The notes under the pieces: model-generated
The model's database searches: none
What the model was told of the DNA's origin: nothing
What the model saw: the letters and a program-made list of their open reading frames with translations, nothing else
Assembly (NCBI RefSeq): GCF_003386795.1
Contig: NZ_QTUC01000001.1
Coordinates: 3,162,001 to 3,226,000 of the forward strand
DNA from: Thermasporomyces composti
GTDB lineage: Bacteria; Actinomycetota; Actinomycetes; Propionibacteriales; Actinopolymorphaceae
Direction: 5' to 3'
Length of the DNA stretch: 64,000 bases
Part shown: in pieces, positions 1-64,000 of the stretch
Position numbering within the stretch: position 1 is the first letter of the stretch
Layout: the number at the start of each line of letters is the position of its first letter
Program-made: the position numbers and the translations under genes

Positions 1-401
1 GCCAGCTGATCACCAAGGTGCTCAGGGACGGCAAGAAGCAGCTGGCGCAGCGAATCGTCTACACCGCACTCGAGGGCTGCCGGGAGAAGACCGGTACCGA
101 CCCTGTGATCACCCTCAAGCGAGCTCTCGACAACGTGAAGCCGACGCTGGAGGTGCGCAGCCGCCGCGTTGGTGGCGCGACGTACCAGGTGCCGGTCGAG
201 GTCCGTCCGGGCCGTTCGACGACTCTCGCGCTGCGCTGGATCGTGACCTACGCGCGGGCGCGTCGCGAGAAGACGATGGCCGAGCGTCTCATGAACGAGA
301 TTCTCGACGCCTCCAACGGGCTTGGCGCGAGCGTCAAGCGGCGGGAGGACACCCACAAGATGGCGGAGTCCAACCGGGCTTTCGCGCACTACCGCTGGTA
401 G
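1..401 (+). CDS. rpsG: 30S ribosomal protein S7, 5'-truncated by the window edge
   Basis: S7 is a primary binding protein of the 16S rRNA 3' major domain and nucleates assembly of the 30S head. The frame is open from base 3 to the stop at 399-401, giving 132 residues. Mycobacterial S7 has about 156, so some 24 N-terminal residues lie outside the window. Diagnostic segments are [21 protein letters not shown] and the terminal AFAHYRW. It is followed after 92 bp by fusA, the usual str operon order, so rpsL should lie just upstream of the window. Confidence 0.98.
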
Positions 402-493
402 TCCGTGTCGCCTGATCATGGCGGTAGCGTCCACCGGCGCCGTCTGCCGATGCCAGTCCACTGCCGATAACCCACGAAAGACCGACAAGCCTG

Positions 494-2599
494 ATGGCGA
501 CTGACCTTCGTACCGTCGATCTGGCCAAGGTTCGCAACATCGGAATCATGGCCCACATCGACGCGGGCAAGACGACGACAACCGAGCGCATCCTGTTCTA
601 CACGGGCATCAACTACAAGATCGGCGAAGTCCACGAGGGCGCCGCCACGATGGACTGGATGGACCAGGAGCAGGAGCGCGGTATCACCATCACGTCCGCG
701 GCGACGACCTGCCACTGGAAAGACCACACCATCAACATCATCGACACCCCAGGGCACGTGGACTTCACCGTCGAGGTGGAGCGGTCCCTGCGGGTGCTGG
801 ACGGCGCGGTCGCGGTCTTCGATGGCGTCGCTGGGGTGGAGCCGCAGTCGGAGACCGTCTGGCGGCAGGCTGACCGCTACAACGTCCCGCGGATCTGCTT
901 CGTCAACAAGATGGACCGCGTCGGCGCGGAGTTCCACCGGTGCGTCGACATGATCAGGGACCGGTTGAACGCGGTACCGGCGGTGGTCCAGCTGCCGCTC
1001 GGGGCCGAGGCCGACTTCCTCGGCGTCATCGACCTGGTGCGGATGCGCGCCCTCACCTGGCGCGGGGAGACCAAGAAGGGCGAGGACCAGACCGTCGAGG
1101 AGATCCCCGAGACGCACCGTGAGGCGGCCCAGCAGTGGCACGACCGCCTCATCGAGACCGTGGCCGAGGCCGACGACGAGCTCATGGAGCTCTACCTGGA
1201 GGGCCAGGAGCCGACGCCGGAGCAGCTTGACGCGGCGATTCGCCGGGCGACGATCGCCAACCAGATCACGCCCGTGCTGTGCGGCTCCGCCTTCAAGAAC
1301 AAGGGTGTGCAGCCGCTCCTGGACGCGGTGATCACCTACCTCCCGTCGCCCATCGACATCGGCGCCATCAAGGGCCACACGCCGGGCAACGAGGAGGAGA
1401 TCGTCGAGCGGGAACCCGACGAGGACGCCCCGCTCGCGGCGCTCGCCTTCAAGATCATGAGTGATCCGCACCTGGGCAAGCTGACCTACGTGCGGATCTA
1501 CTCCGGGACGTTGACGGCCGGCACGCAGGTGCTCAACACGACCAAGGAACGCAAGGAGCGTGTCGGCAAGATCTACCGGATGCACGCGAACAAGCGTGAG
1601 GAGATCGAGAAGGCGTCCGCCGGCCAGATCGTCGCGGTCATGGGCTTGAAGCAGACGACGACCGGGGAGACGCTGTGCACGCCTGAGGCGCCGGTCGTCT
1701 TGGAGTCCATGAGCTTCCCGGCACCGGTCATCTCCGTGGCGATCGAGCCCAAGACCAAGGGAGACCAGGAGAAGCTCGCCAACGCGATCCAGCGCCTCGC
1801 CGAGGAGGACCCGACCTTCCAGGTGCGGACCGACCCGGAGACGGGACAGACGATCATCGCGGGTATGGGCGAGCTCCAGCTCGACGTCATGGTCGAGCGG
1901 ATGCGCCGGGAGTTCAAGGTCGAGGCCAACGTCGGCAAGCCGCAGGTCGCCTACCGCGAGACCATCCGCAAGAAGGTCGAGGGCGTCGAGTACACCCACA
2001 AGAAGCAGACGGGTGGTTCGGGTCAGTTCGGTCGTGTCGTCATCGACATCGAACCGACCGGCGGCGACGGCGACGGCGGGTACGAGTTCGTCAACGCCAT
2101 CACCGGTGGCCGCATCCCGCGCGAGTACATCCCGGCGGTCGACGAGGGCATCCAGGAGGCCATGGAGTTCGGGGTGCTCGCCGGGTACCCGATGCAGGAC
2201 GTCAAGGTCACCCTGCGGGACGGCGCCTACCACGAGGTCGACTCCTCCGAGCTGGCCTTCAAGATCGCCGGATCGATGGCGTTCAAGGAGGCCGCGCGGC
2301 GCGCGGACCCGACGTTGCTCGAGCCGATCTTCAAGGTCGAGGTCACCACGCCCGAGGAGTACCTGGGCGACGTGATCGGCGACATCAACGCGCGTCGGGG
2401 ACATGTCCAGAAGATGGACGAGTTCGCCGGCAACCGGGTCATCACGGCGCTGGTGCCGTTGTCGGAGACCTTCGGGTACGTTGGCGACTTGCGCAGCAAG
2501 ACCCAAGGGCGCGCCGTACCGCACATGGAGTTCCACTCCTACGCCGAGGTTCCCAAGAACGTGGCGGAAGAGATCATCAAGAAGGCGCGGGGCGAATGA
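494..2599 (+). CDS. fusA: Elongation factor G
   Basis: EF-G is the cytosolic GTPase that drives translocation of tRNA and mRNA on the ribosome and, with RRF, recycles ribosomes. The 701-residue length is normal. The G domain carries AHIDAGKT (residues 20-27), DTPGH (84-88) and NKMD (138-141). The C-terminal half has the expected domains III-V, including [16 protein letters not shown]. The ATG at 494 has only a weak Shine-Dalgarno sequence, as is common inside this operon. The gene sits between rpsG and tuf and was probably co-transcribed from a promoter upstream of the window. Confidence 0.98.
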
Positions 2600-2682
2600 C
2601 GACCCGGCCTGTCCGACCCCGTACAGTTCCGCTGCCCGCGCCTCGCACGGCGTAGCAAGCAAGAAACCAGGAGGAGCCCGAA

Positions 2683-3876
<1,194 letters not shown>

Positions 3877-3885
3877 TCGAGCCAG

Positions 3886-3917
3886 ACGGGTGGGCCGCAG
3901 GGGTGCGGCCCACCCGT
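3886..3917 (+). terminator. Rho-independent terminator after tuf
   Basis: A perfect 14-bp inverted repeat (left arm 3886-3899, right arm 3904-3917) closes a 4-nt GGGG loop and is followed by TTTG. It begins 10 nt after the tuf stop and ends just before a candidate promoter for rpsJ, so it should separate the str operon from the S10 operon. Confidence 0.85.
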
Positions 3918-3931
3918 TTGTCAGGGTGCGA

Positions 3932-3961
3932 TTGGTCAATGTTCGAGCGCTCTGGCATACT
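3932..3961 (+). promoter_or_regulatory. Candidate promoter of the S10-spc operon
   Basis: TTGGTC at 3932-3937 and CATACT at 3956-3961 are separated by 18 bp, resembling a housekeeping -35/-10 pair of an actinobacterium. It sits directly after the tuf terminator and is the only good candidate in the 462-bp gap before rpsJ. Transcription from here would give a leader of about 370 nt. Confidence 0.5.
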
Positions 3962-4338
3962 GGCGCAGTTGCCTAATGCGGGCCGCCGGGGCGTGCGACC
4001 GCGGAGCTTCCCCTTTCCGCGGGCACTGCCGAGACGGAGACCCGCGCTTCCCCCGGTCCGGCGACGGGTCGCGACCCCGACCGCGGATCCGAGGGATGAG
4101 ATCCGTAATCTTCGCCCGGTTCGAGCAGCTGCCGACTTCTCGTGAGTTCTGCGAGGGCTCGCGCGGGGTTCGGAGCGCGACACACCCGACCGCGGGGGTC
4201 GGAGCCGAACCGGGCTGGCTCGCGGGGCCCCAGCGCCTCGCGGGGCGAGACGAACCGTTGGGCCGCGGCCGGCCGGAGATCCGGACGGCACTCGGGGGCG
4301 TCAGCCTCCGGCGTACGAGAGAAGGACGCGAGACAGCC
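3962..4338 (+). other. Long untranslated leader upstream of rpsJ
   Basis: This is the only gene-free stretch over 300 bases. No reading frame here resembles a known protein; the in-frame extension of rpsJ upstream is Arg/Gly-rich noise without homology to S10. Local hairpin potential is visible, for example GGATC/GATCC around 4084-4104 and CCGACC/GGTCGG around 4186-4203. In enterobacteria the S10 leader binds L4 for autogenous control. A comparable role here is only a possibility. Confidence 0.4.
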
Positions 4339-4647
4339 ATGGCGGGACAGAAGATCCGCATCAGGCTCAAGGCCTACGACCACCAGGTCATCGACAGCTC
4401 GGCGCGGAAGATCGTCGACACGGTGACCAGGACAGGCGCGACCGTCGCAGGGCCGGTGCCGCTGCCCACCGAGAAGAACGTCTTCTGCGTGATTCGTTCA
4501 CCGCACAAGTACAAGGACAGCCGCGAGCACTTCGAGATGCGGACGCACAAGCGGCTCATCGACATCATCGACCCCACGCCCAAGACGGTCGACTCGCTCA
4601 TGCGGCTCGACCTTCCTGCGGGCGTCGACATCGAGATCAAGCTCTGA
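4339..4647 (+). CDS. rpsJ: 30S ribosomal protein S10
   Basis: S10 is a 30S head protein and, as NusE, a partner of NusB in antitermination. It has 102 residues, the standard length, beginning [16 protein letters not shown] and ending in the GVDIEIKL tail. The ATG at 4339 is chosen because homologues start here; the frame stays open upstream to 3976, but that stretch has no resemblance to S10. It is the first gene of the S10 operon, 11 bp before rplC. Confidence 0.98.
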
Positions 4648-4658
4648 GGGACGCACCT

Positions 4659-5339
4659 ATGAGCACGAACACCCTGAGCCGACGTGCGGGACGCCAGGTA
4701 CGCGGCCTGCTCGGCGAGAAGGTCGGGATGACCCAGGTCTGGGACGACCAGAACCGCCTGGTGCCCGTCACCGTCCTCAAGGTCGGGCCCTGCGTGGTCA
4801 CCCAGGTCCGGACGCCCGAGACGGACGGCTACTCCGCCATCCAGATCGCGTATGGCGCGATCAACCCGCGCAAGGTCAACAAGCCCATGCTGGGCCACTT
4901 CCAGAAGGCCGGTGTGACGCCGCGGCGGCACCTCGCCGAGATTCGCACCGAGGACGCCGCGTCCTACAGCCCCGGCCAGGAGCTGGGCGCGGACATCTTC
5001 TCGGCGGGCGACGTGGTCGACGTGACCGGGACGAGCAAGGGCCGCGGCTTTGCCGGCGTGATGAAGCGGCACGGTTTCCACGGTCTTCGGGCCAGCCACG
5101 GTGTCGAGCGCAAGCACCGCGCTCCCGGCTCGATCGGTGGCTGCGCGACGCCCGGTCGAGTCTTCAAGGGCCTGCGGATGGCCGGCCGCATGGGCGGTGT
5201 TCGAGTCACCACGCAGAACCTCAAGGTGCACGCCGTCGACGCCGAGAAGGGCCTGCTGCTGGTGAAGGGTGCCGTCCCGGGTCCTCGCGGTGGCGTGGTG
5301 CTCATCCGCAGCGCGGCCAAGAAGGGGGCGACGAAGTGA
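4659..5339 (+). CDS. rplC: 50S ribosomal protein L3
   Basis: L3 binds 23S rRNA early in 50S assembly and reaches toward the peptidyl transferase centre. The protein has 226 residues, with [13 protein letters not shown] near the N-terminus and the conserved long loop [15 protein letters not shown]. The short basic N-terminal lead is usual in actinobacteria. The rpsJ stop overlaps the GAGGG ribosome binding site. Its own stop overlaps the rplD start by 4 nt, so the two are likely translationally coupled. Confidence 0.97.
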
Positions 5340-6034
5340 CCGCCACGATCGATGTGGTCGACAACGCGGGCGCCAAGGCCGGAACGGTCGAGCTTCCCGC
5401 CCACATCTTCGACGTGCAGGTGAACGTGCCGTTGATCCACCAGGTGGTGGTCGCCCAGCAGGCGGCGGCGCGTCAGGGTACGCACGCGACCAAGGGCAGG
5501 AGCCAGGTCCGGGGTGGTGGCGCCAAGCCGTACCGCCAGAAGGGCACCGGCCGGGCTCGCCAGGGCTCCCGGCGCGCGCCCCAGTTCACCGGTGGCGCGA
5601 CGGTGCACGGCCCGACGCCGCGGTCGTACAAGCAGCGCACGCCCAAGAAGATGAAGGCCGCCGCGCTGCGCGGAGCGCTCACCGACCGGGCTCGGCACGG
5701 CCGGGTGCACGTCGTCACCTCGCTCATCGACGGCGACCGCCCGTCCACGAAGAAGGCGCTGGCCGCGCTGCGCGCGGTGACCCCGCGCGAGCACGTGCTG
5801 GTGGTGCTCGACCGCGAGGACCAGACCACCTGGCTGAGCCTGCGCAACGTGCCCGAGGTGCACCTGCTCGCCGTCGATCAGCTCAACACCTACGACGTGC
5901 TGACCTCCGACGACGTCGTGTTCACCGCGCCCGCGTACGAGGCGTTCACCGGTGTGTCGGTCGGCGGCTCCGCGGCGAAGGAGACCTCCGGCTCGACGAG
6001 CGACACAGCGGAGGCAGGGGAGGCTGACGCATGA
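5336..6034 (+). CDS. rplD: 50S ribosomal protein L4
   Basis: L4 binds 23S rRNA domain I and lines the peptide exit tunnel; in some bacteria it is the repressor of its own operon. It has 232 residues. The tunnel loop is recognisable as [22 protein letters not shown], preceded by the conserved TKGRS. The C-terminal 15 residues are a Ser/Thr/Glu-rich tail. Start is GTG 5336, overlapping the rplC stop (GTGA), and the stop overlaps the rplW start (ATGA). Confidence 0.97.
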
Positions 6035-6336
6035 GCAACCTGCACAAGGACTACCGGGACGTGCTGATCGCGCCGGTGATCAGCGAGAAGAGCTACGGCC
6101 TCCTCGACCAGAACAAGTACACCTTCTTGGTGCGTCCTGACGCCAACAAGACCGAGATCAAGATCGCGGTCGAGAAGGTGTTCAACGTCAAGGTGACCGG
6201 CGTCAACACGCTCAACCGTCAGGGGAAGCGTCGCCGGACCCGCTACGGCTGGGGTCAGCGCGTCAACACGAAGCGGGCGATTGTGACCGTGGCCGACGGA
6301 CAGCGAATCGACATCTTCGGTGGACCCGTCTCCTAG
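6031..6336 (+). CDS. rplW: 50S ribosomal protein L23
   Basis: L23 sits at the polypeptide exit and is the docking site for trigger factor and SRP. It has 101 residues, with the conserved [26 protein letters not shown] and the RQGKRRR loop. The 4-nt ATGA overlap with rplD indicates coupled translation. The stop is 29 bp before rplB. Confidence 0.97.
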
Positions 6337-6365
6337 CGGGCACTGGCACAGGCGAGGACGAACGC

Positions 6366-7199
6366 ATGGCTATCCGTAAGTACAAGCCGACGACGCCGGG
6401 CCGTCGGGGCGGGAGTGTCTCGGACTTCGCCGAGATCACGCGCTCGAGGCCGGAGAAGTCCCTGGTGCGTCCCCTGCCCAAGAAGGGCGGCCGCAACAAC
6501 AACGGCCGGATCACCACCAGGCACCGCGGCGGCGGGCACAAGCGCGCCTACCGCGTCATCGACTTCCGCCGGTTCGACAAGGACGGCGTGCCGGCCAAGG
6601 TCGCGCACATCGAGTACGACCCGAACCGCACGGCGCGGATCGCGCTCCTGCACTACGCCGACGGCGAGAAGCGCTACATCATCGCGCCGGCGCGGCTGGA
6701 GGTCGGACAGTGGATCGAGAGCGGTCCGAACGCCGACATCAAGCCGGGTCACAACCTGCCGCTGCGCAACATCCCGGTCGGTACCACGGTGCACGCAATC
6801 GAGCTGCGGCCTGGTGGGGGCGCCAAGATCGCCCGCTCCGCTGGCGCGAGTGTCCAGCTGGTCGCGAAGGAGGGCACCAAGGCGTCGCTGCGGATGCCGT
6901 CCGGTGAGATCCGGATGGTCGACGTCCGTTGCCGTGCCACGGTCGGCGAGGTCGGGCACACCGAGCAGAGCAACGTCACCTTGGGCAAGGCCGGGCGCGC
7001 CCGCTGGAAGGGGCGGCGTCCGTCGGTGCGCGGTGTCGCGATGAACCCGGTCGACCACCCGCTCGGTGGTGGTGAGGGCAAGAGCTCGGGTGGCCGCCAC
7101 CCGGTGTCGCCATGGGGTAAGCCGGAAGGCCGGACCCGCCGGCGGAAGCCCAGTGACCGGCTCATCATCCGTCGTCGCAAGAGCGGCAAGAAGCGCTAA
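6366..7199 (+). CDS. rplB: 50S ribosomal protein L2
   Basis: L2 is a universally conserved 23S rRNA-binding protein required for subunit association and peptidyl transferase activity. It has 277 residues, the usual length, starting [15 protein letters not shown]. The C-terminal RNA-binding part contains [15 protein letters not shown], including the conserved His of the MNPVDHP motif. It lies between rplW and rpsS, 12 bp before the latter. Confidence 0.98.
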
Positions 7200-7211
7200 G
7201 GGAGCCGAAGG

Positions 7212-7493
7212 ATGCCACGTAGCCTCAAGAAGGGTCCCTTCGTGGACGAGCACCTCATGAAGAAGGTGCTCGCCCAGAACGAGAAGGGGACCAAGCAGGT
7301 CATCAAGACTTGGTCGCGCCGCTCGATGATCGTGCCCGCCATGATCGGCCACACGATCGCCGTCCACGACGGGCGTAAGCATGTGCCGGTGTTTGTGACC
7401 GAGGCGATGGTTGGCCACAAGCTGGGTGAGTTCGCGCCGACCAGGACGTTCCGCGGTCACGAGAAGGAAGACCGAAGGAGTCGGCGCCGGTGA
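7212..7493 (+). CDS. rpsS: 30S ribosomal protein S19
   Basis: S19 forms a head complex with S13 and contacts the A-site finger and tRNA. It has 93 residues with the family hallmarks [23 protein letters not shown] and [13 protein letters not shown]. It overlaps rplV by 4 nt if rplV uses its GTG start. Confidence 0.98.
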
Positions 7494-7906
7494 CCGCGAC
7501 AGCGAGGAGTGACGTCATGGAAACGGCCGTGCAAGCGAGGGCCGTCGCGCGGTACGTCCGCATCACGCCCAGGAAGGCTCGCCGGGTCGTCGACCTCATC
7601 CGGGGTCTGCCGGCGGAGGAGGCGGTGAACCTCCTGCGGTTCACGCCGCAAGCCGCCAGCGAGCCGGTGCGCAAGGTGATCGAGAGCGCCATGGCCAACG
7701 CCGAGCACAACCTGCAGCTCTCTCGGAGTGGGCTGCGGATCGCCCGGGCGTACGTGGACGAGGGCCCGACGATGCGGCGGTGGCGCGCCCGTGCCCAGGG
7801 CCGGCCCGGTCCGCTGAAGAAGCGCACGTGCCACATCACCGTGGTGGTCGAGTCCACCGAGGACGCGTCGGCTACCCGCCAGAAGAGGAACAGGAGGACC
7901 CGCTAG
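7490..7906 (+). CDS. rplV: 50S ribosomal protein L22
   Basis: L22 binds all 23S rRNA domains and its beta hairpin lines the exit tunnel. It has 138 residues from GTG 7490. Core motifs are [18 protein letters not shown] and the hairpin segment [19 protein letters not shown]. Two starts are possible: GTG 7490 (AAGGAG 9 nt upstream, GTGA overlap with rpsS) or ATG 7517 (GGAG 7 nt upstream, 129 residues). I prefer 7490 because mycobacterial L22 has a similar MTA-type N-terminal lead. The stop overlaps the rpsC start by 1 nt. Confidence 0.95.
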
Positions 7907-8727
7907 TGGGACAGAAGGTCAACCCGCACGGGTACCGCCTCGGTATCACGACCGACCACAAGAGTCGGTGGTACGCGGACAAGCTGTACAAGGCGTACGT
8001 CGCCGAAGACGTGGCGATTCGGCGCATGCTCACCAAGGGCATGGACCGCGCCGGGATCTCCAAGGTCGAGATCGAGCGCACCCGCGACCGCGTCCGCGTC
8101 GACATCTACACCGCGCGACCGGGCATCGTCATCGGGCGTCGTGGTGTCGAGGCCGACCGCATCCGCGGTGAGCTGGAGAAGCTCACCGGCAAGCAGGTGC
8201 AGATGAACGTTCTCGAGGTGAAGAACCCCGAGATCGACGCCCAGCTCGTGGCGCAGGGTGTGGCCGAGCAGCTGGCGAGCCGTGTGGCGTTCCGTCGCGC
8301 GATGCGCAAGGCGCTGCAGAGCGCCCTGAGGGCCGGCGCCCAGGGCATCAAGGTCCAGTGCTCGGGTCGGCTCGGCGGGGCGGAGATGTCCCGCTCGGAG
8401 TTCTACCGGGAGGGCCGGGTCCCGCTGCACACGCTGCGGGCTGACATCGACTACGGCTTCTACGAGGCGCGGACCCCGTTCGGCCGGATCGGTGTGAAGG
8501 TCTGGATCTACAAGGGTGACGTGACGGGCTCGCGCGCAGAGCGCGAGGCCCAGCAGGCCGCGGCGCGCGCCGCCGCTCAGCGGCGGCCCGGAGGCGAGCG
8601 CCCGCCGCGCGGTCGTCGTGAGCGCCGGCGTGAGTCCGCTCGGCAGCAGGCGACCGCCGGGGCCACCGCGTCCGAGTCCGCCGGTGGCGCGGCGGCCGGC
8701 TCGGCGAGTTCGGGACAGGAGGGCTGA
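7906..8727 (+). CDS. rpsC: 30S ribosomal protein S3
   Basis: S3 is part of the mRNA entry tunnel with helicase activity (with S4 and S5). It has 273 residues from GTG 7906, preceded by AGGAGG at 7892-7897. The start gives the canonical [14 protein letters not shown]. The KH type II domain is at about residues 40-110 ([20 protein letters not shown]). The C-terminal 60 residues are a low-complexity Arg/Ala/Gly/Ser tail, normal for actinobacterial S3. The first base is shared with the rplV stop. Confidence 0.97.
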
Positions 8728-8729
8728 GG

Positions 8730-9149
8730 ATGCTCATCCCGCGCAAGGTCAAGTACCGCAAGCAGCATTCGCCGAAGCGGGGCGGGATGGCCAAGGGCGG
8801 AACGTCGTTGGCGTTCGGTGAGTTCGGCATCCAAGCCCTGGAGGGCCACTACGTCACCAACCGGCAGATCGAGGCGGCTCGTATCGCCATGACACGGCAC
8901 ATCAAGCGTGGCGGAAAGGTGTGGATCAACATCTTCCCCGACCGCCCGCTCACGAAGAAGCCCGCCGAGACCCGGATGGGGTCTGGTAAGGGCTCGCCGG
9001 AGTGGTGGGTCGCCAACGTCAAAGCGGGCCGGGTGATGTTCGAGCTGTCCGGCGTTGCGGAGCCGGTCGCTCGCGAGGCGCTGCGGCGCGCGATCCACAA
9101 GCTGCCGATGAAGTGCCGCATCGTCAAGCGTGAGGCAGGTGAGGGCTGA
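8730..9149 (+). CDS. rplP: 50S ribosomal protein L16
   Basis: L16 is a late-assembly 50S protein that organises the A-site tRNA binding region. The 139 residues start [19 protein letters not shown] and include the conserved loop [19 protein letters not shown] near the peptidyl transferase centre. It follows rpsC by 2 bp and its last base is shared with the rpmC ATG. Confidence 0.98.
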
Positions 9150-9400
9150 TGGCGACGACGTCTAAGGCCACCGAGCTGCGCAACCTGGGCGAGGAGGAGC
9201 TCGCCGAGAAGCTCCGTGAGGCCAAGGAAGAGCTGTTCAACCTCCGCTTCCAGGCGGCGACTGGTCAGCTCGAGAACCACGGGCGGTTGCGTGCCGTTCG
9301 CCGGGACATCGCCCGCATCTACACGGTCATGCGTGAGCGTGAGCTCGGCATCGTCGCCCCGGCCGACTCCGAGACCACATCCGAGGGAGCGGCTGAATGA
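9149..9400 (+). CDS. rpmC: 50S ribosomal protein L29
   Basis: L29 is a small helical-hairpin protein next to L23 at the tunnel exit. It has 83 residues, with [27 protein letters not shown] typical of the family, and an acidic C-terminal tail. It is joined to rplP by a 1-nt TGATG overlap and to rpsQ by a 4-nt ATGA overlap. Confidence 0.96.
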
Positions 9401-9699
9401 GTACCAGCGAGAAGGTGGAGACGGTGGCTGGCGCGACCAAGGCACGCAATCGTGGAACGCGCAAGACGCGTGAAGGCCTCGTCGTGAGCGACAAGATGGA
9501 CAAGACCGTCGTGGTCCTGGTGGAGGACCGGGTCAAGCACCCGCTCTACGGCAAGGTCATGCGCCGGACCAGCCGGCTCAAGGCCCACGACGAGGCTAAC
9601 GAGTGCCGGGTCGGCGACCGGGTTCTCGTCATGGAGACCCGGCCGCTGTCGGCAACCAAGCGGTGGCGAATCGTCGAAATCCTCGAGAAGGCCAAGTAA
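9397..9699 (+). CDS. rpsQ: 30S ribosomal protein S17
   Basis: S17 is an OB-fold protein that binds the 5' domain of 16S rRNA. It has 100 residues: a 20-residue actinobacterial N-terminal lead, then [22 protein letters not shown] and the HPLYGK and [10 protein letters not shown] segments. The start overlaps the rpmC stop by 4 nt. A 64-bp gap before rplN divides the S10 and spc groups of genes but holds no obvious terminator. Confidence 0.97.
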
Positions 9700-9763
9700 C
9701 GCGGAAGAGGCTAGGCCGTCCGGCCGCGGGTCGGATATCGGTCAAGGACATGGGAGAACTGCC

Positions 9764-10132
9764 GTGATCCAGCAGGAGTCGCGACTGAAGGTCGCCGACA
9801 ACACGGGTGCGAAGGAGATCCAGTGCATCCGCGTGCTCGGCGGCTCCGGTCGGCGCTACGCCGGGATCGGTGACGTCATCGTCGCCACCGTCAAGGACGC
9901 CATTCCCGGTGGCAACGTGAAGAAGGGCGAGGTCGTCAAGGCCGTCGTCGTGCGCACCACGAAGGAGCGCCGTCGTCCCGACGGCTCCTACATCCGCTTC
10001 GACGAGAACGCCGCGGTCCTGCTGAGGAATGACGGCGAGCCCCGCGGGACCCGCATCTTCGGGCCGGTCGGCCGCGAGCTTCGCGAGAAGCGGTACATGC
10101 GTATCATCTCGCTCGCCCCGGAGGTGCTCTGA
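9764..10132 (+). CDS. rplN: 50S ribosomal protein L14
   Basis: L14 lies on the subunit interface and contacts helix 14 of 16S rRNA. It has 122 residues from GTG 9764, beginning [19 protein letters not shown], with [15 protein letters not shown] and a terminal LAPEVL. It is the first gene of the spc group, 2 bp before rplX. Confidence 0.98.
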
Positions 10133-10134
10133 CG

Positions 10135-10515
10135 ATGCCTGCCCGTAAGCCGCTACACATCAAGAAGGGCGATCTCGTCCGGGTCATCGCGGGTCGCGAC
10201 CGTGGGGTCGAGGGCAAGGTGATCGCGGTCGACACGGCGCGACGCCGGGTCTTCGTCGAAGGAGCCAACCGGGTCAAGCGGCACACGAAGGTCGTCCAGG
10301 CCCAGGGCCGGCAGGGCAAGACCGGTGGCATCGTGACGCAAGAGGCCTCGATCCCGGTGTCGAACGTCGCCCTGCTCGTCGAGGTCGACGGCAAGAAGGT
10401 GCCGACGCGAGTCGGCTACGAGCGGCGCGAGGTCGAGAAGCGCCGTGCCGACGGAACGACGTACACGGGCTACCGCAGCGTGCGGATCGCGCGGAAGACC
10501 GGCGAGGAGATCTGA
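10135..10515 (+). CDS. rplX: 50S ribosomal protein L24
   Basis: L24 is one of the two assembly initiators of the 50S subunit. The 126-residue protein has the KOW motif [20 protein letters not shown] near residues 10-30 and the conserved [10 protein letters not shown]. Its stop shares one base with the rplE start (TGATG). Confidence 0.97.
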
Positions 10516-11084
10516 TGACCGCTACGACTACCGAGCGCGTGCCGCCGCGGTTGAAGGTGCGTTACCGCGAGGAGATCATCGACGCGCTGAAGAAGGAGTT
10601 CGGCTACCGCAACCCCATGCAGGTGCCGACCGTGTCGAAGGTCGTGCTCAACATGGGGGTGGGTGAGGCCGCTCGCGACTCGAAGCTGATCGAGGGTGCG
10701 GTCCGCGACCTCGCCATGATCACCGGTCAGCGCCCCGCGATCTCGCGTGCGCGGAAGTCCATCGCGCAGTTCAAGCTCCGCGCGGGCATGCCGATCGGCG
10801 CCCACGCGACGTTGCGCGGCGACCGGATGTGGGAGTTCCTCGACCGTCTCCTGTCGCTGGCGCTCCCACGCATCCGTGACTTCCGCGGCCTGTCGCCCAA
10901 CCAGTTCGACGGGCGCGGAAACTACACGTTCGGCCTGACCGAGCAGGTGATGTTCCACGAGATCGACCCCGACACGATCGACCGGACGCGGGGGATGGAC
11001 ATCACCATCGTGACGACCGCGAAGACCGACGAGGAGGGACGAGCCCTCCTCCGGCACCTCGGCTTCCCGTTCAAGGAGTCCTGA
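10515..11084 (+). CDS. rplE: 50S ribosomal protein L5
   Basis: L5 binds 5S rRNA and forms the central protuberance, bridging to S13. It has 189 residues, with [41 protein letters not shown] and [11 protein letters not shown]. It is translationally coupled to rplX by a 1-nt overlap and lies 1 bp before rpsN. Confidence 0.98.
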
Positions 11085-11085
11085 C

Positions 11086-11271
11086 GTGGCAAAGACCGCC
11101 CTGATTGTCAAGGCGAAGGCCAAGCCCAAGTTCGCGGTGCGCGCCTACACTCGCTGCCAGCGCTGCGGGCGGCCCAAGGCCGTGTTCCGCAAGTTCGGGC
11201 TGTGCCGGATCTGCCTGCGCGAGATGGCACACCGGGGTGAGCTCCCCGGCGTGACCAAGAGCAGCTGGTGA
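11086..11271 (+). CDS. rpsN: 30S ribosomal protein S14, zinc-binding (type Z)
   Basis: S14 is a 30S head protein. This is the short 61-residue zinc form with four ligands: C24, C27, C40 and C43 (CQRC and CRIC). The longer cysteine-free paralogue that many actinobacteria make under zinc limitation is not in this window. Translation starts at GTG 11086, 1 bp after the rplE stop. Confidence 0.97.
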
Positions 11272-11382
11272 TCTCGGACCACAGCCGGCCGGCCGCCACC
11301 ACATGAGCACACTTCCGGAAGAACCTTCGAGTCGCCGCAGGTCCGCTCGTGCGGAAACCACGGCGGGAAAGTGGCCAGACCT

Positions 11383-11790
11383 ATGACGATGACCGACCCG
11401 ATCGCAGACATGCTGACGCGTCTGCGGAACGCCAACCAGGCCTACCTGGACACCGTGGAGATGCCCTACTCGAAGATGAAGGCGGGCATCGCGGAGATCC
11501 TCCAGCAGGAGGGCTACATCGCCGGTTGGCGTGTCGAGGAGCCCGAGACAGGCACCGTCGGGAAGAAGCTGGTGATCCAGCTGCGCTACGGGCCCAACCG
11601 TGAGCGCTCGATCGCCGGCATCCGACGCATCTCCAAGCCGGGCCTGCGGGTCTACGCCAAGGCCAACAACTTGCCCAGAGTGCTCGGCGGGTTGGGGATC
11701 GCGATCATCTCCACCTCGCAGGGCCTGTTGACCGACCGACAGGCCAGCAAGCGACGCGTGGGCGGCGAAGTCATCGCCTACGTGTGGTGA
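11383..11790 (+). CDS. rpsH: 30S ribosomal protein S8
   Basis: S8 binds the central domain of 16S rRNA; in enterobacteria it represses the spc operon. It has 135 residues from ATG 11383, giving the family-typical [19 protein letters not shown]. An upstream GTG at 11371 would add four residues and is less likely. The C-terminal [12 protein letters not shown] and GGEVIAYVW are conserved. A 111-bp gap separates it from rpsN, with no gene in it. Confidence 0.97.
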
Positions 11791-11814
11791 TGGGGGAGCA
11801 AGGAGGAGTAGGAC

Positions 11815-12354
11815 ATGTCCCGCATCGGAAAGCTCCCGGTCCCTGTGCCGTCGGGCGTCGAGGTCAAGATCGAGGGCCGCACGGTCACGGTGACCGGGCC
11901 GAAGGGGACCCTCACGCACAAGGTGGCCGAGCCCATCGAGGTGGTTCACAACGATGGGCAGATCGAGGTGAGGCGTCCCAACGACGAGCGGCGTAGCAAG
12001 GAACTGCACGGCCTCACCCGCACGCTCGTCGCCAACATGGTGACCGGCGTGACCCAGGGGTATGAGCGCAAGCTCGAGATCGTCGGCGTCGGCTACCGTG
12101 TCCAGGCGAAGGGGCCGCGCCAGATCGAGCTGCAGCTCGGCTTCAGCCACCCGGTGACGGTCGACGCGCCTGAGGGTGTGTCGTTCGCGGTGGAGTCGCC
12201 GACGAAGTTCTCGGTCACCGGCATCGACAAGCAGGTGGTCGGTGAGGTCGCCGCCAACATCCGCAAACTGCGCAAGCCTGAGCCGTACAAGGGCAAGGGC
12301 ATCCGGTACGCCGGGGAGAAGGTCCGCCAGAAGGTCGGAAAGGCTGGTAAGTAA
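11815..12354 (+). CDS. rplF: 50S ribosomal protein L6
   Basis: L6 stabilises the sarcin-ricin loop region near the factor-binding site. It has 179 residues, starting [17 protein letters not shown], with two L6 domains and the C-terminal signature [17 protein letters not shown]. An AAGGAGGAG ribosome binding site precedes the ATG. It lies 3 bp before rplR. Confidence 0.98.
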
Positions 12355-12357
12355 CCG

Positions 12358-12741
12358 ATGGCCGCCCGTCTGAGTGAGTACAAGTCCGTGAATCCCAAGA
12401 CGCGGGCTCGGTTGCGGCGACACCTTCGGGTGCGGAAGAAGGTCTTCGGCACGCCGGAGCGCCCGCGTCTGGTCGTCACCCGGTCCGCGCGGCACATCCT
12501 CGCGCAGGTGGTCGACGACACGGTCGGCCGTACGCTCGCGTCCGCCTCGACCATGGAGAAGGACCTGCGGGAGTTCGACGGCGACAAGACGGCGCGTGCC
12601 CGGAAGGTCGGTGAGCGCATCGCCGAGCGCGCGAAGGCGGCCGGCGTCTCGGCGGTGGTGTTCGACCGCGCTGGTCACAAGTACCACGGGCGGGTCGCCG
12701 CCCTCGCCGACAGCGCACGTGCGGCGGGGCTCGAGTTCTGA
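12358..12741 (+). CDS. rplR: 50S ribosomal protein L18
   Basis: L18 binds 5S rRNA together with L5. It has 127 residues, with [21 protein letters not shown] and the C-terminal [20 protein letters not shown] typical of the family. It follows rplF by 3 bp and precedes rpsE by 32 bp. Confidence 0.97.
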
Positions 12742-12773
12742 CGTTCGACCAGGAGAGAGAAGAAGAGGAAACC

Positions 12774-13376
12774 ATGGCTGGACCCCAGCAGCGCCGCGGC
12801 AGCGGCTCTGGCGACCGCCGGGACCGCCGGGACGAACGTCGGGGCGGCTCTGTCGCGGAGAAGACGACCTACATCGAGCGGGTCGTGTCCATCAACCGGG
12901 TGGCGAAGGTCGTCAAGGGCGGCCGGCGCTTCAGCTTCACCGCGCTCGTCGTGGTGGGTGACGGTGATGGCACCGTCGGTGTGGGCTACGGCAAGGCCAA
13001 GGAGGTGCCGGCGGCCATCGCCAAGGGCGTCGAGGAGGCCAAGAAGCACTTCTTCAAGGTCCCCAGGATCGGTGGCACCATCCCTCACCCGGTCCAGGGC
13101 GAGAAGGCCGCGGGTGTCGTCCTGCTGCGGCCGGCGTCGCCCGGTACCGGCGTGATCGCTGGTGGGCCGGTTCGGGCGGTGCTCGAGGCCGCGGGTATTC
13201 ACGACGTCCTGTCCAAGTCGTTGGGTTCGTCCAACCCGATCAACGTCGTCCACGCCACCGTCGCGGCGCTGAAGATGCTGGAGTCGCCGGAGCAGGTGGC
13301 GGCGCGCCGCGGCCTCCCGGTGGAGCAGGTCGCCCCAGCGAGGATGCTGCGTGCCCGTGCGGAGGTGAGTGCCTGA
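12774..13376 (+). CDS. rpsE: 30S ribosomal protein S5
   Basis: S5 lies at the mRNA entry tunnel and influences decoding accuracy. It has 200 residues. After a basic, disordered N-terminal 25 residues comes the S5 domain with [30 protein letters not shown] and [15 protein letters not shown]. It is coupled to rpmD by a 1-nt TGATG overlap. Confidence 0.98.
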
Positions 13377-13561
13377 TGGCCCGCCGGCTCAAGGTCCGCC
13401 AGGTCCGGTCGACGATCGGCCGTAAGAAGGACCAGCGGGACACCCTGCGGACCCTTGGTCTGAAGCGCCTGAACGACGAGGTGGTTCAGGAGGACCGCCC
13501 GGAGGTCAGGGGCATGCTGGCGAAGGTGTCCCATCTCGTCGTGGTCGAGGAGGTCGACTGA
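13376..13561 (+). CDS. rpmD: 50S ribosomal protein L30
   Basis: L30 is a small 50S surface protein. The 61 residues include [19 protein letters not shown] and [11 protein letters not shown], diagnostic of the bacterial family. The ATG shares a base with the rpsE stop; the stop is 2 bp before the rplO GTG. Confidence 0.97.
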
Positions 13562-13563
13562 CA

Positions 13564-14049
13564 GTGGCGACGCAGACGTCGGAGGAGAAGGCCACGCGGG
13601 CCGGACGCCCGTTGCGCCTCCACCACCTCCGCCCGGCTCCTGGCGCTCACAAGGCTCGGACGCGGGTCGGTCGTGGTGAGGGCGGTCACCGAGGCAAGAC
13701 GGCCGGTCGTGGCACGAAGGGCAGCAAGGCGCGCGACCAGATCCCGACCAACCTCGAGGGTGGCGCGCTGCCCATGCACATGCGGATCCCGAAGATCCGT
13801 GGCTTCAAGAACCGCTTCAAGGTCGAGTACCAGGTGGTCAACCTCGACCGACTGGCCCGGCTCTACCCCGAGGGTGGCCAGGTGACGGTGGAGGACCTCG
13901 CCGCCAAGGGCGCGGTCCGAGCGGGCCGACCCGTCAAGGTGCTCGGCGACGGCGAGGCGACCGCGGCGTGGCAGGTGGCCGCGCACGCGTTCTCCCGAAG
14001 CGCGGTCGAGAAGATCACCGCGGCGGGCGGTTCGGTCACGAAGCTCTGA
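13564..14049 (+). CDS. rplO: 50S ribosomal protein L15
   Basis: L15 is a late 50S assembly protein. It has 161 residues: a basic N-terminal extension with [20 protein letters not shown], then the folded domain with [12 protein letters not shown]. Start is GTG 13564. It ends the spc ribosomal run; a 242-bp gap with a tandem repeat precedes secY. Confidence 0.97.
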
Positions 14050-14159
14050 TCCGCTCAGAGGCTGACGACTGGGGCGCTCCGTGCTTTCGGGCCCACGAGC
14101 CCGGCCGGGGCGCCCATGCGTCGGGAGAGGCAGCGTCGAGCTGTTATTGTCCCAGGCAA

Positions 14160-14193
14160 CCGTCGGTACTCTCCGACCGTCAGTACTCTCCGA
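14160..14193 (+). repeat. 17-bp tandem duplication in the rplO-secY gap
   Basis: CCGTCGGTACTCTCCGA (14160-14176) is followed directly by the same 17 bases with one G-to-A change (14177-14193). The repeat lies about 100 bp before the secY start. A weak -10-like TATTGT sits just upstream at 14145-14150 without a clear -35 partner. Confidence 0.85.
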
Positions 14194-14291
14194 GGGGACT
14201 GACAGGGGGCGCGGCGACGGCGTCGCGTGGCAGCCTGTGGGTTCACCGATCACGACGACTCCGCCCGTAGGGCGGGACGCAGGAGGACTGG

Positions 14292-15587
14292 GTGCTCACC
14301 GCGTTCGTCAACGCGTTCAGGACGCCGGACCTGCGCAAGAAGCTGCTCTTCACGCTCTTCATCGTCGCGTTGTTCCGGGTCGGCTCGGTGCTGCCGACGC
14401 CGGGCGTCGATGCCGGCGCGGTGCGTCGATGCCTGGACCCGGTGCTTCAGGGCGGTAGCGGGAGCAGCATCTACGGGATGCTCAACCTCTTTTCCGGAGG
14501 TGCGCTGCTCCAGCTGTCGGTCTTCGCCCTGACGATCATGCCGTACATCACGGCGAGCATCATCATTCAGCTGCTCGCCGTGGTGATTCCGCGTCTCGAG
14601 ACCCTCAGGAAGGAAGGCGAGACGCAGAAGATCACGCAGTACACCCGCTACCTCACCATGGGGTTGGCGGTACTGCAGTCGACGACCATCATCGCCTTGG
14701 CCCGCTCGGGCCAGATGTTCCCGGGATGCAACGAGGTCCTCGTCCCGAACGACAGCATCCTGATCCTGATCACGATGGTCATCACGATGACGGCCGGCAC
14801 CGCCGTCATCATGTGGTTCGGTGAGCTGATCACCGACCGCGGCGTCGGGAACGGCATGTCGATCTTGATCTTCGTCTCCATCGCGGCGGCGTTCCCGACC
14901 TCGCTGGAGGCGATCCGGCGGCAGCAGGGCTGGCCGACGTTCATCGTCGTCATGGTGGTCGGCCTGATCATCATGGCCGCGGTCATCTACGTCGAGCAGG
15001 CGCAGCGGCGGATCCCGGTTCAGTACGCCAAGCGGATGATCGGCCGGCGGGCCTATGGCGGCAGCTCGACCTACATTCCGCTCAAGGTCAACCAGGCCGG
15101 CGTCATCCCGGTGATCTTCGCGTCGAGCTTGCTGTACCTCCCCGTGCTGGCGGCGCAGTTCAATCCCACGGCGCGCTGGGCGCAGTGGATCAACGCGAAC
15201 ATCGCGCAGGGGACGCACCCGGTCTACATGGTCGGCTTCTTCCTGCTGATCGTGGCGTTCACGTACTTCTACGTGGGTATCACGTTCAACCCCAAGGACA
15301 TCGCGGACAACATGAAGAAGCACGGGGGCTTCATCCCGGGCATCCGGGCCGGTCGTCCGACCCAGGAGTACCTGCAGTACGTCCTGTCGCGTATCACCTT
15401 CCCAGGGTCGATCTACCTCGGGGTGATCTCCCTCATCCCGCTCATCGCGTTCGTCCTCATCGGCGCGAACCAGAACTTCCCGTTCGGAGGTACGTCCATC
15501 CTCATCGTCGTGGGGGTCGGCCTCGACACGGTGAAACAGATCGAAAGCCAGCTGCAGCAGCGGCACTATGAAGGGTTCCTACGCTGA
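14292..15587 (+). CDS. secY: Protein translocase subunit SecY
   Basis: SecY is the channel-forming subunit of the SecYEG translocon in the cytoplasmic membrane. The 431-residue protein starts at GTG 14292 with the cytoplasmic helix AFVNAFRTPDLRKKLLFTL. It has about ten hydrophobic segments, the plug region after TM1 and the conserved cytoplasmic C5 loop (NPKDIADNMKKHGGFIPGIRAG). The 242-bp gap upstream leaves room for its own promoter. It overlaps adk by one base. Confidence 0.97.
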   Translation: MLTAFVNAFRTPDLRKKLLFTLFIVALFRVGSVLPTPGVDAGAVRRCLDPVLQGGSGSSIYGMLNLFSGGALLQLSVFALTIMPYITASIIIQLLAVVIPRLETLRKEGETQKITQYTRYLTMGLAVLQSTTIIALARSGQMFPGCNEVLVPNDSILILITMVITMTAGTAVIMWFGELITDRGVGNGMSILIFVSIAAAFPTSLEAIRRQQGWPTFIVVMVVGLIIMAAVIYVEQAQRRIPVQYAKRMIGRRAYGGSSTYIPLKVNQAGVIPVIFASSLLYLPVLAAQFNPTARWAQWINANIAQGTHPVYMVGFFLLIVAFTYFYVGITFNPKDIADNMKKHGGFIPGIRAGRPTQEYLQYVLSRITFPGSIYLGVISLIPLIAFVLIGANQNFPFGGTSILIVVGVGLDTVKQIESQLQQRHYEGFLR

Positions 15588-16150
15588 TGCGACTGCTGAT
15601 CATGGGACCCCCAGGAGCTGGCAAGGGAACCCAGGCGAGCCAGATCGCCCGGCGTCTGGAGATCCCGGCCATCTCGACCGGGGAGATCTTGCGTGCCAAC
15701 GTGCAAGAGCGCACCGCTTTGGGCGAGCAGGCGGCCCGCTACCTCGATGCGGGTGAGCTCGTGCCTGACGACCTCATCAACGCCATGGTGCGCAGTCGTC
15801 TGGCCGAACCGGACACGCGGAAGGGCTTCCTGCTCGACGGGTTCCCCCGCACCGTGGCGCAGGTCGACACGCTCGACAAGATCCTGGCCGACCAGGGTGT
15901 GGCGCTGGACAAGGTGCTCGTCCTCCACGTCGACCAGGATGAGCTGATTCAGCGCCTGCTCGGTCGGGCGAAGCAGGAGGGGCGCAGCGACGACACCGAG
16001 GAGGTCATCCGTCGCCGCCTCGAGGTCTACCGCGAGCAGACCGAGCCGCTGCTGGAGATCTACGGCCAGCGCGGTCTGCGGGTCGACATCGACGGCATGG
16101 GAGACGTCAGCGAGGTCACCGACCGAGTCGTCGCCGCGCTCGAGTCGTGA
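15587..16150 (+). CDS. adk: Adenylate kinase
   Basis: This cytosolic enzyme interconverts ATP + AMP and 2 ADP. It has 187 residues, with the P-loop GPPGAGKGTQ at residues 7-16, the AMP-binding STGEILR and GFPRTVAQ, and the lid arginines in RRLEVYREQT. It is the short-lid form: the long zinc-type LID insertion is missing, so it is about 30 residues shorter than the E. coli enzyme, as usual in actinobacteria. It is coupled to secY by a TGATG overlap; the secY-adk-map order is conserved. Confidence 0.97.
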   Translation: MRLLIMGPPGAGKGTQASQIARRLEIPAISTGEILRANVQERTALGEQAARYLDAGELVPDDLINAMVRSRLAEPDTRKGFLLDGFPRTVAQVDTLDKILADQGVALDKVLVLHVDQDELIQRLLGRAKQEGRSDDTEEVIRRRLEVYREQTEPLLEIYGQRGLRVDIDGMGDVSEVTDRVVAALES

Positions 16151-16172
16151 CCACGCCGAGAGGCGAGGCGCT

Positions 16173-17012
16173 GTGTTCCAGGACCGCAGGATCCACCTCA
16201 AGTCACCGGCCGAGATCGCGCTCATGCGCGAGGCCGGCCTGGTCGTCGCCCGGACGCTCGAGGTCCTGCGCGACGCGGTCGCGCCGGGCGTCACCACGGC
16301 CGAGCTCGATGCGCTCGCGGAGGAGCACATTCGCGCGAGCGGCGCTGTCCCGTCGTTCAAGGGCTACCTCGGCTACCCCGCCTCGATCTGCACCTCGGTC
16401 AATGACGAGGTGGTGCACGCCATCCCCGGGCCGCGACGCCTCAAGGAAGGCGACCTGATCTCGATCGACTGCGGGGCGATCGTCGAGGGGTGGCACGGTG
16501 ACGCCGCCATCACCGTCGGCGTCGGCGAGATCGACCCCGAGCTCCGCCGGCTGGCCGAGGTGTGCGAGGACGCGCTCTGGCACGGAATCGCGGCGATGCG
16601 TCCGGGTGGACGGCTCGGCGACGTCTCGGCCGCTGTCGAGGGGCGGGTGCGCGCGGAGGGTCGCTACGGGATCGTCGAGGACTACGTCGGTCACGGCATC
16701 GGAACACAGATGCACCAGCCGCCGAACGTGCCCAACATCGGGCGAGCGGGTCGCGGTCCGCGCCTGCAGCCGGGGCTCACGATCGCGGTGGAGCCGATGA
16801 TCACGCTTGGCTCTCCCGAGACCCGTGTCCTCGACGACGACTGGACGGTCGTGACGTTGGACGGCGGGTACGCCGCACACGTCGAGCACACGATCGCGCT
16901 GACCGAGCGCGGCCCGTGGGTGCTGACCGCGTTGGACGGTGGGAGGGAGAGGCTCGCCGCCCTCGGTGTCGAGGTGGGCGGTCTCGACGAGAGCTCCGGC
17001 GCTTCGGAATGA
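16173..17012 (+). CDS. map: Methionine aminopeptidase, type I
   Basis: This enzyme removes the initiator methionine from nascent proteins. The 279-residue pita-bread fold has all five metal ligands: D99, D110, H174, E207 and E238. The VGHGIGTQMHQPPNVPN segment supplies the catalytic histidines. Start is GTG 16173, giving MFQDRRIHLKSPAEIALMREAG, the usual type I N-terminus. The C-terminal 15 residues are a poorly conserved tail. The stop codon overlaps the first unit of a 14-bp triplicated repeat. Confidence 0.96.
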   Translation: MFQDRRIHLKSPAEIALMREAGLVVARTLEVLRDAVAPGVTTAELDALAEEHIRASGAVPSFKGYLGYPASICTSVNDEVVHAIPGPRRLKEGDLISIDCGAIVEGWHGDAAITVGVGEIDPELRRLAEVCEDALWHGIAAMRPGGRLGDVSAAVEGRVRAEGRYGIVEDYVGHGIGTQMHQPPNVPNIGRAGRGPRLQPGLTIAVEPMITLGSPETRVLDDDWTVVTLDGGYAAHVEHTIALTERGPWVLTALDGGRERLAALGVEVGGLDESSGASE

Positions 17013-17052
17013 TGGCTTCGGGGTGTCGGCTTCAGGGTGTTGGCTTCGGGAT
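17011..17052 (+). repeat. Triplicated 14-bp unit at the map stop codon
   Basis: Three consecutive 14-bp units (17011-17024, 17025-17038, 17039-17052) share the core GGCTTC followed by a G-rich half, with two to four differences between units. The first unit begins inside the map stop codon. No dyad symmetry is apparent, so it looks like a replication-slippage product, not an operator. Confidence 0.75.
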
Positions 17053-17163
17053 GATGACGGTCATCCACGCGTCGTCGGACGCCGCTCGATTACCGGCTCA
17101 GGGTTTCCCCTGGCCATCCGGAGGTGATTCCCGGATGCGTCGGTCGCGGAGAGCGTGCAGACT

Positions 17164-17607
17164 ATGACCGTGCCGTACCAGCCGGATATGCGCGCGTCCG
17201 ACAGTGACCGCGAGAAGATCGCGGCACGGCTGCGGGACGCTCATGCCGAAGGGCGACTCACCCTCACCGAGTTCCAGGACCGCCTGGAGGCGCTCTACAA
17301 GGCACAGACGTACGGTGAGCTCGAGCCCTTGGTGCGCGACATCCCGGTGGTGAGAACCCCGCACCCCTCGACCGAGGTCTCGAAGGGGTCCACGACGCCC
17401 GCGAAGCCTCCGCGCTCCCGTGGCGACAAGGTGATGGTCGTCCTGTGGACCCTCTGGGCGTGCGCGGTGAGCGTCAACCTGGTGGTCTGGGTCCTGACCG
17501 GCATCACGAACGGGGAGCTGCCGTACTTCTGGCCGGCGTGGGTGGCCGGCCCCTGGGGTGCGGTGCTGCTGTCGATCACCATCATGCGCCGCCAGCTGCG
17601 TGACTGA
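17164..17607 (+). CDS. DUF1707 domain membrane protein
   Basis: The biochemical function is unknown. The 147-residue protein has an N-terminal DUF1707 (SHOCT-like) domain at about residues 5-57, recognised by MRASDSDREKIAARLRDAHAEGRLTLTEFQDRL and the YGELEPLVRDIP end. A 30-residue linker and two hydrophobic segments near 92-115 and 120-140 follow, so it is probably anchored in the cytoplasmic membrane with the domain inside. ATG 17164 is preferred over GTG 17155 because GGAGAG lies 10 nt upstream. It sits alone between map and infA. Confidence 0.85.
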   Translation: MTVPYQPDMRASDSDREKIAARLRDAHAEGRLTLTEFQDRLEALYKAQTYGELEPLVRDIPVVRTPHPSTEVSKGSTTPAKPPRSRGDKVMVVLWTLWACAVSVNLVVWVLTGITNGELPYFWPAWVAGPWGAVLLSITIMRRQLRD

Positions 17608-17700
17608 TCCGGCGGCTTGGCCCGCTTCGATACTCTGGTTGTACGGTGCGTGACGGCTCGACGCGGTTCGTCACGGGACGGTGTCGGTCGTACGCCCGAA

Positions 17701-17730
17701 TTCGCATCCTGACGTGGGGTGACGTAGACT
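17701..17730 (+). promoter_or_regulatory. Candidate promoter of infA-rpmJ
   Basis: TTCGCA (17701-17706) and TAGACT (17725-17730) are 18 bp apart. TAGACT is a common actinobacterial -10 form. The site is 125 bp upstream of infA. A further -10-like GATACT at 17629-17634 has no clear -35. Confidence 0.45.
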
Positions 17731-17854
17731 TCCACGTCGGTCCAGCTCTGCCGGCGGCCGATTGATCGTCTACGGGCGAGAGATCCCGGGGCGGAGCGCC
17801 CACTGCGGGGCACACCCGCCAGGTGCACGTCAAGCCAGTCGAAGTGCGGAGGAC

Positions 17855-18076
17855 ATGCCGAAAAAGGAAGGTGTCATCGAGATCGAGGGCACGGTGGTCG
17901 AAGCGCTCCCCAACGCGATGTTTCGGGTGGAGCTCGCCAACGGGCACAAGGTCCTCGCACACATCAGCGGCAAGATGCGCCAGCACTACATCCGGATCCT
18001 CCCCGAGGACCGGGTGGTCGTGGAGCTCTCGCCGTACGACCTGAGCCGTGGACGGATCGTCTACCGCTACCGCTGA
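17855..18076 (+). CDS. infA: Translation initiation factor IF-1
   Basis: IF-1 occupies the A site during initiation and assists IF-2 and IF-3. The 73-residue OB-fold protein reads [20 protein letters not shown] through GRIVYRYR, matching the family end to end. ATG 17855 is chosen over an upstream in-frame start at 17762 because the longer form has no homology; GCGGAGG precedes the ATG. It heads the alpha group of ribosomal genes. Confidence 0.98.
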
Positions 18077-18184
18077 ACGCGGCACGGGGCGATGCGCCCT
18101 GTGGAAGCCCGACACGAACCCGCGGGGCGCGAGCCCGCCGAGCCAGTCGGCCGGGAGCTGGCGCTCCGGTCCCGGAGAAGAGCG

Positions 18185-18298
18185 ATGAAGGTCCAGCCCA
18201 GCGTCAAGAGGATTTGTGACAAGTGCAAGGTGATCCGACGGCACGGTCGGGTCATGGTGATCTGCGAGAACCCCCGCCACAAGCAGCGTCAAGGCTGA
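18185..18298 (+). CDS. rpmJ: 50S ribosomal protein L36, zinc-binding
   Basis: L36 is the smallest 50S protein. The 37 residues, [17 protein letters not shown] onward, contain the zinc ligands C11, C14, C27 and H32. The true start is ATG 18185; the open frame extends upstream to 18092 without homology. The infA-rpmJ-rpsM order is conserved. Confidence 0.97.
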
Positions 18299-18525
18299 TC
18301 CCGAGGCGGGGACGGACCGTCTCGGGCCCGAGCCCGAGGCGGTGCCACCGGTGACGAGAGTGCGACCGCTCACCAGACCCCACGGGTCCTGGTGTCACCC
18401 CCGGGCGGAGGCCGGGGCCCGGTCGGATCGGCGATCCGCCGGAGCAGCGGGTCGGGAGTCCGATCCAGGGCAGACCGGGACGCGGCGCACACCACACCTC
18501 CGCGACGTGAAAGGAACAACTGCCC

Positions 18526-18906
18526 ATGGCACGACTCGTCGGCGTTGACCTCCCGCGCGACAAGCGCATCGAGGTGGCGCTCACCTACATCTACGGCATC
18601 GGCCGCACCCGCGCCCTGGAAACGCTCAAGGCGACCGGGGTGAACCCCGATCTTCGTGTGCACCAGCTCGGTGACGAGGAGCTCATCAAGCTCCGCGACT
18701 GGATCGAAGCCAACTACCGGGTGGAAGGTGACCTCCGCCGGGAGGTCGCGGCCGACATCCGGCGCAAGATCGAGATCGGCTGCTACGAGGGTCTGCGGCA
18801 CCGTCGCGGTCTCCCCGTCCGCGGTCAGCGCACGCGGACCAACGCGCGTACCCGCAAGGGTCCCCGGAAGACCGTCGCCGGCAAGAAGAAGCCGGGTCGC
18901 AAGTAA
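18526..18906 (+). CDS. rpsM: 30S ribosomal protein S13
   Basis: S13 is a 30S head protein contacting P-site tRNA and L5. It has 126 residues starting [26 protein letters not shown], with the C-terminal tRNA-contacting tail [20 protein letters not shown]. The 227-bp gap before it contains palindromic stretches (GACGGACCGTC and CTCGGGCCCGAG around 18311-18332) but no gene. Confidence 0.98.
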
Positions 18907-18993
18907 GCCGCGGTCGGCGGTCGTGCCGCTGGCCGCGCCGCCCGCCGCCTCCTCGCAACCCCGTTCCCTCGATCCCAGGAGTTCGCGAAGCAG

Positions 18994-19401
18994 ATGCCTC
19001 CCAAGAGCCGAGCTACGACCGGCGCCAAGAAGGTGCGCCGCAAGGAGAAGAAGAACGTCACCTTCGGACACGCGCACATCCGGAGCACGTTCAACAACAC
19101 GATCGTCACGATCACCGACCCCAACGGCAACGTGATCGCGTGGGCCAGCGCCGGCACCGTCGGCTTCAAGGGGTCTCGGAAGTCGACGCCGTTCGCCGCC
19201 CAGATGTGCGCCGAGGCGGCCGCCCGTCGTGCCATGGAGCACGGGATGAAGAAGGTCGATGTCTTCGTGCGCGGTCCCGGCTCGGGCCGGGAGACCGCGA
19301 TCCGGTCCCTCACGGCTACCGGCCTCGAGGTCGGCACGATCCAGGACGTCACCCCTGTGCCCCACAACGGTTGCCGCCCGCCGAAGCGGCGCCGCGTCTG
19401 A
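18994..19401 (+). CDS. rpsK: 30S ribosomal protein S11
   Basis: S11 lines the mRNA exit/E-site region of the platform. It has 135 residues; [32 protein letters not shown] and the C-terminal [16 protein letters not shown] are diagnostic. It lies between rpsM and rpsD, 33 bp before the latter. Confidence 0.98.
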
Positions 19402-19434
19402 TCCCGAGCAGCGCGTCACGAAGGAGTACCACCC

Positions 19435-20043
19435 ATGGCCCGTTACACCGGTCCCATGACCAAGAAGTCGCGCCGGCTCGGAGTCGACCTGGTCGGTGGC
19501 GACAAGGCGTTCGAGCGGCGTCCGTACCCGCCGGGGCAGCACGGCCGCGGGCGCCCGAAGGAGAGCGAGTACCTGCTCCAGCTGCGGGAGAAGCAGAAGG
19601 CTCGTCTCACCTACGGCGTTCTCGAGAAGCAGTTCCACCGCTACTACAAGGAGGCGCACCGCCGAGGCGGCAAGACGGGTGACAACCTGCTGCAGCTGCT
19701 CGAGCGGCGCCTCGACAACGTGATCTACCGTGCCGGCATCGCGCGCACGCGGCGTCAGGCACGGCAGCTCGTCGTGCACGGTCACTTCCTGGTCAACGGC
19801 AAGAAGGTCAACATCCCGAGCTACCAGGTCGACCAGCACGACGTGATCGACGTCCGGCCGAAGTCGCGTGAACTGACGCCGTTCGTCATCGCGCGGGAGA
19901 CTCACGGCGAGCGTCCCATCCCCGGCTGGCTGGAGGTTCTGCCCGGCTCGCTGCGGATCCTCGTCCACCAGCTCCCGACGCGGCAGCAGATCGACGTTCC
20001 GATCCAGGAGCAGTTGATCGTCGAGTACTACTCGAAGGTCTGA
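19435..20043 (+). CDS. rpsD: 30S ribosomal protein S4, cysteine-free form
   Basis: S4 nucleates 30S assembly on the 16S 5' domain and in some bacteria represses the alpha operon. It has 202 residues. The N-terminal region (YTGPMTKKSRRLGVDL) lacks the zinc-binding cysteines found in some S4 proteins. The S4 RNA-binding domain is at about residues 90-155 (RRLDNVIYRAGIARTRRQARQLVVHGHFLVNG). A strong hairpin starts 5 nt after the stop. Confidence 0.98.
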   Translation: MARYTGPMTKKSRRLGVDLVGGDKAFERRPYPPGQHGRGRPKESEYLLQLREKQKARLTYGVLEKQFHRYYKEAHRRGGKTGDNLLQLLERRLDNVIYRAGIARTRRQARQLVVHGHFLVNGKKVNIPSYQVDQHDVIDVRPKSRELTPFVIARETHGERPIPGWLEVLPGSLRILVHQLPTRQQIDVPIQEQLIVEYYSKV

Positions 20044-20047
20044 TCAT

Positions 20048-20078
20048 CCCTTGTCGGGGACGCGTTCCCCGACAAGGG
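20048..20078 (+). terminator. Hairpin between rpsD and rpoA
   Basis: A perfect 13-bp inverted repeat (20048-20060 with 20066-20078) closes a 5-nt loop, beginning 5 nt after the rpsD stop. The downstream sequence is pyrimidine-rich (CCTCTTCCTT). It may terminate or attenuate transcription ahead of rpoA, or stabilise the upstream mRNA. Confidence 0.7.
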
Positions 20079-20130
20079 CCTCTTCCTTCGTTGGCGTCAT
20101 ATGGCGGGCGCCACGGAAAGGACACCCACC

Positions 20131-21144
20131 ATGCTCATCGCACAACGTCCCACCCTCACCGAGGAAGTCGTCGACGAGTACCGCTCGCGCTTCGTGCTCG
20201 AGCCCCTCGAGCCGGGCTTCGGGTACACGCTGGGCAACTCGCTCCGGCGCACGTTGCTGTCCTCGATCCCTGGCGCGGCTGTCACCAGCGTCAAGATCGA
20301 CGGCGTCCTCCACGAGTTCTCCACGATCCCGGGGGTCAAGGAGGACGTCACCGAGATCATCCTCAACCTCAAGGAGCTCGTGGTCTCCAGCGAGCACGAC
20401 GAGCCGGTGACGATGTACCTGCGGAAGCAGGGCCCCGGGCTGGTGACCGCGGGGGACATCGCGCCGCCGGCCGGCGTCGAGGTGCACAACCCCGAGCTGC
20501 CGATCGCCACGCTCAACAGCAAGGGCAAGCTGGAGATGGAGCTGGTGGTGGAGCGTGGCCGCGGCTACGTCTCCGCCGTCCAGAACAAGCGTCCGGACCA
20601 GGAGATTGGGCGGATCCCGGTCGACTCGATCTACAGCCCGGTGCTCAAGGTCACCTACAAGGTCGAGGCGACCCGTGTCGAGCAGCGCACCGACTTCGAC
20701 AAGCTCATCCTCGACGTCGAGACCAAGCCGTCGATGCGGCCTCGCGACGCCGTGGCGAGCGCCGGCAAGACCCTCGTCGAGCTGTTCGGCCTGTGCCGGG
20801 AGCTCAACGTCGACGCGGAGGGCGTCGAGATCGGTCCGTCGCCGATGGACGCCCAGCTGGCGGCCGACCTGGCGCTGCCGGTGGAGGACCTCAACCTCAC
20901 GGTCCGGTCGTACAACTGCCTCAAGCGTGAGGGCATCCACACGGTGGGAGAGCTGATCTCCCGCAGCGAGCAGGACCTGCTGGACATTCGGAACTTCGGC
21001 GCCAAGTCGATCGACGAGGTCAAGCAGAAGCTCGCGGCCATGGGCCTGTCGCTGAAGGACAGCTCGCCCGGGTTCGACCCGAGCGCGGCGGTGGACTCCT
21101 TCGACGAGGAAGAAGAGAGCTACGCCGAGACCGAGCAGTACTAA
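20131..21144 (+). CDS. rpoA: DNA-directed RNA polymerase alpha subunit
   Basis: Alpha dimerises to nucleate RNA polymerase assembly, and its C-terminal domain binds UP elements and activators. The 337-residue protein starts at ATG 20131 ([21 protein letters not shown]), with GGAAAGGA upstream; an in-frame ATG at 20101 is not used by homologues. The N-terminal domain contains [18 protein letters not shown]. The C-terminal domain (about 250-310) has the helix-hairpin-helix segment [14 protein letters not shown]. Hairpins flank the gene on both sides. Confidence 0.98.
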
Positions 21145-21160
21145 GCCAGCAGTACCAACC

Positions 21161-21194
21161 GCGGGCGAAGGGGCCCGAATGCTCCTTCGCCCGC
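21161..21194 (+). terminator. Hairpin between rpoA and rplQ
   Basis: A perfect 11-bp inverted repeat (21161-21171 with 21184-21194) with a 12-nt loop lies 17 nt after the rpoA stop. There is no T-tract, so partial attenuation or mRNA processing is as likely as termination. Confidence 0.5.
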
Positions 21195-21240
21195 ACTGAC
21201 ACCGGTACCTGATACGGCCGGTGCAGGAAGGAGAATCCTC

Positions 21241-21834
21241 ATGCCCAAGCCCACCAAGGGTCCCCGCCTGGGCGGCAGCCCGGCGCACGAGCGGCTCATG
21301 CTCGCCAACCTGGCCACGTCGCTGTTCCGGCACCGCCGGATCACGACGACGGAGGCGAAGGCGCGCCGGCTGCGTCCGTTCGCGGAACGGCTCATCACCA
21401 AGGCTCGTCGCGGCGATCTCCACGCGCGTCGGCAGGTTCTCGCCGTCATCCGCGACAAGGAGGTGGTCCACCACCTGTTCGCCACCATCGGTCCGTCCTA
21501 CAAGGACCGTCCTGGTGGCTACACCCGGATCACCAAGGTCGGGCCACGCAAGGGCGACAACGCGCCCATGGCGGTGATCGAGCTCGTGTCGGGCTCGCCG
21601 TCGCGGCCTCAGACGGAGGCGCGGACGGAGCGGCCGAAGGCTGAGCCGGAGACCGCGGAGGCCAAGGAGACGAAGGCGGACGAGCCCAAGGCCGAGGAGG
21701 CGCAGGCTGAGGAGGCCAAGGCGGACGAGGCGAAGGCTGAGAACGCCAAGGCTGAGGAGGCCAAGGCCGACGAGGCCGAGGAGTCCGCGCCCGCCGGCGA
21801 GCAGGCGGCCGACGAGTCCAAGGACGCGTCCTGA
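21241..21834 (+). CDS. rplQ: 50S ribosomal protein L17 with an acidic repeat tail
   Basis: L17 binds 23S rRNA near the exit tunnel. Residues 1-120 are the conserved domain: [29 protein letters not shown], then [19 protein letters not shown]. Residues from about 125 onward form an Ala/Glu/Lys-rich tail of degenerate short repeats such as [10 protein letters not shown], making the protein 197 residues against about 120 in most bacteria; such tails occur in other actinobacteria. It ends the alpha group and is followed by a large hairpin. Confidence 0.97.
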
Positions 21835-21852
21835 CCCGAGGACTTCGTGTCC

Positions 21853-21896
21853 GAGAGCCCGCTGAGCCTTCCCTCGAGGAAGGACAGCGGGCTCTC
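21853..21896 (+). terminator. Terminator after rplQ
   Basis: A perfect 12-bp outer stem (21853-21864 with 21885-21896) encloses a second stem CCTTCC/GGAAGG (21867-21872 with 21878-21883). It starts 18 nt after the rplQ stop. There is no U-run, as is common for high-GC terminators. Confidence 0.75.
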
Positions 21897-21988
21897 GCGC
21901 CTCACGGAGGCGGTGAGGCTCGAGCACGGCCGACGTTGACCATGCAGCTGACGCTCCTGGCCAGCCGAACGCTCCTGCGGGGACGCCC

Positions 21989-22924
21989 ATGACGGACACT
22001 GCCGCGGAATCCGCCACCCCACCCGACCAGACCGAGGCCGCTGACGTCGGGGAGATCGGGGTCGCGGAGCCGACCGTGCGCCTGCGACTCGACCTTGCCT
22101 ACGACGGCACCGACTTCTTCGGCTGGGCCGCACAGCCCGGGCTCCGCACGGTGCAGGGTGTCGTGGAGCAGACACTGCAGCGGGTCCTGCGCCTTGAGAA
22201 GCCGCCGACGACGACCTGCGCGGGCCGCACCGACGCGGGGGTGCACGCGCGGGGGCAGGTGTGTCACGTCGACGTCCCCGCCGCCGCGTACGCGGCTGTG
22301 TCGGGTCGCTCCTCCCTCCCACCCGCTCACGCGCTGACCCGGCGGCTGGCCGGGGCGCTCCCCGCCGATGTGCGGGTCCGCCGCGTCGAGGAGGCGCCCG
22401 ACGGCTTCGACGCTCGGTTCTCCGCGCTCTGGCGACGCTACGCGTATCGCATCTGCGACGACCCGGCGGTCGCCGACCCCCTCCGCCGTCGCGAGGTGCT
22501 CGACCACCCCCGACGTCTCGACCATGAGGCGATGAACGACGCGGCCCGCCGCTTGCTCGGTGAGCACGACTTCGCGGCGTTCTGTCGAGCACGCGAGGGC
22601 GCCACCACGGTCCGGACGCTCCTGGAGCTGTCGTGGGACCGTGACGCCACGGGTCTGCTGGTGGCCCGGGTGATCGCCGACGCCTTCTGCCACTCGATGG
22701 TCCGAGCGCTCGTCGGCGCCTTGCTGCGCGTGGGGGAGGGACGACGCCCGGTGGAGTGGCCGGCGCAGGTGCTCGCCGCGCGTGTCCGCGATCCGGCGGT
22801 CCCCGTCGTCCCCGCCCGAGGGCTTACGTTGGAGGAGGTCGCGTACCCACCGGCGAACCAGCTGGCCGCGCGGGCCGCGCTGACCCGCCGGGTGCGAACC
22901 CACCCGGGAGACGACCGTGGCTGA
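21989..22924 (+). CDS. truA: tRNA pseudouridine synthase TruA (positions 38-40)
   Basis: TruA isomerises uridines 38-40 in the anticodon arm of tRNAs. The 311-residue protein has an unconserved 30-residue lead, then [26 protein letters not shown] and the catalytic D82 in [10 protein letters not shown]. The second domain has [17 protein letters not shown] and [22 protein letters not shown] 21989 is the best start seen, but starts nearer residue 28 cannot be excluded. The 3' end overlaps the next gene by 8 nt. The rplQ-truA order is conserved. Confidence 0.96.
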
Positions 22925-23519
22925 CCACTACTTCTCCGAGCATCCCAGCTCGAAGGCCACCGCCCGACCGGTGACCTTCACCGCCTATGGGCGGCGGTAC
23001 GAGCTGGTGTCCTCGGCTGGTGTCTTCTCCGGCGACCGGTTGGACCTCGGCACGACCGTTCTGCTGCGCGAGGCACCGCTGCCCGCGGGCGGCACCGTGC
23101 TCGATCTCGGCTGTGGCTACGGCCCCATCGCCTGCGTGCTCGCCACCATGGTGCCGGACGTGCACGTCTGGGCGGTCGACGTCAACACGCGTGCGCTGGA
23201 GCTCACCCGAGCGAATGCGGAACGGCTCGGCGTCGGCTCGCGGATCACCGTTGCCACGCCCGACGACGTGCCGGATGACATCCGCTTCGACCAGGTCTGG
23301 TCGAACCCGCCCATCCGAATCGGCAAGCCCGCCTTGCACGCTCTGCTCCAGCGGTGGCTGTCGAGGCTCACCGACGACGGCGTGGCGTGGCTCGTGGTGT
23401 CGAAGAACCTTGGCGCCGACTCCCTACAACGGTGGTTGAACGCCCAGGGGTGGCGGTGTGACCGGCAGGGGAGCGCCAAGGGATTCCGCGTGCTCACGGT
23501 GCGACGCCCTGCCTCGTGA
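22917..23519 (+). CDS. RsmC-family class I methyltransferase
   Basis: This is an SAM-dependent methyltransferase of the small-subunit rRNA RsmC/RlmG type; the exact rRNA or other target is unknown. The 200-residue single domain has motif I DLGCGYG (63-69), an acidic ribose-binding position in AVDVN, and the catalytic NPPI (130-133) typical of amino-group methylation of guanine or adenine. The N-terminal HYFSEHPSS is conserved in actinobacterial homologues. GTG 22917 lies inside the end of truA, so the two are probably co-translated. Confidence 0.88.
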
Positions 23520-23686
23520 CGGCGACCTGAGGGGCTCGCGCGAGGCCGGTGAGAGAGTCTGGGCCGGGTCGCGGCGCGTCGCGCCCACAACGTGCCGCGG
23601 CCGGCCGGCTGAGCTCGGTCAGCCGACCAGCCGCGGTGACGACGAGAGCTCGCCGCTTCCAGAGGCCCTCTCCGCAGGTCGGCCGC

Positions 23687-24886
23687 TCAGGAGGTCGGCG
23701 GGTCGCCGAAGTCCGGGATCTCCAGCTGTCGGCCGCCCTGCTTGGCGGACTCGTGCGCGATGATCCCCGGCAGCGTGAAGCGCGCGGCCACCCAAGCGTT
23801 GATCGGTGGCAGCGTGTTCGTGACGACGGCGCGCACGAAGTCGTCGGCGAGGAAGTGGTGGGAGCCCTCGTGGCCGTTGTGCATGCCGGTGTAGGCCTCG
23901 GGGAGCCGGGACCGATCGTGCACCGGGGCACAGCCGGACACGAACGCGTCACGCAGCGCGGGGTCGATGCCCTCCAGCTCGGGGTCGTCGAGTCGGGCGG
24001 AGCGCCGTGGCGTGAGGAGGTCGGTGACGTCCTCGACACCCTTCTTGGTCTGCCAGAGGCTGACCGTGGCCATCTGCTCGAAGCTGCCCTCTGTCCCGAA
24101 GATGCGGAGCCGTGACTCGCGGATGTGCGACGGGTAGCCGACGCGGCGGAACTCGTTGGTCCGCATGACGCTGCCGTCGTCGAGCTTGAACAGGGCGGTG
24201 GCGTTGCTGATGTCGTTGCCCCACATGCTGACGGAGGTGTCGAACACACCGTCGTTGCGGTCGTCCTTCACGCCGATGCAGGACACGTGCGTGGCGTGGC
24301 GCCCGGTGACGGACAAGACGTTGCCCACCGCGTGGGTCGGGTACAGCATCGGCGGGAAGCTGGCGGTCTCCTTCCACCGCTCGCCGCCCGAGTACTTGTA
24401 CGCCTCGTAGAAGCCGAGGTCCATGTCGTGGACGTAGTCCCCCTCGGCGTAGAAGATCCGCCCGAACTCTCCGGCCGCGAGCTTCTGCCGACAGAAGACG
24501 GACGACGGGTAGTAGTAGCTGGTCTCACCCATCATGTAGATGAGGCCCGTCGACCGAACCTTCTCGACGATGGCGGCGATCTCCTCGACGGTGATCCCCA
24601 TCGGCACGCTGGAGTAGACGTGCTTGCCGGCGTCCAGCGCCTTCAGCACGAGCTCGCCGTGGGTCCAGCGCTGGGTGAAGATCGCGACCGCGTCGACGTC
24701 GGAGGCCAGCAGGTCCTCGAAGGAGGAGTAGGTCTGATCGATCTTGTGCCGGGCTGCCTCCGCCGCGAGTCGGTCCGGGATCACCTCGCAGAGGCGTACT
24801 TCCTTGACGTCGGGATGGGCCTTGAACAGCGGGATGAAGCTGCGGGAGAACTGGCCCGCACCGACGAAACCGATGCTGATCGCCAT
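23687..24886 (-). CDS. Gfo/Idh/MocA family oxidoreductase
   Basis: The protein is a probable NAD(P)-dependent enzyme acting on a sugar or cyclitol derivative; the substrate is unknown. It has 399 residues, with the N-terminal Rossmann signature GFVGAGQFSRSF (6-17) and the C-terminal alpha/beta domain. The usual EKP catalytic-lysine motif is replaced by SVP (93-95), and YPTHAVG (182-188) supplies a histidine. These two features recall the GH109 branch, which uses NAD to hydrolyse glycosides, though sequence alone cannot settle this. It is a lone reverse-strand gene with no sugar transporter beside it. Confidence 0.85.
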   Translation of the reverse strand: MAISIGFVGAGQFSRSFIPLFKAHPDVKEVRLCEVIPDRLAAEAARHKIDQTYSSFEDLLASDVDAVAIFTQRWTHGELVLKALDAGKHVYSSVPMGITVEEIAAIVEKVRSTGLIYMMGETSYYYPSSVFCRQKLAAGEFGRIFYAEGDYVHDMDLGFYEAYKYSGGERWKETASFPPMLYPTHAVGNVLSVTGRHATHVSCIGVKDDRNDGVFDTSVSMWGNDISNATALFKLDDGSVMRTNEFRRVGYPSHIRESRLRIFGTEGSFEQMATVSLWQTKKGVEDVTDLLTPRRSARLDDPELEGIDPALRDAFVSGCAPVHDRSRLPEAYTGMHNGHEGSHHFLADDFVRAVVTNTLPPINAWVAARFTLPGIIAHESAKQGGRQLEIPDFGDPPTS

Positions 24887-24942
24887 GCCTCTCCTTCGTG
24901 GCGAGTTCCTAGCCGTGGTGGGACGAACCTCGATCGTTGCCT

Positions 24943-24962
24943 GTGCTCACGAGTGCTCACGA
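24943..24962 (+). repeat. 10-bp perfect tandem duplication
   Basis: GTGCTCACGA occurs twice in direct succession (24943-24952 and 24953-24962), 57 bp outside the start of the reverse-strand oxidoreductase gene. The spacing is about one helical turn, so a regulatory role is possible but unproven. Confidence 0.7.
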
Positions 24963-25147
24963 GCCTCGGGCCTCGTGGAGCCCTGAGGAGTATCTCCTGT
25001 CGCGCGCCGGGATGGCCGTCGGGAAGTCGGCCGGACCCGGCCGAGTAGGGCGCCGGGGAGGACGCCAGGGAAGGTCCAAGGAGGGCATGGACACCCGAGG
25101 CAACCTCGTCGGCACTCGACGGCGTCCCTGGGCCGGAGGTGTCGGCG

Positions 25148-26206
25148 ATGGGTGCATCTGGACGCCGCCTCCTCGCGGTCTGCGCGGCGGCGGTGGGTGT
25201 GGCGGTGGTGCCCTTGGGCGCGTGGTTGCTGGCGGAGCGTTCCCCGACCGACCTGGGATCGCCCGCGGCTCGGACGACGACGGAGGCCGAGGAGCGGTCT
25301 GAACGAACGAGGTCGGCGGACGAGGAGTGGCGGTGGGAGTCCTTCGGCGGGGTCGAGGTCCAGGTGCCGGCCGACTGGGCCTACGGCACGACCGGGACTC
25401 CGCCGTGCCTGCAGGCGTCGGACCCGGCGCGGACACCAGACGGTGAGGACCGGCGGGCGAGGCCGTACGTCGGTCGGCCAGGGGTGGTCGCAGCGATCGC
25501 GTGTCCCGAGCCGGTCGCCGACCCCGCGAGCCGTGCCCCCTACCTGTGGTTCGGCGACAGCCGACCGGCTGGGCAGCGTCGCTACGACGGGGGATGGGTC
25601 GAGGAGACCCGGGTCGTCGCGGGGGTGGCGATCACGGTGCTCAGCGATGACGCGGCTATGCGGGAGCGGATCCTCGGTTCCGCGCGACCGATCGGCGAGG
25701 CAGACTCCTACGGCTGCGCGCCCGAGCACCCCGTCGTGGCCGACCCTGACGCGCGCCCGTCCTCGGACGCCGGTGGGCTGCCGGGCCTGGGGGACGTCGC
25801 CTCGCTGACGGTGTGCCGCTACGCGCGGGAGAGCGCGCGACCGGCGCCGGCGTCCTTGCTCTCCGCGAGCCGGATGGAGGGGAGAGCCGCGCGGGAGGTC
25901 GTGGACGCCATGATCGCGGCACCGACCGGAACGGGGCCGAACGCACCGGGCGACTGCGCCGCTGAGTTCGCGCTCGGCGACGAGGTGATGGTGGTCCACG
26001 TCGAGGGAGCCACGGGGGAGACGCAGGAGGTGGTCGTCCGCTACAGCGGGTGCCACCGCCACGGCACCGACGACGGCGTCACAGTGCGCCAGCTCACCGC
26101 GTCGGTGACCCGTGCCCTGCTGACCGGCCCGCACAGCCCGAGCTCGTTGCACGAAGGTGTCGGGCGTCTGGTGCGGACCGACCGGTCGCCGGCGGAGCCG
26201 CGCTGA
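25148..26206 (+). CDS. Unrecognised secreted or membrane-anchored protein with six cysteines
   Basis: I do not recognise this protein. It has 352 residues from ATG 25148, with GGAGG at 25135-25139. A GTG at 25139 would overlap that ribosome binding site and is rejected. Residues 8-31 form a hydrophobic N-terminal segment (LLAVCAAAVGVAVVPLGAWLLA), either a signal peptide without an obvious cleavage site or an anchor. The remaining 320 residues are hydrophilic and probably extracytoplasmic. They contain six cysteines (in PPCLQ, IACPE, YGCAP, TVCRY, GDCAA and SGCHR), suggesting three disulfides. It stands alone between the oxidoreductase and the ABC-F gene. Confidence 0.8.
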   Translation: MGASGRRLLAVCAAAVGVAVVPLGAWLLAERSPTDLGSPAARTTTEAEERSERTRSADEEWRWESFGGVEVQVPADWAYGTTGTPPCLQASDPARTPDGEDRRARPYVGRPGVVAAIACPEPVADPASRAPYLWFGDSRPAGQRRYDGGWVEETRVVAGVAITVLSDDAAMRERILGSARPIGEADSYGCAPEHPVVADPDARPSSDAGGLPGLGDVASLTVCRYARESARPAPASLLSASRMEGRAAREVVDAMIAAPTGTGPNAPGDCAAEFALGDEVMVVHVEGATGETQEVVVRYSGCHRHGTDDGVTVRQLTASVTRALLTGPHSPSSLHEGVGRLVRTDRSPAEPR

Positions 26207-26490
26207 AAGGCGCCGAGGGCCCGGCGACGCCTGGCGGTGCCGCGGAGCCGCTCTCCGTACGACCCGACCTGCTGGACCCGCCCGCCGGACGCCTGGCCGG
26301 GCCGCTGAGCGGGTTGTCCAGGCGCGGGCTGTCGGGCGGCTCGGAGCCCGTCGCTCGGAGACGACGGACGCCTCAGGCGCGCTGACCGCCGTTCTCGTGG
26401 TGTGATGTCGTCCCACGCGCTACCGGGCGGGCGAGTGGCGGCGACAAATCGTTCGCGTCCGCGCCGGGCTCGCGTGAAGACTCGGTTGCC

Positions 26491-28173
26491 ATGGGCTATG
26501 TCGACGTCAGCGAGGTGAGCTACTCCCTGCCCGATGGGCGTGTCCTGCTCGACGAGGTGTCGTTCCGGGTCGGCGAGGGCGCCAAGGTCGCGCTCGTCGG
26601 CGCCAACGGCTCCGGCAAGACCACCCTGCTGCGGATCGTCGCGGGCGATCTTCGACCCCACGCGGGGACGGTGAGCCGGAGCGGCGGACTCGGCGTGATG
26701 CGGCAGTTCATCGGCTCCATCCGCGACGAGACGACGGTCGCCGGATTGCTGCTGTCCGTCGCGCCGCCGCGCATCCGCGCCGCCGCGGAGGCGCTGGAGC
26801 GGGCCGAGCTGGCGATGATGGACAACGACGACGAGCCGACCCAGTTGCGGTACGCCCAGGCGCTCGCCGACTGGGCCGACGCGGGCGGCTACGAGGCGGA
26901 GGTGCTGTGGGACATCTGCTGCACCGAGGCGCTCGGCGTTCCGTACGAGCGGGCTCGCTGGCGTGAGGTCCGCACCCTGTCCGGCGGCGAGCAGAAGCGA
27001 CTGGTGCTCGAGGCACTGCTGCGCGGGCCCGACGAGGTGCTCCTGCTGGACGAGCCGGACAACTTCCTCGACGTACCGGGGAAGCTCTGGCTGGAGGAAC
27101 GGCTTCGCGAGTCCGACAAGACCGTCCTGTACGTGAGCCACGACCGGCAGCTGTTGGCCAACACGGCGACCCAGGTGGTGACCGTCGAGCTGGGCGCGGC
27201 GGGGAACACCGTGTGGGTTCACCCGCAGGGCTACGCGACCTACCACGAGGCGCGGAGGGAGCGCTTCGCGCGGCTGGAGGAGCTCCGCCGGCGCTGGGAT
27301 GAGCAGCACGCCAAGCTGAAGGCGTTGGTCGCGCTCATGAAGCGGCGGGCCACGGTGAACGACAAGGCGTCCGCCGCGTACAAGGCCGCGCAGACCAGGC
27401 TGCGGAAGTTCGAGGAGGCCGGCCCGCCCCAGGCGGTGCCGCGGGAGCAACGGGTCCGGATGCGGCTCCGGGGTGGTCGGACCGGCAAACGCGCGGTCGT
27501 GTGCGCCAACCTCGAGCTCACCGGTCTGATGCGGCCGTTCGACCTCGAGGTGTGGTACGGCGAGCGGGTGGCGGTGCTGGGGTCCAACGGCTCGGGGAAG
27601 TCGCACTTCCTCCGGCTGCTGGCGGCCGGCGGTACCTGCCCGGAACCCGACCAGCAGCCGGTCTCCGACGTGGTGATCCCGCCGGTCGCGCACACGGGCG
27701 TCGCGAAGCTGGGGGCCCGGGTGCGGCCGGGGTGGTTCGCGCAGACCCACGAGCATCCCGAACTGGTCGGGCGGACGCTTCTGGAGATCCTGCACCGCGG
27801 CGACGAGCACCGAGCCGGGTTGCCTCGCGATGAGGCGTCTCGGGTCCTGGACCGCTACGAGCTGGCCCCGGCCGCGGAGCAGGTGTTCGAGTCGCTGTCC
27901 GGTGGCCAGCAGGCCCGGTTCCAGATCCTGCTGCTGGAGCTCTCGGGCGCCACCTTGCTGCTGCTCGACGAGCCAACCGACAACCTCGACGCCGCCTCCG
28001 CCGACGCCTTGGAGGAAGGCCTCGCCTCCTTCGAGGGGACGGTGATCGCGGTGACGCACGACCGGTGGTTCGCGCGGGGCTTCGACCGGTTCCTCATCTT
28101 CGGCGCCAACGGCGAGGTGTACGAGTCGGACGAGCCGGTCTGGGACGAGGGCCGAGTCCAGCGGGCCCGCTGA
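26491..28173 (+). CDS. ABC-F family ATPase (translation factor type)
   Basis: ABC-F proteins are soluble ATPases that bind the ribosomal E site, acting in translation regulation or antibiotic protection; they are not transporters. The 560-residue protein has two ATP-binding domains and no membrane segments. Walker A motifs are GANGSGKT (37-44) and GSNGSGKS (364-371); signatures are LSGGEQK and LSGGQQAR; Walker B ends in DEPDN and DEPTDN. The charged linker between them is at about residues 245-320. Whether it is an EttA/Uup-like housekeeping factor or a resistance factor cannot be told. The 284-bp upstream gap has no clear promoter. Confidence 0.92.
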
Positions 28174-28226
28174 CTCTGGGGGGTCTCCGCAGGTCGAAGG
28201 CGCCCTTGGCCAGGTGCCACCCCTTT

Positions 28227-28256
28227 TTGACCCCTCTCCGGGAACGCGGGTATCCT
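28227..28256 (+). promoter_or_regulatory. Promoter of rplM-rpsI
   Basis: TTGACC (28227-28232) and TATCCT (28251-28256) are 18 bp apart, the best -35/-10 match among the ribosomal promoters here. The transcript leader would be about 125 nt and could form CCATG/CATGG (28336-28340 with 28350-28354) and TCCGC/GCGGA hairpins, leaving room for L13 autoregulation. Confidence 0.7.
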
Positions 28257-28387
28257 GGGCCGTCGTTGCGTCCGCCGGCGGCCAGTCCGGCGCTCGGCGC
28301 ATATCCGCCTCGGCGGAGTATTCGGACAGTACAAGCCATGTCAGATCGGCATGGTTCCACCACGACGAGCAGCGAAGGTCGACGACT

Positions 28388-28831
28388 GTGCGCACCTACA
28401 GCCCCAAGCCCGGCGACGTCCCGCGTGAGTGGTACGTCATCGACGCGACCGACGTGATCCTTGGTCGGCTCGCGAGTCAAGCGGCGACGCTGTTGCGTGG
28501 CAAGCACAAGCCGACGTTCGCTCCGCACGTCGACACCGGTGACTTCGTGATCATCGTCAACGCCTCGAAGGTCGCGTTGTCGGGCACCAAGCGGGACGAC
28601 AAGCTCGCCTACCGGCACTCGGGTTACCCGGGCGGACTGCGCGCCGTCCCGTATGGCGAGTTGCTGGACAAGGACCCGCGAAAGGTGGTCGAGCGCGCGG
28701 TGCGGGGCATGCTCCCCAAGAACCGGCTGGGCCGTAAGCTGTTGAAGAAGCTCAAGGTCTACGCCGGTCCGGACCACCCGCACCAGGCTCAGCAGCCTAA
28801 GCCGTACGCCATCACCCAGATCTCGCAGTGA
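28388..28831 (+). CDS. rplM: 50S ribosomal protein L13
   Basis: L13 is an early 50S assembly protein. It has 147 residues from GTG 28388 ([30 protein letters not shown]), with [20 protein letters not shown] and [19 protein letters not shown] lies 9 nt before the start. An in-frame upstream start at 28214 precedes the promoter and is rejected. It pairs with rpsI 25 bp downstream. Confidence 0.98.
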
Positions 28832-28856
28832 CGACTGCGCCGAAGTGAGGAATCCC

Positions 28857-29393
28857 GTGGCGAACCCCACTGCTCTAGAGACCGCAGACGCGGCCGTCGA
28901 GGACGTGCCGTACGCCGGTGAGCCCGGTGACGGCGACGCCACCGTCGCCTACCGGTCGGAGAGTGAGCCGGCCCCCTCGTCGTCCCTGCCGCGGCCCGCG
29001 GCGGTCGCCCCAGCGGCCGCCACCGGTCGTCGCAAGGTGGCCGTGGCCCGGGTTCGGCTCCTCCCGGGTACGGGTCAGTGGCGCATCAACGGACGCAGCC
29101 TGGAGGACTACTTCCCCAACAGGGTTCACCAGCAGCACGTCCGGGAGCCGCTCGCGCTGCTCGAGCTGGAAGGCCAGTACGACGTGATCGCCCGCATCCA
29201 CGGCGGCGGTATCAGCGGTCAGGCGGGAGCGCTGCGGCTCGGCATCGCCCGCGCGCTGAGTGAGGTCGACCCTGAGGCCAACCGTCCGCCGCTGAAGCGG
29301 GCTGGCATGCTGACGCGCGACCCGCGCGCCAAGGAGCGTCGTAAGGCCGGGCTCAAGAAGGCCCGCAAGGCGCCGCAGTACTCCAAGCGGTAG
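28857..29393 (+). CDS. rpsI: 30S ribosomal protein S9
   Basis: S9 sends its C-terminal tail to the P-site tRNA. It has 178 residues. The first 50 are an acidic and Pro/Ala-rich lead, as in other actinobacteria, followed by [49 protein letters not shown] and the terminal [15 protein letters not shown] 28857 is chosen because AGTGAGG lies 7 nt upstream; GTG 28845 would add four residues. Confidence 0.97.
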
Positions 29394-29401
29394 CTTCGGT
29401 C

Positions 29402-30748
29402 GTGGGCCGGCTCTTCGGCACCGACGGAGTCCGTGGTCTCGCCAATCGCGAGTTGACCGCGGAGCTCGCGCTCGACCTGTCTGTCGCCGCGGCGCGTGTC
29501 CTCGCCGAGGTAGGGGCCTTCGAGGGGCGCCGTCCCACCGCGGTGGTCGCGCGGGACACCCGGGCTTCCGGGGAGTTCCTCGAAGCCGCTGTGGTCGCCG
29601 GTTTGGCGAGCGCGGGCGTGGACGTCATCCGGCTCGGTATCCTGCCGACGCCCGCCGTCGCGTACCTCACCGCGCGCATGGGCGCGGACGTCGGTGTCAT
29701 GCTCTCGGCGTCGCACAACCCGATGCCCGACAACGGCATCAAGTTCTTCGCGCGCGGCGGCTACAAGCTCGACGACGCGATCGAGGACCTCATCGAGGCG
29801 CGGCTGGGGGAGTCGTGGGACCGGCCCACCGGCGCCGACGTGGGACGGGTCCGTGACGACGCCAGCGGCTTCGAGCTGTACGTCGAGCAGCTCGCCGGAA
29901 CCGCGCGTCATCGCCTCGACGGACTCCGGGTGGTCGTCGACTGCGCCAATGGCGCGGCCTACCGTGTGGCGCCGGAGTGTCTGCGGCGGCTCGGCGCCAC
30001 CGTCATCCCGATCAACGCCGACCCGGACGGCCTCAACATCAACGACAACTGTGGCTCGACTCATCTGGAGGCGCTGACGGCGGCGGTGGTCGAGCATGGG
30101 GCTGACGTCGGCATCGCCCACGACGGGGACGCTGACCGGTGCATGGCGGTCGACGCGGAGGGCAACGTCGTCGACGGCGACCAGATCCTCGCGATCCTGG
30201 CGCTCGCCATGCGTGAGGCCGGTCGCCTGCGGCACGACACCGTGGTCGTCACCACCATGAGCAACCTGGGCTTCGTCCTGGCGATGCAGCGGGAGGGCAT
30301 CGCGGTTCAGCAGACGAAGGTGGGCGACCGGTACGTGCTGGAGGCGATGAAGGCCGGTGGCTTCAGCCTGGGTGGCGAGCAGTCCGGGCACCTCATCCTG
30401 CTCGACCACGCGACGACCGGCGACGGCGTGCTGGCTGCCGTCCAGTTGCTCTCCCGGGTCGCCGAGACCGGCCAGCCGCTCAGTGAGCTGGCGAAGGTCA
30501 TGACGCGGTTGCCGCAGGTGCTCGTCAACGTCCGGGGTGTCGACAAGTCCCGTGCCGAGACGGACCCGACGGTCCTCGCCGCCGTCCAATCGGCCTCGGC
30601 TGAGCTTGGCGAGACCGGGCGGGTCCTGCTGCGGCCGTCCGGCACCGAGCCGGTCGTCCGCGTCATGGTGGAGGCCCCGACCTTCGAGCAGGCGCAGCGG
30701 ATCGCCGACGACCTCGCGCGCACCGTGCAGAAGGCGCTCGCCCTGTAG
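29402..30748 (+). CDS. glmM: Phosphoglucosamine mutase
   Basis: GlmM converts glucosamine-6-phosphate to glucosamine-1-phosphate on the way to UDP-N-acetylglucosamine for peptidoglycan. The 448-residue protein has all family signatures: GTDGVRG near the N-terminus, the phosphoserine loop SASHNP (102-107, S104 being the phosphorylated position by analogy), the metal-binding DGDADR and the C-terminal phosphate-binding [13 protein letters not shown] 29402 is 8 bp after rpsI, so it is probably in the rplM-rpsI transcript. GlmS, the preceding pathway step, is encoded 1.2 kb downstream. Confidence 0.97.
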
Positions 30749-30853
30749 TCGGCACCGGCGCTCCCGCCGCGAGCGTGTCGTTCCCACGCGTTCGTCACCA
30801 CACGGTGGCGCGGTTCGTCACGGCGTTGTGGCGCCCGGGCCGTCGGGGTGCAA

Positions 30854-31840
30854 TCAGATCTTGCGCAGCCGGACGCGGGTCACCGCGTGCTCGGGGCCCT
30901 TGTGGAGCACCAAGGTCGCGCGCCCGCGCGTGGGCGCGATGTTCTGCTCCAGGTTCGGCCCGTTGATCGTGTCCCACAGGAAGGCCGCCCGGGCTACCGC
31001 CTCGTCGTGGCTCAGGTCGGCGTAGCGGTGGAAGTACGACTCGGTGTCCCGGAACGCCGTCTCCCGCAGGGCGAGGAACCGCGTGATGTACCACTGCCGG
31101 ATGTCAGCCGGCGAGGCGTCGAGGTAGATCGAGAAGTCGAAGAAGTCGCTCACGGCGAGCCCTCGCCGCCCGTCGGCGCGGATGCGAGCCGGCTGGAGGA
31201 CGTTGAGCCCTTCGAGGAGCAGGATGTCCGGGTTACGCACCTCCTGCACGCATCCCGGCACGATGTCGTACTTGAGGTGCGAGTAGACCGGGGCACGCAC
31301 CACGGGCGCACCCGACTTCACCGCGACGATGAAGCGGAGCAGGGCCCGCTGGTCGTACGACTCGGGAAAGCCCTTGCGGTGCATGATCCCGCGACGCTCG
31401 AGCTCGGCGTTGGGCAAGAGGAACCCGTCGGTGGTGACGAGCTCGACCTTCGGATGGTGCGGCCAGCGTGACAGCAGCTCACGCAGCAGGCGAGCCACCG
31501 TGCTCTTGCCGACCGCGACGGAGCCCGCGATCCCGATGACGAAGGGGGTGCGCACGGCCGGCTCCTCGTCGTCGTTCTCGCCGGAGAGGAACGTGTGGGT
31601 CGCTCGACGGAGCGCGCCCGTCGCGCGCACGTAGAGGTTGAGCAGTCGGCTCAGCGGCAAGTAGACCTCGCGGACCTCCGTCAAGTCGATCGCATCCGTC
31701 AGGCTTCGAATGCGCTCGAGGTCCTCAGCGCTCAGGGTGAGGGGAGTCTTGCCCGCGAGGCGGGCCCACGCGGCCCGGTCGAGTTCGACGTACGGTGTGG
31801 TCGCGCCGTTCGCTTCGCGGCTCTCCCGGGTGCGTCGCAT
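30854..31840 (-). CDS. coaA: Type I pantothenate kinase
   Basis: CoaA phosphorylates pantothenate, the first and usually rate-limiting step of coenzyme A synthesis. It has 328 residues from ATG 31840; the P-loop [12 protein letters not shown] is followed by [22 protein letters not shown] and [14 protein letters not shown], all conserved in the prokaryotic type I family. An in-frame ATG at 31909 would add 23 residues absent from mycobacterial homologues. It is transcribed divergently from glmS across a 135-bp gap. Confidence 0.96.
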
Positions 31841-31961
31841 AGCGACGATTCTTTCGCGGGCGCTTCGTCGCACTTCCCCCGCATGCCCGGAGTCCCACCC
31901 GCGGCTCATCCTCGGGGGAGGGACTTACCGAGATGGTGGCGATTCGATCACGCGGGGTGGC

Positions 31962-31967
31962 TAGGCT
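31962..31967 (+). promoter_or_regulatory. Candidate -10 element of a leaderless glmS transcript
   Basis: TAGGCT ends 8 nt before the glmS ATG, and there is no Shine-Dalgarno sequence in between. This geometry is typical of leaderless mRNAs in actinobacteria. No good -35 is visible, so the call is tentative. Confidence 0.4.
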
Positions 31968-31975
31968 GAGCGACC

Positions 31976-33823
31976 ATGTGCGGGATTGTTGGTTACGTGG
32001 GATCCTCGGGGTCCGTCGACGTCGTGGTCGAGGGTCTCCGTCGGTTGGAGTACCGCGGCTACGACTCCGCCGGTATCGCCGTGTGCGATGGTCCACGTGT
32101 GCACGTCCGCAAGCGCGCGGGCAAGATCGTGAACCTGCTCAAGGCGTTGGCGGACGACCCGCTGCCGGCGACGGGCGCGGCGATGGGCCATACCCGCTGG
32201 GCGACGCACGGCGCCCCGACAGACCCCAACGCCCACCCGCACATCGACTGTCAAGGACGGCTGGCCGTCGTCCACAACGGCATCATCGAGAACTTCGCGA
32301 CGCTCCGCGCGGAGCTGTCCGCCGCGGGCCACCAGCTGACGTCCGATACCGACACCGAGGCGGTTGCCCACCTGCTGGAGGACGCCTACGCGGCGTCCGG
32401 GGGAGACCTGGTCGAGGCCATGCGCGCCGTCTGCCGACGGTTGGAGGGCGCGTTCACCTTGGTCGCGATCCATGCCGACCAACCGGACCTGGTCGTGGGC
32501 GCGCGTCGCAACTCCCCGCTCGTGGTGGGACGGGGACAGGGCGAGAACTTCCTCGCCTCCGACGTCGCGGCGTTCATCGCCCACACTCGCGAGGCGGTGG
32601 AGCTCGGTCAGGACCAGGTGGTCGCGATCACCGCCACCGACGTCACCATCACCGACTTCGACGGTCGGCCGGCGGAGGGCCGCCCCTTCCACATCGACTG
32701 GGACATCTCCGCTGCCGAGAAGGGCGGCCACGACTACTTCATGCTCAAGGAGATCGCCGAGCAGCCCAAGGCGGTCGCGGACACCCTCCTCGGGCGGTTC
32801 ACCGAAGACGGCAGACTGCGCCTCGACGAGATCCGGCTCTCCGCCGAGGAGCTCCGCGAGATCGACAAGATCATCATCGTGGCGTGCGGCTCCGCCTTCT
32901 ACGCCGGCCTCACCGCGAAGTACGCCATCGAGCACTGGACGCGCATCCCGTGCGAGGTCGAGCTCTCGAGCGAGTTCCGGTACCGGGACCCGATCCTCGA
33001 CCGGTCGACGCTGGTCATCGCGATCTCGCAGTCCGGCGAGACCATGGACACTCTCATGGCGGTCCGGCACGCCCGTGAGCAGCGGGCGCGGGTGCTCGCC
33101 GTCTGCAACACCAACGGCTCCTCCATCCCACGCGAGTCCGACGCCGTGCTCTACACCCACGCGGGGCCGGAGGTGGGGGTCGCCGCGACGAAGACCTTCC
33201 TCACCCAGGTCGTCGCGTGCTACCTCATCGGCCTCTACCTCGCCCAGGTGCGCGAGTCCAAGTTCGGGGACGAGGTCGCCGTCGAGGTCGACCAGCTCGA
33301 CCGGATGCCGCAGGCGGTGGCGAAGGCGCTCGGCACCATGGACCAGGTGCGGGCCCTCGCGCGGGAGCTGGCCCACGTCAACTCGGTGCTGTTCATCGGG
33401 CGGCACGTGGGTTACCCCGTGGCGTTGGAAGGTGCGCTGAAGCTCAAGGAGCTCGCCTACATGCACGCCGAGGCGTTCGCGGCCGGCGAGCTCAAGCACG
33501 GTCCGATCGCGCTCATCGAGGACGGGGTGCCGGTCGTGGTCGTCGTCCCGCCGCGCGGACGGACCGTCCTGCACGACAAGATCGTCAGCAACATCCAGGA
33601 GATCCGGGCTCGCGGCGCGCGCACCATCGTGCTCGCCGAGGAGTCCGACGACACGGTGGAGCCGTGGAGCGACGTGCTCATCCGGCTGCCGGAGGTGCCG
33701 ACGCTGCTCCAGCCGCTGGTGGCCACCGTGCCGCTGCAGATCTTCGCGTGTGAGCTGGCGATCGCTCGGGGCAACGACGTGGACCAGCCCCGCAACCTCG
33801 CCAAGAGCGTGACGGTGGAGTAA
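31976..33823 (+). CDS. glmS: Glutamine-fructose-6-phosphate aminotransferase (isomerizing)
   Basis: GlmS makes glucosamine-6-phosphate from fructose-6-phosphate and glutamine, the entry to amino-sugar synthesis. The 615 residues comprise an N-terminal class II glutaminase domain with the nucleophile C2 (MCGIVGYVG) and two SIS sugar-isomerase domains with SQSGETMDTLMA and the C-terminal DQPRNLAKSVTVE. No catalytic ribozyme leader is present; the start may be leaderless. Divergent from coaA. Confidence 0.98.
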   Translation: MCGIVGYVGSSGSVDVVVEGLRRLEYRGYDSAGIAVCDGPRVHVRKRAGKIVNLLKALADDPLPATGAAMGHTRWATHGAPTDPNAHPHIDCQGRLAVVHNGIIENFATLRAELSAAGHQLTSDTDTEAVAHLLEDAYAASGGDLVEAMRAVCRRLEGAFTLVAIHADQPDLVVGARRNSPLVVGRGQGENFLASDVAAFIAHTREAVELGQDQVVAITATDVTITDFDGRPAEGRPFHIDWDISAAEKGGHDYFMLKEIAEQPKAVADTLLGRFTEDGRLRLDEIRLSAEELREIDKIIIVACGSAFYAGLTAKYAIEHWTRIPCEVELSSEFRYRDPILDRSTLVIAISQSGETMDTLMAVRHAREQRARVLAVCNTNGSSIPRESDAVLYTHAGPEVGVAATKTFLTQVVACYLIGLYLAQVRESKFGDEVAVEVDQLDRMPQAVAKALGTMDQVRALARELAHVNSVLFIGRHVGYPVALEGALKLKELAYMHAEAFAAGELKHGPIALIEDGVPVVVVVPPRGRTVLHDKIVSNIQEIRARGARTIVLAEESDDTVEPWSDVLIRLPEVPTLLQPLVATVPLQIFACELAIARGNDVDQPRNLAKSVTVE

Positions 33824-33849
33824 CGCGCGGCTTCAGCGGGGAGCGTGGC

Positions 33850-34590
33850 TCACACCGCGACGCCCACCGCCATGCCGACGGCGTACGTCACGAGCATCGC
33901 CAACGCCCCACCCGTGACCGTGCGCAGCGCCGCCCGGTGCGGGTTGGCGCCGCCGAGCCGCGCGCTCACGGTGCCGGTCAGCCACAGCGCGAGCACGACA
34001 GAGCCGACACAGACGGGGATCCGTGCGGTGACCGGTGGAAGCGTGATCGCCAGGAGGGGAAGCGCGCCACCGAGGGTGAACGCGATGAACGACGCGACCG
34101 CCGCTTGGGTGGGACTGGTGAGCTTGTCCGGGTCGATACCGAGCTCCGCCTCGGCGTGGGCGCGCAGGGCGTCCCGCTCGGTGAGCTCGATGGCGACTTG
34201 ACGGGCCAGGCCCGGCGAGATGCCTTTGGATTCGTAGAGGCTGGTGAGCTCGTCGAGCTCGGCCTCAGGCAACGTGCGCAGCTCCCAGGCCTCCCTATCG
34301 AGCAACGCTCGCTCGGTGTCACGCTGGGTGCTCACCGAGACGTACTCGCCCGCCGCCATCGACAGGGCGCCGGCGAACAGACCGGCGAGCCCTGCGGTGA
34401 GGATCGTCGCGAGGTCGGTCGTCGCGGCGGCGACGCCGACGACGATCCCCGCGATCGAGACGATGCCGTCGTTGGCGCCGAGGACGCCTGCGCGCAGCCA
34501 GTTCAGGCGGTTCGCGACGCTCACCTGGTGGAGCGCCGGCTCGTCGGGGTGCCGGGGTTCCGGTCCCCGAGCAGCTTCGACGTCGCTCAT
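33850..34590 (-). CDS. VIT1/CCC1-family membrane transporter
   Basis: Members of this family move Fe(II) or Mn(II) across membranes. The 246-residue protein starts at ATG 34590 (MSDVEAARG). The family signature WLRAGVLGANDGIVS is at about residues 32-46, followed by SMAAGEYVSVSTQRDTE, a cytoplasmic metal-binding helical segment (about 105-160), and C-terminal membrane helices, giving about five in total. The frame stays open far upstream through the antisense of nnr, which is not coding. It faces glmS tail to tail with 26 bp between; no terminator stem is evident there. Confidence 0.9.
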   Translation of the reverse strand: MSDVEAARGPEPRHPDEPALHQVSVANRLNWLRAGVLGANDGIVSIAGIVVGVAAATTDLATILTAGLAGLFAGALSMAAGEYVSVSTQRDTERALLDREAWELRTLPEAELDELTSLYESKGISPGLARQVAIELTERDALRAHAEAELGIDPDKLTSPTQAAVASFIAFTLGGALPLLAITLPPVTARIPVCVGSVVLALWLTGTVSARLGGANPHRAALRTVTGGALAMLVTYAVGMAVGVAV

Positions 34591-34791
34591 GAGGTGTGAC
34601 CGTATCCCGGACTCGTGACAGACGGTAGCGAGGAAAGGCTTACCTAGCTCCGCGGCGTCGGCTGGCTCCCGTGTGGCACGCGGGACGACACGCGATCGCG
34701 AGGCCCCGCGGAGCGACCCACGCGGCAAGGCAACACGCGCGAATGGTCCTGATTGCTTTCGGTGGCCCGAGAGGTGCCGCCGTGCGAGAAG

Positions 34792-35154
34792 ATGGAGCCC
34801 GTGATCGTCGGGGTAGGGATCGACGTGGTCGACATCGATCGGTTCGAGGCCACGTTGGAACGGACGCCGGCGCTGCGCACGCGGCTGTTCACCGAGGCCG
34901 AACGTGACCGGCCCGTCGCCTCGCTCGCCGCACGCTTCGCGGCCAAGGAGGCGTTGGCCAAGGCGCTCGGAGCCCCCGCCGGCCTGCACTGGCAGGACGC
35001 CGAGGTGGTGACGGACGCCTTCGGTCGTCCGTGGCTGGAGGTGCGGGGGACGGTCGCCGAGCAGACCGAGCTGCTCGGCGTGACGAGGATGCACGTGTCG
35101 TTGTCGCACGACGCCGGGATCGCCTCGGCCGTCGTCGTGCTCGAGCGCGGGTAG
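34792..35154 (+). CDS. acpS: Holo-[acyl-carrier-protein] synthase
   Basis: AcpS transfers 4'-phosphopantetheine from CoA to acyl carrier protein. It has 120 residues with the two signature motifs [12 protein letters not shown] (metal-binding Asp) and [12 protein letters not shown] (catalytic Glu and Lys). The start is uncertain: ATG 34792 (MEPVIVGVG) or GTG 34801; a GGAG overlaps the first codons, and neither has an ideal ribosome binding site. It is followed after 9 bp by nnr, a common actinobacterial pairing. Confidence 0.94.
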
Positions 35155-35163
35155 GAGACAGCG

Positions 35164-36588
35164 ATGCGCACCGCGTACACCGTCGACCGGATCCGCGCGG
35201 CCGAGCAGGCGCTCATGGCTCAGCTCCCGCCGGGCACGCTCATGCAGCGAGCCGCCGCCGGGCTGGCCACCGCGTGTGCGGACTTCCTCGGTGGGTGCTA
35301 CGGCGCCGAGGTCGTCGTCGTCGCCGGCACCGGCGACAACGGCGGTGACGCGCTGTACGCCGGGGCGCGGCTGGCGCGGCGTGGGGCGCGGGTCAGCGCC
35401 ATCGTGCTGGACCAGGCCAAGGTCCACCGCGGTGGTGTGGCCGCGCTGACCACAGCGGGCGGCTGGGTTCTCGCACCCGACGAGTACGCCACCGCCATCG
35501 CTGGAGCGGACCTCGTCCTGGACGGCATCGTCGGGATCGGCGGCAAGCCCGGCCTGCGACCTCCCGCGGACCGCGTCCTCGACCTCGTGGAGGAGCACGC
35601 CGTCCCCGTCGTGGCCGTCGACGTCCCGAGTGGGATCGACGTCGACACCGGCGAGACGCCCGCACGGCACGTGCGAGCGGAGCTCACCGTGACGTTCGGC
35701 GCCCACAAGATCGGGCTGCTCGTGGATCCCGGCGCCACGGCGGCGGGTCTGGTGCACCTGGTCGACATCGGCCTCGGCCCCTACCTGGGCGAGCCGGACG
35801 TCGAGGCACTGCAGGCCGACGACGTGGCGGAACGACTGCCGGAGCCGTCCCGGGCGTCGCACAAGTACAGCCGGGGTGTCGTGGGCGTCGTCGCGGGCTC
35901 GGAGCAGTACACCGGTGCCGCCGTCCTCGCGGTCGGCGGCGCGGTGGCCGGTCCGGTCGGCATGGTGCGGTACGTCGGCCCGCCGGAGCCCACCCGGTAC
36001 GTCCGGGCGCGCTGGCCCGACGTGGTGTGCGGCGAGGGCCGGGTCCAGGCGTGGGTCGTGGGCTCTGGCCTGGGCGACGACCCCGCCCGCGCCGACGAGG
36101 TGCGTCGCATCCTGGCCAGCGGGCTGCCCGTCCTGGTGGACGCCGACGGCTTGCGCCACCTGCCAGAGCGCTGCGAGGGGCCTGTGCTGCTCACCCCGCA
36201 CGAGGGCGAGCTCGCCCGGCTCCTCGGTGTGGAGCGGGAGGCGGTGACCGCGCGACGCCTCCACTACGCCCGTGCGGCCGCAGCTCGTTGGAACGCCACC
36301 GTCCTGCTCAAGGGCGCGACCACCGTGGTCGCGGCACCGGATGGTCGGGTCCGGGTCAACACGGTGAGCGTTCCCTGGGTGGCGACCGCTGGGTCGGGGG
36401 ACGTCCTCTCCGGCGTGTGTGGGTCGCTCCTCGCGGCCGGGCTCGATCCGCTCGAGGCCGGCAGCGTCGGCGCCTACCTGCACCAGACGGCCGGCGTGCT
36501 GGCGTCGCGAGGCGGGCCGATCACGGCAGACGACCTCGCGCGGGCGGTGCCCGCGGCGTATCGGATGCTGCTCGGCGGCGACGAGTGA
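35164..36588 (+). CDS. nnr: Bifunctional NAD(P)H-hydrate repair enzyme (epimerase and ADP-dependent dehydratase)
   Basis: It repairs hydrated, inactive NADHX and NADPHX. The 474 residues hold an N-terminal YjeF epimerase domain (about 1-215, with AGTGDNGGDALYAGARL) and a C-terminal ribokinase-like dehydratase domain (about 225-470, with TPHEGELARLLG and the catalytic-Asp motif TAGSGDVLSG). ATG 35164 has AGGAGA upstream. It lies between acpS and a reverse-strand peptidase gene; a 15-bp tandem repeat follows its stop. Confidence 0.96.
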   Translation: MRTAYTVDRIRAAEQALMAQLPPGTLMQRAAAGLATACADFLGGCYGAEVVVVAGTGDNGGDALYAGARLARRGARVSAIVLDQAKVHRGGVAALTTAGGWVLAPDEYATAIAGADLVLDGIVGIGGKPGLRPPADRVLDLVEEHAVPVVAVDVPSGIDVDTGETPARHVRAELTVTFGAHKIGLLVDPGATAAGLVHLVDIGLGPYLGEPDVEALQADDVAERLPEPSRASHKYSRGVVGVVAGSEQYTGAAVLAVGGAVAGPVGMVRYVGPPEPTRYVRARWPDVVCGEGRVQAWVVGSGLGDDPARADEVRRILASGLPVLVDADGLRHLPERCEGPVLLTPHEGELARLLGVEREAVTARRLHYARAAAARWNATVLLKGATTVVAAPDGRVRVNTVSVPWVATAGSGDVLSGVCGSLLAAGLDPLEAGSVGAYLHQTAGVLASRGGPITADDLARAVPAAYRMLLGGDE

Positions 36589-36612
36589 CGCGCGCTCAAC
36601 CACCTGACCGAC

Positions 36613-36642
36613 ACCCGTCGGTCCGCTACCCGTCGGTCCGCT
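36613..36642 (+). repeat. 15-bp perfect tandem duplication after nnr
   Basis: ACCCGTCGGTCCGCT is present twice without a spacer (36613-36627 and 36628-36642) in the 95-bp gap between the converging nnr and peptidase genes. The sequence has no dyad symmetry. Confidence 0.9.
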
Positions 36643-36683
36643 CCCTCGGTACGTCGGGTCGTCCGCGTCGTGGCGGCCAGCCG

Positions 36684-37775
36684 TCAGGGCTTGGAGGGGA
36701 AGCCGTCGGGCTCGGGGTAGCCGGGTGGGCGAGCCGACGGGAACCGTTCCAGGTAGGCGGGCAGGTCGACGGCGGGTGTCCGCACGCTCGTCGCGGCGAG
36801 CACGGCGTCGATCACCGCCAGACACACCGCGTCGGCCGCGGCGGCCTGCACCGCCACGGTGCCGCCGAGCTCCGCCGGTCCAGTCCAGCCGTCCGGAGCG
36901 GCGGCGGCCACCTCCAGCTCACCGGTGGCGAGGGCGAACACCGTGTCCCCGTCGAGCAGGGTGTGGACGGGTCGGACGGCGCGGGCCAGGCCGTCGTGGC
37001 CTGTCGACGCCATGCGGGTGAGCTGCGCGTGGTTGAGGCGGGCGTTCGTCGCGACCACCGCGAGCGTGGTGTGGAAGCCCGCACCGGCCTCGGGGCGACC
37101 GGGTTCGCCAGGGGACGGAGGCGCCTCGACGGGAGGACGGGGCCGCAGGGCCTCCTCGGTCACCAGATGTGCGCCCAGGAGGGCCCCTCCGCCCGGCGCG
37201 CACGGTGAACCGTACGCGTTCGCCACGACCAGCGCCGCCACCACGACGCCGCCACCGAGCCGGATGCTCGCGGTGCCGACGCCGCCTTTGAGCCCGGGCA
37301 GCGAGAACGCCGCGCCCGTGCCGGCTCCCACGCAGCCGGTGCGGACGGCCCCTGCGGTCGCGGCACGCGCGGCCTCGTAGCCCAGCTCGGCGTCCGGTCG
37401 CAGCCGCGCGTCCCCGCCCCGCCCGAGGTCGTAGACGACCGCCGCCGGGACGATCGGGACGATCACGCCCGGCGCGGGCTGGAAGCCGCGTCCCTCCTCC
37501 TCGCACCATCGCTGCACGCCGCCGGCGGCCGCCAACCCGTACGCGCTCCCACCGGCCAGCGTCACCGCGTGCACGTCGTCGAGGAGCGTTCCGGGGGCCA
37601 GCGCGTCCGTCTCCCGGGTGCCTGGACCGCCGCCACGCACGTCGACGGCACCGATCGTCCCCCGTGGGGGTACCACGACGGTGACGCCCGTCAGCCAGCC
37701 GGCGCCCACCCGCTCGGCCTGGCCGACGAGGATGCCGGAAATGTCGGTGATCGCGCCGTACGGGTTGGTCGCCAC
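36684..37775 (-). CDS. P1-family (DmpA/endotype 6-aminohexanoate hydrolase-like) peptidase
   Basis: Family P1 enzymes are N-terminal-nucleophile aminopeptidases or amidases made as a proenzyme that cuts itself. The 363-residue protein starts at GTG 37775 with NPYGAITDISGILVGQAE, and has the conserved DVRGGGPGTRETDAL, the glycine-rich LAGGSAYGLAAAGGV and the processing site FHTTLAVVATNA, whose Thr (236 or 237) should become the nucleophile. The substrate is unknown. An upstream ATG at 37871 would add a non-conserved lead. A TAGACT element 8 nt upstream suggests a leaderless mRNA. Divergent from alr. Confidence 0.88.
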   Translation of the reverse strand: MATNPYGAITDISGILVGQAERVGAGWLTGVTVVVPPRGTIGAVDVRGGGPGTRETDALAPGTLLDDVHAVTLAGGSAYGLAAAGGVQRWCEEEGRGFQPAPGVIVPIVPAAVVYDLGRGGDARLRPDAELGYEAARAATAGAVRTGCVGAGTGAAFSLPGLKGGVGTASIRLGGGVVVAALVVANAYGSPCAPGGGALLGAHLVTEEALRPRPPVEAPPSPGEPGRPEAGAGFHTTLAVVATNARLNHAQLTRMASTGHDGLARAVRPVHTLLDGDTVFALATGELEVAAAAPDGWTGPAELGGTVAVQAAAADAVCLAVIDAVLAATSVRTPAVDLPAYLERFPSARPPGYPEPDGFPSKP

Positions 37776-37783
37776 GGCACAGG

Positions 37784-37789
37784 AGTCTA
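37784..37789 (-). promoter_or_regulatory. Candidate -10 of a leaderless transcript for the P1 peptidase
   Basis: On the reverse strand TAGACT ends 8 nt before the GTG start, with no ribosome binding site between. It supports GTG 37775 as the real start. No clear -35 partner is seen. Confidence 0.4.
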
Positions 37790-37894
37790 GGCGCGTCCTG
37801 GTGGGTCCTGGGCGGCCCGGCAGGGCCACCACGGCCCTGGGGGTCAGGCGTCCTCCCGCATGGCGGGGCACCGGCCTGGGACACTGGAGCAGTC

Positions 37895-39040
37895 ATGGAT
37901 GCATCTGTCCGCGCCGAGGCGTACGTCGACCTGACCGCCATCCGGTCGAACGTCGAGCTGCTTCGCGAGCGAGCCGGCGACGCCGAGGTCATGGCGATCG
38001 TGAAGGCCGACGGCTACGGCCACGGCTTGGTCCAGTCCGCCCGGGCGGCACTCGAGGGCGGGGCGAGCTGGCTCGGTGTGTCGACCGTCGACGAGGCGCT
38101 CGCTCTCCGCGACACCGGCATCACCGAGCCGCGGATCCTGTCCTGGCTGGCGGTTCCGGGGGAGCGCTGGGGCGACGCGCTGGCGGCCGGTGTCGACGTC
38201 GCCGCCTACTCGACGTGGCAACTGGCCGAGATCGCGGAGGCGGCCGCGAGCCGGGCGACGAGGGCTCGGGTCCACCTCAAGGTCGACACCGGTCTCGGTC
38301 GGGGAGGTGCCCCCCTGCGGGAGTGGCCGGCCCTGGTGGACGCGGCCCTGGCCGCCGAGGCGGAGGGCACGGTCACGGTGGTCGGGGTGTGGTCGCACCT
38401 GGCCTGCGCGGACGAGCCGGGGCATCCCTCGGTGGCCCGTCAGCTCGCAGCGTTTCGGGAGGCGGTGGCCTTCGCCGAGCGTGTCGGCCTGCGTCCCGAG
38501 GTGCGCCACCTGGCGAACTCAGCCGGCCTGCTCGCCGTCCCGGACAGTCACTTCGACCTCGTCCGCGCTGGTCTCGCCATCTACGGGCTCTCGCCGATCC
38601 CGTCGGTGGCGTCGTCCGCGGAGCTCGGACTCACCCCGGCGATGACCCTGCGGGCGCGGGTCGCGCTGGTGAAGCGAGTGCCGGCGGGTGAGGGTGTCTC
38701 CTATGGCCATCGCTACGTCACCGACCGGGAGACCACCCTGGCGTTGGTGCCGCTCGGCTACGCCGATGGCGTCCCCCGTTCCGCGAGCAACGTGGGCCCC
38801 GTCCTGATCGGTGGGCGGCGTCGTACCATCGCGGGCACCGTCTGCATGGACCAGTTCGTGGTCGACGTCGGTGACGACCCGATCGCCGAGGGGGAGGAGG
38901 TCGTGTTGTTCGGTCCTGGCACGTCGGGCGAACCGACTGCCCAGGACTGGGCCGAGGCGACCGGGACGATCTCGTACGAGATCGTCACCCGTCTCGGTGC
39001 TCGAGTTCCACGTCACTACGGCGGTGAGCGTTCGAGTTGA
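37895..39040 (+). CDS. alr: Alanine racemase
   Basis: Alr is a PLP enzyme that makes D-alanine for peptidoglycan. It has 381 residues. The PLP lysine is K37 in VKADGYGHG and the second catalytic base is Y270 in VSYGHRY; RAGLAIYG and the C-terminal CMDQFVVDVGD and GTISYEIVTRLG are conserved. ATG 37895 follows GGAG with 5 nt spacing. It starts the alr-hydrolase-tsaE run found in many actinobacteria. Confidence 0.97.
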   Translation: MDASVRAEAYVDLTAIRSNVELLRERAGDAEVMAIVKADGYGHGLVQSARAALEGGASWLGVSTVDEALALRDTGITEPRILSWLAVPGERWGDALAAGVDVAAYSTWQLAEIAEAAASRATRARVHLKVDTGLGRGGAPLREWPALVDAALAAEAEGTVTVVGVWSHLACADEPGHPSVARQLAAFREAVAFAERVGLRPEVRHLANSAGLLAVPDSHFDLVRAGLAIYGLSPIPSVASSAELGLTPAMTLRARVALVKRVPAGEGVSYGHRYVTDRETTLALVPLGYADGVPRSASNVGPVLIGGRRRTIAGTVCMDQFVVDVGDDPIAEGEEVVLFGPGTSGEPTAQDWAEATGTISYEIVTRLGARVPRHYGGERSS

Positions 39041-39191
39041 GCGTGTTGAGACCGGCTCGCGCGGGCCGAGCTGAGGGCCGAGGGGTGTCCAGACCGGTGG
39101 CGCCCCGTTCCGGCGTACCCGAGTCCGGAGCGTGCCGAGCGCGAGTCCCGGTGGCTGTCGTGAGCGGGGGTTTCATGAGCGGGTGGCCGCG

Positions 39192-40280
39192 ATGAGCGTG
39201 TGGAAGGTGCTCGAGCGGCGGTCGGGTCTGCTCGGCGCGGCGGCGGGTGTGGTCGCCGCCGGTCTCGCCGCGGGCACGGCCGCAGGACTCGCCGTCGAGC
39301 GCTACCTCGTCGGGCGGCGTCGCATGGGCACGACCGAGCCGGACGAGGCGTTCGGCACGCTGCGCGGTGAGCCCGTCGTCGTGAAGACCCGGGACGGCCT
39401 CGAGTTGTACGCGGAGGTGGACGAGCCTCGTCGATCGTCCTCCCGCCTCACCGTCGTCTTCAGCCACGGGTACGCCCTCAACCTCGACTGTTGGCACTTC
39501 CAACGCGCCGCGCTCGTCGACGAGGCTCGGCTCGTCTTCTACGACCAGCGCTCGCACGGCCGGTCGGGCCGCTCGCCACGTGAGTTGTGCAACGTCGACC
39601 AGCTCGGCCTCGACCTCGGACAGGTCCTCGACCAGGTCGTGCCGGACGGGCCGGTGGTTCTCGTCGGTCATTCGATGGGCGGCATGGCGATCCTGGCCCT
39701 GGCGGACCAGCGTCCGGAGCTGTTCTCCGACCGGGTGGTCGGTGTGGCGCTGCTCGCGTCGAGCGCCGGGGACCTCGACCGGGTCACCCTCGGTGTGCCG
39801 GGACCCATGGGGCGGCTGGTCCACAAGGTCACGCCGGCGGTGGTGGCCGCTCTCGCGCGCGCACCCGACCTGGTCGAGCACAGCCGCAGGGCCGGCAGCG
39901 ACATCGCCTACCTACTCACCAAGCGCTACTCGTTCGGCTCGAAGGTGCCAGCGGCCCGGGTGGAGTTCGTCGCCGAGATGCTGGCGGCGACCCCGATCGA
40001 GGTCGTGGCCGACTTCTTCCCCGGCTTCGCCGAGCACGACAAGTACGCGGCGCTGGAGGTCTTGCACGGCGTGGAGACGTTGATCATCGGTGGTCGGGAC
40101 GACCTCATCACGCCGGTGGAGCACAGCCGCCGGATGGCCGAGCTGCACCCCGCCGCCCAGTACATCGAGCTCTCCGAGGCGGGTCACATGTTCCTCATCG
40201 AGCACCCTGAGGTTGTCAACGCCGCCCTGCTGGATCTGCTGGACCGCGCGGGCCATGCCGCGGAGGCGATGACGTCGTGA
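39192..40280 (+). CDS. Alpha/beta hydrolase
   Basis: The substrate is unknown; homologues sit between alr and tsaE in many actinobacteria. It has 362 residues from ATG 39192 (MSVWKVLERRSGLLG). Residues 11-35 are hydrophobic and Ala/Gly-rich, likely an N-terminal membrane anchor. The fold shows the oxyanion segment FSHGYALN, the nucleophile elbow GHSMGG, the acid in GGRDDLITP and the catalytic His in EAGHMFLIEHP. The longer frame from 39132 is not supported. Its stop overlaps the tsaE-fusion GTG by 4 nt. Confidence 0.9.
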   Translation: MSVWKVLERRSGLLGAAAGVVAAGLAAGTAAGLAVERYLVGRRRMGTTEPDEAFGTLRGEPVVVKTRDGLELYAEVDEPRRSSSRLTVVFSHGYALNLDCWHFQRAALVDEARLVFYDQRSHGRSGRSPRELCNVDQLGLDLGQVLDQVVPDGPVVLVGHSMGGMAILALADQRPELFSDRVVGVALLASSAGDLDRVTLGVPGPMGRLVHKVTPAVVAALARAPDLVEHSRRAGSDIAYLLTKRYSFGSKVPAARVEFVAEMLAATPIEVVADFFPGFAEHDKYAALEVLHGVETLIIGGRDDLITPVEHSRRMAELHPAAQYIELSEAGHMFLIEHPEVVNAALLDLLDRAGHAAEAMTS

Positions 40281-41278
40281 TCGATCTGCACGTCGCCGAG
40301 GCCAAGCCAACAGACGCCGCCGACCTGGTGAGCGTCATCCACGCCGCGTTCGGCGCGCGTCCGCCGCTCGACCCGCCGGGGACGGCCCTGCAGGAGACGG
40401 CGGAGACGGTCGAGGCCGCGATCGCGACCGACGGGGGCCTGCTCGCTCAGGTCGACCAGGAGCCGGCCGGAGCGATCCTGTTCGCCGAGCGCACCGTCGA
40501 CGGCGCCCGCTGGTTGGAACTGCGTCGCGTGTCGGTCCACCCGAGGTTCCAGCACCGGGGCGTCGCCACCGCCATGGTGGGATGCGCGGAGGAGGTCGCA
40601 CAGGCACGAGGGATGGAGGGGGTTCGCCTCGTCGCGCGTGTCGAGCTGCCGTCGACGCTCGCGTTCTGGCGCCACCGCGGCTACGTGGAGGTGGGTCGGC
40701 GCGACCCCTACGTCGACCTGGCTAAGCGGCTGCCGGTCGAGATCGCGACCTCCTCGGCCGCGGAGACGAAGGCGGTGGGCGAGCGACTGGCGACGCTGCT
40801 GCGCGCCGGCGACCTGATCCTGCTGTCCGGAGAGCTGGGCTCTGGCAAGACCACCTTGACGCAAGGTATCGGAGCTGGCTTGCGCGTGCGTGGTGAGGTG
40901 ACCTCCCCGACGTTCGTCATCGCGCGTGTCCACCCCTCGATGGTGGGTGGCCCGCCGCTGCTGCACGTCGACGCCTATCGCCTGGGTGGGGTCGCCGAGC
41001 TGGACGACCTCGACCTCGACACCACGGTCGACGACGCGGTCACCGTGGTGGAGTGGGGAGAGGGAATCGCCGAAGGCCTCGCCGAGGACCGACTCGAGGT
41101 CGTGCTGACCCGCCCGATCGGTGCCCAGGCGACAGGCGGCGGCCAGACGACGACGGGGGACGGCACGACGTCGGACGAGGACGCCGATCGCCGGACGATC
41201 CGGGTCGTCCCGGTGGGCCGCCGGTGGATGAACGTGCCACTGCGCGGCGCCTTGACCACGGCCGACCTGCTCGGCTGA
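40277..41278 (+). CDS. tsaE: Fusion of a GNAT acetyltransferase and TsaE
   Basis: TsaE is the ATPase of the TsaB-TsaD-TsaE complex that places threonylcarbamoyl on A37 of tRNAs. Residues 1-150 are a GNAT domain (LRRVSVHPRFQHRGVATAMVG being the acetyl-CoA motif; FWRHRGYVEVG). Residues about 155-330 are TsaE, with Walker A GELGSGKT (185-192, K191), SPTFVIARVH, HVDAYRLGG and VEWGEG. Usual TsaE proteins have about 150-170 residues, so the acetyltransferase doubles the length. A Gly/Thr/Asp-rich insertion lies near 280-295. The GTG start overlaps the hydrolase stop (GTGA). Confidence 0.93.
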   Translation: MIDLHVAEAKPTDAADLVSVIHAAFGARPPLDPPGTALQETAETVEAAIATDGGLLAQVDQEPAGAILFAERTVDGARWLELRRVSVHPRFQHRGVATAMVGCAEEVAQARGMEGVRLVARVELPSTLAFWRHRGYVEVGRRDPYVDLAKRLPVEIATSSAAETKAVGERLATLLRAGDLILLSGELGSGKTTLTQGIGAGLRVRGEVTSPTFVIARVHPSMVGGPPLLHVDAYRLGGVAELDDLDLDTTVDDAVTVVEWGEGIAEGLAEDRLEVVLTRPIGAQATGGGQTTTGDGTTSDEDADRRTIRVVPVGRRWMNVPLRGALTTADLLG

Positions 41279-41320
41279 CCTGGCCGCGAGGGCGTTGGCC
41301 GGCGTGGACGGCCCGCGGGT

Positions 41321-41326
41321 TAGCCT
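41321..41326 (+). promoter_or_regulatory. Candidate -10 of a leaderless tsaB transcript
   Basis: TAGCCT ends 6 nt before the tsaB GTG, and no ribosome binding site is present. A TTGGCC at 41295-41300 could be a -35 element, but the 20-bp spacer is long. Confidence 0.35.
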
Positions 41327-41332
41327 GCCGTC

Positions 41333-41974
41333 GTGCTCGTCCTCGCGTTCGACACCGCCACGCCTGCGGTCACGGTCGCTCTCCACGACGGTTCGTCCGT
41401 GCTCGCGTCCTCGACGGTCGTCGACGCGATGCGGCACGCCGAGCTCCTCGCGCCAGGGATCGCGCGCGTGCTGACCGAGGCGGGGGCCGACCGTCGCGAC
41501 CTCACCGAGATCGCGGTCGGCGTGGGACCAGGGCCCTTCACCGGTCTGCGGGTGGGACTGGCCACCGCTCGCGCGATGGGGTACGTCCTGGGCATTCCGG
41601 TCCACGGGGTCTGCACGCTGGACGTCCTGGCCGCCGCGGCCCAGGTGGAGTCCGGGCCGTTCGTCGTCGCGACCGACGCCCGCCGCAAGGAGGTCTACTG
41701 GGCGCGCTACACCGACCGCCACACCAGGATCGACGGTCCGAAGGTCGCGAAGCCGGCCGCGCTCGCCACGAGCGAACCAGTGGTCGGCCAGGGCGCGCGG
41801 CTGTATCCGGACGCTTTTCCGAACGCCGCTTCGCCGGAGCTGCCGTCCGCGGCGGACCTGGCCAGGCTGGTGGCCACGCGGGCGGTTCCGCTGCTCGAAC
41901 CGGTCCCGCTCTACCTGCGACGTCCCGACGCCGCTCAGCCGGGTCCGCCCAAGTCCGTGCTGAGCACCCGCTGA
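41333..41974 (+). CDS. tsaB: tRNA threonylcarbamoyladenosine biosynthesis protein TsaB
   Basis: TsaB is the non-catalytic partner that heterodimerises with TsaD for t6A synthesis. It has 213 residues from GTG 41333: MLVLAFDTATPAVTVAL, the helix with MRHAELLAPGI used in dimerisation, and GVGPGPFTGLRVGLATARAMG. Part of the C-terminal ASKHA lobe is reduced, as usual for TsaB. It lies between the tsaE fusion and rimI. Confidence 0.94.
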   Translation: MLVLAFDTATPAVTVALHDGSSVLASSTVVDAMRHAELLAPGIARVLTEAGADRRDLTEIAVGVGPGPFTGLRVGLATARAMGYVLGIPVHGVCTLDVLAAAAQVESGPFVVATDARRKEVYWARYTDRHTRIDGPKVAKPAALATSEPVVGQGARLYPDAFPNAASPELPSAADLARLVATRAVPLLEPVPLYLRRPDAAQPGPPKSVLSTR

Positions 41975-41997
41975 GAGCGAACTGCCGAGGATCGGCC

Positions 41998-42468
41998 ATG
42001 GTCGTGCTCCGTCCGGCTCGGCTTGACGACCTGGCAGCTCTGCGGGCGCTGGAGACGGCGTGCTTCGGACGTGACGCGTGGAGTGAGTCGGCTCTGCGGG
42101 ACGAGCTGGCCGCTGTGCCCGGGACGCGCTTCGTCGTGGTCGCGGTCGATCGGGGCCAGGACGAGGAGGTCGTGGGCTACGCGTCGCTGTTCGCCGTGGC
42201 GGAGACCGCCGACGTGCAGCGGATCGCGGTTCGACCGGACTGGCGCCGCCGAGGCGTCGGCCGGCGTCTGTTGCGCGCGCTCCTCGACGAGGCGGATCTG
42301 CGTGGGTGTCGCGAGGCCCTGCTCGAGGTACGGGCGGACAACGCCGCCGCGATCGCGATGTACGAGCGAGCAGGCTTCGAAGCCATCGCGCGCCGGCCCG
42401 GCTACTACCGAGGGGAGGCTGACGCGCTCGTCCTCCGGCTGGCGCCGCTGCACGGTTCGTCGGGCTAG
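41998..42468 (+). CDS. rimI: Ribosomal-protein-alanine N-acetyltransferase RimI
   Basis: RimI acetylates protein N-termini, classically that of S18. It is a 156-residue GNAT protein with the acetyl-CoA loop IAVRPDWRRRGVGRRLL and the C-terminal EVRADNAAAIAMYERAGFEAIARRPGYY, which is specific to the RimI branch. ATG 41998 has GAGG 7 nt upstream. The tsaB-rimI-tsaD order is typical, but here the solute-binding protein gene follows instead of tsaD. Confidence 0.92.
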   Translation: MVVLRPARLDDLAALRALETACFGRDAWSESALRDELAAVPGTRFVVVAVDRGQDEEVVGYASLFAVAETADVQRIAVRPDWRRRGVGRRLLRALLDEADLRGCREALLEVRADNAAAIAMYERAGFEAIARRPGYYRGEADALVLRLAPLHGSSG

Positions 42469-42557
42469 CGGAGAGTAGCTGGTCCACCGCCGCGGTGGGT
42501 GGCGCTCGGGTGGGGCGTCTGGGTCCGTGCCGATGCCGGACGATCGTCGGCCACATC

Positions 42558-42587
42558 TTGACACGCTCGCTCCGGAATCCCTAGTTT
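42558..42587 (+). promoter_or_regulatory. Candidate promoter of the solute-binding lipoprotein gene
   Basis: A perfect TTGACA -35 (42558-42563) is followed after 18 bp by TAGTTT (42582-42587). The region is noticeably more AT-rich than its surroundings. The leader to ATG 42726 would be about 130 nt and contains an inverted repeat. Confidence 0.55.
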
Positions 42588-42608
42588 CGTCCGGAAATCG
42601 ATTGCTGG

Positions 42609-42632
42609 CGAGGTTTGTTGCGTTCAACCTCG
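42609..42632. promoter_or_regulatory. Inverted repeat downstream of the lipoprotein gene promoter
   Basis: CGAGGTT (42609-42615) and AACCTCG (42626-42632) form a perfect 7-bp inverted repeat around a 10-nt AT-rich centre. It lies about 20 bp after the -10 element, where a repressor operator could sit. A leader hairpin is the alternative. Confidence 0.4.
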
Positions 42633-42725
42633 TCCAAGACCGACCCGCCTCAGCCACGAGGCGACGGGGCACGAACCCCGCCCTACCCGTGCGCGGAGCG
42701 GCACTCGTCCGAACGGAAGAGGACC

Positions 42726-44873
42726 ATGGACACTCAGAACGGGCTCACTCGGCGGGCGCTCCTCCACCTTTCCGCCATGGCAGCGGCCAGCGTGACTCTG
42801 GCAGCGTGCTCGGCCGGATCCAGCGGCACCAGCAACTCCAGCCGAGGGGGCGGAGACGACACCAGCTCGGCCTCGTCGAAGCTCAAGGGTTCCAAGACCG
42901 AGCCGCTCCCTGTGCCCAAGGAGTTCAAGGAAGCGCCGGAGCTCGCCAAGCTGGTGAAGGAAGGCAAGCTCCCGCCGGTCCACGAGCGTCTGCCGGAGAA
43001 CCCCTACGTCGTACCTCACAACTGGCTGACGCCCGGCAAGTACGGCGGCTCCATCATGACCATCACCGGTGCCAGCAACTCCACGACGCACGCGGAGTTC
43101 ATGTACGGGCACTCCCTGCTGCGCTGGCTGAACGACGGTCAGACCATCGGCCCTGGCCTGGTGGAGAGCTGGGAGTCCAACGAGGACGCCACGGAGTGGG
43201 TCCTCCACTTCCGCAAAGGGCTGAAGTGGTCCGACGGGCACCCGTGGTCCACCGAGGACATCTTGTTCTGGTGGGAGGACATGGTCCTCAACGAGGAACA
43301 CAGCGAGATGCCCCCGGACGAGGCCCGCTCGGGCAAGGGCACGCTCATGACGATGAAGGCCATCGACGAGGTGACCTTGTCGTTGAGCTTCGATGCGCCG
43401 GCGCCGCTCACCGCCGACCGGCTCGCCATGTGGGTCAAGCGGGGCAACGGCCCGTCGTGGATGGAGCCCAAGCACTACCTCAAGCAGTTCCACCCCAAGT
43501 ACAACCCGAACGTGCCCAAGGACTGGGCCACCGACAAGGGGGAGTTCGACCACAAGCGGGCCTGGATCCGCAACCCCGAGTGCCCTGTGATGACGGGGTG
43601 GAAGTGCAAGTCCTACAACGAGGGTCGGCGCGTCGTCTTCGAGCGCAACCCCTACTACTGGTGTGTGTCGCCTGACGGCGCCCAGCTGCCGTACATCGAC
43701 ACGATCTCGTTCAACGTCGTCGAAAACCCCGAGGTGCAGAGGCTGCACGCCCTCGAAGGCAAGATCAACTTCCTCTACGCGGGCTTCACCACGATCTTCC
43801 TCCAGGACGTCTCCGCTCTGAAGCGAGCGGAGCAGAAGACCAAGCTGCGGGTGTTCCTGTGGGACGCCGGCGACGGCAGCGGCTCGTTGGTGTTCTTCAA
43901 CCAGGACTACCACGAGCCGAAGATGCGGGAGCTCATCCGTAACCCGAAGTTCCGCCAGGCGCTCTCCCACGCGTACAACCGGGCCGAGGTCCAGAAGGCC
44001 GTCTACTACAACACCGGCGAGCTCACCACCGGCACGATGAGCCCCAAGGCCATCGAGTTCCACGTCAACGACGAGGGCAAGCGCATGTACCAGGCCTGGC
44101 GCGACAGCTACCTCAAGTACGACCCGGAGCTCGCCAAGAAGATGCTCGACGAGATCGGGGTCGTCGACACCGACGGCGACGGATGGCGGGAGATGCCGGA
44201 CGGCAGCAAGCTCAAGGTCCGCCTGGACTACCACGCCGACTCCGCGCAGGAGCACGTCTCCAAGAACGAGCTGCTCGCGCGAGACTGGCGGGCGATCGGG
44301 ATCGACACCCAGCTGAACCCGGTGCCACCGGACGGCTACGGCGACCAGTGGCGGTTCGGGAAGCTCATGACGAACACCAACTGGGAGACCGGCGACGGGC
44401 CGAACTGCCTGGTCTACCCCCAGTGGCTCGTCCCGATCGAGTCCTCCCGCTGGGCTCCTCTCCAGGGCGAGTTCTACAACGTCCGTGGGACGCCCGAGGA
44501 GAAGAAGGAGCTCGACGTCGACCCTTACAAGCGGACTCCGCCGCGGATGGAGCCCGAGCCCGGTGGGCCGATCGAGAAGCTGTGGGAGCTGTACGACCAG
44601 AGCAAGGTCGAGCCCGACGAGATGAAGCGGCACCGGCTCGTGTGGGAGATGATCAAGGTCCACATCGAGTACGGTCCGTACCTTCTCGGCGTCTGCGCCA
44701 ACACTCCCTACATCGTCTTGGTCCACGAGGACATGCGAAACGTCCCGACCCGGGAGAACCTCGCGCTCGGCGGGTTCGCCGCTCCGTGGATCCACCCCAC
44801 GCCGGCGGTGTACGACCCGGAGACGTGGTACTGGGCCAACCCCGAAGAGCACGGCGATCCTGGGCTCACCTAG
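42726..44873 (+). CDS. ABC transporter solute-binding lipoprotein, family 5
   Basis: Family 5 binding proteins deliver peptides, nickel or, in some thermophiles, oligosaccharides to an ABC importer; the ligand here is unknown. The 715-residue precursor has a twin-arginine-like TRRALL followed by a hydrophobic stretch and the lipobox LAAC with C28 as the lipidated residue. A Ser/Gly-rich linker precedes the domain with RKGLKWSDGHPWSTEDILFWW, KMREL.RNPKFRQALSHAYNR and the C-terminal half. It is about 150 residues longer than a typical OppA. No permease or ATPase genes are adjacent. ATG 42726 follows GGAAGAGGA. It interrupts rimI-tsaD. Confidence 0.9.
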   Translation: MDTQNGLTRRALLHLSAMAAASVTLAACSAGSSGTSNSSRGGGDDTSSASSKLKGSKTEPLPVPKEFKEAPELAKLVKEGKLPPVHERLPENPYVVPHNWLTPGKYGGSIMTITGASNSTTHAEFMYGHSLLRWLNDGQTIGPGLVESWESNEDATEWVLHFRKGLKWSDGHPWSTEDILFWWEDMVLNEEHSEMPPDEARSGKGTLMTMKAIDEVTLSLSFDAPAPLTADRLAMWVKRGNGPSWMEPKHYLKQFHPKYNPNVPKDWATDKGEFDHKRAWIRNPECPVMTGWKCKSYNEGRRVVFERNPYYWCVSPDGAQLPYIDTISFNVVENPEVQRLHALEGKINFLYAGFTTIFLQDVSALKRAEQKTKLRVFLWDAGDGSGSLVFFNQDYHEPKMRELIRNPKFRQALSHAYNRAEVQKAVYYNTGELTTGTMSPKAIEFHVNDEGKRMYQAWRDSYLKYDPELAKKMLDEIGVVDTDGDGWREMPDGSKLKVRLDYHADSAQEHVSKNELLARDWRAIGIDTQLNPVPPDGYGDQWRFGKLMTNTNWETGDGPNCLVYPQWLVPIESSRWAPLQGEFYNVRGTPEEKKELDVDPYKRTPPRMEPEPGGPIEKLWELYDQSKVEPDEMKRHRLVWEMIKVHIEYGPYLLGVCANTPYIVLVHEDMRNVPTRENLALGGFAAPWIHPTPAVYDPETWYWANPEEHGDPGLT

Positions 44874-44961
44874 GGCAGCCTCGCCTCGACCCGCAGGGAG
44901 GCCAGGCCAGGAGCCCAGTGAGGAGACCACTCAGTCCACGAAGGCGAGCGCGGCCTGGAGA

Positions 44962-44983
44962 GTGGGCCCAAGGTTGGGCCCAC
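44962..44983. terminator. Hairpin after the solute-binding protein gene
   Basis: A perfect 9-bp inverted repeat (44962-44970 with 44975-44983) with a 4-nt loop lies 89 nt after the lipoprotein stop. There is no T-tract. It is the only strong dyad in the 249-bp gap before tsaD, so terminator and operator are both possible. Confidence 0.45.
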
Positions 44984-45122
44984 GGGTGGGTACGGTGTCG
45001 GCGCCCCTCCTGTGCGCGGTCGTGGCGGTGCCGAGGGTCGGTTCGGCGCCCCCTACCCTGAGAGGTGTGCGGGCGCCGAACCGCCCGCGCGCCGACGTCC
45101 ACCCACGGAGTAGGCCCCATCC

Positions 45123-46169
45123 ATGACCGACGAGCCCCTGGTCCTTGGTATCGAGACCTCCTGCGACGAGACCGGCGTCGGCATCGTGCGCGGACAGACG
45201 CTGCTGGCCAACGCCGTGGCGTCGAGCCTGGAGGAGCACGCGCGGTTCGGGGGTGTCGTCCCGGAGGTCGCGAGTCGTGCTCATCTGGAGGCGTTCATCC
45301 CCTCTCTGGAGCGGGCCGCTCGAGACGCGGGCGTCCGGCTCTCCGACATCGACGCGGTGGCGGTGACGAGTGGGCCCGGGCTCGCTGGCGCGCTCCTGGT
45401 GGGGGTCGCGGCGGCGAAGGCCCTTGCCCTGGCGCTGGACCGTCCCCTGTACGGCGTGAACCACCTGGCCGCGCACGTCGCGGTTGACACCCTCGAGCAC
45501 GGTCCGCTGCCGCAGCCGTGCGTGTCCTTGCTGGTGTCGGGTGGGCACTCCTCGATCCTGTTGGTCGAGGACGTCACGCAGAACGTCCAGCCGCTGGGCT
45601 CGACGATCGACGACGCGGCGGGTGAGGCGTTCGACAAGGTGGCCCGGCTGCTCGGGCTGCCGTTCCCGGGCGGTCCCTTCATCGATCGCGAGGCGAAGGC
45701 CGGCGACCCGGCCTACGTGACGTTCCCGCGCGGCCTCACCAGTCCCCGCGACCTCGAGCGGCACCGCTTCGACTTCTCCTTCTCCGGGCTGAAGACCGCC
45801 GTGGCGCGGTGGGTGGAGACGCGGCAGCGCGCCGGGGAGTCGGTGCCCGTCGCCGACGTGGCGGCGTCGTTCCAGGAAGCCGTGTGCGACGTGCTCACCC
45901 GCAAGGCGGTTGACGCCTGTCGGACCCACGGGGTGGACGACCTGCTCATCGGTGGCGGCGTGGCCGCCAACTCGCGCTTGCGGGCGATGGCGGAGGAGCG
46001 GTGTGCGGCGGCGGGCATCCGGCTGCGGGTGCCGCGGCCGGGGCTGTGCACCGACAACGGCGCGATGGTGGCCGCTCTCGGTGCGCAGCTGGTGGCGCGC
46101 GGGCTCGCTCCCAGCCGGCTCGACGTGCCAGCTGATTCCGCGCTTCCGGTGACGACGGTCGCGGTCTGA
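45123..46169 (+). CDS. tsaD: tRNA N6-adenosine threonylcarbamoyltransferase TsaD
   Basis: TsaD transfers the threonylcarbamoyl group to A37 of ANN-decoding tRNAs. The 348-residue ASKHA protein starts [16 protein letters not shown] and has the metal-binding H114 and H118 in [19 protein letters not shown], and the C-terminal [11 protein letters not shown] and [13 protein letters not shown]. It belongs with tsaE and tsaB about 3-5 kb upstream but is separated from them by the lipoprotein gene, so it needs its own promoter; a TACCCT at 45054-45059 is a weak -10 candidate. Confidence 0.97.
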
Positions 46170-46328
46170 GCGCGACGACCCGGCGGTCGGACCGCGCCTG
46201 GCGGCGCTTCACCCGGAGCGGGTGGTGTGGTCGTCTCGTCGGTCGCCCATGATGCGTGTGCCGGTTGTGCCGAGCCCGTGAGGCCGACGTGACGATGTGA
46301 CGCCGCCGCGGCGTCGACGGGAGCCGCC

Positions 46329-47327
46329 ATGGCGACGAACGCCTCCGGAGGACGGAACTCCTTCGCCGGCTGGGCGACCGCTCGACCGTCCACCTCGAGG
46401 CCGCGGCGAGGCATGGTGTGGGTGCCGGGCGGAACGTTCGCCATGGGGTCGGACGACTTCTACCCCGAGGAACGCCCGGTGCGCGAGGTCACCGTCGACG
46501 GGTTCTGGATGGACGTCCACCCGGTGACGGTGGCGGCGTTCCGCCGTTTCGTCCGAGCGACGGGCTACGTGACGGTGGCCGAGCGGGCGTTCGGCCCCGG
46601 CACCGCGCTCGACCCGGATCCCGCCATGCGACAGTCGGGCTCCCTGGTCTTCCGGCAGCCCGCCCACCCGGTGGATCTGTGTGATCCGCGCGGTTGGTGG
46701 GCCCGGGTGCCTGGAGCGTCCTGGCGTCATCCCGAGGGGCCGGACAGCTCGGTGCACGGTCGGGAGCGGCATCCCGTGACCCACGTGGCGTACGAGGACG
46801 CGGTGGCGTACGCGACCTGGGTGGGTGGTCGACTGCCGACGGAGGCCGAGTGGGAGTTCGCGGCGCGTGGTGGTCTGGACGGCGCGGTGTACCCGTGGGG
46901 CGATGACCCGACGCCGGGCGGCCGGCTCATGGCCAACATCTGGCAGGGGGAGTTCCCGTGGCGTCGTGCAGCGTACGGTTTCCCCGGCACGTCGCCGGTC
47001 GGCTCGTTCCCAGCCAACGGATACGGCCTGCTCGACATGGTGGGCAACGTCTGGGAGTGGACGAGCGACCTTTTCCTGCCCCGACCCGGCGACCGCTTCG
47101 CCAAGGCGCGGTGCATTCCTGACCCGCGGTCGCTGGGCGGCCTCGCCGGACGCTGGCGCCCCCGTGAACCGGACCAGGCTCTCCGGGTCATCAAGGGTGG
47201 TTCCTTCCTGTGCGCACCCAACTACTGTCTGCGCTATCGGCCGGCGGCGCGACAGGGAGTAGCCGCCGACGTGACGGCGTGCAACCTCGGCTTTCGGGTG
47301 GTCGTCGACGGGTCGGCCGCGTCGTGA
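46329..47327 (+). CDS. Formylglycine-generating enzyme (sulfatase-activating, SUMF1 type)
   Basis: FGE oxidises a cysteine in sulfatase CxPxR motifs to formylglycine, using oxygen and copper. The 332-residue protein opens with MVWVPGGTFAMGSDDFYPEE and has the family's LPTEAEWEFAARGG, YPWGD, NGYGLLDMVGNVWEW and RVIKGGSFLC. The two copper-binding active-site cysteines are present as C295 and C300 (CAPNYC), which many SUMF1-domain relatives lack, so activity as a true FGE is likely. No signal peptide is seen. No sulfatase gene lies in this window. A strong terminator follows. Confidence 0.93.
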   Translation: MATNASGGRNSFAGWATARPSTSRPRRGMVWVPGGTFAMGSDDFYPEERPVREVTVDGFWMDVHPVTVAAFRRFVRATGYVTVAERAFGPGTALDPDPAMRQSGSLVFRQPAHPVDLCDPRGWWARVPGASWRHPEGPDSSVHGRERHPVTHVAYEDAVAYATWVGGRLPTEAEWEFAARGGLDGAVYPWGDDPTPGGRLMANIWQGEFPWRRAAYGFPGTSPVGSFPANGYGLLDMVGNVWEWTSDLFLPRPGDRFAKARCIPDPRSLGGLAGRWRPREPDQALRVIKGGSFLCAPNYCLRYRPAARQGVAADVTACNLGFRVVVDGSAAS

Positions 47328-47334
47328 CGCATCT

Positions 47335-47366
47335 CTCACGCGGTGGCCGGATCCGGACCGCGTGAG
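47335..47366 (+). terminator. Terminator after the FGE gene
   Basis: A perfect 10-bp stem (47335-47344 with 47357-47366) encloses the palindrome CCGGATCCGG, so the whole 32 bases can fold. It begins 7 nt after the stop codon. Confidence 0.75.
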
Positions 47367-47602
47367 TTGGAATACCGGCCCGGCCTGGCCTGTTGGGCGC
47401 TTGCGGTATGAGCGTCATTCGCTGGCACTTCTGGGTCCGCCGGTACGTCGACTTCCGCCGGCAGGCCAGCGCCGTGTGTCCGGGCGTGGTGCAGGCCTGA
47501 CGCGTCGTGTCGTGGCGTTCGCAGCGCTCGCACGCTCCGTGTCCTGATCGCTGTCCTGATTGATCGTCATCCCCTTTGTCGTCGACCATTCGGAGGGATT
47601 CC

Positions 47603-48976
47603 GTGTCCGCCACGTCCACCCCTTCTCGTGCCCGAAGCCGGCCGACGTTCCCGTTCTGGGCTCAGATCCTCGCCGGTCTCGCCCTCGGTCTGCTCCTCGG
47701 CCTGCTCGCGCGCACCTTCGAGATCGGCTGGCTCGCCGCGACGCTCACCAAGATCGGCGAGATCTTCGTCCAGCTGCTGCGCGTCGCCGTGCCGCCGCTC
47801 GTCTTCACCGCGGTGGTCGTGAGCATCGCCAACCTGCGCCAGGTCACCAACGCCGCGCGCCTGGCGGCCCAGACGCTCGTCTGGTTCCTCATCACGTCCC
47901 TGCTCGCGGTCACGGTGGGCATCGGCCTGGGTGTCCTCACCAACCCCGGCGAGGGCGCCAGCGTGTCCCGTGACGACGCGACGTACAGCGGCGGCAGCGG
48001 CTCGTGGCTGGACTTCCTCCAAGGCGTGATCCCGCTCAACATCCTCGGGTTGTCCGCGCAGAGCTCGACGGAGACGACCGACGGCACCGTCTCGGTGACG
48101 ACCAGCCTGTCCTTCAACGTCTTGCAGATCGTCGTCCTGGCGGCGCTGATCGGCGCGGCCGCGCTGGCGGTCGGTGAGAAGGCGGAGCCGTTCCTCGCGT
48201 TCAACCGCTCGGCTCTCGCCGTCGTGCAGAAGCTGCTGTGGTGGGTCATCCGCCTGGCGCCGATCGGCACGCTCGGCCTCATCGGCAAGGCCGTGGCGAC
48301 GTACGGGTGGGAGGCGGTCGCTCCGCTGGCCACCTTCACCGTCGACGTCTACGTCGGCTGCGCCATCGTCCTCTTCGGCGTGTACAGCGTGCTGCTCAGG
48401 CTGCACGGCTTGAGCCCGCTCAAGTTCTTCTCCGGCGCCTGGCCGGCGATCGAGCTGGCCTTCGTCTCCCGGTCCTCGGTGGGCACCATGCCGCTGACCC
48501 AGCAGGTGGTGACCCGCAACCTCGGCGTCCCGCAGGAGTACGCGTCGTTCGCCGTGCCGTTCGGGGCGACGACGAAGATGGACGGCTGCGCCGCGGTCTA
48601 TCCCGCGCTCGCCGCGATCACCGTCGCGCAGATCTTCGACGTCAACCTGAGCTTGACGGACTACCTCCTGATCGCGTTCGTCTCGGTCGTCGGCTCGGCC
48701 GCGACGGCCGGTCTCACCGGCGCCTTCGTCATGCTGACCCTCACCTTGTCGACCCTGGGGCTGCCGCTGGAGGGCGTGGGTCTGCTGATCGGCATCGACG
48801 CGATCCTCGACATGGTGCGGACCGCGACGAACGTCGCGGGTCAGGCGCTGGTGCCCACGCTGGTCGCCAAGCGGGAGGGCATCTTGAACCTGGACGTCTA
48901 CAACGGGCCACGCGGCGACATCGTCGCGGCGCCCGAGTCGGTGTCCTTGACCGAGCCGGTGGCTGCCGGTCAGTGA
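47603..48976 (+). CDS. Dicarboxylate/amino acid:cation symporter (DAACS, GltP/DctA type)
   Basis: This family imports glutamate, aspartate or C4-dicarboxylates with sodium or protons. The 457-residue protein has about eight membrane helices plus two re-entrant hairpins. Diagnostic segments are the serine-rich hairpin SRSSVGTMPLTQQVV, the VPFGATTKMDGCAAVYP unwound helix and DAILDMVRTATNVAGQAL with substrate-binding Asp, Arg and Asn. GTG 47603 is chosen for its GGAGGG 5 nt upstream; a TTG at 47576 is implausible. It is transcribed alone and ends at a hairpin shared with the converging rhodanese gene. Confidence 0.92.
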   Translation: MSATSTPSRARSRPTFPFWAQILAGLALGLLLGLLARTFEIGWLAATLTKIGEIFVQLLRVAVPPLVFTAVVVSIANLRQVTNAARLAAQTLVWFLITSLLAVTVGIGLGVLTNPGEGASVSRDDATYSGGSGSWLDFLQGVIPLNILGLSAQSSTETTDGTVSVTTSLSFNVLQIVVLAALIGAAALAVGEKAEPFLAFNRSALAVVQKLLWWVIRLAPIGTLGLIGKAVATYGWEAVAPLATFTVDVYVGCAIVLFGVYSVLLRLHGLSPLKFFSGAWPAIELAFVSRSSVGTMPLTQQVVTRNLGVPQEYASFAVPFGATTKMDGCAAVYPALAAITVAQIFDVNLSLTDYLLIAFVSVVGSAATAGLTGAFVMLTLTLSTLGLPLEGVGLLIGIDAILDMVRTATNVAGQALVPTLVAKREGILNLDVYNGPRGDIVAAPESVSLTEPVAAGQ

Positions 48977-48982
48977 CGTCAC

Positions 48983-49023
48983 ACGCCACGGGCGGCGGTG
49001 GCAGGTGCTGCCGCCCGTGGCGT
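48983..49023. terminator. Bidirectional terminator between symporter and rhodanese genes
   Basis: A perfect 14-bp inverted repeat (48983-48996 with 49010-49023) with a 13-nt loop lies between converging genes, 6 nt after the symporter stop. It can serve both strands. Confidence 0.75.
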
Positions 49024-49070
49024 CATGACGTGTGGCGGAGTCACGACCCTCCCGGAAGGGTCGCCCGGGC

Positions 49071-49514
49071 TCAGCCAGCCGCGCGGCGACGTGGACCTCC
49101 GCGACGTGCCCACCGAGTGGCGAGCTCCGTGGCGTGGCGGAGGACCTCGGTGACGCGGCGGAGAACGCGCCGGGCCAAAGGGCGCCACTCACCCGGGTCG
49201 GGCCCGGTGACGAGCGGGTAGCCGGCCGCCGCCCACGCCTTGGTCCCACCGCGGAGGTGCATCGCCGGCCGGCCGAGGCGGGCGAAGCGCTCCGCGCCAC
49301 GGCGGGCGCGGTTGCCCATCGAGCACACCGTGACGACCTGCCCCGGTGGGAGCCGCTCCAGGTGGAAGGCGATCCGGTCGACGGGCACGTTGATCGCGCC
49401 GGGAATGTGCCCCGCGGCGTACTCCTCCGGCGTCCGCACGTCGACGATCAACCCGCCGGCCTCCCAGATCGCCCGGGCCATGGCGAGGTCGATCTCCTCG
49501 GCGTCCGCTGGCAC
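49071..49514 (-). CDS. Rhodanese-like sulfurtransferase
   Basis: Single-domain rhodaneses move a sulfane sulfur through a persulfidated cysteine; the partner is unknown. The 147-residue protein has VDVRTPEEYAAGHIPGAINVP (split over residues 24-43), the catalytic C64 in VCSMGNRARRGAERF and GGTKAWAAAGYPL. The last 35 residues form a basic tail rich in Arg. GTG 49514 is chosen because GGAGG lies 6 nt upstream on the reverse strand; the frame is open further, but unconserved. Confidence 0.9.
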   Translation of the reverse strand: MPADAEEIDLAMARAIWEAGGLIVDVRTPEEYAAGHIPGAINVPVDRIAFHLERLPPGQVVTVCSMGNRARRGAERFARLGRPAMHLRGGTKAWAAAGYPLVTGPDPGEWRPLARRVLRRVTEVLRHATELATRWARRGGPRRRAAG

Positions 49515-49665
49515 GCCCTGCCTCCATCGTCCGGGGGATACGGCTGTCAGACGTCCTGGCGCGACATCGCGACTGGACATCATGGACGGCGCGCGGCGTC
49601 CCGCCAAGCGGGGCGTCGCACCCTGACGACTACCGTGAGACCGGTTCGAAGGGAAGTGGACGGAC

Positions 49666-50547
49666 ATGGCCGAGACCTCCACCACGGTGGCATTCCTCGG
49701 GCTTGGCGCGATGGGCTCGCGGATGGCCCGCCGACTGCTCGACGCCGGGTACCGGCTCGTCGTGTGGAACCGCACGCCCGACAAGGCACGAGACCTGGTG
49801 AACCTCGGCGCGGAGCAGGCGTCGAGCCCAGCGGACGCCGCTCGGCGCGCCGACGTGGTGGTGACGATGGTGGCGGACCCGGACGCCTTGGCCGCCGTGA
49901 CGGAAGGGGCGGACGGTCTCGCGGCGGGGATCGCCGAGGGTGCCACCGTCATCGAGATGTCCACGATGGGCCCCGCTGCCATCGAGCGCCTGGCGGCCAC
50001 GGTGCCCTCGAGTGTCGGCGTGCTGGACGCGCCCGTCCTGGGCAGCCTCAGCGAGGCGGAGGCCGGTGAGCTGCGTGTGTTCGTCGGCGGCCCGGACGAC
50101 CTGGTCGCGCGCTGGACACCGTTGCTCTCCGTGTTCGGGTCGGTCCATCACGTGGGTCCGCGCGGCGCCGGTGCCTCCGCGAAGCTGGTCGCCAATGAGA
50201 CCTTGCTGGGCGTCCTCGGTGTCCTCGGGGAGGCGGTCGCGTTGGCCCGAGGCCTCGGGCTGTCGACCCAGACGACGCTCGAGGTGCTGGCCACGACACC
50301 GCTCGCGGCGCAGGCCGAACGGCGTCGACCGGTCATCGAGGGGCACGAGGTCCCGCGGCGCTTCGCGCTGTCACTCGCGGTCAAGGACGCCGACCTCATG
50401 CTCGCCGCCGCCCGCGCGAAGGGAGTCGACCTCCGGCTCGTCGCCGGCGCGCGGTCCTGGCTGGCGGACGCCGTGGCTGCCGGCTTGGGGGACAAGGACT
50501 ACTCGACGGTGATCGCCCACATCGCCGGCCAGGCTGACCAGCGATAG
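49666..50547 (+). CDS. NAD(P)-dependent beta-hydroxyacid dehydrogenase family oxidoreductase
   Basis: The family includes 3-hydroxyisobutyrate dehydrogenase, tartronate semialdehyde reductase and 6-phosphogluconate-like enzymes; the substrate here is not clear. The 293 residues have the nucleotide-binding FLGLGAMGSRMA near the N-terminus, the substrate loop LDAPVLGSLSEAEAGEL and the catalytic K173 in GASAKLVANE. The second domain is all-helical, as usual. It stands alone between the rhodanese and NagZ genes. Confidence 0.9.
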   Translation: MAETSTTVAFLGLGAMGSRMARRLLDAGYRLVVWNRTPDKARDLVNLGAEQASSPADAARRADVVVTMVADPDALAAVTEGADGLAAGIAEGATVIEMSTMGPAAIERLAATVPSSVGVLDAPVLGSLSEAEAGELRVFVGGPDDLVARWTPLLSVFGSVHHVGPRGAGASAKLVANETLLGVLGVLGEAVALARGLGLSTQTTLEVLATTPLAAQAERRRPVIEGHEVPRRFALSLAVKDADLMLAAARAKGVDLRLVAGARSWLADAVAAGLGDKDYSTVIAHIAGQADQR

Positions 50548-50609
50548 GTGCCACCGAGCCGCACGGCCTTCGACCTCGCCCCTCCCTCGTCCTGGAGCCG
50601 TTTGGCACC

Positions 50610-52328
50610 ATGGGGCGGATGCCGGGCAGTGGATGGTGGAGATTTCGAGCGCGGGTGGTCCCACTCGCGCTCGGCGTCGTCCTCGCTGCTGGCTGTGGGT
50701 TGACCACCACGACCCCGTCCGGCGACCCTGCGTCACCGCGCCAGGACACCGCGTCGAGGTCGCGCCCCACCCCGCGCACGCCGGCGGATGTGCCCGGGCC
50801 GACACCCTCCACGACCGCGGAGGCTCCAGGCGTGGCGGGGAGCTCGCCCCAGGACCGGCTGCCCTGGGGCCCGACCCGCGCGCAGTGGGAGCGGGCGCGG
50901 CGCATCGTCGCGGGCATGACGCTCGAGCAGAAGGCCGGCCAGGTGATCGTGGCCGGCTACCACGGCACCGACGCGCCACGCGACCTGGTGCGCCGTTACC
51001 ACCTCGGCGGCGTCATCGTCATGGGGGACAACATCCGCTCTGTCGACCAGCTGCGCGCCGTCAATCGGAGCCTGCAGCAGGAAGCCCGGCGGCAGGGACG
51101 CGAGTGGCCGCTGATCATCAGCGTCGACCAGGAAGGCGGCACGGTCGCGCGGGTCCAGGACGGTGTCACGGAGTTCCCGACCTACATGACTCTCGGCGCG
51201 GCCGGCGACCCCGAGCTGGCGCGGCGCGTGGCGCGCGCCAGCGGGACGGAGCTCCGGGCCTTGGGATTCACCATGGTCTTCGCGCCGGACGCCGACGTCA
51301 CGGTCGGCCCCTCCGATCCCACCATCGGCAGCCGCTCCGCCGGCAGCGACCCGGAGCTGGTCGCGCGTATCGTCCAGGGATCCCTGCGAGGGTACGCCGA
51401 GGCCGGGATCATCGCCGTCCCGAAGCACTTCCCCGGCCACGGGAGCGTCCCGGCCGACAGTCACACGAGCCTCCCGGTGCAGCGAGCCTCGCTCGAGCTG
51501 CTGTCCTCCCGGGACCTGGTGCCCTTCCAAGCCGCTGTCGCGGCCGGCGCCGGGGCGGTGATGGTGGCGCACATCGACGTGCGCGCGGTCGATCCGGGTA
51601 CCCCGTCCTCGCTCTCGAGCGCGGTCATCACCCAGCTGTTGCGTGAACGACTGGGCTTCTCCGGCGTCGTCGTCACCGACGCGCTCCAGATGGCTGGCGC
51701 GGCGGAGGAACACGGCAGCGCGGAGGCCGGCGTCCGTGCCCTGCTCGCGGGCGCCGACATCCTGCTGCTGCCCGACGACGCCGCCGCTCTCCATGCCGCG
51801 CTCGTGCGCGCGGTGCGGACGGGCCGCGTGCCACACGATCGGCTTGACGAGGCCGCGGCGCGCACTGTGGCGTTGATGCTGCACCAGGACGCCAGCGCGG
51901 CCGTTGAGCCGTCGACCTCGGCCAGTGCTCTGTCCTACGAGGCGTCACGGCGTGGGCTCACCGTCGTCGCAGGCTCGTGCGAGGGTCGCCTCGTCGGGTC
52001 AGCGGTCCGCGTCCTCGGCGGCACCGCATCCGACCGGGCCCGGTTCACGGCGGCGGCGCGCGCGGCCGGCCTACGGGTGGGGGAGACCGGTACGGTCGTC
52101 CGGCTCCTGGGTCCCGGCAGCGCGGGCGGTGCCGGTGACGTCGTGGTGGCGCTCGACACGCCCTACGTACTGGCGTCGAGCAGCGCCACCACCGCCCGCA
52201 TCGCGCTCTACGGGAGGACACCTGAGGCATTCCGCGCCCTCGTCGACGTGCTCACCGGTCGGGCCCGCGGTGAGGGCCGGCTGCCGGTGCCTGTCGACGG
52301 GGTACGCCCCCACGCCGGATGCGCGTGA
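50610..52328 (+). CDS. Glycoside hydrolase family 3 lipoprotein (NagZ-like beta-N-acetylhexosaminidase)
   Basis: GH3 enzymes of this type remove N-acetylglucosamine from peptidoglycan fragments or chitin oligomers. The 572-residue precursor has a signal peptide ending in the lipobox LAAGC (C29), a Pro/Thr/Ser-rich linker to about residue 90, then the TIM barrel with SVDQEGGTVARVQ, the NagZ signature KHFPGHGSVPADSHTSLP (catalytic His and Asp) and the nucleophile Asp in VVVTDALQM. A C-terminal domain of about 150 residues follows. It is probably anchored to the outer face of the cell membrane. M4 (50619) is an alternative start. Confidence 0.92.
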   Translation: MGRMPGSGWWRFRARVVPLALGVVLAAGCGLTTTTPSGDPASPRQDTASRSRPTPRTPADVPGPTPSTTAEAPGVAGSSPQDRLPWGPTRAQWERARRIVAGMTLEQKAGQVIVAGYHGTDAPRDLVRRYHLGGVIVMGDNIRSVDQLRAVNRSLQQEARRQGREWPLIISVDQEGGTVARVQDGVTEFPTYMTLGAAGDPELARRVARASGTELRALGFTMVFAPDADVTVGPSDPTIGSRSAGSDPELVARIVQGSLRGYAEAGIIAVPKHFPGHGSVPADSHTSLPVQRASLELLSSRDLVPFQAAVAAGAGAVMVAHIDVRAVDPGTPSSLSSAVITQLLRERLGFSGVVVTDALQMAGAAEEHGSAEAGVRALLAGADILLLPDDAAALHAALVRAVRTGRVPHDRLDEAAARTVALMLHQDASAAVEPSTSASALSYEASRRGLTVVAGSCEGRLVGSAVRVLGGTASDRARFTAAARAAGLRVGETGTVVRLLGPGSAGGAGDVVVALDTPYVLASSSATTARIALYGRTPEAFRALVDVLTGRARGEGRLPVPVDGVRPHAGCA

Positions 52329-52407
52329 CCGGCCGGTGCCCGACGCGCCCGCGTGCGTGTGTCCCGGCGGGCTCGGAGCAGGCCCGCGGGCGCGCCGGGC
52401 GCTGCCG

Positions 52408-52788
52408 TCAGGACCGCAGGGCCGCCACGACGTCGATCTCGACGAGAATGCCGTTGAGGGTGGAGCCGACCGTGGTCCGCACGGGGTAGGGCTTCTCCAA
52501 GAAGGACTCGTACACCCGGTTGAACTCCGCGAAGTCGTTCATGTCCGCCAGGTGCACGGTGGCCTTCACGACGTCGGCGAACGTCAGCCCCCGCTCGGCC
52601 AGGACCGCCGCGATGTTGCGCATCACCTGCGCGGTCTGCTCGGCGATACCGCCCTCGACGACCTTGCCGGTGCTGGGGTCGATGGGGCCGAAGCCGGCTG
52701 TGTAGAGGAAGCCGTTGGCGACGATGCCCTGCGAGTACGCGCCGGCGGGCGCGGGGGCCTTGTCGGTTCGAACTTCTTGCCGGGCCAT
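52408..52788 (-). CDS. RidA family protein (enamine/imine deaminase)
   Basis: RidA proteins hydrolyse reactive enamine and imine intermediates of PLP enzymes to keto acids and ammonia. The 126-residue protein has APAPAGAYSQGIVANGFLYTAG, the conserved MRNIAAVLAERGLTFADVVK and the substrate-binding R104 in PVRTTVG. The end VEIDVVAALRS is typical, and the Arg argues for an active archetypal member. It is convergent with nagZ and 83 bp downstream, in its own direction, of the methyltransferase gene. Confidence 0.93.
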   Translation of the reverse strand: MARQEVRTDKAPAPAGAYSQGIVANGFLYTAGFGPIDPSTGKVVEGGIAEQTAQVMRNIAAVLAERGLTFADVVKATVHLADMNDFAEFNRVYESFLEKPYPVRTTVGSTLNGILVEIDVVAALRS

Positions 52789-52871
52789 GGGCCGCTCCTT
52801 CCAGGGCTGTCGTGTACGTCGCTACGCCGAGGAGACCCTAGCGGCCCGGTTCACTGGCCCGGTCCGACGGC

Positions 52872-54203
52872 TCAGTGCGCTGTCTCGCTCGTGGACACGG
52901 GTTCGACGACGAGGACGACGCCACGTCGCTGCGTGCGGGTGGCGACAAGTGTCACGTGGTGGGGTCCGCGCGCACCGAGCCGCTTCCGGAACGCCTCGGG
53001 ATCGAGGTCGAGGCCACGCGTCTTGACCGTCACCGTCCCGGCTTCGCGCTGACGCAGGGCCCTCCGCACGGCCTTGATGTCGTACGGCAGGACCTCCTGG
53101 ATCCGGTACGCCCGGGCGAGCGTCGTGTGCCTCAGCTCGGTGGAGGTGAGATAGGCGATTCTCGGGTGGAGCAGTGCGCCATCGATCCGGGCCGCGAGCC
53201 CGGTGACGAGTCGGGAGCGAATGACGGCGTTGTCAGGCTCGTAGAGGTACGCCAGCGGATCCGAGACCGGCGCTGACCCCGGATCGTCGGCGTCGGTCAG
53301 CGTCGTCACGGACGTCTCGTCCGACAGAACCGTCGCCCGACGGCGCACTCCGACGGGTCGCCGGAAGGCCCCCGACCACAGGGCCACCTCCTTGACCTCG
53401 CCGCGGTAGCTGATCCACTCCGCTTCCACGTGGTCGGCGATGAGCTCGTGCGGAAGGGTCGGTGCCGTCTTGACACAGGCGGTGCCGCGCAGCAGCTCCT
53501 CGACGAACCACCAGGGCGGGGAGTAGTCGGCGGGGTTGACGGCGCGACCGCGGGCGGACCGGCGAGCCGGGTCCGCCACCGCGCCCGCGTAGCCGGAGCG
53601 GTCGAAGGTCGTCGCGTCGCCCAGCTCCACACGCGCTCGGTCGGTCAGGTCGCACGCGGCGAGGTTGGCGCGCGCGATCTCGACGGTGAGCGGGTCCTGG
53701 TCGACCCCGGTGACCGAGAGACCGGAGCGTGCCAGGGCGAGAAGGTCGCCGCCCACGCCGCAGCACAGGTCGACCACCCGGGCGGCGTGCGGCACGTCCG
53801 CGTCCGTGCCGGACTGGAGGGCTTCTGCGGCCGCGTCCACGCCGGCCTCAACCGTGTCGCTCTCAACCGTGTCGCTCTCAACCGTGTCGCCGTCATCCGT
53901 GTCGCTCGCCCGCAACGCGGCCATGATCCGACTCGCCCGATACGTCGCGACCGGTGCCGGGGTGGCTTGCTCGAGGCCCTCCCGAGTGAAGAAGAGCCGA
54001 TCGGCCTCCTCTCCGAACTTCGCCCGAGCCTGTCGACGCAGGGCCACCTGGGTCAGCGCGGCCGCGACCAGGTCGCCGGGGTACGACCGGCGCAAGCGGG
54101 AGGCGAGGTCGACAGCCGAGCGCTCGTCGTAGGCGGCTGCGGCCTGGGCGAGGAGGTCCTGGCCGGTGGGCGTGAGCAACTGGCGGAACAGCTCACGGTC
54201 CAC
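52872..54203 (-). CDS. THUMP-like domain class I SAM methyltransferase
   Basis: This is a predicted SAM-dependent methyltransferase of a family common in actinobacteria; its RNA or protein target is unknown. It has 443 residues: an N-terminal helical region (1-95), the Rossmann domain with motif I DLCCGVGGD (145-153) and VADPARRSARGR, and a C-terminal THUMP-like part (about 320-440, KAVRRALRQREAG). Residues 101-119 are an inserted acidic segment of repeated SDTVE pentapeptides encoded by a 15-bp tandem repeat; this is unusual for the family. Confidence 0.85.
   Translation of the reverse strand: MDRELFRQLLTPTGQDLLAQAAAAYDERSAVDLASRLRRSYPGDLVAAALTQVALRRQARAKFGEEADRLFFTREGLEQATPAPVATYRASRIMAALRASDTDDGDTVESDTVESDTVEAGVDAAAEALQSGTDADVPHAARVVDLCCGVGGDLLALARSGLSVTGVDQDPLTVEIARANLAACDLTDRARVELGDATTFDRSGYAGAVADPARRSARGRAVNPADYSPPWWFVEELLRGTACVKTAPTLPHELIADHVEAEWISYRGEVKEVALWSGAFRRPVGVRRRATVLSDETSVTTLTDADDPGSAPVSDPLAYLYEPDNAVIRSRLVTGLAARIDGALLHPRIAYLTSTELRHTTLARAYRIQEVLPYDIKAVRRALRQREAGTVTVKTRGLDLDPEAFRKRLGARGPHHVTLVATRTQRRGVVLVVEPVSTSETAH
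53848..53907. repeat. Fourfold 15-bp tandem repeat inside the THUMP-like methyltransferase gene
   Basis: Units TCAACCGTGTCGCTC at 53848-53862 and 53863-53877 are identical; 53878-53892 and 53893-53907 differ at two and one positions. The unit length keeps the reading frame and encodes SDTVE-like pentapeptides on the reverse strand, upstream of the SAM-binding motif. Confidence 0.9.
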
Positions 54204-54318
54204 CGCTCCCCACCCTCCTCTGCGAGACCCTCCACCGCGAGGCGTCGCGGGTCCGTTCGGCCCTGCCGCGCCAGAGCGAGCGCGCCCGCCGTGGCCCCGA
54301 CACCCCGCCCCCGGCTCT

Positions 54319-54345
54319 TTGGCACTCAGGTTGACCGAGTGCTAA
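54319..54345. promoter_or_regulatory. CIRCE operator (HrcA binding site) of groES-groEL
   Basis: TTGGCACTC (54319-54327), nine bases, then GAGTGCTAA (54337-54345) match the CIRCE consensus with one difference in the left arm. The -35 element of the groES promoter lies inside it, so HrcA binding would block RNA polymerase until heat shock. Confidence 0.93.
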
Positions 54346-54360
54346 GAAACCTCCTAGATT
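54331..54360 (+). promoter_or_regulatory. Promoter of groES-groEL
   Basis: TTGACC (54331-54336) and TAGATT (54355-54360) are separated by 18 bp. The -35 is embedded in the CIRCE spacer. Transcription should start close to the second CIRCE-like repeat, about 135 nt before groES. Confidence 0.75.
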
Positions 54361-54365
54361 CGTCG

Positions 54366-54392
54366 TTGGCACTCTCGACCTTACGGTGCCAA
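54366..54392. promoter_or_regulatory. Second, degenerate CIRCE-like operator
   Basis: TTGGCACTC (54366-54374), exactly nine bases, then CGGTGCCAA (54384-54392). The left arm is identical to that of the upstream CIRCE. The repeat is also a perfect 9-bp dyad CGTTGGCAC/GTGCCAACG (54364-54372 with 54386-54394). Its centre is 47 bp from that of the first site. Confidence 0.7.
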
Positions 54393-54502
54393 CGCACACA
54401 GCCCGCGACGAGGCGGCCGGCACCCGCGACGACGGCTCGCCCGAGTCGCGCCACAGGTACAGCACAACACCCGTGACATCCCGTGAAGGGGGAGGTCAAC
54501 AA

Positions 54503-54799
54503 GTGTCGGTCACCATCAAGCCGCTCGAGGACCGCATCGTCGTCAAGCCTCTCGAGGCCGAGGAAACGACCGCGTCCGGGCTCGTGATCCCCGACACCGC
54601 GAAGGAGAAGCCCCAGGAGGGTGAGGTTCTCGCGGTGGGTCCGGGTCGTATCGACGACAACGGCAACCGTGTCCCGCTCGACGTCAAGGTCGGCGACAAG
54701 GTCATCTACAGCAAGTACGGCGGCACCGAGGTGAAGTACGCCGGTGAGGAGTACCTCATCCTGTCCGCCCGCGACGTCCTCGCCGTCGTCGAGAAGTAG
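54503..54799 (+). CDS. groES: Co-chaperonin GroES
   Basis: GroES caps the GroEL ring during protein folding. It has 98 residues from GTG 54503, preceded by GGAGG at 54491-54495. The mobile loop [20 protein letters not shown] and the roof and base segments [23 protein letters not shown]-like pattern fit the family closely. The in-frame extension upstream to 54386 crosses the leader and is not coding. Heat-shock control by HrcA through CIRCE is predicted. Confidence 0.97.
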
Positions 54800-54876
54800 C
54801 GAGAGTCCGTTCGACCTTCAAGGAGCGTCGGTCGTTCCATCGCTCTCGGTCGGCACGACCAGCAAGCAGACGTTGA

Positions 54877-56574
<1,698 letters not shown>

Positions 56575-56623
56575 GACCGAGCTCTCGGCACAACCCGCCG
56601 AATTCGGACTCTACGAGTCTGCA

Positions 56624-56656
56624 GGAGGGGGTCGGACGACAGGTCCGGCCCCCTCC
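56624..56656 (+). terminator. Terminator after groEL
   Basis: A 14-bp stem with one G-U pair (56624-56637 with 56643-56656), a 5-nt loop and a following TTCCGTCT form a good intrinsic terminator 49 nt after the groEL stop. Confidence 0.8.
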
Positions 56657-56671
56657 TTCCGTCTCGGGTCG

Positions 56672-56703
56672 CCCTCCGTCTCCGGGGCCCTCCGTCTCTG
56701 GGG
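56672..56703 (+). repeat. 16-bp tandem duplication after groEL
   Basis: CCCTCCGTCTCCGGGG (56672-56687) is followed directly by a copy with one C-to-T change (56688-56703). The region just before it (56651-56668) looks like a third, more decayed copy that overlaps the terminator arm. Confidence 0.8.
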
Positions 56704-56756
56704 CCGGCCGGTGATGCGAGGTGAGAGGCGGGTCACACCCTCCACGCCTCGAACCA

Positions 56757-56784
56757 TGTCACAGGAACGTCGGGCGACCTCGTC
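56757..56784 (+). promoter_or_regulatory. Candidate ECF41-type promoter of the AhpD-like/sigma factor pair
   Basis: TGTCACA (56757-56763) and CGTC (56781-56784) are 17 bp apart. As I recall, ECF41 sigma factors recognise TGTCACA at -35 and CGTC at -10 upstream of their partner gene. The site is 45 bp before the partner start codon, and the sigma factor is the next gene. Confidence 0.65.
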
Positions 56785-56828
56785 GTCGAGGGTGTGAGGC
56801 GAAGCCCTACGACGACGAGAGGGTCCAG

Positions 56829-57347
56829 ATGAGCGCACGACTCAACCCCTTCGCGAGCCCGACCGCCGGGGCGTTCCTCAAGCACCTTGTGCCGGCCGCC
56901 ATGACTCTCAAAGAGTCCTCGCTGCCGAGGTCCACGCAGGAGCTGGTGGCGCTCCGCATCAGCCAGATCAACGGCTGCGGGTTCTGTGTCGACATGCACA
57001 CCAAGGACGCCGCCGCAGCGGGCGAGTCGGCGGTACGGCTGAACCTGGTGGCGGCCTGGCGGGAAGCGACGGTCTTCACCGAGGCCGAACGCGCCGCGCT
57101 CGCGCTGGCCGAGGAAGGAACCCGCCTCGCGGACCGGGCCGGCGGGGTCAGCGACGACGTGTGGAACGAGGCCGCCAAGCACTACGACGAGGAACAGCTC
57201 ATGGCCCTCGTCCTCCTGGTCGCCACCATGAACTTCTTCAACCGGGTCAACGTCATCAGCCGGCGACCGGCCGGTGACTACGTGCCCGGGCAGTACGAGG
57301 TGGGCCCGGCACACCTGGGTAAGCCCGGCACGGCTGAGATGAGCTGA
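56829..57347 (+). CDS. Carboxymuconolactone decarboxylase/AhpD-like protein, ECF41 partner
   Basis: Members are small helical proteins related to the peroxidase AhpD; the function of the ECF41-linked ones is not established. The 172-residue protein has the redox motif C50-x-x-C53 with H57 (GCGFCVDMHTKD) after ELVALRISQIN, as in AhpD-type peroxidase relatives. ATG 56829 follows GAGAGGG. The upstream TGTCACA...CGTC element and the sigma gene 52 bp downstream mark it as the COE partner of an ECF41 system. Confidence 0.9.
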   Translation: MSARLNPFASPTAGAFLKHLVPAAMTLKESSLPRSTQELVALRISQINGCGFCVDMHTKDAAAAGESAVRLNLVAAWREATVFTEAERAALALAEEGTRLADRAGGVSDDVWNEAAKHYDEEQLMALVLLVATMNFFNRVNVISRRPAGDYVPGQYEVGPAHLGKPGTAEMS

Positions 57348-57399
57348 GATGAGCATGGCATCGGCTCGGGTACCGAGCGGCCGGCGGCAAGGAGCGACC

Positions 57400-58320
57400 G
57401 TGAGCAAGGCTGAGGAGTTCGAACGGCTGCGTCCGCTGCTGTTCTCGATCGCCTACCGGATCCTGGGCAGCGTCGGCGACGCCGAGGACGCGGTGCAGGA
57501 GGCCTGGCTGCGCTTCGACAGCCTGCCGACGCAGCCCGAGTCGGTCAAGGCGTACCTGGCGACCACGGTGACCCGGATCGCGATCGACTCCTTGCGCTCC
57601 GCCCGGGTGCGGCGGGAGCAGTACGTCGGTCCCTGGTTCCCCGAGCCGTTGCTCGACGACCCGTACGAAGACCCGGCGCGGGCGGCGGAGTTGGCCGACT
57701 CGGTGTCCATGGCGGCGCTGCTGCTGCTGGAGAGGCTGAGCCCGCTGGAGCGGGCGGTGTTCGTCCTGCGGGAGGTGTTCGGCTTCGGGTTCGACGAGGT
57801 CGCCGCCGCGGTGGGCCGTTCGGAGGCCGCGTGCCGCCAGCTCGTGGTCCGGGCCCGACGGCACATGCGGGCGGGACTGCCGAGGTTCGAGGCCGTCCGG
57901 GAGGAGCGTGACCGGCTGGCGGCCCGGTTCTTCGATGCCTTGCGTGACGGTGACGTGGGTGGTCTGCGCGAGCTGCTCGCCGCCGACGTGACGATGACTG
58001 GCGACGGCGGGGGCAAGGCGCCGCGGTTCGCGGACGTCATCGCAGGAGCGGACAGGGTGGTCCGGCTGCTGCTCTTCCTCTCTCGCGGGCTGGCTCGGCT
58101 CGGCGCGACCTTCGACCGTTGTGACGTCAACGGCGGGCCTGGCGCGATCACCCGGGACCGTGACGGCAAGGTCCTGAACGTGATCGCGCTCGAGGTCTGG
58201 GGCGGGCAGATCCAGACGATCCGCTCCGTCCTCAACCCCGACAAGCTCGACCACCTCGGGCCGGTCGGCAACCTGTGGTCCGTCCACCGGGAGCTCGTGC
58301 GTCGCCGCTCAGCGCGGTGA
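57400..58320 (+). CDS. ECF41-family RNA polymerase sigma factor (SigJ-like) with SnoaL-like C-terminal domain
   Basis: ECF41 sigma factors are controlled by their own C-terminal extension, not by a separate anti-sigma factor. The 306-residue protein has sigma region 2 (about 8-75, AYRILGSVGDAEDAVQEAWLR), region 4 (about 110-160) and a SnoaL-like domain (about 170-300). All three ECF41 hallmarks are present: WFPEP (79-83, usually WLPEP), DGGGK (202-206) and NPDKL (279-283). GTG 57400 has AAGGAG 5 nt upstream and is preferred over ATG 57349. It is probably co-transcribed with the AhpD-like gene. Confidence 0.93.
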   Translation: MSKAEEFERLRPLLFSIAYRILGSVGDAEDAVQEAWLRFDSLPTQPESVKAYLATTVTRIAIDSLRSARVRREQYVGPWFPEPLLDDPYEDPARAAELADSVSMAALLLLERLSPLERAVFVLREVFGFGFDEVAAAVGRSEAACRQLVVRARRHMRAGLPRFEAVREERDRLAARFFDALRDGDVGGLRELLAADVTMTGDGGGKAPRFADVIAGADRVVRLLLFLSRGLARLGATFDRCDVNGGPGAITRDRDGKVLNVIALEVWGGQIQTIRSVLNPDKLDHLGPVGNLWSVHRELVRRRSAR

Positions 58321-58390
58321 CGGCGCGCGCACGGGTCGGCATCAGGGGGTGGCTGGCGGACGACACCTCGGGGCCGCCACCATTGGTCTG

Positions 58391-59638
58391 ATGTCAGAAC
58401 AGGTCACGCTTCGTTCCATCGGTGTCGGTGTGTACCTCCCGACCATGCTGTACGGGGTCGGGCAGGGAGCGATGGTCCCGATCATCGCGCACTCCGCCCG
58501 TGACCTCGGGGCGTCCGTCGGAGTGGCAGGTCTCGTCGTCGCCGCCATCGGGGTGGGGCAGCTCATCGGTGATCTCCCCGCGGGAGCGCTTGCCGGGCGC
58601 ATCGGGGAGCGTCGCGCGATGCTCGCGGCGGCCGCGCTCGACGTCGTCGCGATGGCCGCGTGCGTCATCGCCGGTTCGGTGTGGCTGCTCGGCGCGGCGA
58701 TCTTCTGCGCCGGCCTCGCCGGCGCGGTGTGGGGACTGGCTCGTCAGGCGTACCTCGCCGAGGTCGTGCCGTTCCACCTCCGCGCCCGCGCGATGTCGAC
58801 GCTCGGTGGGGTGCACCGCATCGGCAGGTTCATCGGGCCGTTCCTTGGTGCGGGCGTCGTCAGGGCGTGGGGTACCGATGGCGCGTACGCGATGAACGGC
58901 ATCGCGGTGCTCGCTGCCGCCGCGCTGCTGGTCAGCCTGCCCGAGCCGCAAGGGCGCCATCCCCACGCGACCACAGCGAGCGGAGACGTGCGCATCGTCG
59001 ACGTCGCCCGGTCGCACCTGCCGATCTTCTACACCCTGGGCGTGGGGGTTCTCCTGATCGGAGCCGTCCGGGCCTCGCGCGACGTCGTCCTGCCGCTCTG
59101 GGCGGACTCCCTCGGCTTCGACGCCGCGACCACGAGCCTGATCTTCGGCATCGCCGGCGCCGTGGACATGCTGCTGTTCTATCCCGCCGGAAAGGTGATG
59201 GACCGGGTGGGCCGGGCGTTCGTCGCCGTCCCCTCGATGGTGGTGCTCGCCGCCGCGCACTTCCTGCTGCCCCTCACCCACGACCTGACCTCGCTCAGCC
59301 TCGTCGCGTTGCTCATGGGGTTCGGCAACGGCATCGGCAGCGGGATCGTCATGACGCTCGGCGCCGATCTCTCGCCGTCCGTGGGACGTCCGGCGTTCCT
59401 GGGCGCGTGGCGGCTCTGCGCGGACGCGGGCAACAGTGGCGGACCCCTTCTCATCGGCACCGTGAGCGCCGCGGTCGCGCTCGGCCCCGCGATCGTCCTC
59501 ATGGGTGGGCTCGGTCTGCTGGGGGCGCTCGTCATGGGGCGCTACATCCCCCGGTACGTGCCGTCGCCTCGGTCGCTGCCGTCGGTCGTCGAGGAGGACC
59601 AGGCGGTGCTGCGGCCGGGTCGAACCCGCCCGACGTGA
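58391..59638 (+). CDS. MFS transporter
   Basis: A major facilitator protein with unknown substrate, most like drug or small-molecule exporters. The 415 residues contain about twelve hydrophobic segments, with the MFS loop 2-3 motif variant AGRIGERRAML near residues 70-80 and DRVGRAFVAV in the second half. ATG 58391 is chosen because it leads directly into TM1; no good ribosome binding site is visible, and GTG 58349 is the alternative. It follows the sigma gene by 70 bp, but no sign links them functionally. Confidence 0.88.
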   Translation: MSEQVTLRSIGVGVYLPTMLYGVGQGAMVPIIAHSARDLGASVGVAGLVVAAIGVGQLIGDLPAGALAGRIGERRAMLAAAALDVVAMAACVIAGSVWLLGAAIFCAGLAGAVWGLARQAYLAEVVPFHLRARAMSTLGGVHRIGRFIGPFLGAGVVRAWGTDGAYAMNGIAVLAAAALLVSLPEPQGRHPHATTASGDVRIVDVARSHLPIFYTLGVGVLLIGAVRASRDVVLPLWADSLGFDAATTSLIFGIAGAVDMLLFYPAGKVMDRVGRAFVAVPSMVVLAAAHFLLPLTHDLTSLSLVALLMGFGNGIGSGIVMTLGADLSPSVGRPAFLGAWRLCADAGNSGGPLLIGTVSAAVALGPAIVLMGGLGLLGALVMGRYIPRYVPSPRSLPSVVEEDQAVLRPGRTRPT

Positions 59639-59690
59639 CCGGCGCCGGGAACGGGTCGAGGGGTCCACATCTTCCCGACATAGCGCCAGG

Positions 59691-59729
59691 ACCACACCAG
59701 ACGTTGTGGATGCCACTGCGCGGTGTGGT
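59691..59729. promoter_or_regulatory. Inverted repeat upstream of guaB
   Basis: ACCACACC (59691-59698) and GGTGTGGT (59722-59729) form a perfect 8-bp inverted repeat with a 23-bp spacer. It ends 12 bp before a -10-like TAGCAT (59742-59747) of guaB, so it overlaps the expected -35 region. Operator is my first guess; a weak MFS terminator is possible. Confidence 0.4.
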
Positions 59730-59744
59730 GTAGCGCACCGCTAG

Positions 59745-61289
<1,545 letters not shown>

Positions 61290-61369
61290 GGTCGCAGCGC
61301 TCCAGAGCGCACGGACGCGCGGGGCACGCCGGGGCCGGGGCGGGTCCGGTCACGGCACGGCCGTGCTGC

Positions 61370-61375
61370 GAGAAT
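61370..61375 (+). promoter_or_regulatory. Candidate -10 of a leaderless guaB3 transcript
   Basis: GAGAAT ends 7 nt before the GTG at 61383, with no Shine-Dalgarno sequence between, the spacing expected for leaderless initiation. No -35 is evident. Confidence 0.3.
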
Positions 61376-61382
61376 GCTTACC

Positions 61383-62489
61383 GTGACCGAGATCGAGATC
61401 GGCCGTGGCAAGCGCGGCCGCCGCGCGTACTCCTTCGACGACATCGCGATCGTGCCGAGCCGGCGCACGCGTGACCCCGAGGAAGTGTCGACGGCGTGGC
61501 AGATCGACGCCTACCACTTCGAGATGCCGGTCGTCGCGGCGCCGATGGACTCGGTGATGTCGCCGCAGACCGCGATCATGCTCGGCCAGTACGGCGGCCT
61601 CGGCGTCCTCAACCTCGAGGGGTTGTGGACTCGGTACGAAGATCCCGAGCCGATGCTCGCGCAGATCGCCTCGCTGGATCCGGCCTCGGCGACGGCGCGG
61701 ATGCAGGAGATCTACGCCGAGCCGATCAAGCCTGACCTCATCACCGCGCGGTTGGCGCAGATCCGCGAGGCGGGCGTCACGGTGGCCGCCGCTCTCTCGC
61801 CCGCGCGGACCAAGGAGCTGTGGAAGACCGTCATCGACGCGGGCGTCGACCTGTTCGTCATCCGTGGGACGACCGTCTCGGCTGAGCACGTCTCTCACCA
61901 GACCGAGCCGTTGAACCTCAAGCAGTTCATCTACGAGCTCGACGTGCCAGTGATCGTCGGCGGCTGTGCCACCTACCAGGCCGCGCTCCACCTCATGCGC
62001 ACGGGCGCGGCCGGTGTCCTCGTCGGGTTCGGTGGGGGAGCCGCCCACACCACGCGTGACGTCCTCGGCGTGGCCGTCCCGATGGCGACGGCGGTGGCGG
62101 ACGTCGCCGCGGCTCGCCGGGATTACCTCGACGAGTCTGGCGGCCGGTACGTCCACGTGATCGCGGACGGCTCGGTCGGACGATCCGGCGACATCGCGAA
62201 GGCGATCGCCTGCGGGGCGGACGCGGTCATGCTGGGCTCGCCGCTGGCACGGGCCGTCGAGGCGCCCGGCCGGGGCTACCACTGGGGGTTGGAGGCCCAC
62301 CACGGCGAGCTGCCGCGTGGCGCACGTGTCGAGGTGGGAACCATCGGCACGATGAAGGAGATCCTCTTCGGGCCATCCCGGACCTCGGACGGAACGATGA
62401 ATCTCATCGGCGCCCTGCGTCGGGCGATGGCGACCACCGGCTACACCGAGCTCAAGGAGTTCCAGCGCATCGAGGTGGTCGTCCAGTAG
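61383..62489 (+). CDS. guaB3: GuaB3 family IMP dehydrogenase-related protein
   Basis: GuaB3 proteins are CBS-free relatives of IMP dehydrogenase and GMP reductase, kept next to guaB in actinobacteria; their reaction is not settled. The 368-residue barrel begins VTEIEIGRGKRGRRAYSFDDI and has PVVAAPMDSVMSP, GGRYVHVIADGSV and CGADAVMLGSPLA. At the place of the catalytic Cys in IMPDH (SICTTR) it has AAHTTR, with H222. The CBS insertion is absent. GTG 61383 matches mycobacterial GuaB3 better than ATG 61374. Confidence 0.93.
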   Translation: MTEIEIGRGKRGRRAYSFDDIAIVPSRRTRDPEEVSTAWQIDAYHFEMPVVAAPMDSVMSPQTAIMLGQYGGLGVLNLEGLWTRYEDPEPMLAQIASLDPASATARMQEIYAEPIKPDLITARLAQIREAGVTVAAALSPARTKELWKTVIDAGVDLFVIRGTTVSAEHVSHQTEPLNLKQFIYELDVPVIVGGCATYQAALHLMRTGAAGVLVGFGGGAAHTTRDVLGVAVPMATAVADVAAARRDYLDESGGRYVHVIADGSVGRSGDIAKAIACGADAVMLGSPLARAVEAPGRGYHWGLEAHHGELPRGARVEVGTIGTMKEILFGPSRTSDGTMNLIGALRRAMATTGYTELKEFQRIEVVVQ

Positions 62490-62593
62490 GCGGTGTCCGT
62501 GGCACACGCTGGACGCACGCCACCGATCTCGGCTTCGTGGGGTCGGAGGACTCCACCGGGCCCTCAGCGGCGACGATTCGACGCTTCACGCGG

Positions 62594-62626
62594 AACGGCG
62601 GGCGAGGTCGAACCTCGCCCGCCGTT
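62594..62626. terminator. Bidirectional terminator between guaB3 and the RND gene
   Basis: A perfect 15-bp inverted repeat (62594-62608 with 62612-62626) closes a 3-nt loop and is AA- and TT-flanked, giving T residues on both strands. It lies between converging genes and is one of the strongest hairpins in the window. Confidence 0.88.
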
Positions 62627-62649
62627 GCTGTGCCGTTCCGACGGTCTGA

Positions 62650-64000
62650 TCAGCTGGACGCGGAGGGAACGGGCTCGGCGCGTTCCCGTCGCCGGTTAGC
62701 CCGCTCCGCTCGCCGCTGGCCACGCGAGCGGCGACGCTCCTTGGCGCTCTCCAGCATCGTGTAGAGGGTCGGCACCAGGATCAGCGTGAGCAAGGTCGAG
62801 CTGACCAGGCCGCCGATGACCACCAGGGCCAACGGCTTGGAGACGAACACGCCTCCACCGGTGATGCCCAGTGACATCGGGATCAGGGCGCAGATCGTCG
62901 CGAGCGCGGTCATGAGGATGGGGCGCAGCCGTCGCCGGCCACCCTCGACGACCGCCTCCTGCAGGCCCATCCCCTGCTCGCGGTACTGGTTGATCAGGTC
63001 GATGAGCACGATCGCGTTGGTGACCACGATCCCGACGAGCATGAGCAGGCCGATGAGCGCCGGGACGCCGAGGGGCGTGTTGGTGCCGAGCAGCAGGGCC
63101 AGCGCGCCCGTCGCCGCGAACGGGATCGACACGAGCAGGATGAGCGGCTGGGCGATGCTCCGGAACGTCGCCACCATGATGAGGTAGACGATCACGATCG
63201 CGGCCAGCAGCGCCACACCGAGCTGCCCGAACGCCTCGCGTTGCTCCGAGCTCACGCCCGCGATCCGGTACGTGGCGCCGCGCGGGAGGTCAAGCTCGTC
63301 GAGCGCGGCTTGCAGGTCGCTGGTGACCCGGCCCAGGTCCTCGGCCGTGGCCGCGGCGCTGATGGTGGCGCTGCGCTCCCCGTCGATGCGGGTGAGCTCG
63401 GCCGGCCGGGTCACCTCCGACACCGTGGCCACCTCGGCCAACCGGACGGTGGTGCCCAGCGGCGTCTCGATCGGCAGCGCCCGCAGCCGCTCCAGGCTGG
63501 TCGGACGCTCGGTGGTGTAGAGCAGCACGTCACGTTGCTCGGAGTCGATCACGACCGACGCCACCTGTTGCCCGGCGAACGCCTGCCGCACCGCCTGGCC
63601 GACTTGAGCGTCCGACAGACCCAGCGCGGCGGCCTTCGCCCGGTCCACGTCGACGTGGACGGTCGGCAGGTCAGATCCGAGGCTGTTCGTGACGTCGGTG
63701 GCGCCGGGCACGTTCGCGACGGCGCGTTCGACTCGCTCGGCGGCGACCCGCAGCGACTCGCTCGTGGGTGCGGTGACGATCACCTCGAGGTTGCTGCCGC
63801 CGAAGCCCGTCGGCACCTCCTGGACGGTGAGCGTGCCAGCGTCCTCGAGGCGGCCGAGCCGGTCGCGCAGCTCCGTGGCCACCGCGTCCTTGTCGACGTC
63901 CTCGTCGAGGGTGAGCCAGAACATGGCTTGGTTGGCGCCGTTGCCGGTGGAGAAGCCGGCGAACTCCATGGCACCGACCGTCGTCTGGTACGTCTCGATG
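62650..64000 (-). CDS. RND-family efflux transporter, C-terminal part (runs off the window)
   Basis: Proton-driven RND pumps of the HAE1/SwrC type export drugs, lipopeptides or lipids; the substrate is unknown. The visible 449 or so residues are the C-terminal portion of a protein of about 1,050. The frame stays open to base 64000, so the in-frame ATG at 63969 is internal. Seen are a periplasmic porter-like part (VEVIVTAPTSES-type, DVDRAKAAALGLSDAQVGQ) and the last membrane helices with YLIMVATFRSIAQPL, GIVVTNAIVLIDLINQYRE and RRLRPILMTALATI. A basic Arg-rich tail ends it. Confidence 0.9.
   Translation of the reverse strand, partial: IETYQTTVGAMEFAGFSTGNGANQAMFWLTLDEDVDKDAVATELRDRLGRLEDAGTLTVQEVPTGFGGSNLEVIVTAPTSESLRVAAERVERAVANVPGATDVTNSLGSDLPTVHVDVDRAKAAALGLSDAQVGQAVRQAFAGQQVASVVIDSEQRDVLLYTTERPTSLERLRALPIETPLGTTVRLAEVATVSEVTRPAELTRIDGERSATISAAATAEDLGRVTSDLQAALDELDLPRGATYRIAGVSSEQREAFGQLGVALLAAIVIVYLIMVATFRSIAQPLILLVSIPFAATGALALLLGTNTPLGVPALIGLLMLVGIVVTNAIVLIDLINQYREQGMGLQEAVVEGGRRRLRPILMTALATICALIPMSLGITGGGVFVSKPLALVVIGGLVSSTLLTLILVPTLYTMLESAKERRRSRGQRRAERANRRRERAEPVPSASS

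Follow-up and report, generated by a model that had tools for sequence, protein, structure and literature searches.

An orphan family 5 solute-binding lipoprotein gene beside tsaD: a candidate D-arabinan receptor of Actinopolymorphaceae

What does a solute-binding lipoprotein gene do in the t6A gene cluster, and which transporter does its product serve? The question arises from a 64,000-nt stretch of the Thermasporomyces composti genome (the window, hereafter), in which a gene for a family 5 solute-binding lipoprotein, termed here the tsaD-locus SBP, separates rimI from tsaD (Table 1). The initial annotation read it as an orphan: a lone, regulated part of an uptake system that looked inserted into the cluster and must rely on a transporter encoded elsewhere. 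The gene and its position were confirmed, and the match to PF00496 (E 7.8e-59, 200.1 bits) is above the gathering score of 32.4. As that annotation held, permease and ATPase genes are missing from its surroundings: the nearest 8 kb contain no start of a BPD_transp_1 match, and the 19-kb locus around it (L102) contains no match to the permeases and ATPases of the operon described below.

Table 1. Features of the tsaD locus, in window positions
Feature	Position	Strand	Remark
tsaB	41333..41974	+	PF00814, E 2.5e-29
rimI (GNAT acetyltransferase)	41998..42468	+	PF00583, E 2.1e-22
Sigma-70-like promoter TTGACA-N18-TAGTTT	42558..42587	+	TTGACA at 42558, TAGTTT at 42582
LacI-like putative operator GAAATCGATTGC	42594..42605	+	6 bases lie between it and the -10 box
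7-bp inverted repeat CGAGGTT-N10-AACCTCG	42609..42632	.	not conserved
Orphan family 5 solute-binding lipoprotein (tsaD-locus SBP)	42726..44873	+	715 aa; PF00496
tsaD	45123..46169	+	PF00814, E 3.5e-91
Sulfatase-modifying-factor-type (FGE-type) gene after tsaD	46329..47327	+	PF03781

The locus was compared in eight genomes of the family, namely that of the window (G000, 4.37 Mb), one of genus g2 (G001) and six of genus g3. All six g3 genomes share the order tsaB-rimI-SBP-tsaD with the window, and the arrangement rimI-SBP-tsaD holds for seven of the eight. G001 differs: tsaB and rimI lie inverted there, its orthologue (74% identity) is located directly downstream of tsaD, and a paralogue of the tsaD-locus SBP (57%) is found on the far side of rimI. 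None of 20 genomes from other families of the order carries the tsaD-locus SBP within 1.5 kb of tsaD; the outcome that would have refuted the initial annotation, presence at this place throughout the order, did not arise, and we rejected ancestry at the level of the order on this ground. Weak matches occurred somewhere in ten of them (best, 8.0e-8). As to the contiguity assumed in the initial annotation, the distance from rimI to the tsaD gene that follows it is 8-165 bp in 15 of these 20 genomes, and no rimI match was obtained within 1.5 kb of tsaD in the other five. Because the locus is occupied in 8/8 family genomes and in 0/20 genomes of other families, the insertion beside tsaD most likely predates the diversification of the family and postdates its split from the other families compared. 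The insertion of one regulated uptake gene into the t6A cluster is supported, but it is neither recent nor unique, given the presence of the gene in all eight genomes, the purifying selection on it and the 92 paralogues described below. Among 396 sampled genomes of the phylum, a match at E <=1e-90 was found solely in the window's own genome, and a scan of named genomes recovered relatives in Microlunatus, Nonomuraea, Chloroflexota and a record titled Clostridiales. The FGE-type gene 3' of tsaD is also found in the six g3 genomes (59-62%), with no match in the G001 locus. In the same cluster, a single 333-residue frame (40277-41278, + strand) joins tsaE to a GNAT domain at its N-terminus, and the seven relatives retain full-length matches to this fusion (67-73% over 323-327 residues).

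The protein begins with a twin-arginine-like, lipoprotein-type sequence as judged by eye (TRRALL...LAAC, residues 8-28, Cys 28). None of the eight NCBIfam equivalog families listed (Opp4A, NikA, DppA and others) reached its cut-off, the best score being 103.3 bits against 650 required. Its AF2 model, generated from a 21-sequence alignment (pLDDT 83.7), has the family 5 receptor fold and resembles 5ipw and SPH1118 with Z of 37-39 over 592-601 residues; in the ranking of solved structures, 5ipw (Z 38.7) and SPH1118 (Z 37) were followed by MelB (Z 31), and all others were at 24.2 or below. The closest solved receptors with sugar ligands are SPH1118 (pectin) and then MelB (raffinose), and the modelled fold fits an oligosaccharide ligand. 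SPH1118, the pectin-binding protein of Sphingomonas sp. A1 (~610 residues), is nevertheless only ~26% identical to the tsaD-locus SBP and takes another sugar.

We considered whether the gene is a decaying or selfish leftover without function, as it sits in a housekeeping cluster without partner genes. This is highly improbable: all eight genomes retain the gene (74-80% identity between the orthologues of the relatives and that of the window), the operator described below is kept, and dN/dS was 0.13-0.23 in five close pairs, indicating purifying selection (0.01-0.07 for tsaD). Comparison of codon usage with the neighbours disclosed no foreign signature. Total G+C of the gene is 65.3%, lower than the 70.6-73.4% of alr, abH, tsaE, tsaB, rimI, tsaD and the FGE-type gene or the 69.2% of dctA. 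Its GC3 of 93.3%, in contrast, falls within the range of the neighbours (84.1-90.4% for the former seven genes and 95.1% for dctA); the reduced G+C seems to reflect protein composition rather than foreign codon usage.

The promoter noted in the initial annotation is present with its 18-bp spacer in AT-richer DNA (55% G+C at 42550-42640 versus 70% for the window), and an alignment of eight orthologue promoters demonstrated that TTGAC at -35 and a -10-like region are kept. The 7-bp inverted repeat downstream is present as well, as the sole exact copy in the window, but both of its halves are missing from the other seven orthologue promoters. With its presence in one of eight promoters, we rejected the repeat as the operator, and it is probably incidental. 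Regulation of the gene is supported through a different element, the palindrome at 42594-42605. After the -10 box, GAAATCGATT(G/C)C is found in all eight promoters, and GAAATCGATTGC was the sole 12-mer with zero mismatches in all orthologues among the matches listed for the stretch searched. GAAATCGATTSC occurs once in the 4.37-Mb genome of the window, at the promoter of the tsaD-locus SBP, and its reversed control was absent from the eight genomes. A palindrome with a central CG, as in GAAATCGATTGC, is typical of LacI-family operators.

A relaxed form of the palindrome, GNAATCGATTNC, whose limits were set after the motif had been seen, has 32 sites in the eight genomes (reversed control, none). 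According to gene calls and Pfam, 25 of these belong to the tsaD-locus SBP (nine), DUF4185 (six), SBP_bac_1 (five), DUF2961 (two), GH116 (two) and LacI (one) genes. The remaining seven fall outside this set: in G001, one is located 5' of another LacI gene and one 5' of the gene for a ricin-lectin protein; one lies near a glyoxalase gene (G006), one inside a P450 frame (G003) and one inside a called frame (G007), and two have no clear neighbour. Genes outside the window were called by a simple G+C-based script with uncertain starts; at L211, L216, L237, L262, L263 and L271, the site falls inside the called frame but ~18-48 bases before the next in-frame ATG.

All three sites in the window's genome are placed at genes of interest, namely those for the tsaD-locus SBP, the sole strong DUF4185 (GH183) match and one of the two DUF2961 (GH172) matches. 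The DUF4185 site precedes a gene for a 529-residue protein (two further DUF4185 matches in this genome are weak), and the DUF2961 site lies 26 bases 5' of the first ATG of a gene encoding 979 residues as called. Across the family, an operator-like palindrome was found at nine of ten strong DUF4185 genes (six with the exact core, three with one change) and at none of 11 weak ones. Among 18 DUF2961 genes, the exact core occurs at two long ones only and a one-change version at two others; the 16 genes other than the long pair match the family better, yet have no exact site. The operator-bearing DUF4185 and long DUF2961 enzymes look secreted by eye. The two GH116 sites are both in G001, each between divergent genes.

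DUF4185 corresponds to GH183 endo-D-arabinanases, DUF2961 to GH172 with exo-alpha-D-arabinofuranosidases among its members, and one GH116 subfamily to exo-beta-D-arabinofuranosidases, as described in PMC10509167 and PMC10115798. A D-arabinan locus described for Microbacterium arabinogalactanolyticum combines GH183, GH172 and GH116 enzymes with an ABC importer and is induced by D-arabinose (PMC10509167). Since GH183, GH172 and GH116 together make up this published D-arabinan-degrading set, the operator, shared by the tsaD-locus SBP and genes for GH183 and GH172 enzymes, is most likely the signature of a D-arabinan regulon to which the orphan receptor belongs. The published locus forms one cluster with an SBP_bac_8 receptor and intracellular exo-enzymes, which are described as having no signal sequence (PMC10509167), whereas the putative regulon found here is dispersed, its orphan receptor belongs to family 5, and its DUF2961 enzyme is long and looks secreted. 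This difference speaks against the D-arabinan reading, as the published GH172 and GH116 enzymes act inside the cell; GH172 is, moreover, described as including fructofuranosidases (PMC10509167). The seven sites with other neighbours, the 16 DUF2961 genes that lack an exact site and the absence of the core from most other orphan groups count against this reading as well. Control by a LacI-family repressor is weakened in turn by the fact that the link depends on one self-site, in G001; no self-site was found at the orthologous LacI genes of the other seven genomes.

The five SBP_bac_1 sites (four Pfam-confirmed) bear on what the tsaD-locus SBP binds. The operator is located 5' of a dedicated SBP_bac_1-type importer in G002, G003 and G006; Pfam confirmed two permeases of this importer in G003 and one in G002, whereas those in G006 are known from gene calls only. 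The cluster contains GH116 and LacI genes in G003, and GH116 in G004. The fifth gene, in G004 (L244), has an interrupted frame, which is open in G002, G003 and G006. In G005, an SBP_bac_1 lipoprotein gene with the GAAATCGATTGC operator (L202:1606-2919) lies beside an era-like gene as judged by eye, and represents another sugar receptor among housekeeping genes. Because the operator precedes this type of importer in three genomes and an SBP_bac_1 gene in G005, D-arabinan cargo may enter through the SBP_bac_1 system, and the tsaD-locus SBP may bind another compound of the regulon.

A related alternative is that the tsaD-locus SBP is an orphan receptor of a shared importer for some other oligosaccharide, with membership of the D-arabinan regulon being a side link. 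The separate operator-led importer in three genomes, with an SBP_bac_1 gene in two more, is consistent with this alternative, as are a fold near oligosaccharide receptors in general and the division of the paralogues into ~15 groups without a common operator, whose specificities probably differ. Nevertheless, no second palindrome-bearing importer was seen in the window's genome or G007, and both further sites in the former adjoin genes for D-arabinan-type enzymes. We regard this alternative as rather unlikely, albeit worth serious consideration.

The question of the transporter was approached through the paralogues. At E <=1e-150, the family genomes contain 5, 8, 15, 14, 15, 13, 15 and 7 paralogues, 92 in total (one partial), in 88 fetched loci; 91 gene models were above the score limit, and in the L127 pair the caller broke up the second gene. 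An operon of the order SBP-permease-permease-ATPase-ATPase was found in eight of the 88 loci, exactly one per genome, so that each genome has one operon member and 4-14 other paralogues, and 92 receptor genes face eight operons. No match to the operon permeases was obtained in 79 of the 88 loci, and L176 has a weak pair; the flanks covered were ~7 kb, or less where a contig ended nearby (L134, L158), and this test would miss permeases of wholly different types. A tree of the paralogues, made by a quick method that left some forks open, was divided by hand into ~15 groups. The core AANCGNTT is missing from most paralogues outside the group of the tsaD-locus SBP, and we rejected a common operator for all orphan paralogues on this ground. 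When conserved palindromes were sought by k-mers, weaker candidates emerged in several groups, E167 and G101 among them.

Outside the family, 22 of 23 loci were inspected, L179 (Actinopolymorpha pittospori) being left out. Both permeases are encoded in 18 of the 22, together with both ATPases in 13 and as permeases only in five. The last ATPase is cut by the contig end in L183 and L199, L186 ends after the permeases, and L197 has a different gene order; the four loci without permeases are L185, L190 and the fragments L200 and L201. The most parsimonious history is that of a single operon from which only the receptor gene was duplicated, repeatedly, within the family. Because each genome has one operon and its other receptors lack permeases, and because relatives outside the family mostly have both, a single transporter is probably shared by several receptors encoded at separate places; the claim of dependence on a transporter encoded elsewhere is supported in this respect.

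In the window's genome, the operon (SBP-permA-permB-atpA-atpB, from G000:C1:1311137; L098) encodes the closest paralogue of the tsaD-locus SBP in that genome (66% identity). Pseudomonas aeruginosa offers a precedent, in which one Dpp-type permease/ATPase set, DppBCDF, works with several homologous receptors of differing specificity, DppA1-A5 (PMC4206461). Since several receptors are known to share a permease in that case, the L098 importer is most likely the partner of the tsaD-locus SBP. DppA1-A5 are described as taking peptides, not glycans (PMC4206461), whereas the importer considered here would be shared by its operon receptor and, in each genome, by 4-14 further receptors from separate loci.

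The orphan could instead rely on a different importer of the genome, which has 91 BPD_transp_1 matches, many of them adjoining family 5 receptors. We consider this improbable, as all eight genomes have one operon of exactly this SBP subfamily and most relatives outside the family are encoded with the operon. It is almost equally improbable, though marginally less so, that the receptor is a sensor, which reports a surface ligand to a signalling protein and serves no importer at all. Orphan status would agree with such a role, and there are parallels in the second, signalling cellobiose receptor described in Ruminiclostridium (PMC10384115) and in SPH1118, among the nearest folds, which is described as acting in both chemotaxis and assimilation (PMC9314435). 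The neighbours are, however, tsaB, rimI, tsaD and the FGE-type gene rather than sensor kinases, and permeases accompany the receptor gene in 18 of the 22 relatives outside the family.

We consider it about an even chance that the tsaD-locus SBP is a receptor for D-arabinan oligosaccharides that uses the shared importer. If this is the case, a LacI-family repressor would occupy GAAATCGATTGC, over the expected transcription start, and release it when breakdown products of D-arabinan are present; the same operator would control the DUF4185 (GH183) and the long DUF2961 (GH172) enzymes. The surface lipoprotein would then bind oligosaccharides set free from D-arabinan, the arabinan that occurs in arabinogalactan and lipoarabinomannan of the mycobacterial type, and the loaded receptor would dock on the Opp/Dpp-type importer of its closest paralogue, which other orphan paralogues would use as well. 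It is attractive to speculate, with somewhat less confidence, that Actinopolymorphaceae have a hub-and-plug importer, in which one set serves 4-14 further receptors with their own loci, control and glycans, often among housekeeping genes, and the tsaD-locus plug is that for D-arabinan of the mycobacterial cell wall.

An expansion of receptors in particular lineages has been described for TTT transporters, for instance in Rhodoplanes sp. Z2-YC6860 with 434 receptor genes (PMC5994714). Unlike the importer discussed here, TTT transporters are not ABC systems. To our knowledge, no glycan regulon is known for those expanded receptor sets, and we noticed no report on the receptor set of Actinopolymorphaceae in the open-access literature searched. 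If the above reading is correct, the diet of an importer was widened by duplicating the receptor alone, with each copy wired to its own regulon, and the tsaD-locus SBP would be the first family 5 receptor for mycobacterial cell-wall D-arabinan. The family would then provide a lineage in which such receptor-only widening can be tested, and the receptor, operator and enzymes would be candidates for a system that feeds on cell walls of the mycobacterial type, of use in arabinogalactan analysis and in ecological work on bacteria that consume or recycle Mycobacteriales.

The three other orphans of this paralogue set in the window's genome are located near a glycyl-tRNA synthetase gene (L099), directly 5' of the gene for a PcrA/UvrD helicase (L100) and close to leuA, with a lacI gene alongside (L101). 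Paralogue groups F099 (L099) and F2 (L123) are both found near a glycyl-tRNA synthetase gene (identified by Pfam in L099 and by eye in L123), which suggests local duplication of an orphan receptor. In the Chloroflexi bacterium isolate 3, a receptor of the same subfamily (L185:5327-7588, 50%), in a locus without permeases, adjoins a gene for an 876-residue protein that is alpha-mannosidase-like by eye. The window's genome as a whole has 36 family 5 receptor matches, corresponding to ~34 genes; for 13 of the 34, no BPD_transp_1 match begins in the surrounding 8 kb, and for one further gene the sole match is at a distance of 7.3 kb. Several orphans also occur in a second set of receptors, which are more distantly related (31-37% identical to the tsaD-locus SBP).

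Follow-up and report, generated by a model that had tools for sequence, protein, structure and literature searches.

The 64 kb stretch of DNA analysed here (the window) contains an ECF41 sigma factor gene behind a gene for an AhpD-like protein of the CMD family, and the pair is best read as a self-regulated ECF41 operon of the published type. In addition, a comparison across about 90 relatives suggests that the sigma factor also controls an unlinked DoxX-like gene, and that it shares its promoters with a CRP-type regulator. We regard this wider arrangement, an ECF41 operon with a DoxX target in trans and a CRP/GlxR-type regulator acting at both promoters, as probable on comparative grounds.

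The CMD-sigma operon and its promoter

The features of the locus are as follows.

56722..56737, + strand: TGAGA-GGCGGG-TCACA, a CRP-type element that begins 35 nt upstream of the -35 element and matches TGTGA-N6-TCACA at 9/10 positions
56757..56763, + strand: ECF41 -35 element TGTCACA, from the sequence, with TGTCAC in 79/80 orthologous loci
56781..56784, + strand: ECF41 -10 element CGTC, spacer N17, from the sequence and the orthologous loci
56829..57347, + strand: target gene for an AhpD-like CxxC protein of the CMD family, 172 aa (PF02627, TIGR00778)
57389..57394, + strand: likely ribosome-binding site AAGGAG of the sigma gene, from the sequence
57400..58320, + strand: ECF41 (SigJ-type) sigma factor with a SnoaL-like C-terminal domain, 306 aa (SigX4, SigJ, 5xe7, orthologue starts)

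The three motifs that the initial annotation had read in the sigma gene were all located (WFPEP at 57634-57648, DGGGK at 58003-58017 and NPDKL at 58234-58248), and 71 of 80 orthologues have all three. The protein has the sigma2 and sigma4 regions and the C-terminal extension of ECF41 factors, with W[L/F]PEP in the linker and DGGGK and NPDKL in the extension. Its proposed ECF41 identity is borne out by the ECF41-type models of NCBIfam, SigX4 (351.7 bits, cut-off 323) and SigJ (332 bits, cut-off 271). Pfam recognizes Sigma70_r2 and Sigma70_r4_2, and the claim of a SnoaL-like C-terminal domain held in part: the whole protein passes SigX4 and SigJ, but the SnoaL_2 match itself stays below the Pfam cut-off (22 vs 27 bits). 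The closest solved structure is that of M. tuberculosis SigJ (5xe7, E 5e-52, residues 4-283), which falls under the same NCBIfam SigJ subfamily model, a likeness at the level of the sigma protein. The codon aligned with GTG 57400 is GTG in 68/80 orthologues and ATG in 10/80, and since 78/80 therefore have a GTG or ATG at this position, the sigma factor most likely starts at 57400 and not at 57349, and comprises 306 aa. From the CMD stop to this start there are 52 nt, compared with a median of 139 nt in relatives (L123-L202).

The gene in front of it was correctly described earlier as encoding an AhpD-like CxxC protein: the CxxC is CGFC, and both PF02627 (80.6 bits in Pfam) and TIGR00778 are matched. 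It takes the place of the COE gene (carboxymuconolactone decarboxylase, oxidoreductase or epimerase) that neighbours ECF41 factors. Residues 38-57, ELVALRISQINGCGFCVDMH, form an E-X11-CXXC-X3-H signature, found in 71/73 orthologues, which we take to be the AhpD proton relay, and the closest solved structures are 2ijc and 2o4d (PA0269).

The promoter motif TGTCACA-N17-CGTC noted upstream of the CMD gene occupies 56757-56784, is separated from the CMD ATG by 44 nt and has the form TGTCACA-N16(+-1)-CGTC that is expected before the COE gene of an ECF41 locus. It is the single match to the promoter pattern in the window, where the chance expectation is 0.21 and 18 of 100 shuffles have one. The genome search proposed in the initial annotation returned 12 matches in the source genome (4.37 Mb) vs about 14 by chance (0.21 per 64 kb scaled). 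Because this is about the chance number, the motif alone is not significant; it is strong because of its position and its conservation. In the comparison with other ECF41 loci, also proposed there, we used 80 orthologous loci from other Actinomycetota, with sigma factors 67-77% identical to that of the window. TGTCAC[A/T/G]-N16/17-CGTC was found in 79 of them, and in 73 the promoter and the sigma gene are separated by a CMD gene, whose product is 62-79% identical and whose start mostly falls 66-67 nt past the beginning of the -35 element. The clade usually has a spacer of 16, so that the spacer of 17 in the window amounts to one extra base in what is otherwise the same promoter. When the CMD promoters were aligned, the mean information was 2.1 bits per base in the -35 element and 1.9 in the -10 element, compared with 1.1 for the spacer and 0.6 for the flanks.

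Since the promoter is kept in 79/80 loci and the same CMD gene in 73/80, the self-regulated operon that had been proposed for this pair is well supported, by the conserved gene order and promoter as well as by the family models. Such an operon is already known for ECF41 and is in line with the work of Wecke et al. 2012 (PMC3426412), who reported the promoter before the COE gene in 97/107 loci of COE-sigma order and no promoter motif ahead of the sigma gene in that order. The systems studied there, Ecf41-YdfG of B. licheniformis and Ecf41-RSP_0606 of R. sphaeroides (PMC3426412), resemble the window in the sigma motifs and C-terminal extension, in the neighbouring CMD gene and in the TGTCACA promoter before it. 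They differ from the window in its spacer of 17, in a spacer sequence that is conserved within the actinobacterial clade of the window, in the conserved CRP-type element upstream, and in the second, unlinked DoxX-like gene with the promoter.

The sigma-promoter pair stays within the clade while the target enzyme changes. In the order of the source organism, the same sigma clade keeps the promoter, and its target slot holds an epimerase, an SDR or a FAD-linked oxidase, or is empty. In a tree of 96 sigma proteins, in which several deeper forks are weak, the target-swapped loci group together as a single supported clade of 15, nested within lineages that have CMD. Because the enzyme is exchanged under a constant sigma-promoter pair, it cannot by itself be used to guess the signal.

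A DoxX-like gene with the same promoter

One of the 12 genome matches, an exact TGTCACA-N17-CGTC, is located 37 nt before the start of a DoxX_2 gene (127 aa, PF13564; G000:C1:2028246-2028626, minus strand) whose ribosome-binding site is good. This DoxX gene and the sigma gene are 1.19 Mb apart, and up to 8 kb around DoxX the source genome has no ECF41-like sigma gene. In four Streptomyces loci (L150, L162, L169, L174), a DoxX homologue (57-60%) is divergent from the CMD-sigma operon, and an exact ECF41 promoter of its own lies 37-50 nt upstream of the DoxX start; in L169, CMD has been lost beside the divergent DoxX. Unlinked DoxX genes with the promoter were also found in Streptomonospora alba (L210) and a Streptosporangiales MAG (L230), and one in G027 (L061) has a near match whose -10 is CATC. 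The flanks of the unlinked DoxX genes, about 8 kb per side or to the contig end (2.2 kb downstream of DoxX in L230), contained no sigma match. The strict motif occurs in 10 of 76 DoxX upstream regions vs a mean of 0.019 per shuffle set, with shared ancestry ignored, and the reversed motif in none of the 76. Five DoxX genes in the clade of the tree that holds the window's copy lack a sigma gene in the flanks fetched first, and the motif is present in all five, of which L213 has another ECF41 about 5 kb away; no unlinked gene outside this clade carries it. Given the exact promoter and the divergent Streptomyces homologues with ECF41 promoters of their own, the DoxX-like gene is likely a second target of the sigma factor, in trans. 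According to Wecke et al. 2012 (PMC3426412), who found only one target in B. licheniformis and in R. sphaeroides, an ECF41 factor has a single target; here, a DoxX gene in trans carries the promoter as well.

The source genome has a second ECF41-type sigma gene (L010, G000:C1:1698591-1702487), which is below the SigX4 cut-off and has a convergent CMD gene preceded by CGTCACA-N16-CGTC without a CRP-type element; several ECF41 are also present in G096 and G105. With two such factors in the genome, the one in the window is presumed to read the DoxX promoter. Matches before two FAD monooxygenases (L004, L005) were dropped as targets, as they are not conserved in orthologues; the one in L004 (1501-1527, G000:C1:1379244) is an exact ECF41-like promoter 50 nt before its gene. 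Another match is 139 nt from the start of a PNPOx-like gene (L008). Motif counts in 58 relatives cover a wide range, with genome size and composition as confounders, and no conclusion was drawn from them.

Many DoxX genes are linked to more distant sigma factors and lack TGTCACA, and these probably use another promoter. Upstream of DoxX genes divergent from distant SnoaL-type sigma genes (L063, L065, L067, L070, L087, L080), GTTACC...GGTAAC and a CGTCATGGGT-type sequence are shared in place of TGTCACA, which probably reflects another sigma group with its own promoter. Upstream of DoxX in L060 and L061, TGTCACA-N16 is followed by CATC and not by CGTC, which may represent a variant -10 element.

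A CRP-type element upstream of the -35 element

In 72 CMD promoters aligned on the -35 element, two more half-sites are conserved, GGAGA and TCACA, and the six bases between them are less conserved. With up to 4 mismatches, GAGACGCAGGTCACA was found in 60/75 CMD promoters vs 0.9 by chance, in 54 of them exactly 23 nt before the -35 element. At least 8/10 positions of TGTGA-N6-TCACA are matched in 58/74 CMD promoters, a level that none of their shuffled controls reaches and that is reached by 0/13 promoters of the target-swapped sister clade (Fisher p = 7e-8 for 58/74 vs 0/13, with shared ancestry ignored). Across the whole window, a 9/10 match occurs just once, as TGAGAGGCGGGTCACA (56722-56737). 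In the source genome's DoxX promoter, GTGACGCACGTCACG stands at the usual distance (8/10), and the pattern GWGASGCRSGTCACR, which was written from the CMD and DoxX sites, matches in the source genome only before these two genes. The element is lacking in 16/74 CMD promoters, in the operon of Actinopolymorpha pittospori (L018, same family), the closest relative with such an operon, and in the DoxX promoters of Streptomonospora alba (L210) and the MAG (L230).

The element usually starts 24 nt before the -35 element, and that of the window is 11 bp, or one helical turn, further upstream, a shift that also occurs in L196. If transcription starts 6-9 nt past CGTC, the centre of the window's site falls near -61 to -64, compared with about -50 to -52 in most relatives, positions which we take to lie on one face of the helix in keeping with CRP promoter geometry.

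By its form, TGTGA-N6-TCACA, the element is a putative Crp/GlxR site. The layout is shared with the sites of Crp in Streptomyces, GlxR in C. glutamicum and CRP Rv3676 in M. tuberculosis, from which the CMD promoters differ in a left half-site with GAG and not GTG. Since the CRP consensus was chosen after the element had been seen, the identity of the bound protein is one that we infer; it is helped because the DoxX site fits the S. coelicolor Crp motif GTG(N)6GNCAC (PMC10033298) exactly and because the source genome has one clear Crp, whose homology to M. tuberculosis CRP and C. glutamicum GlxR spans the whole protein. Our literature search returned no paper joining the cAMP receptor protein and ECF41.

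Proposed regulation and its alternatives

In the arrangement that we favour, the sigma factor would be held in check by its own SnoaL-like domain until a signal relieves the restraint. It would then transcribe the CMD-sigma operon from TGTCACA-N17-CGTC, which would create positive feedback, and would transcribe the unlinked DoxX-like gene in trans from the same promoter. A CRP/GlxR-type regulator, most likely an activator, would bind the element upstream of both promoters, and the AhpD-like protein, a thiol-peroxidase candidate, might form a small redox-defence unit with the DoxX-like membrane protein. The module had been called complete in the initial annotation, a description that we do not find supported, as a DoxX-like gene elsewhere has the same promoter and the CRP-type element points to an input besides the C-terminal domain.

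The element might instead be bound by a dimeric repressor or activator that is not Crp and is encoded by an unlinked gene, with the rest of the arrangement as above. Such a protein is favoured by the late choice of the consensus and by the left half-site, which in most promoters deviates from TGTGA, as GGAGA or TGAGA, but the 5-6-5 half-site layout with an intact TCACA half, the agreement of the DoxX site of the same genome with the S. coelicolor motif and the one clear Crp-type HTH protein speak for Crp, and we consider another regulator rather unlikely. That the sigma gene is read mainly from a separate promoter located between it and CMD, in which case the pair would not be self-regulated, appears highly improbable. 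The median gap of 139 nt in relatives is in favour of this reading, but the gap here is just 52 nt, the window has no ECF41 motif before the sigma gene, there is generally one motif per locus, and Wecke et al. (PMC3426412) reported none at that position in the COE-ECF order.

It is also conceivable, and in our view unlikely, that the CMD-sigma operon is the sole target, the DoxX motif being a relic or read by the other ECF41 factor and the upstream element being non-functional. Single-target behaviour has been published for B. licheniformis and R. sphaeroides (PMC3426412), the genome-wide motif count equals chance, and the second of the two ECF41 genes in the source genome might serve the DoxX promoter. 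Against this, the DoxX promoter and linkage are conserved across orders, the presumed promoter of the other ECF41 has CGTCACA and no CRP-type element, and the upstream element of the CMD promoters is conserved at a fixed spacing.

If the favoured arrangement is correct, the DoxX target and the CRP-type input would be new additions for the ECF41 group, and the DoxX finding questions the rule of one target per ECF41 factor. We tentatively suggest that an actinobacterial ECF41 subfamily may have a regulon of two targets, DoxX and the CMD operon, at whose promoters a CRP/GlxR-type activator works alongside the sigma factor, an arrangement for which we found no description for ECF41 in the literature searched. 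The conserved sites offer exact targets for mutation in tractable Streptomyces. A second conserved target and a conserved CRP-type input would narrow the signal and purpose of ECF41 factors, and they point to a membrane or thiol redox function that may be under cAMP-type or carbon-status control.
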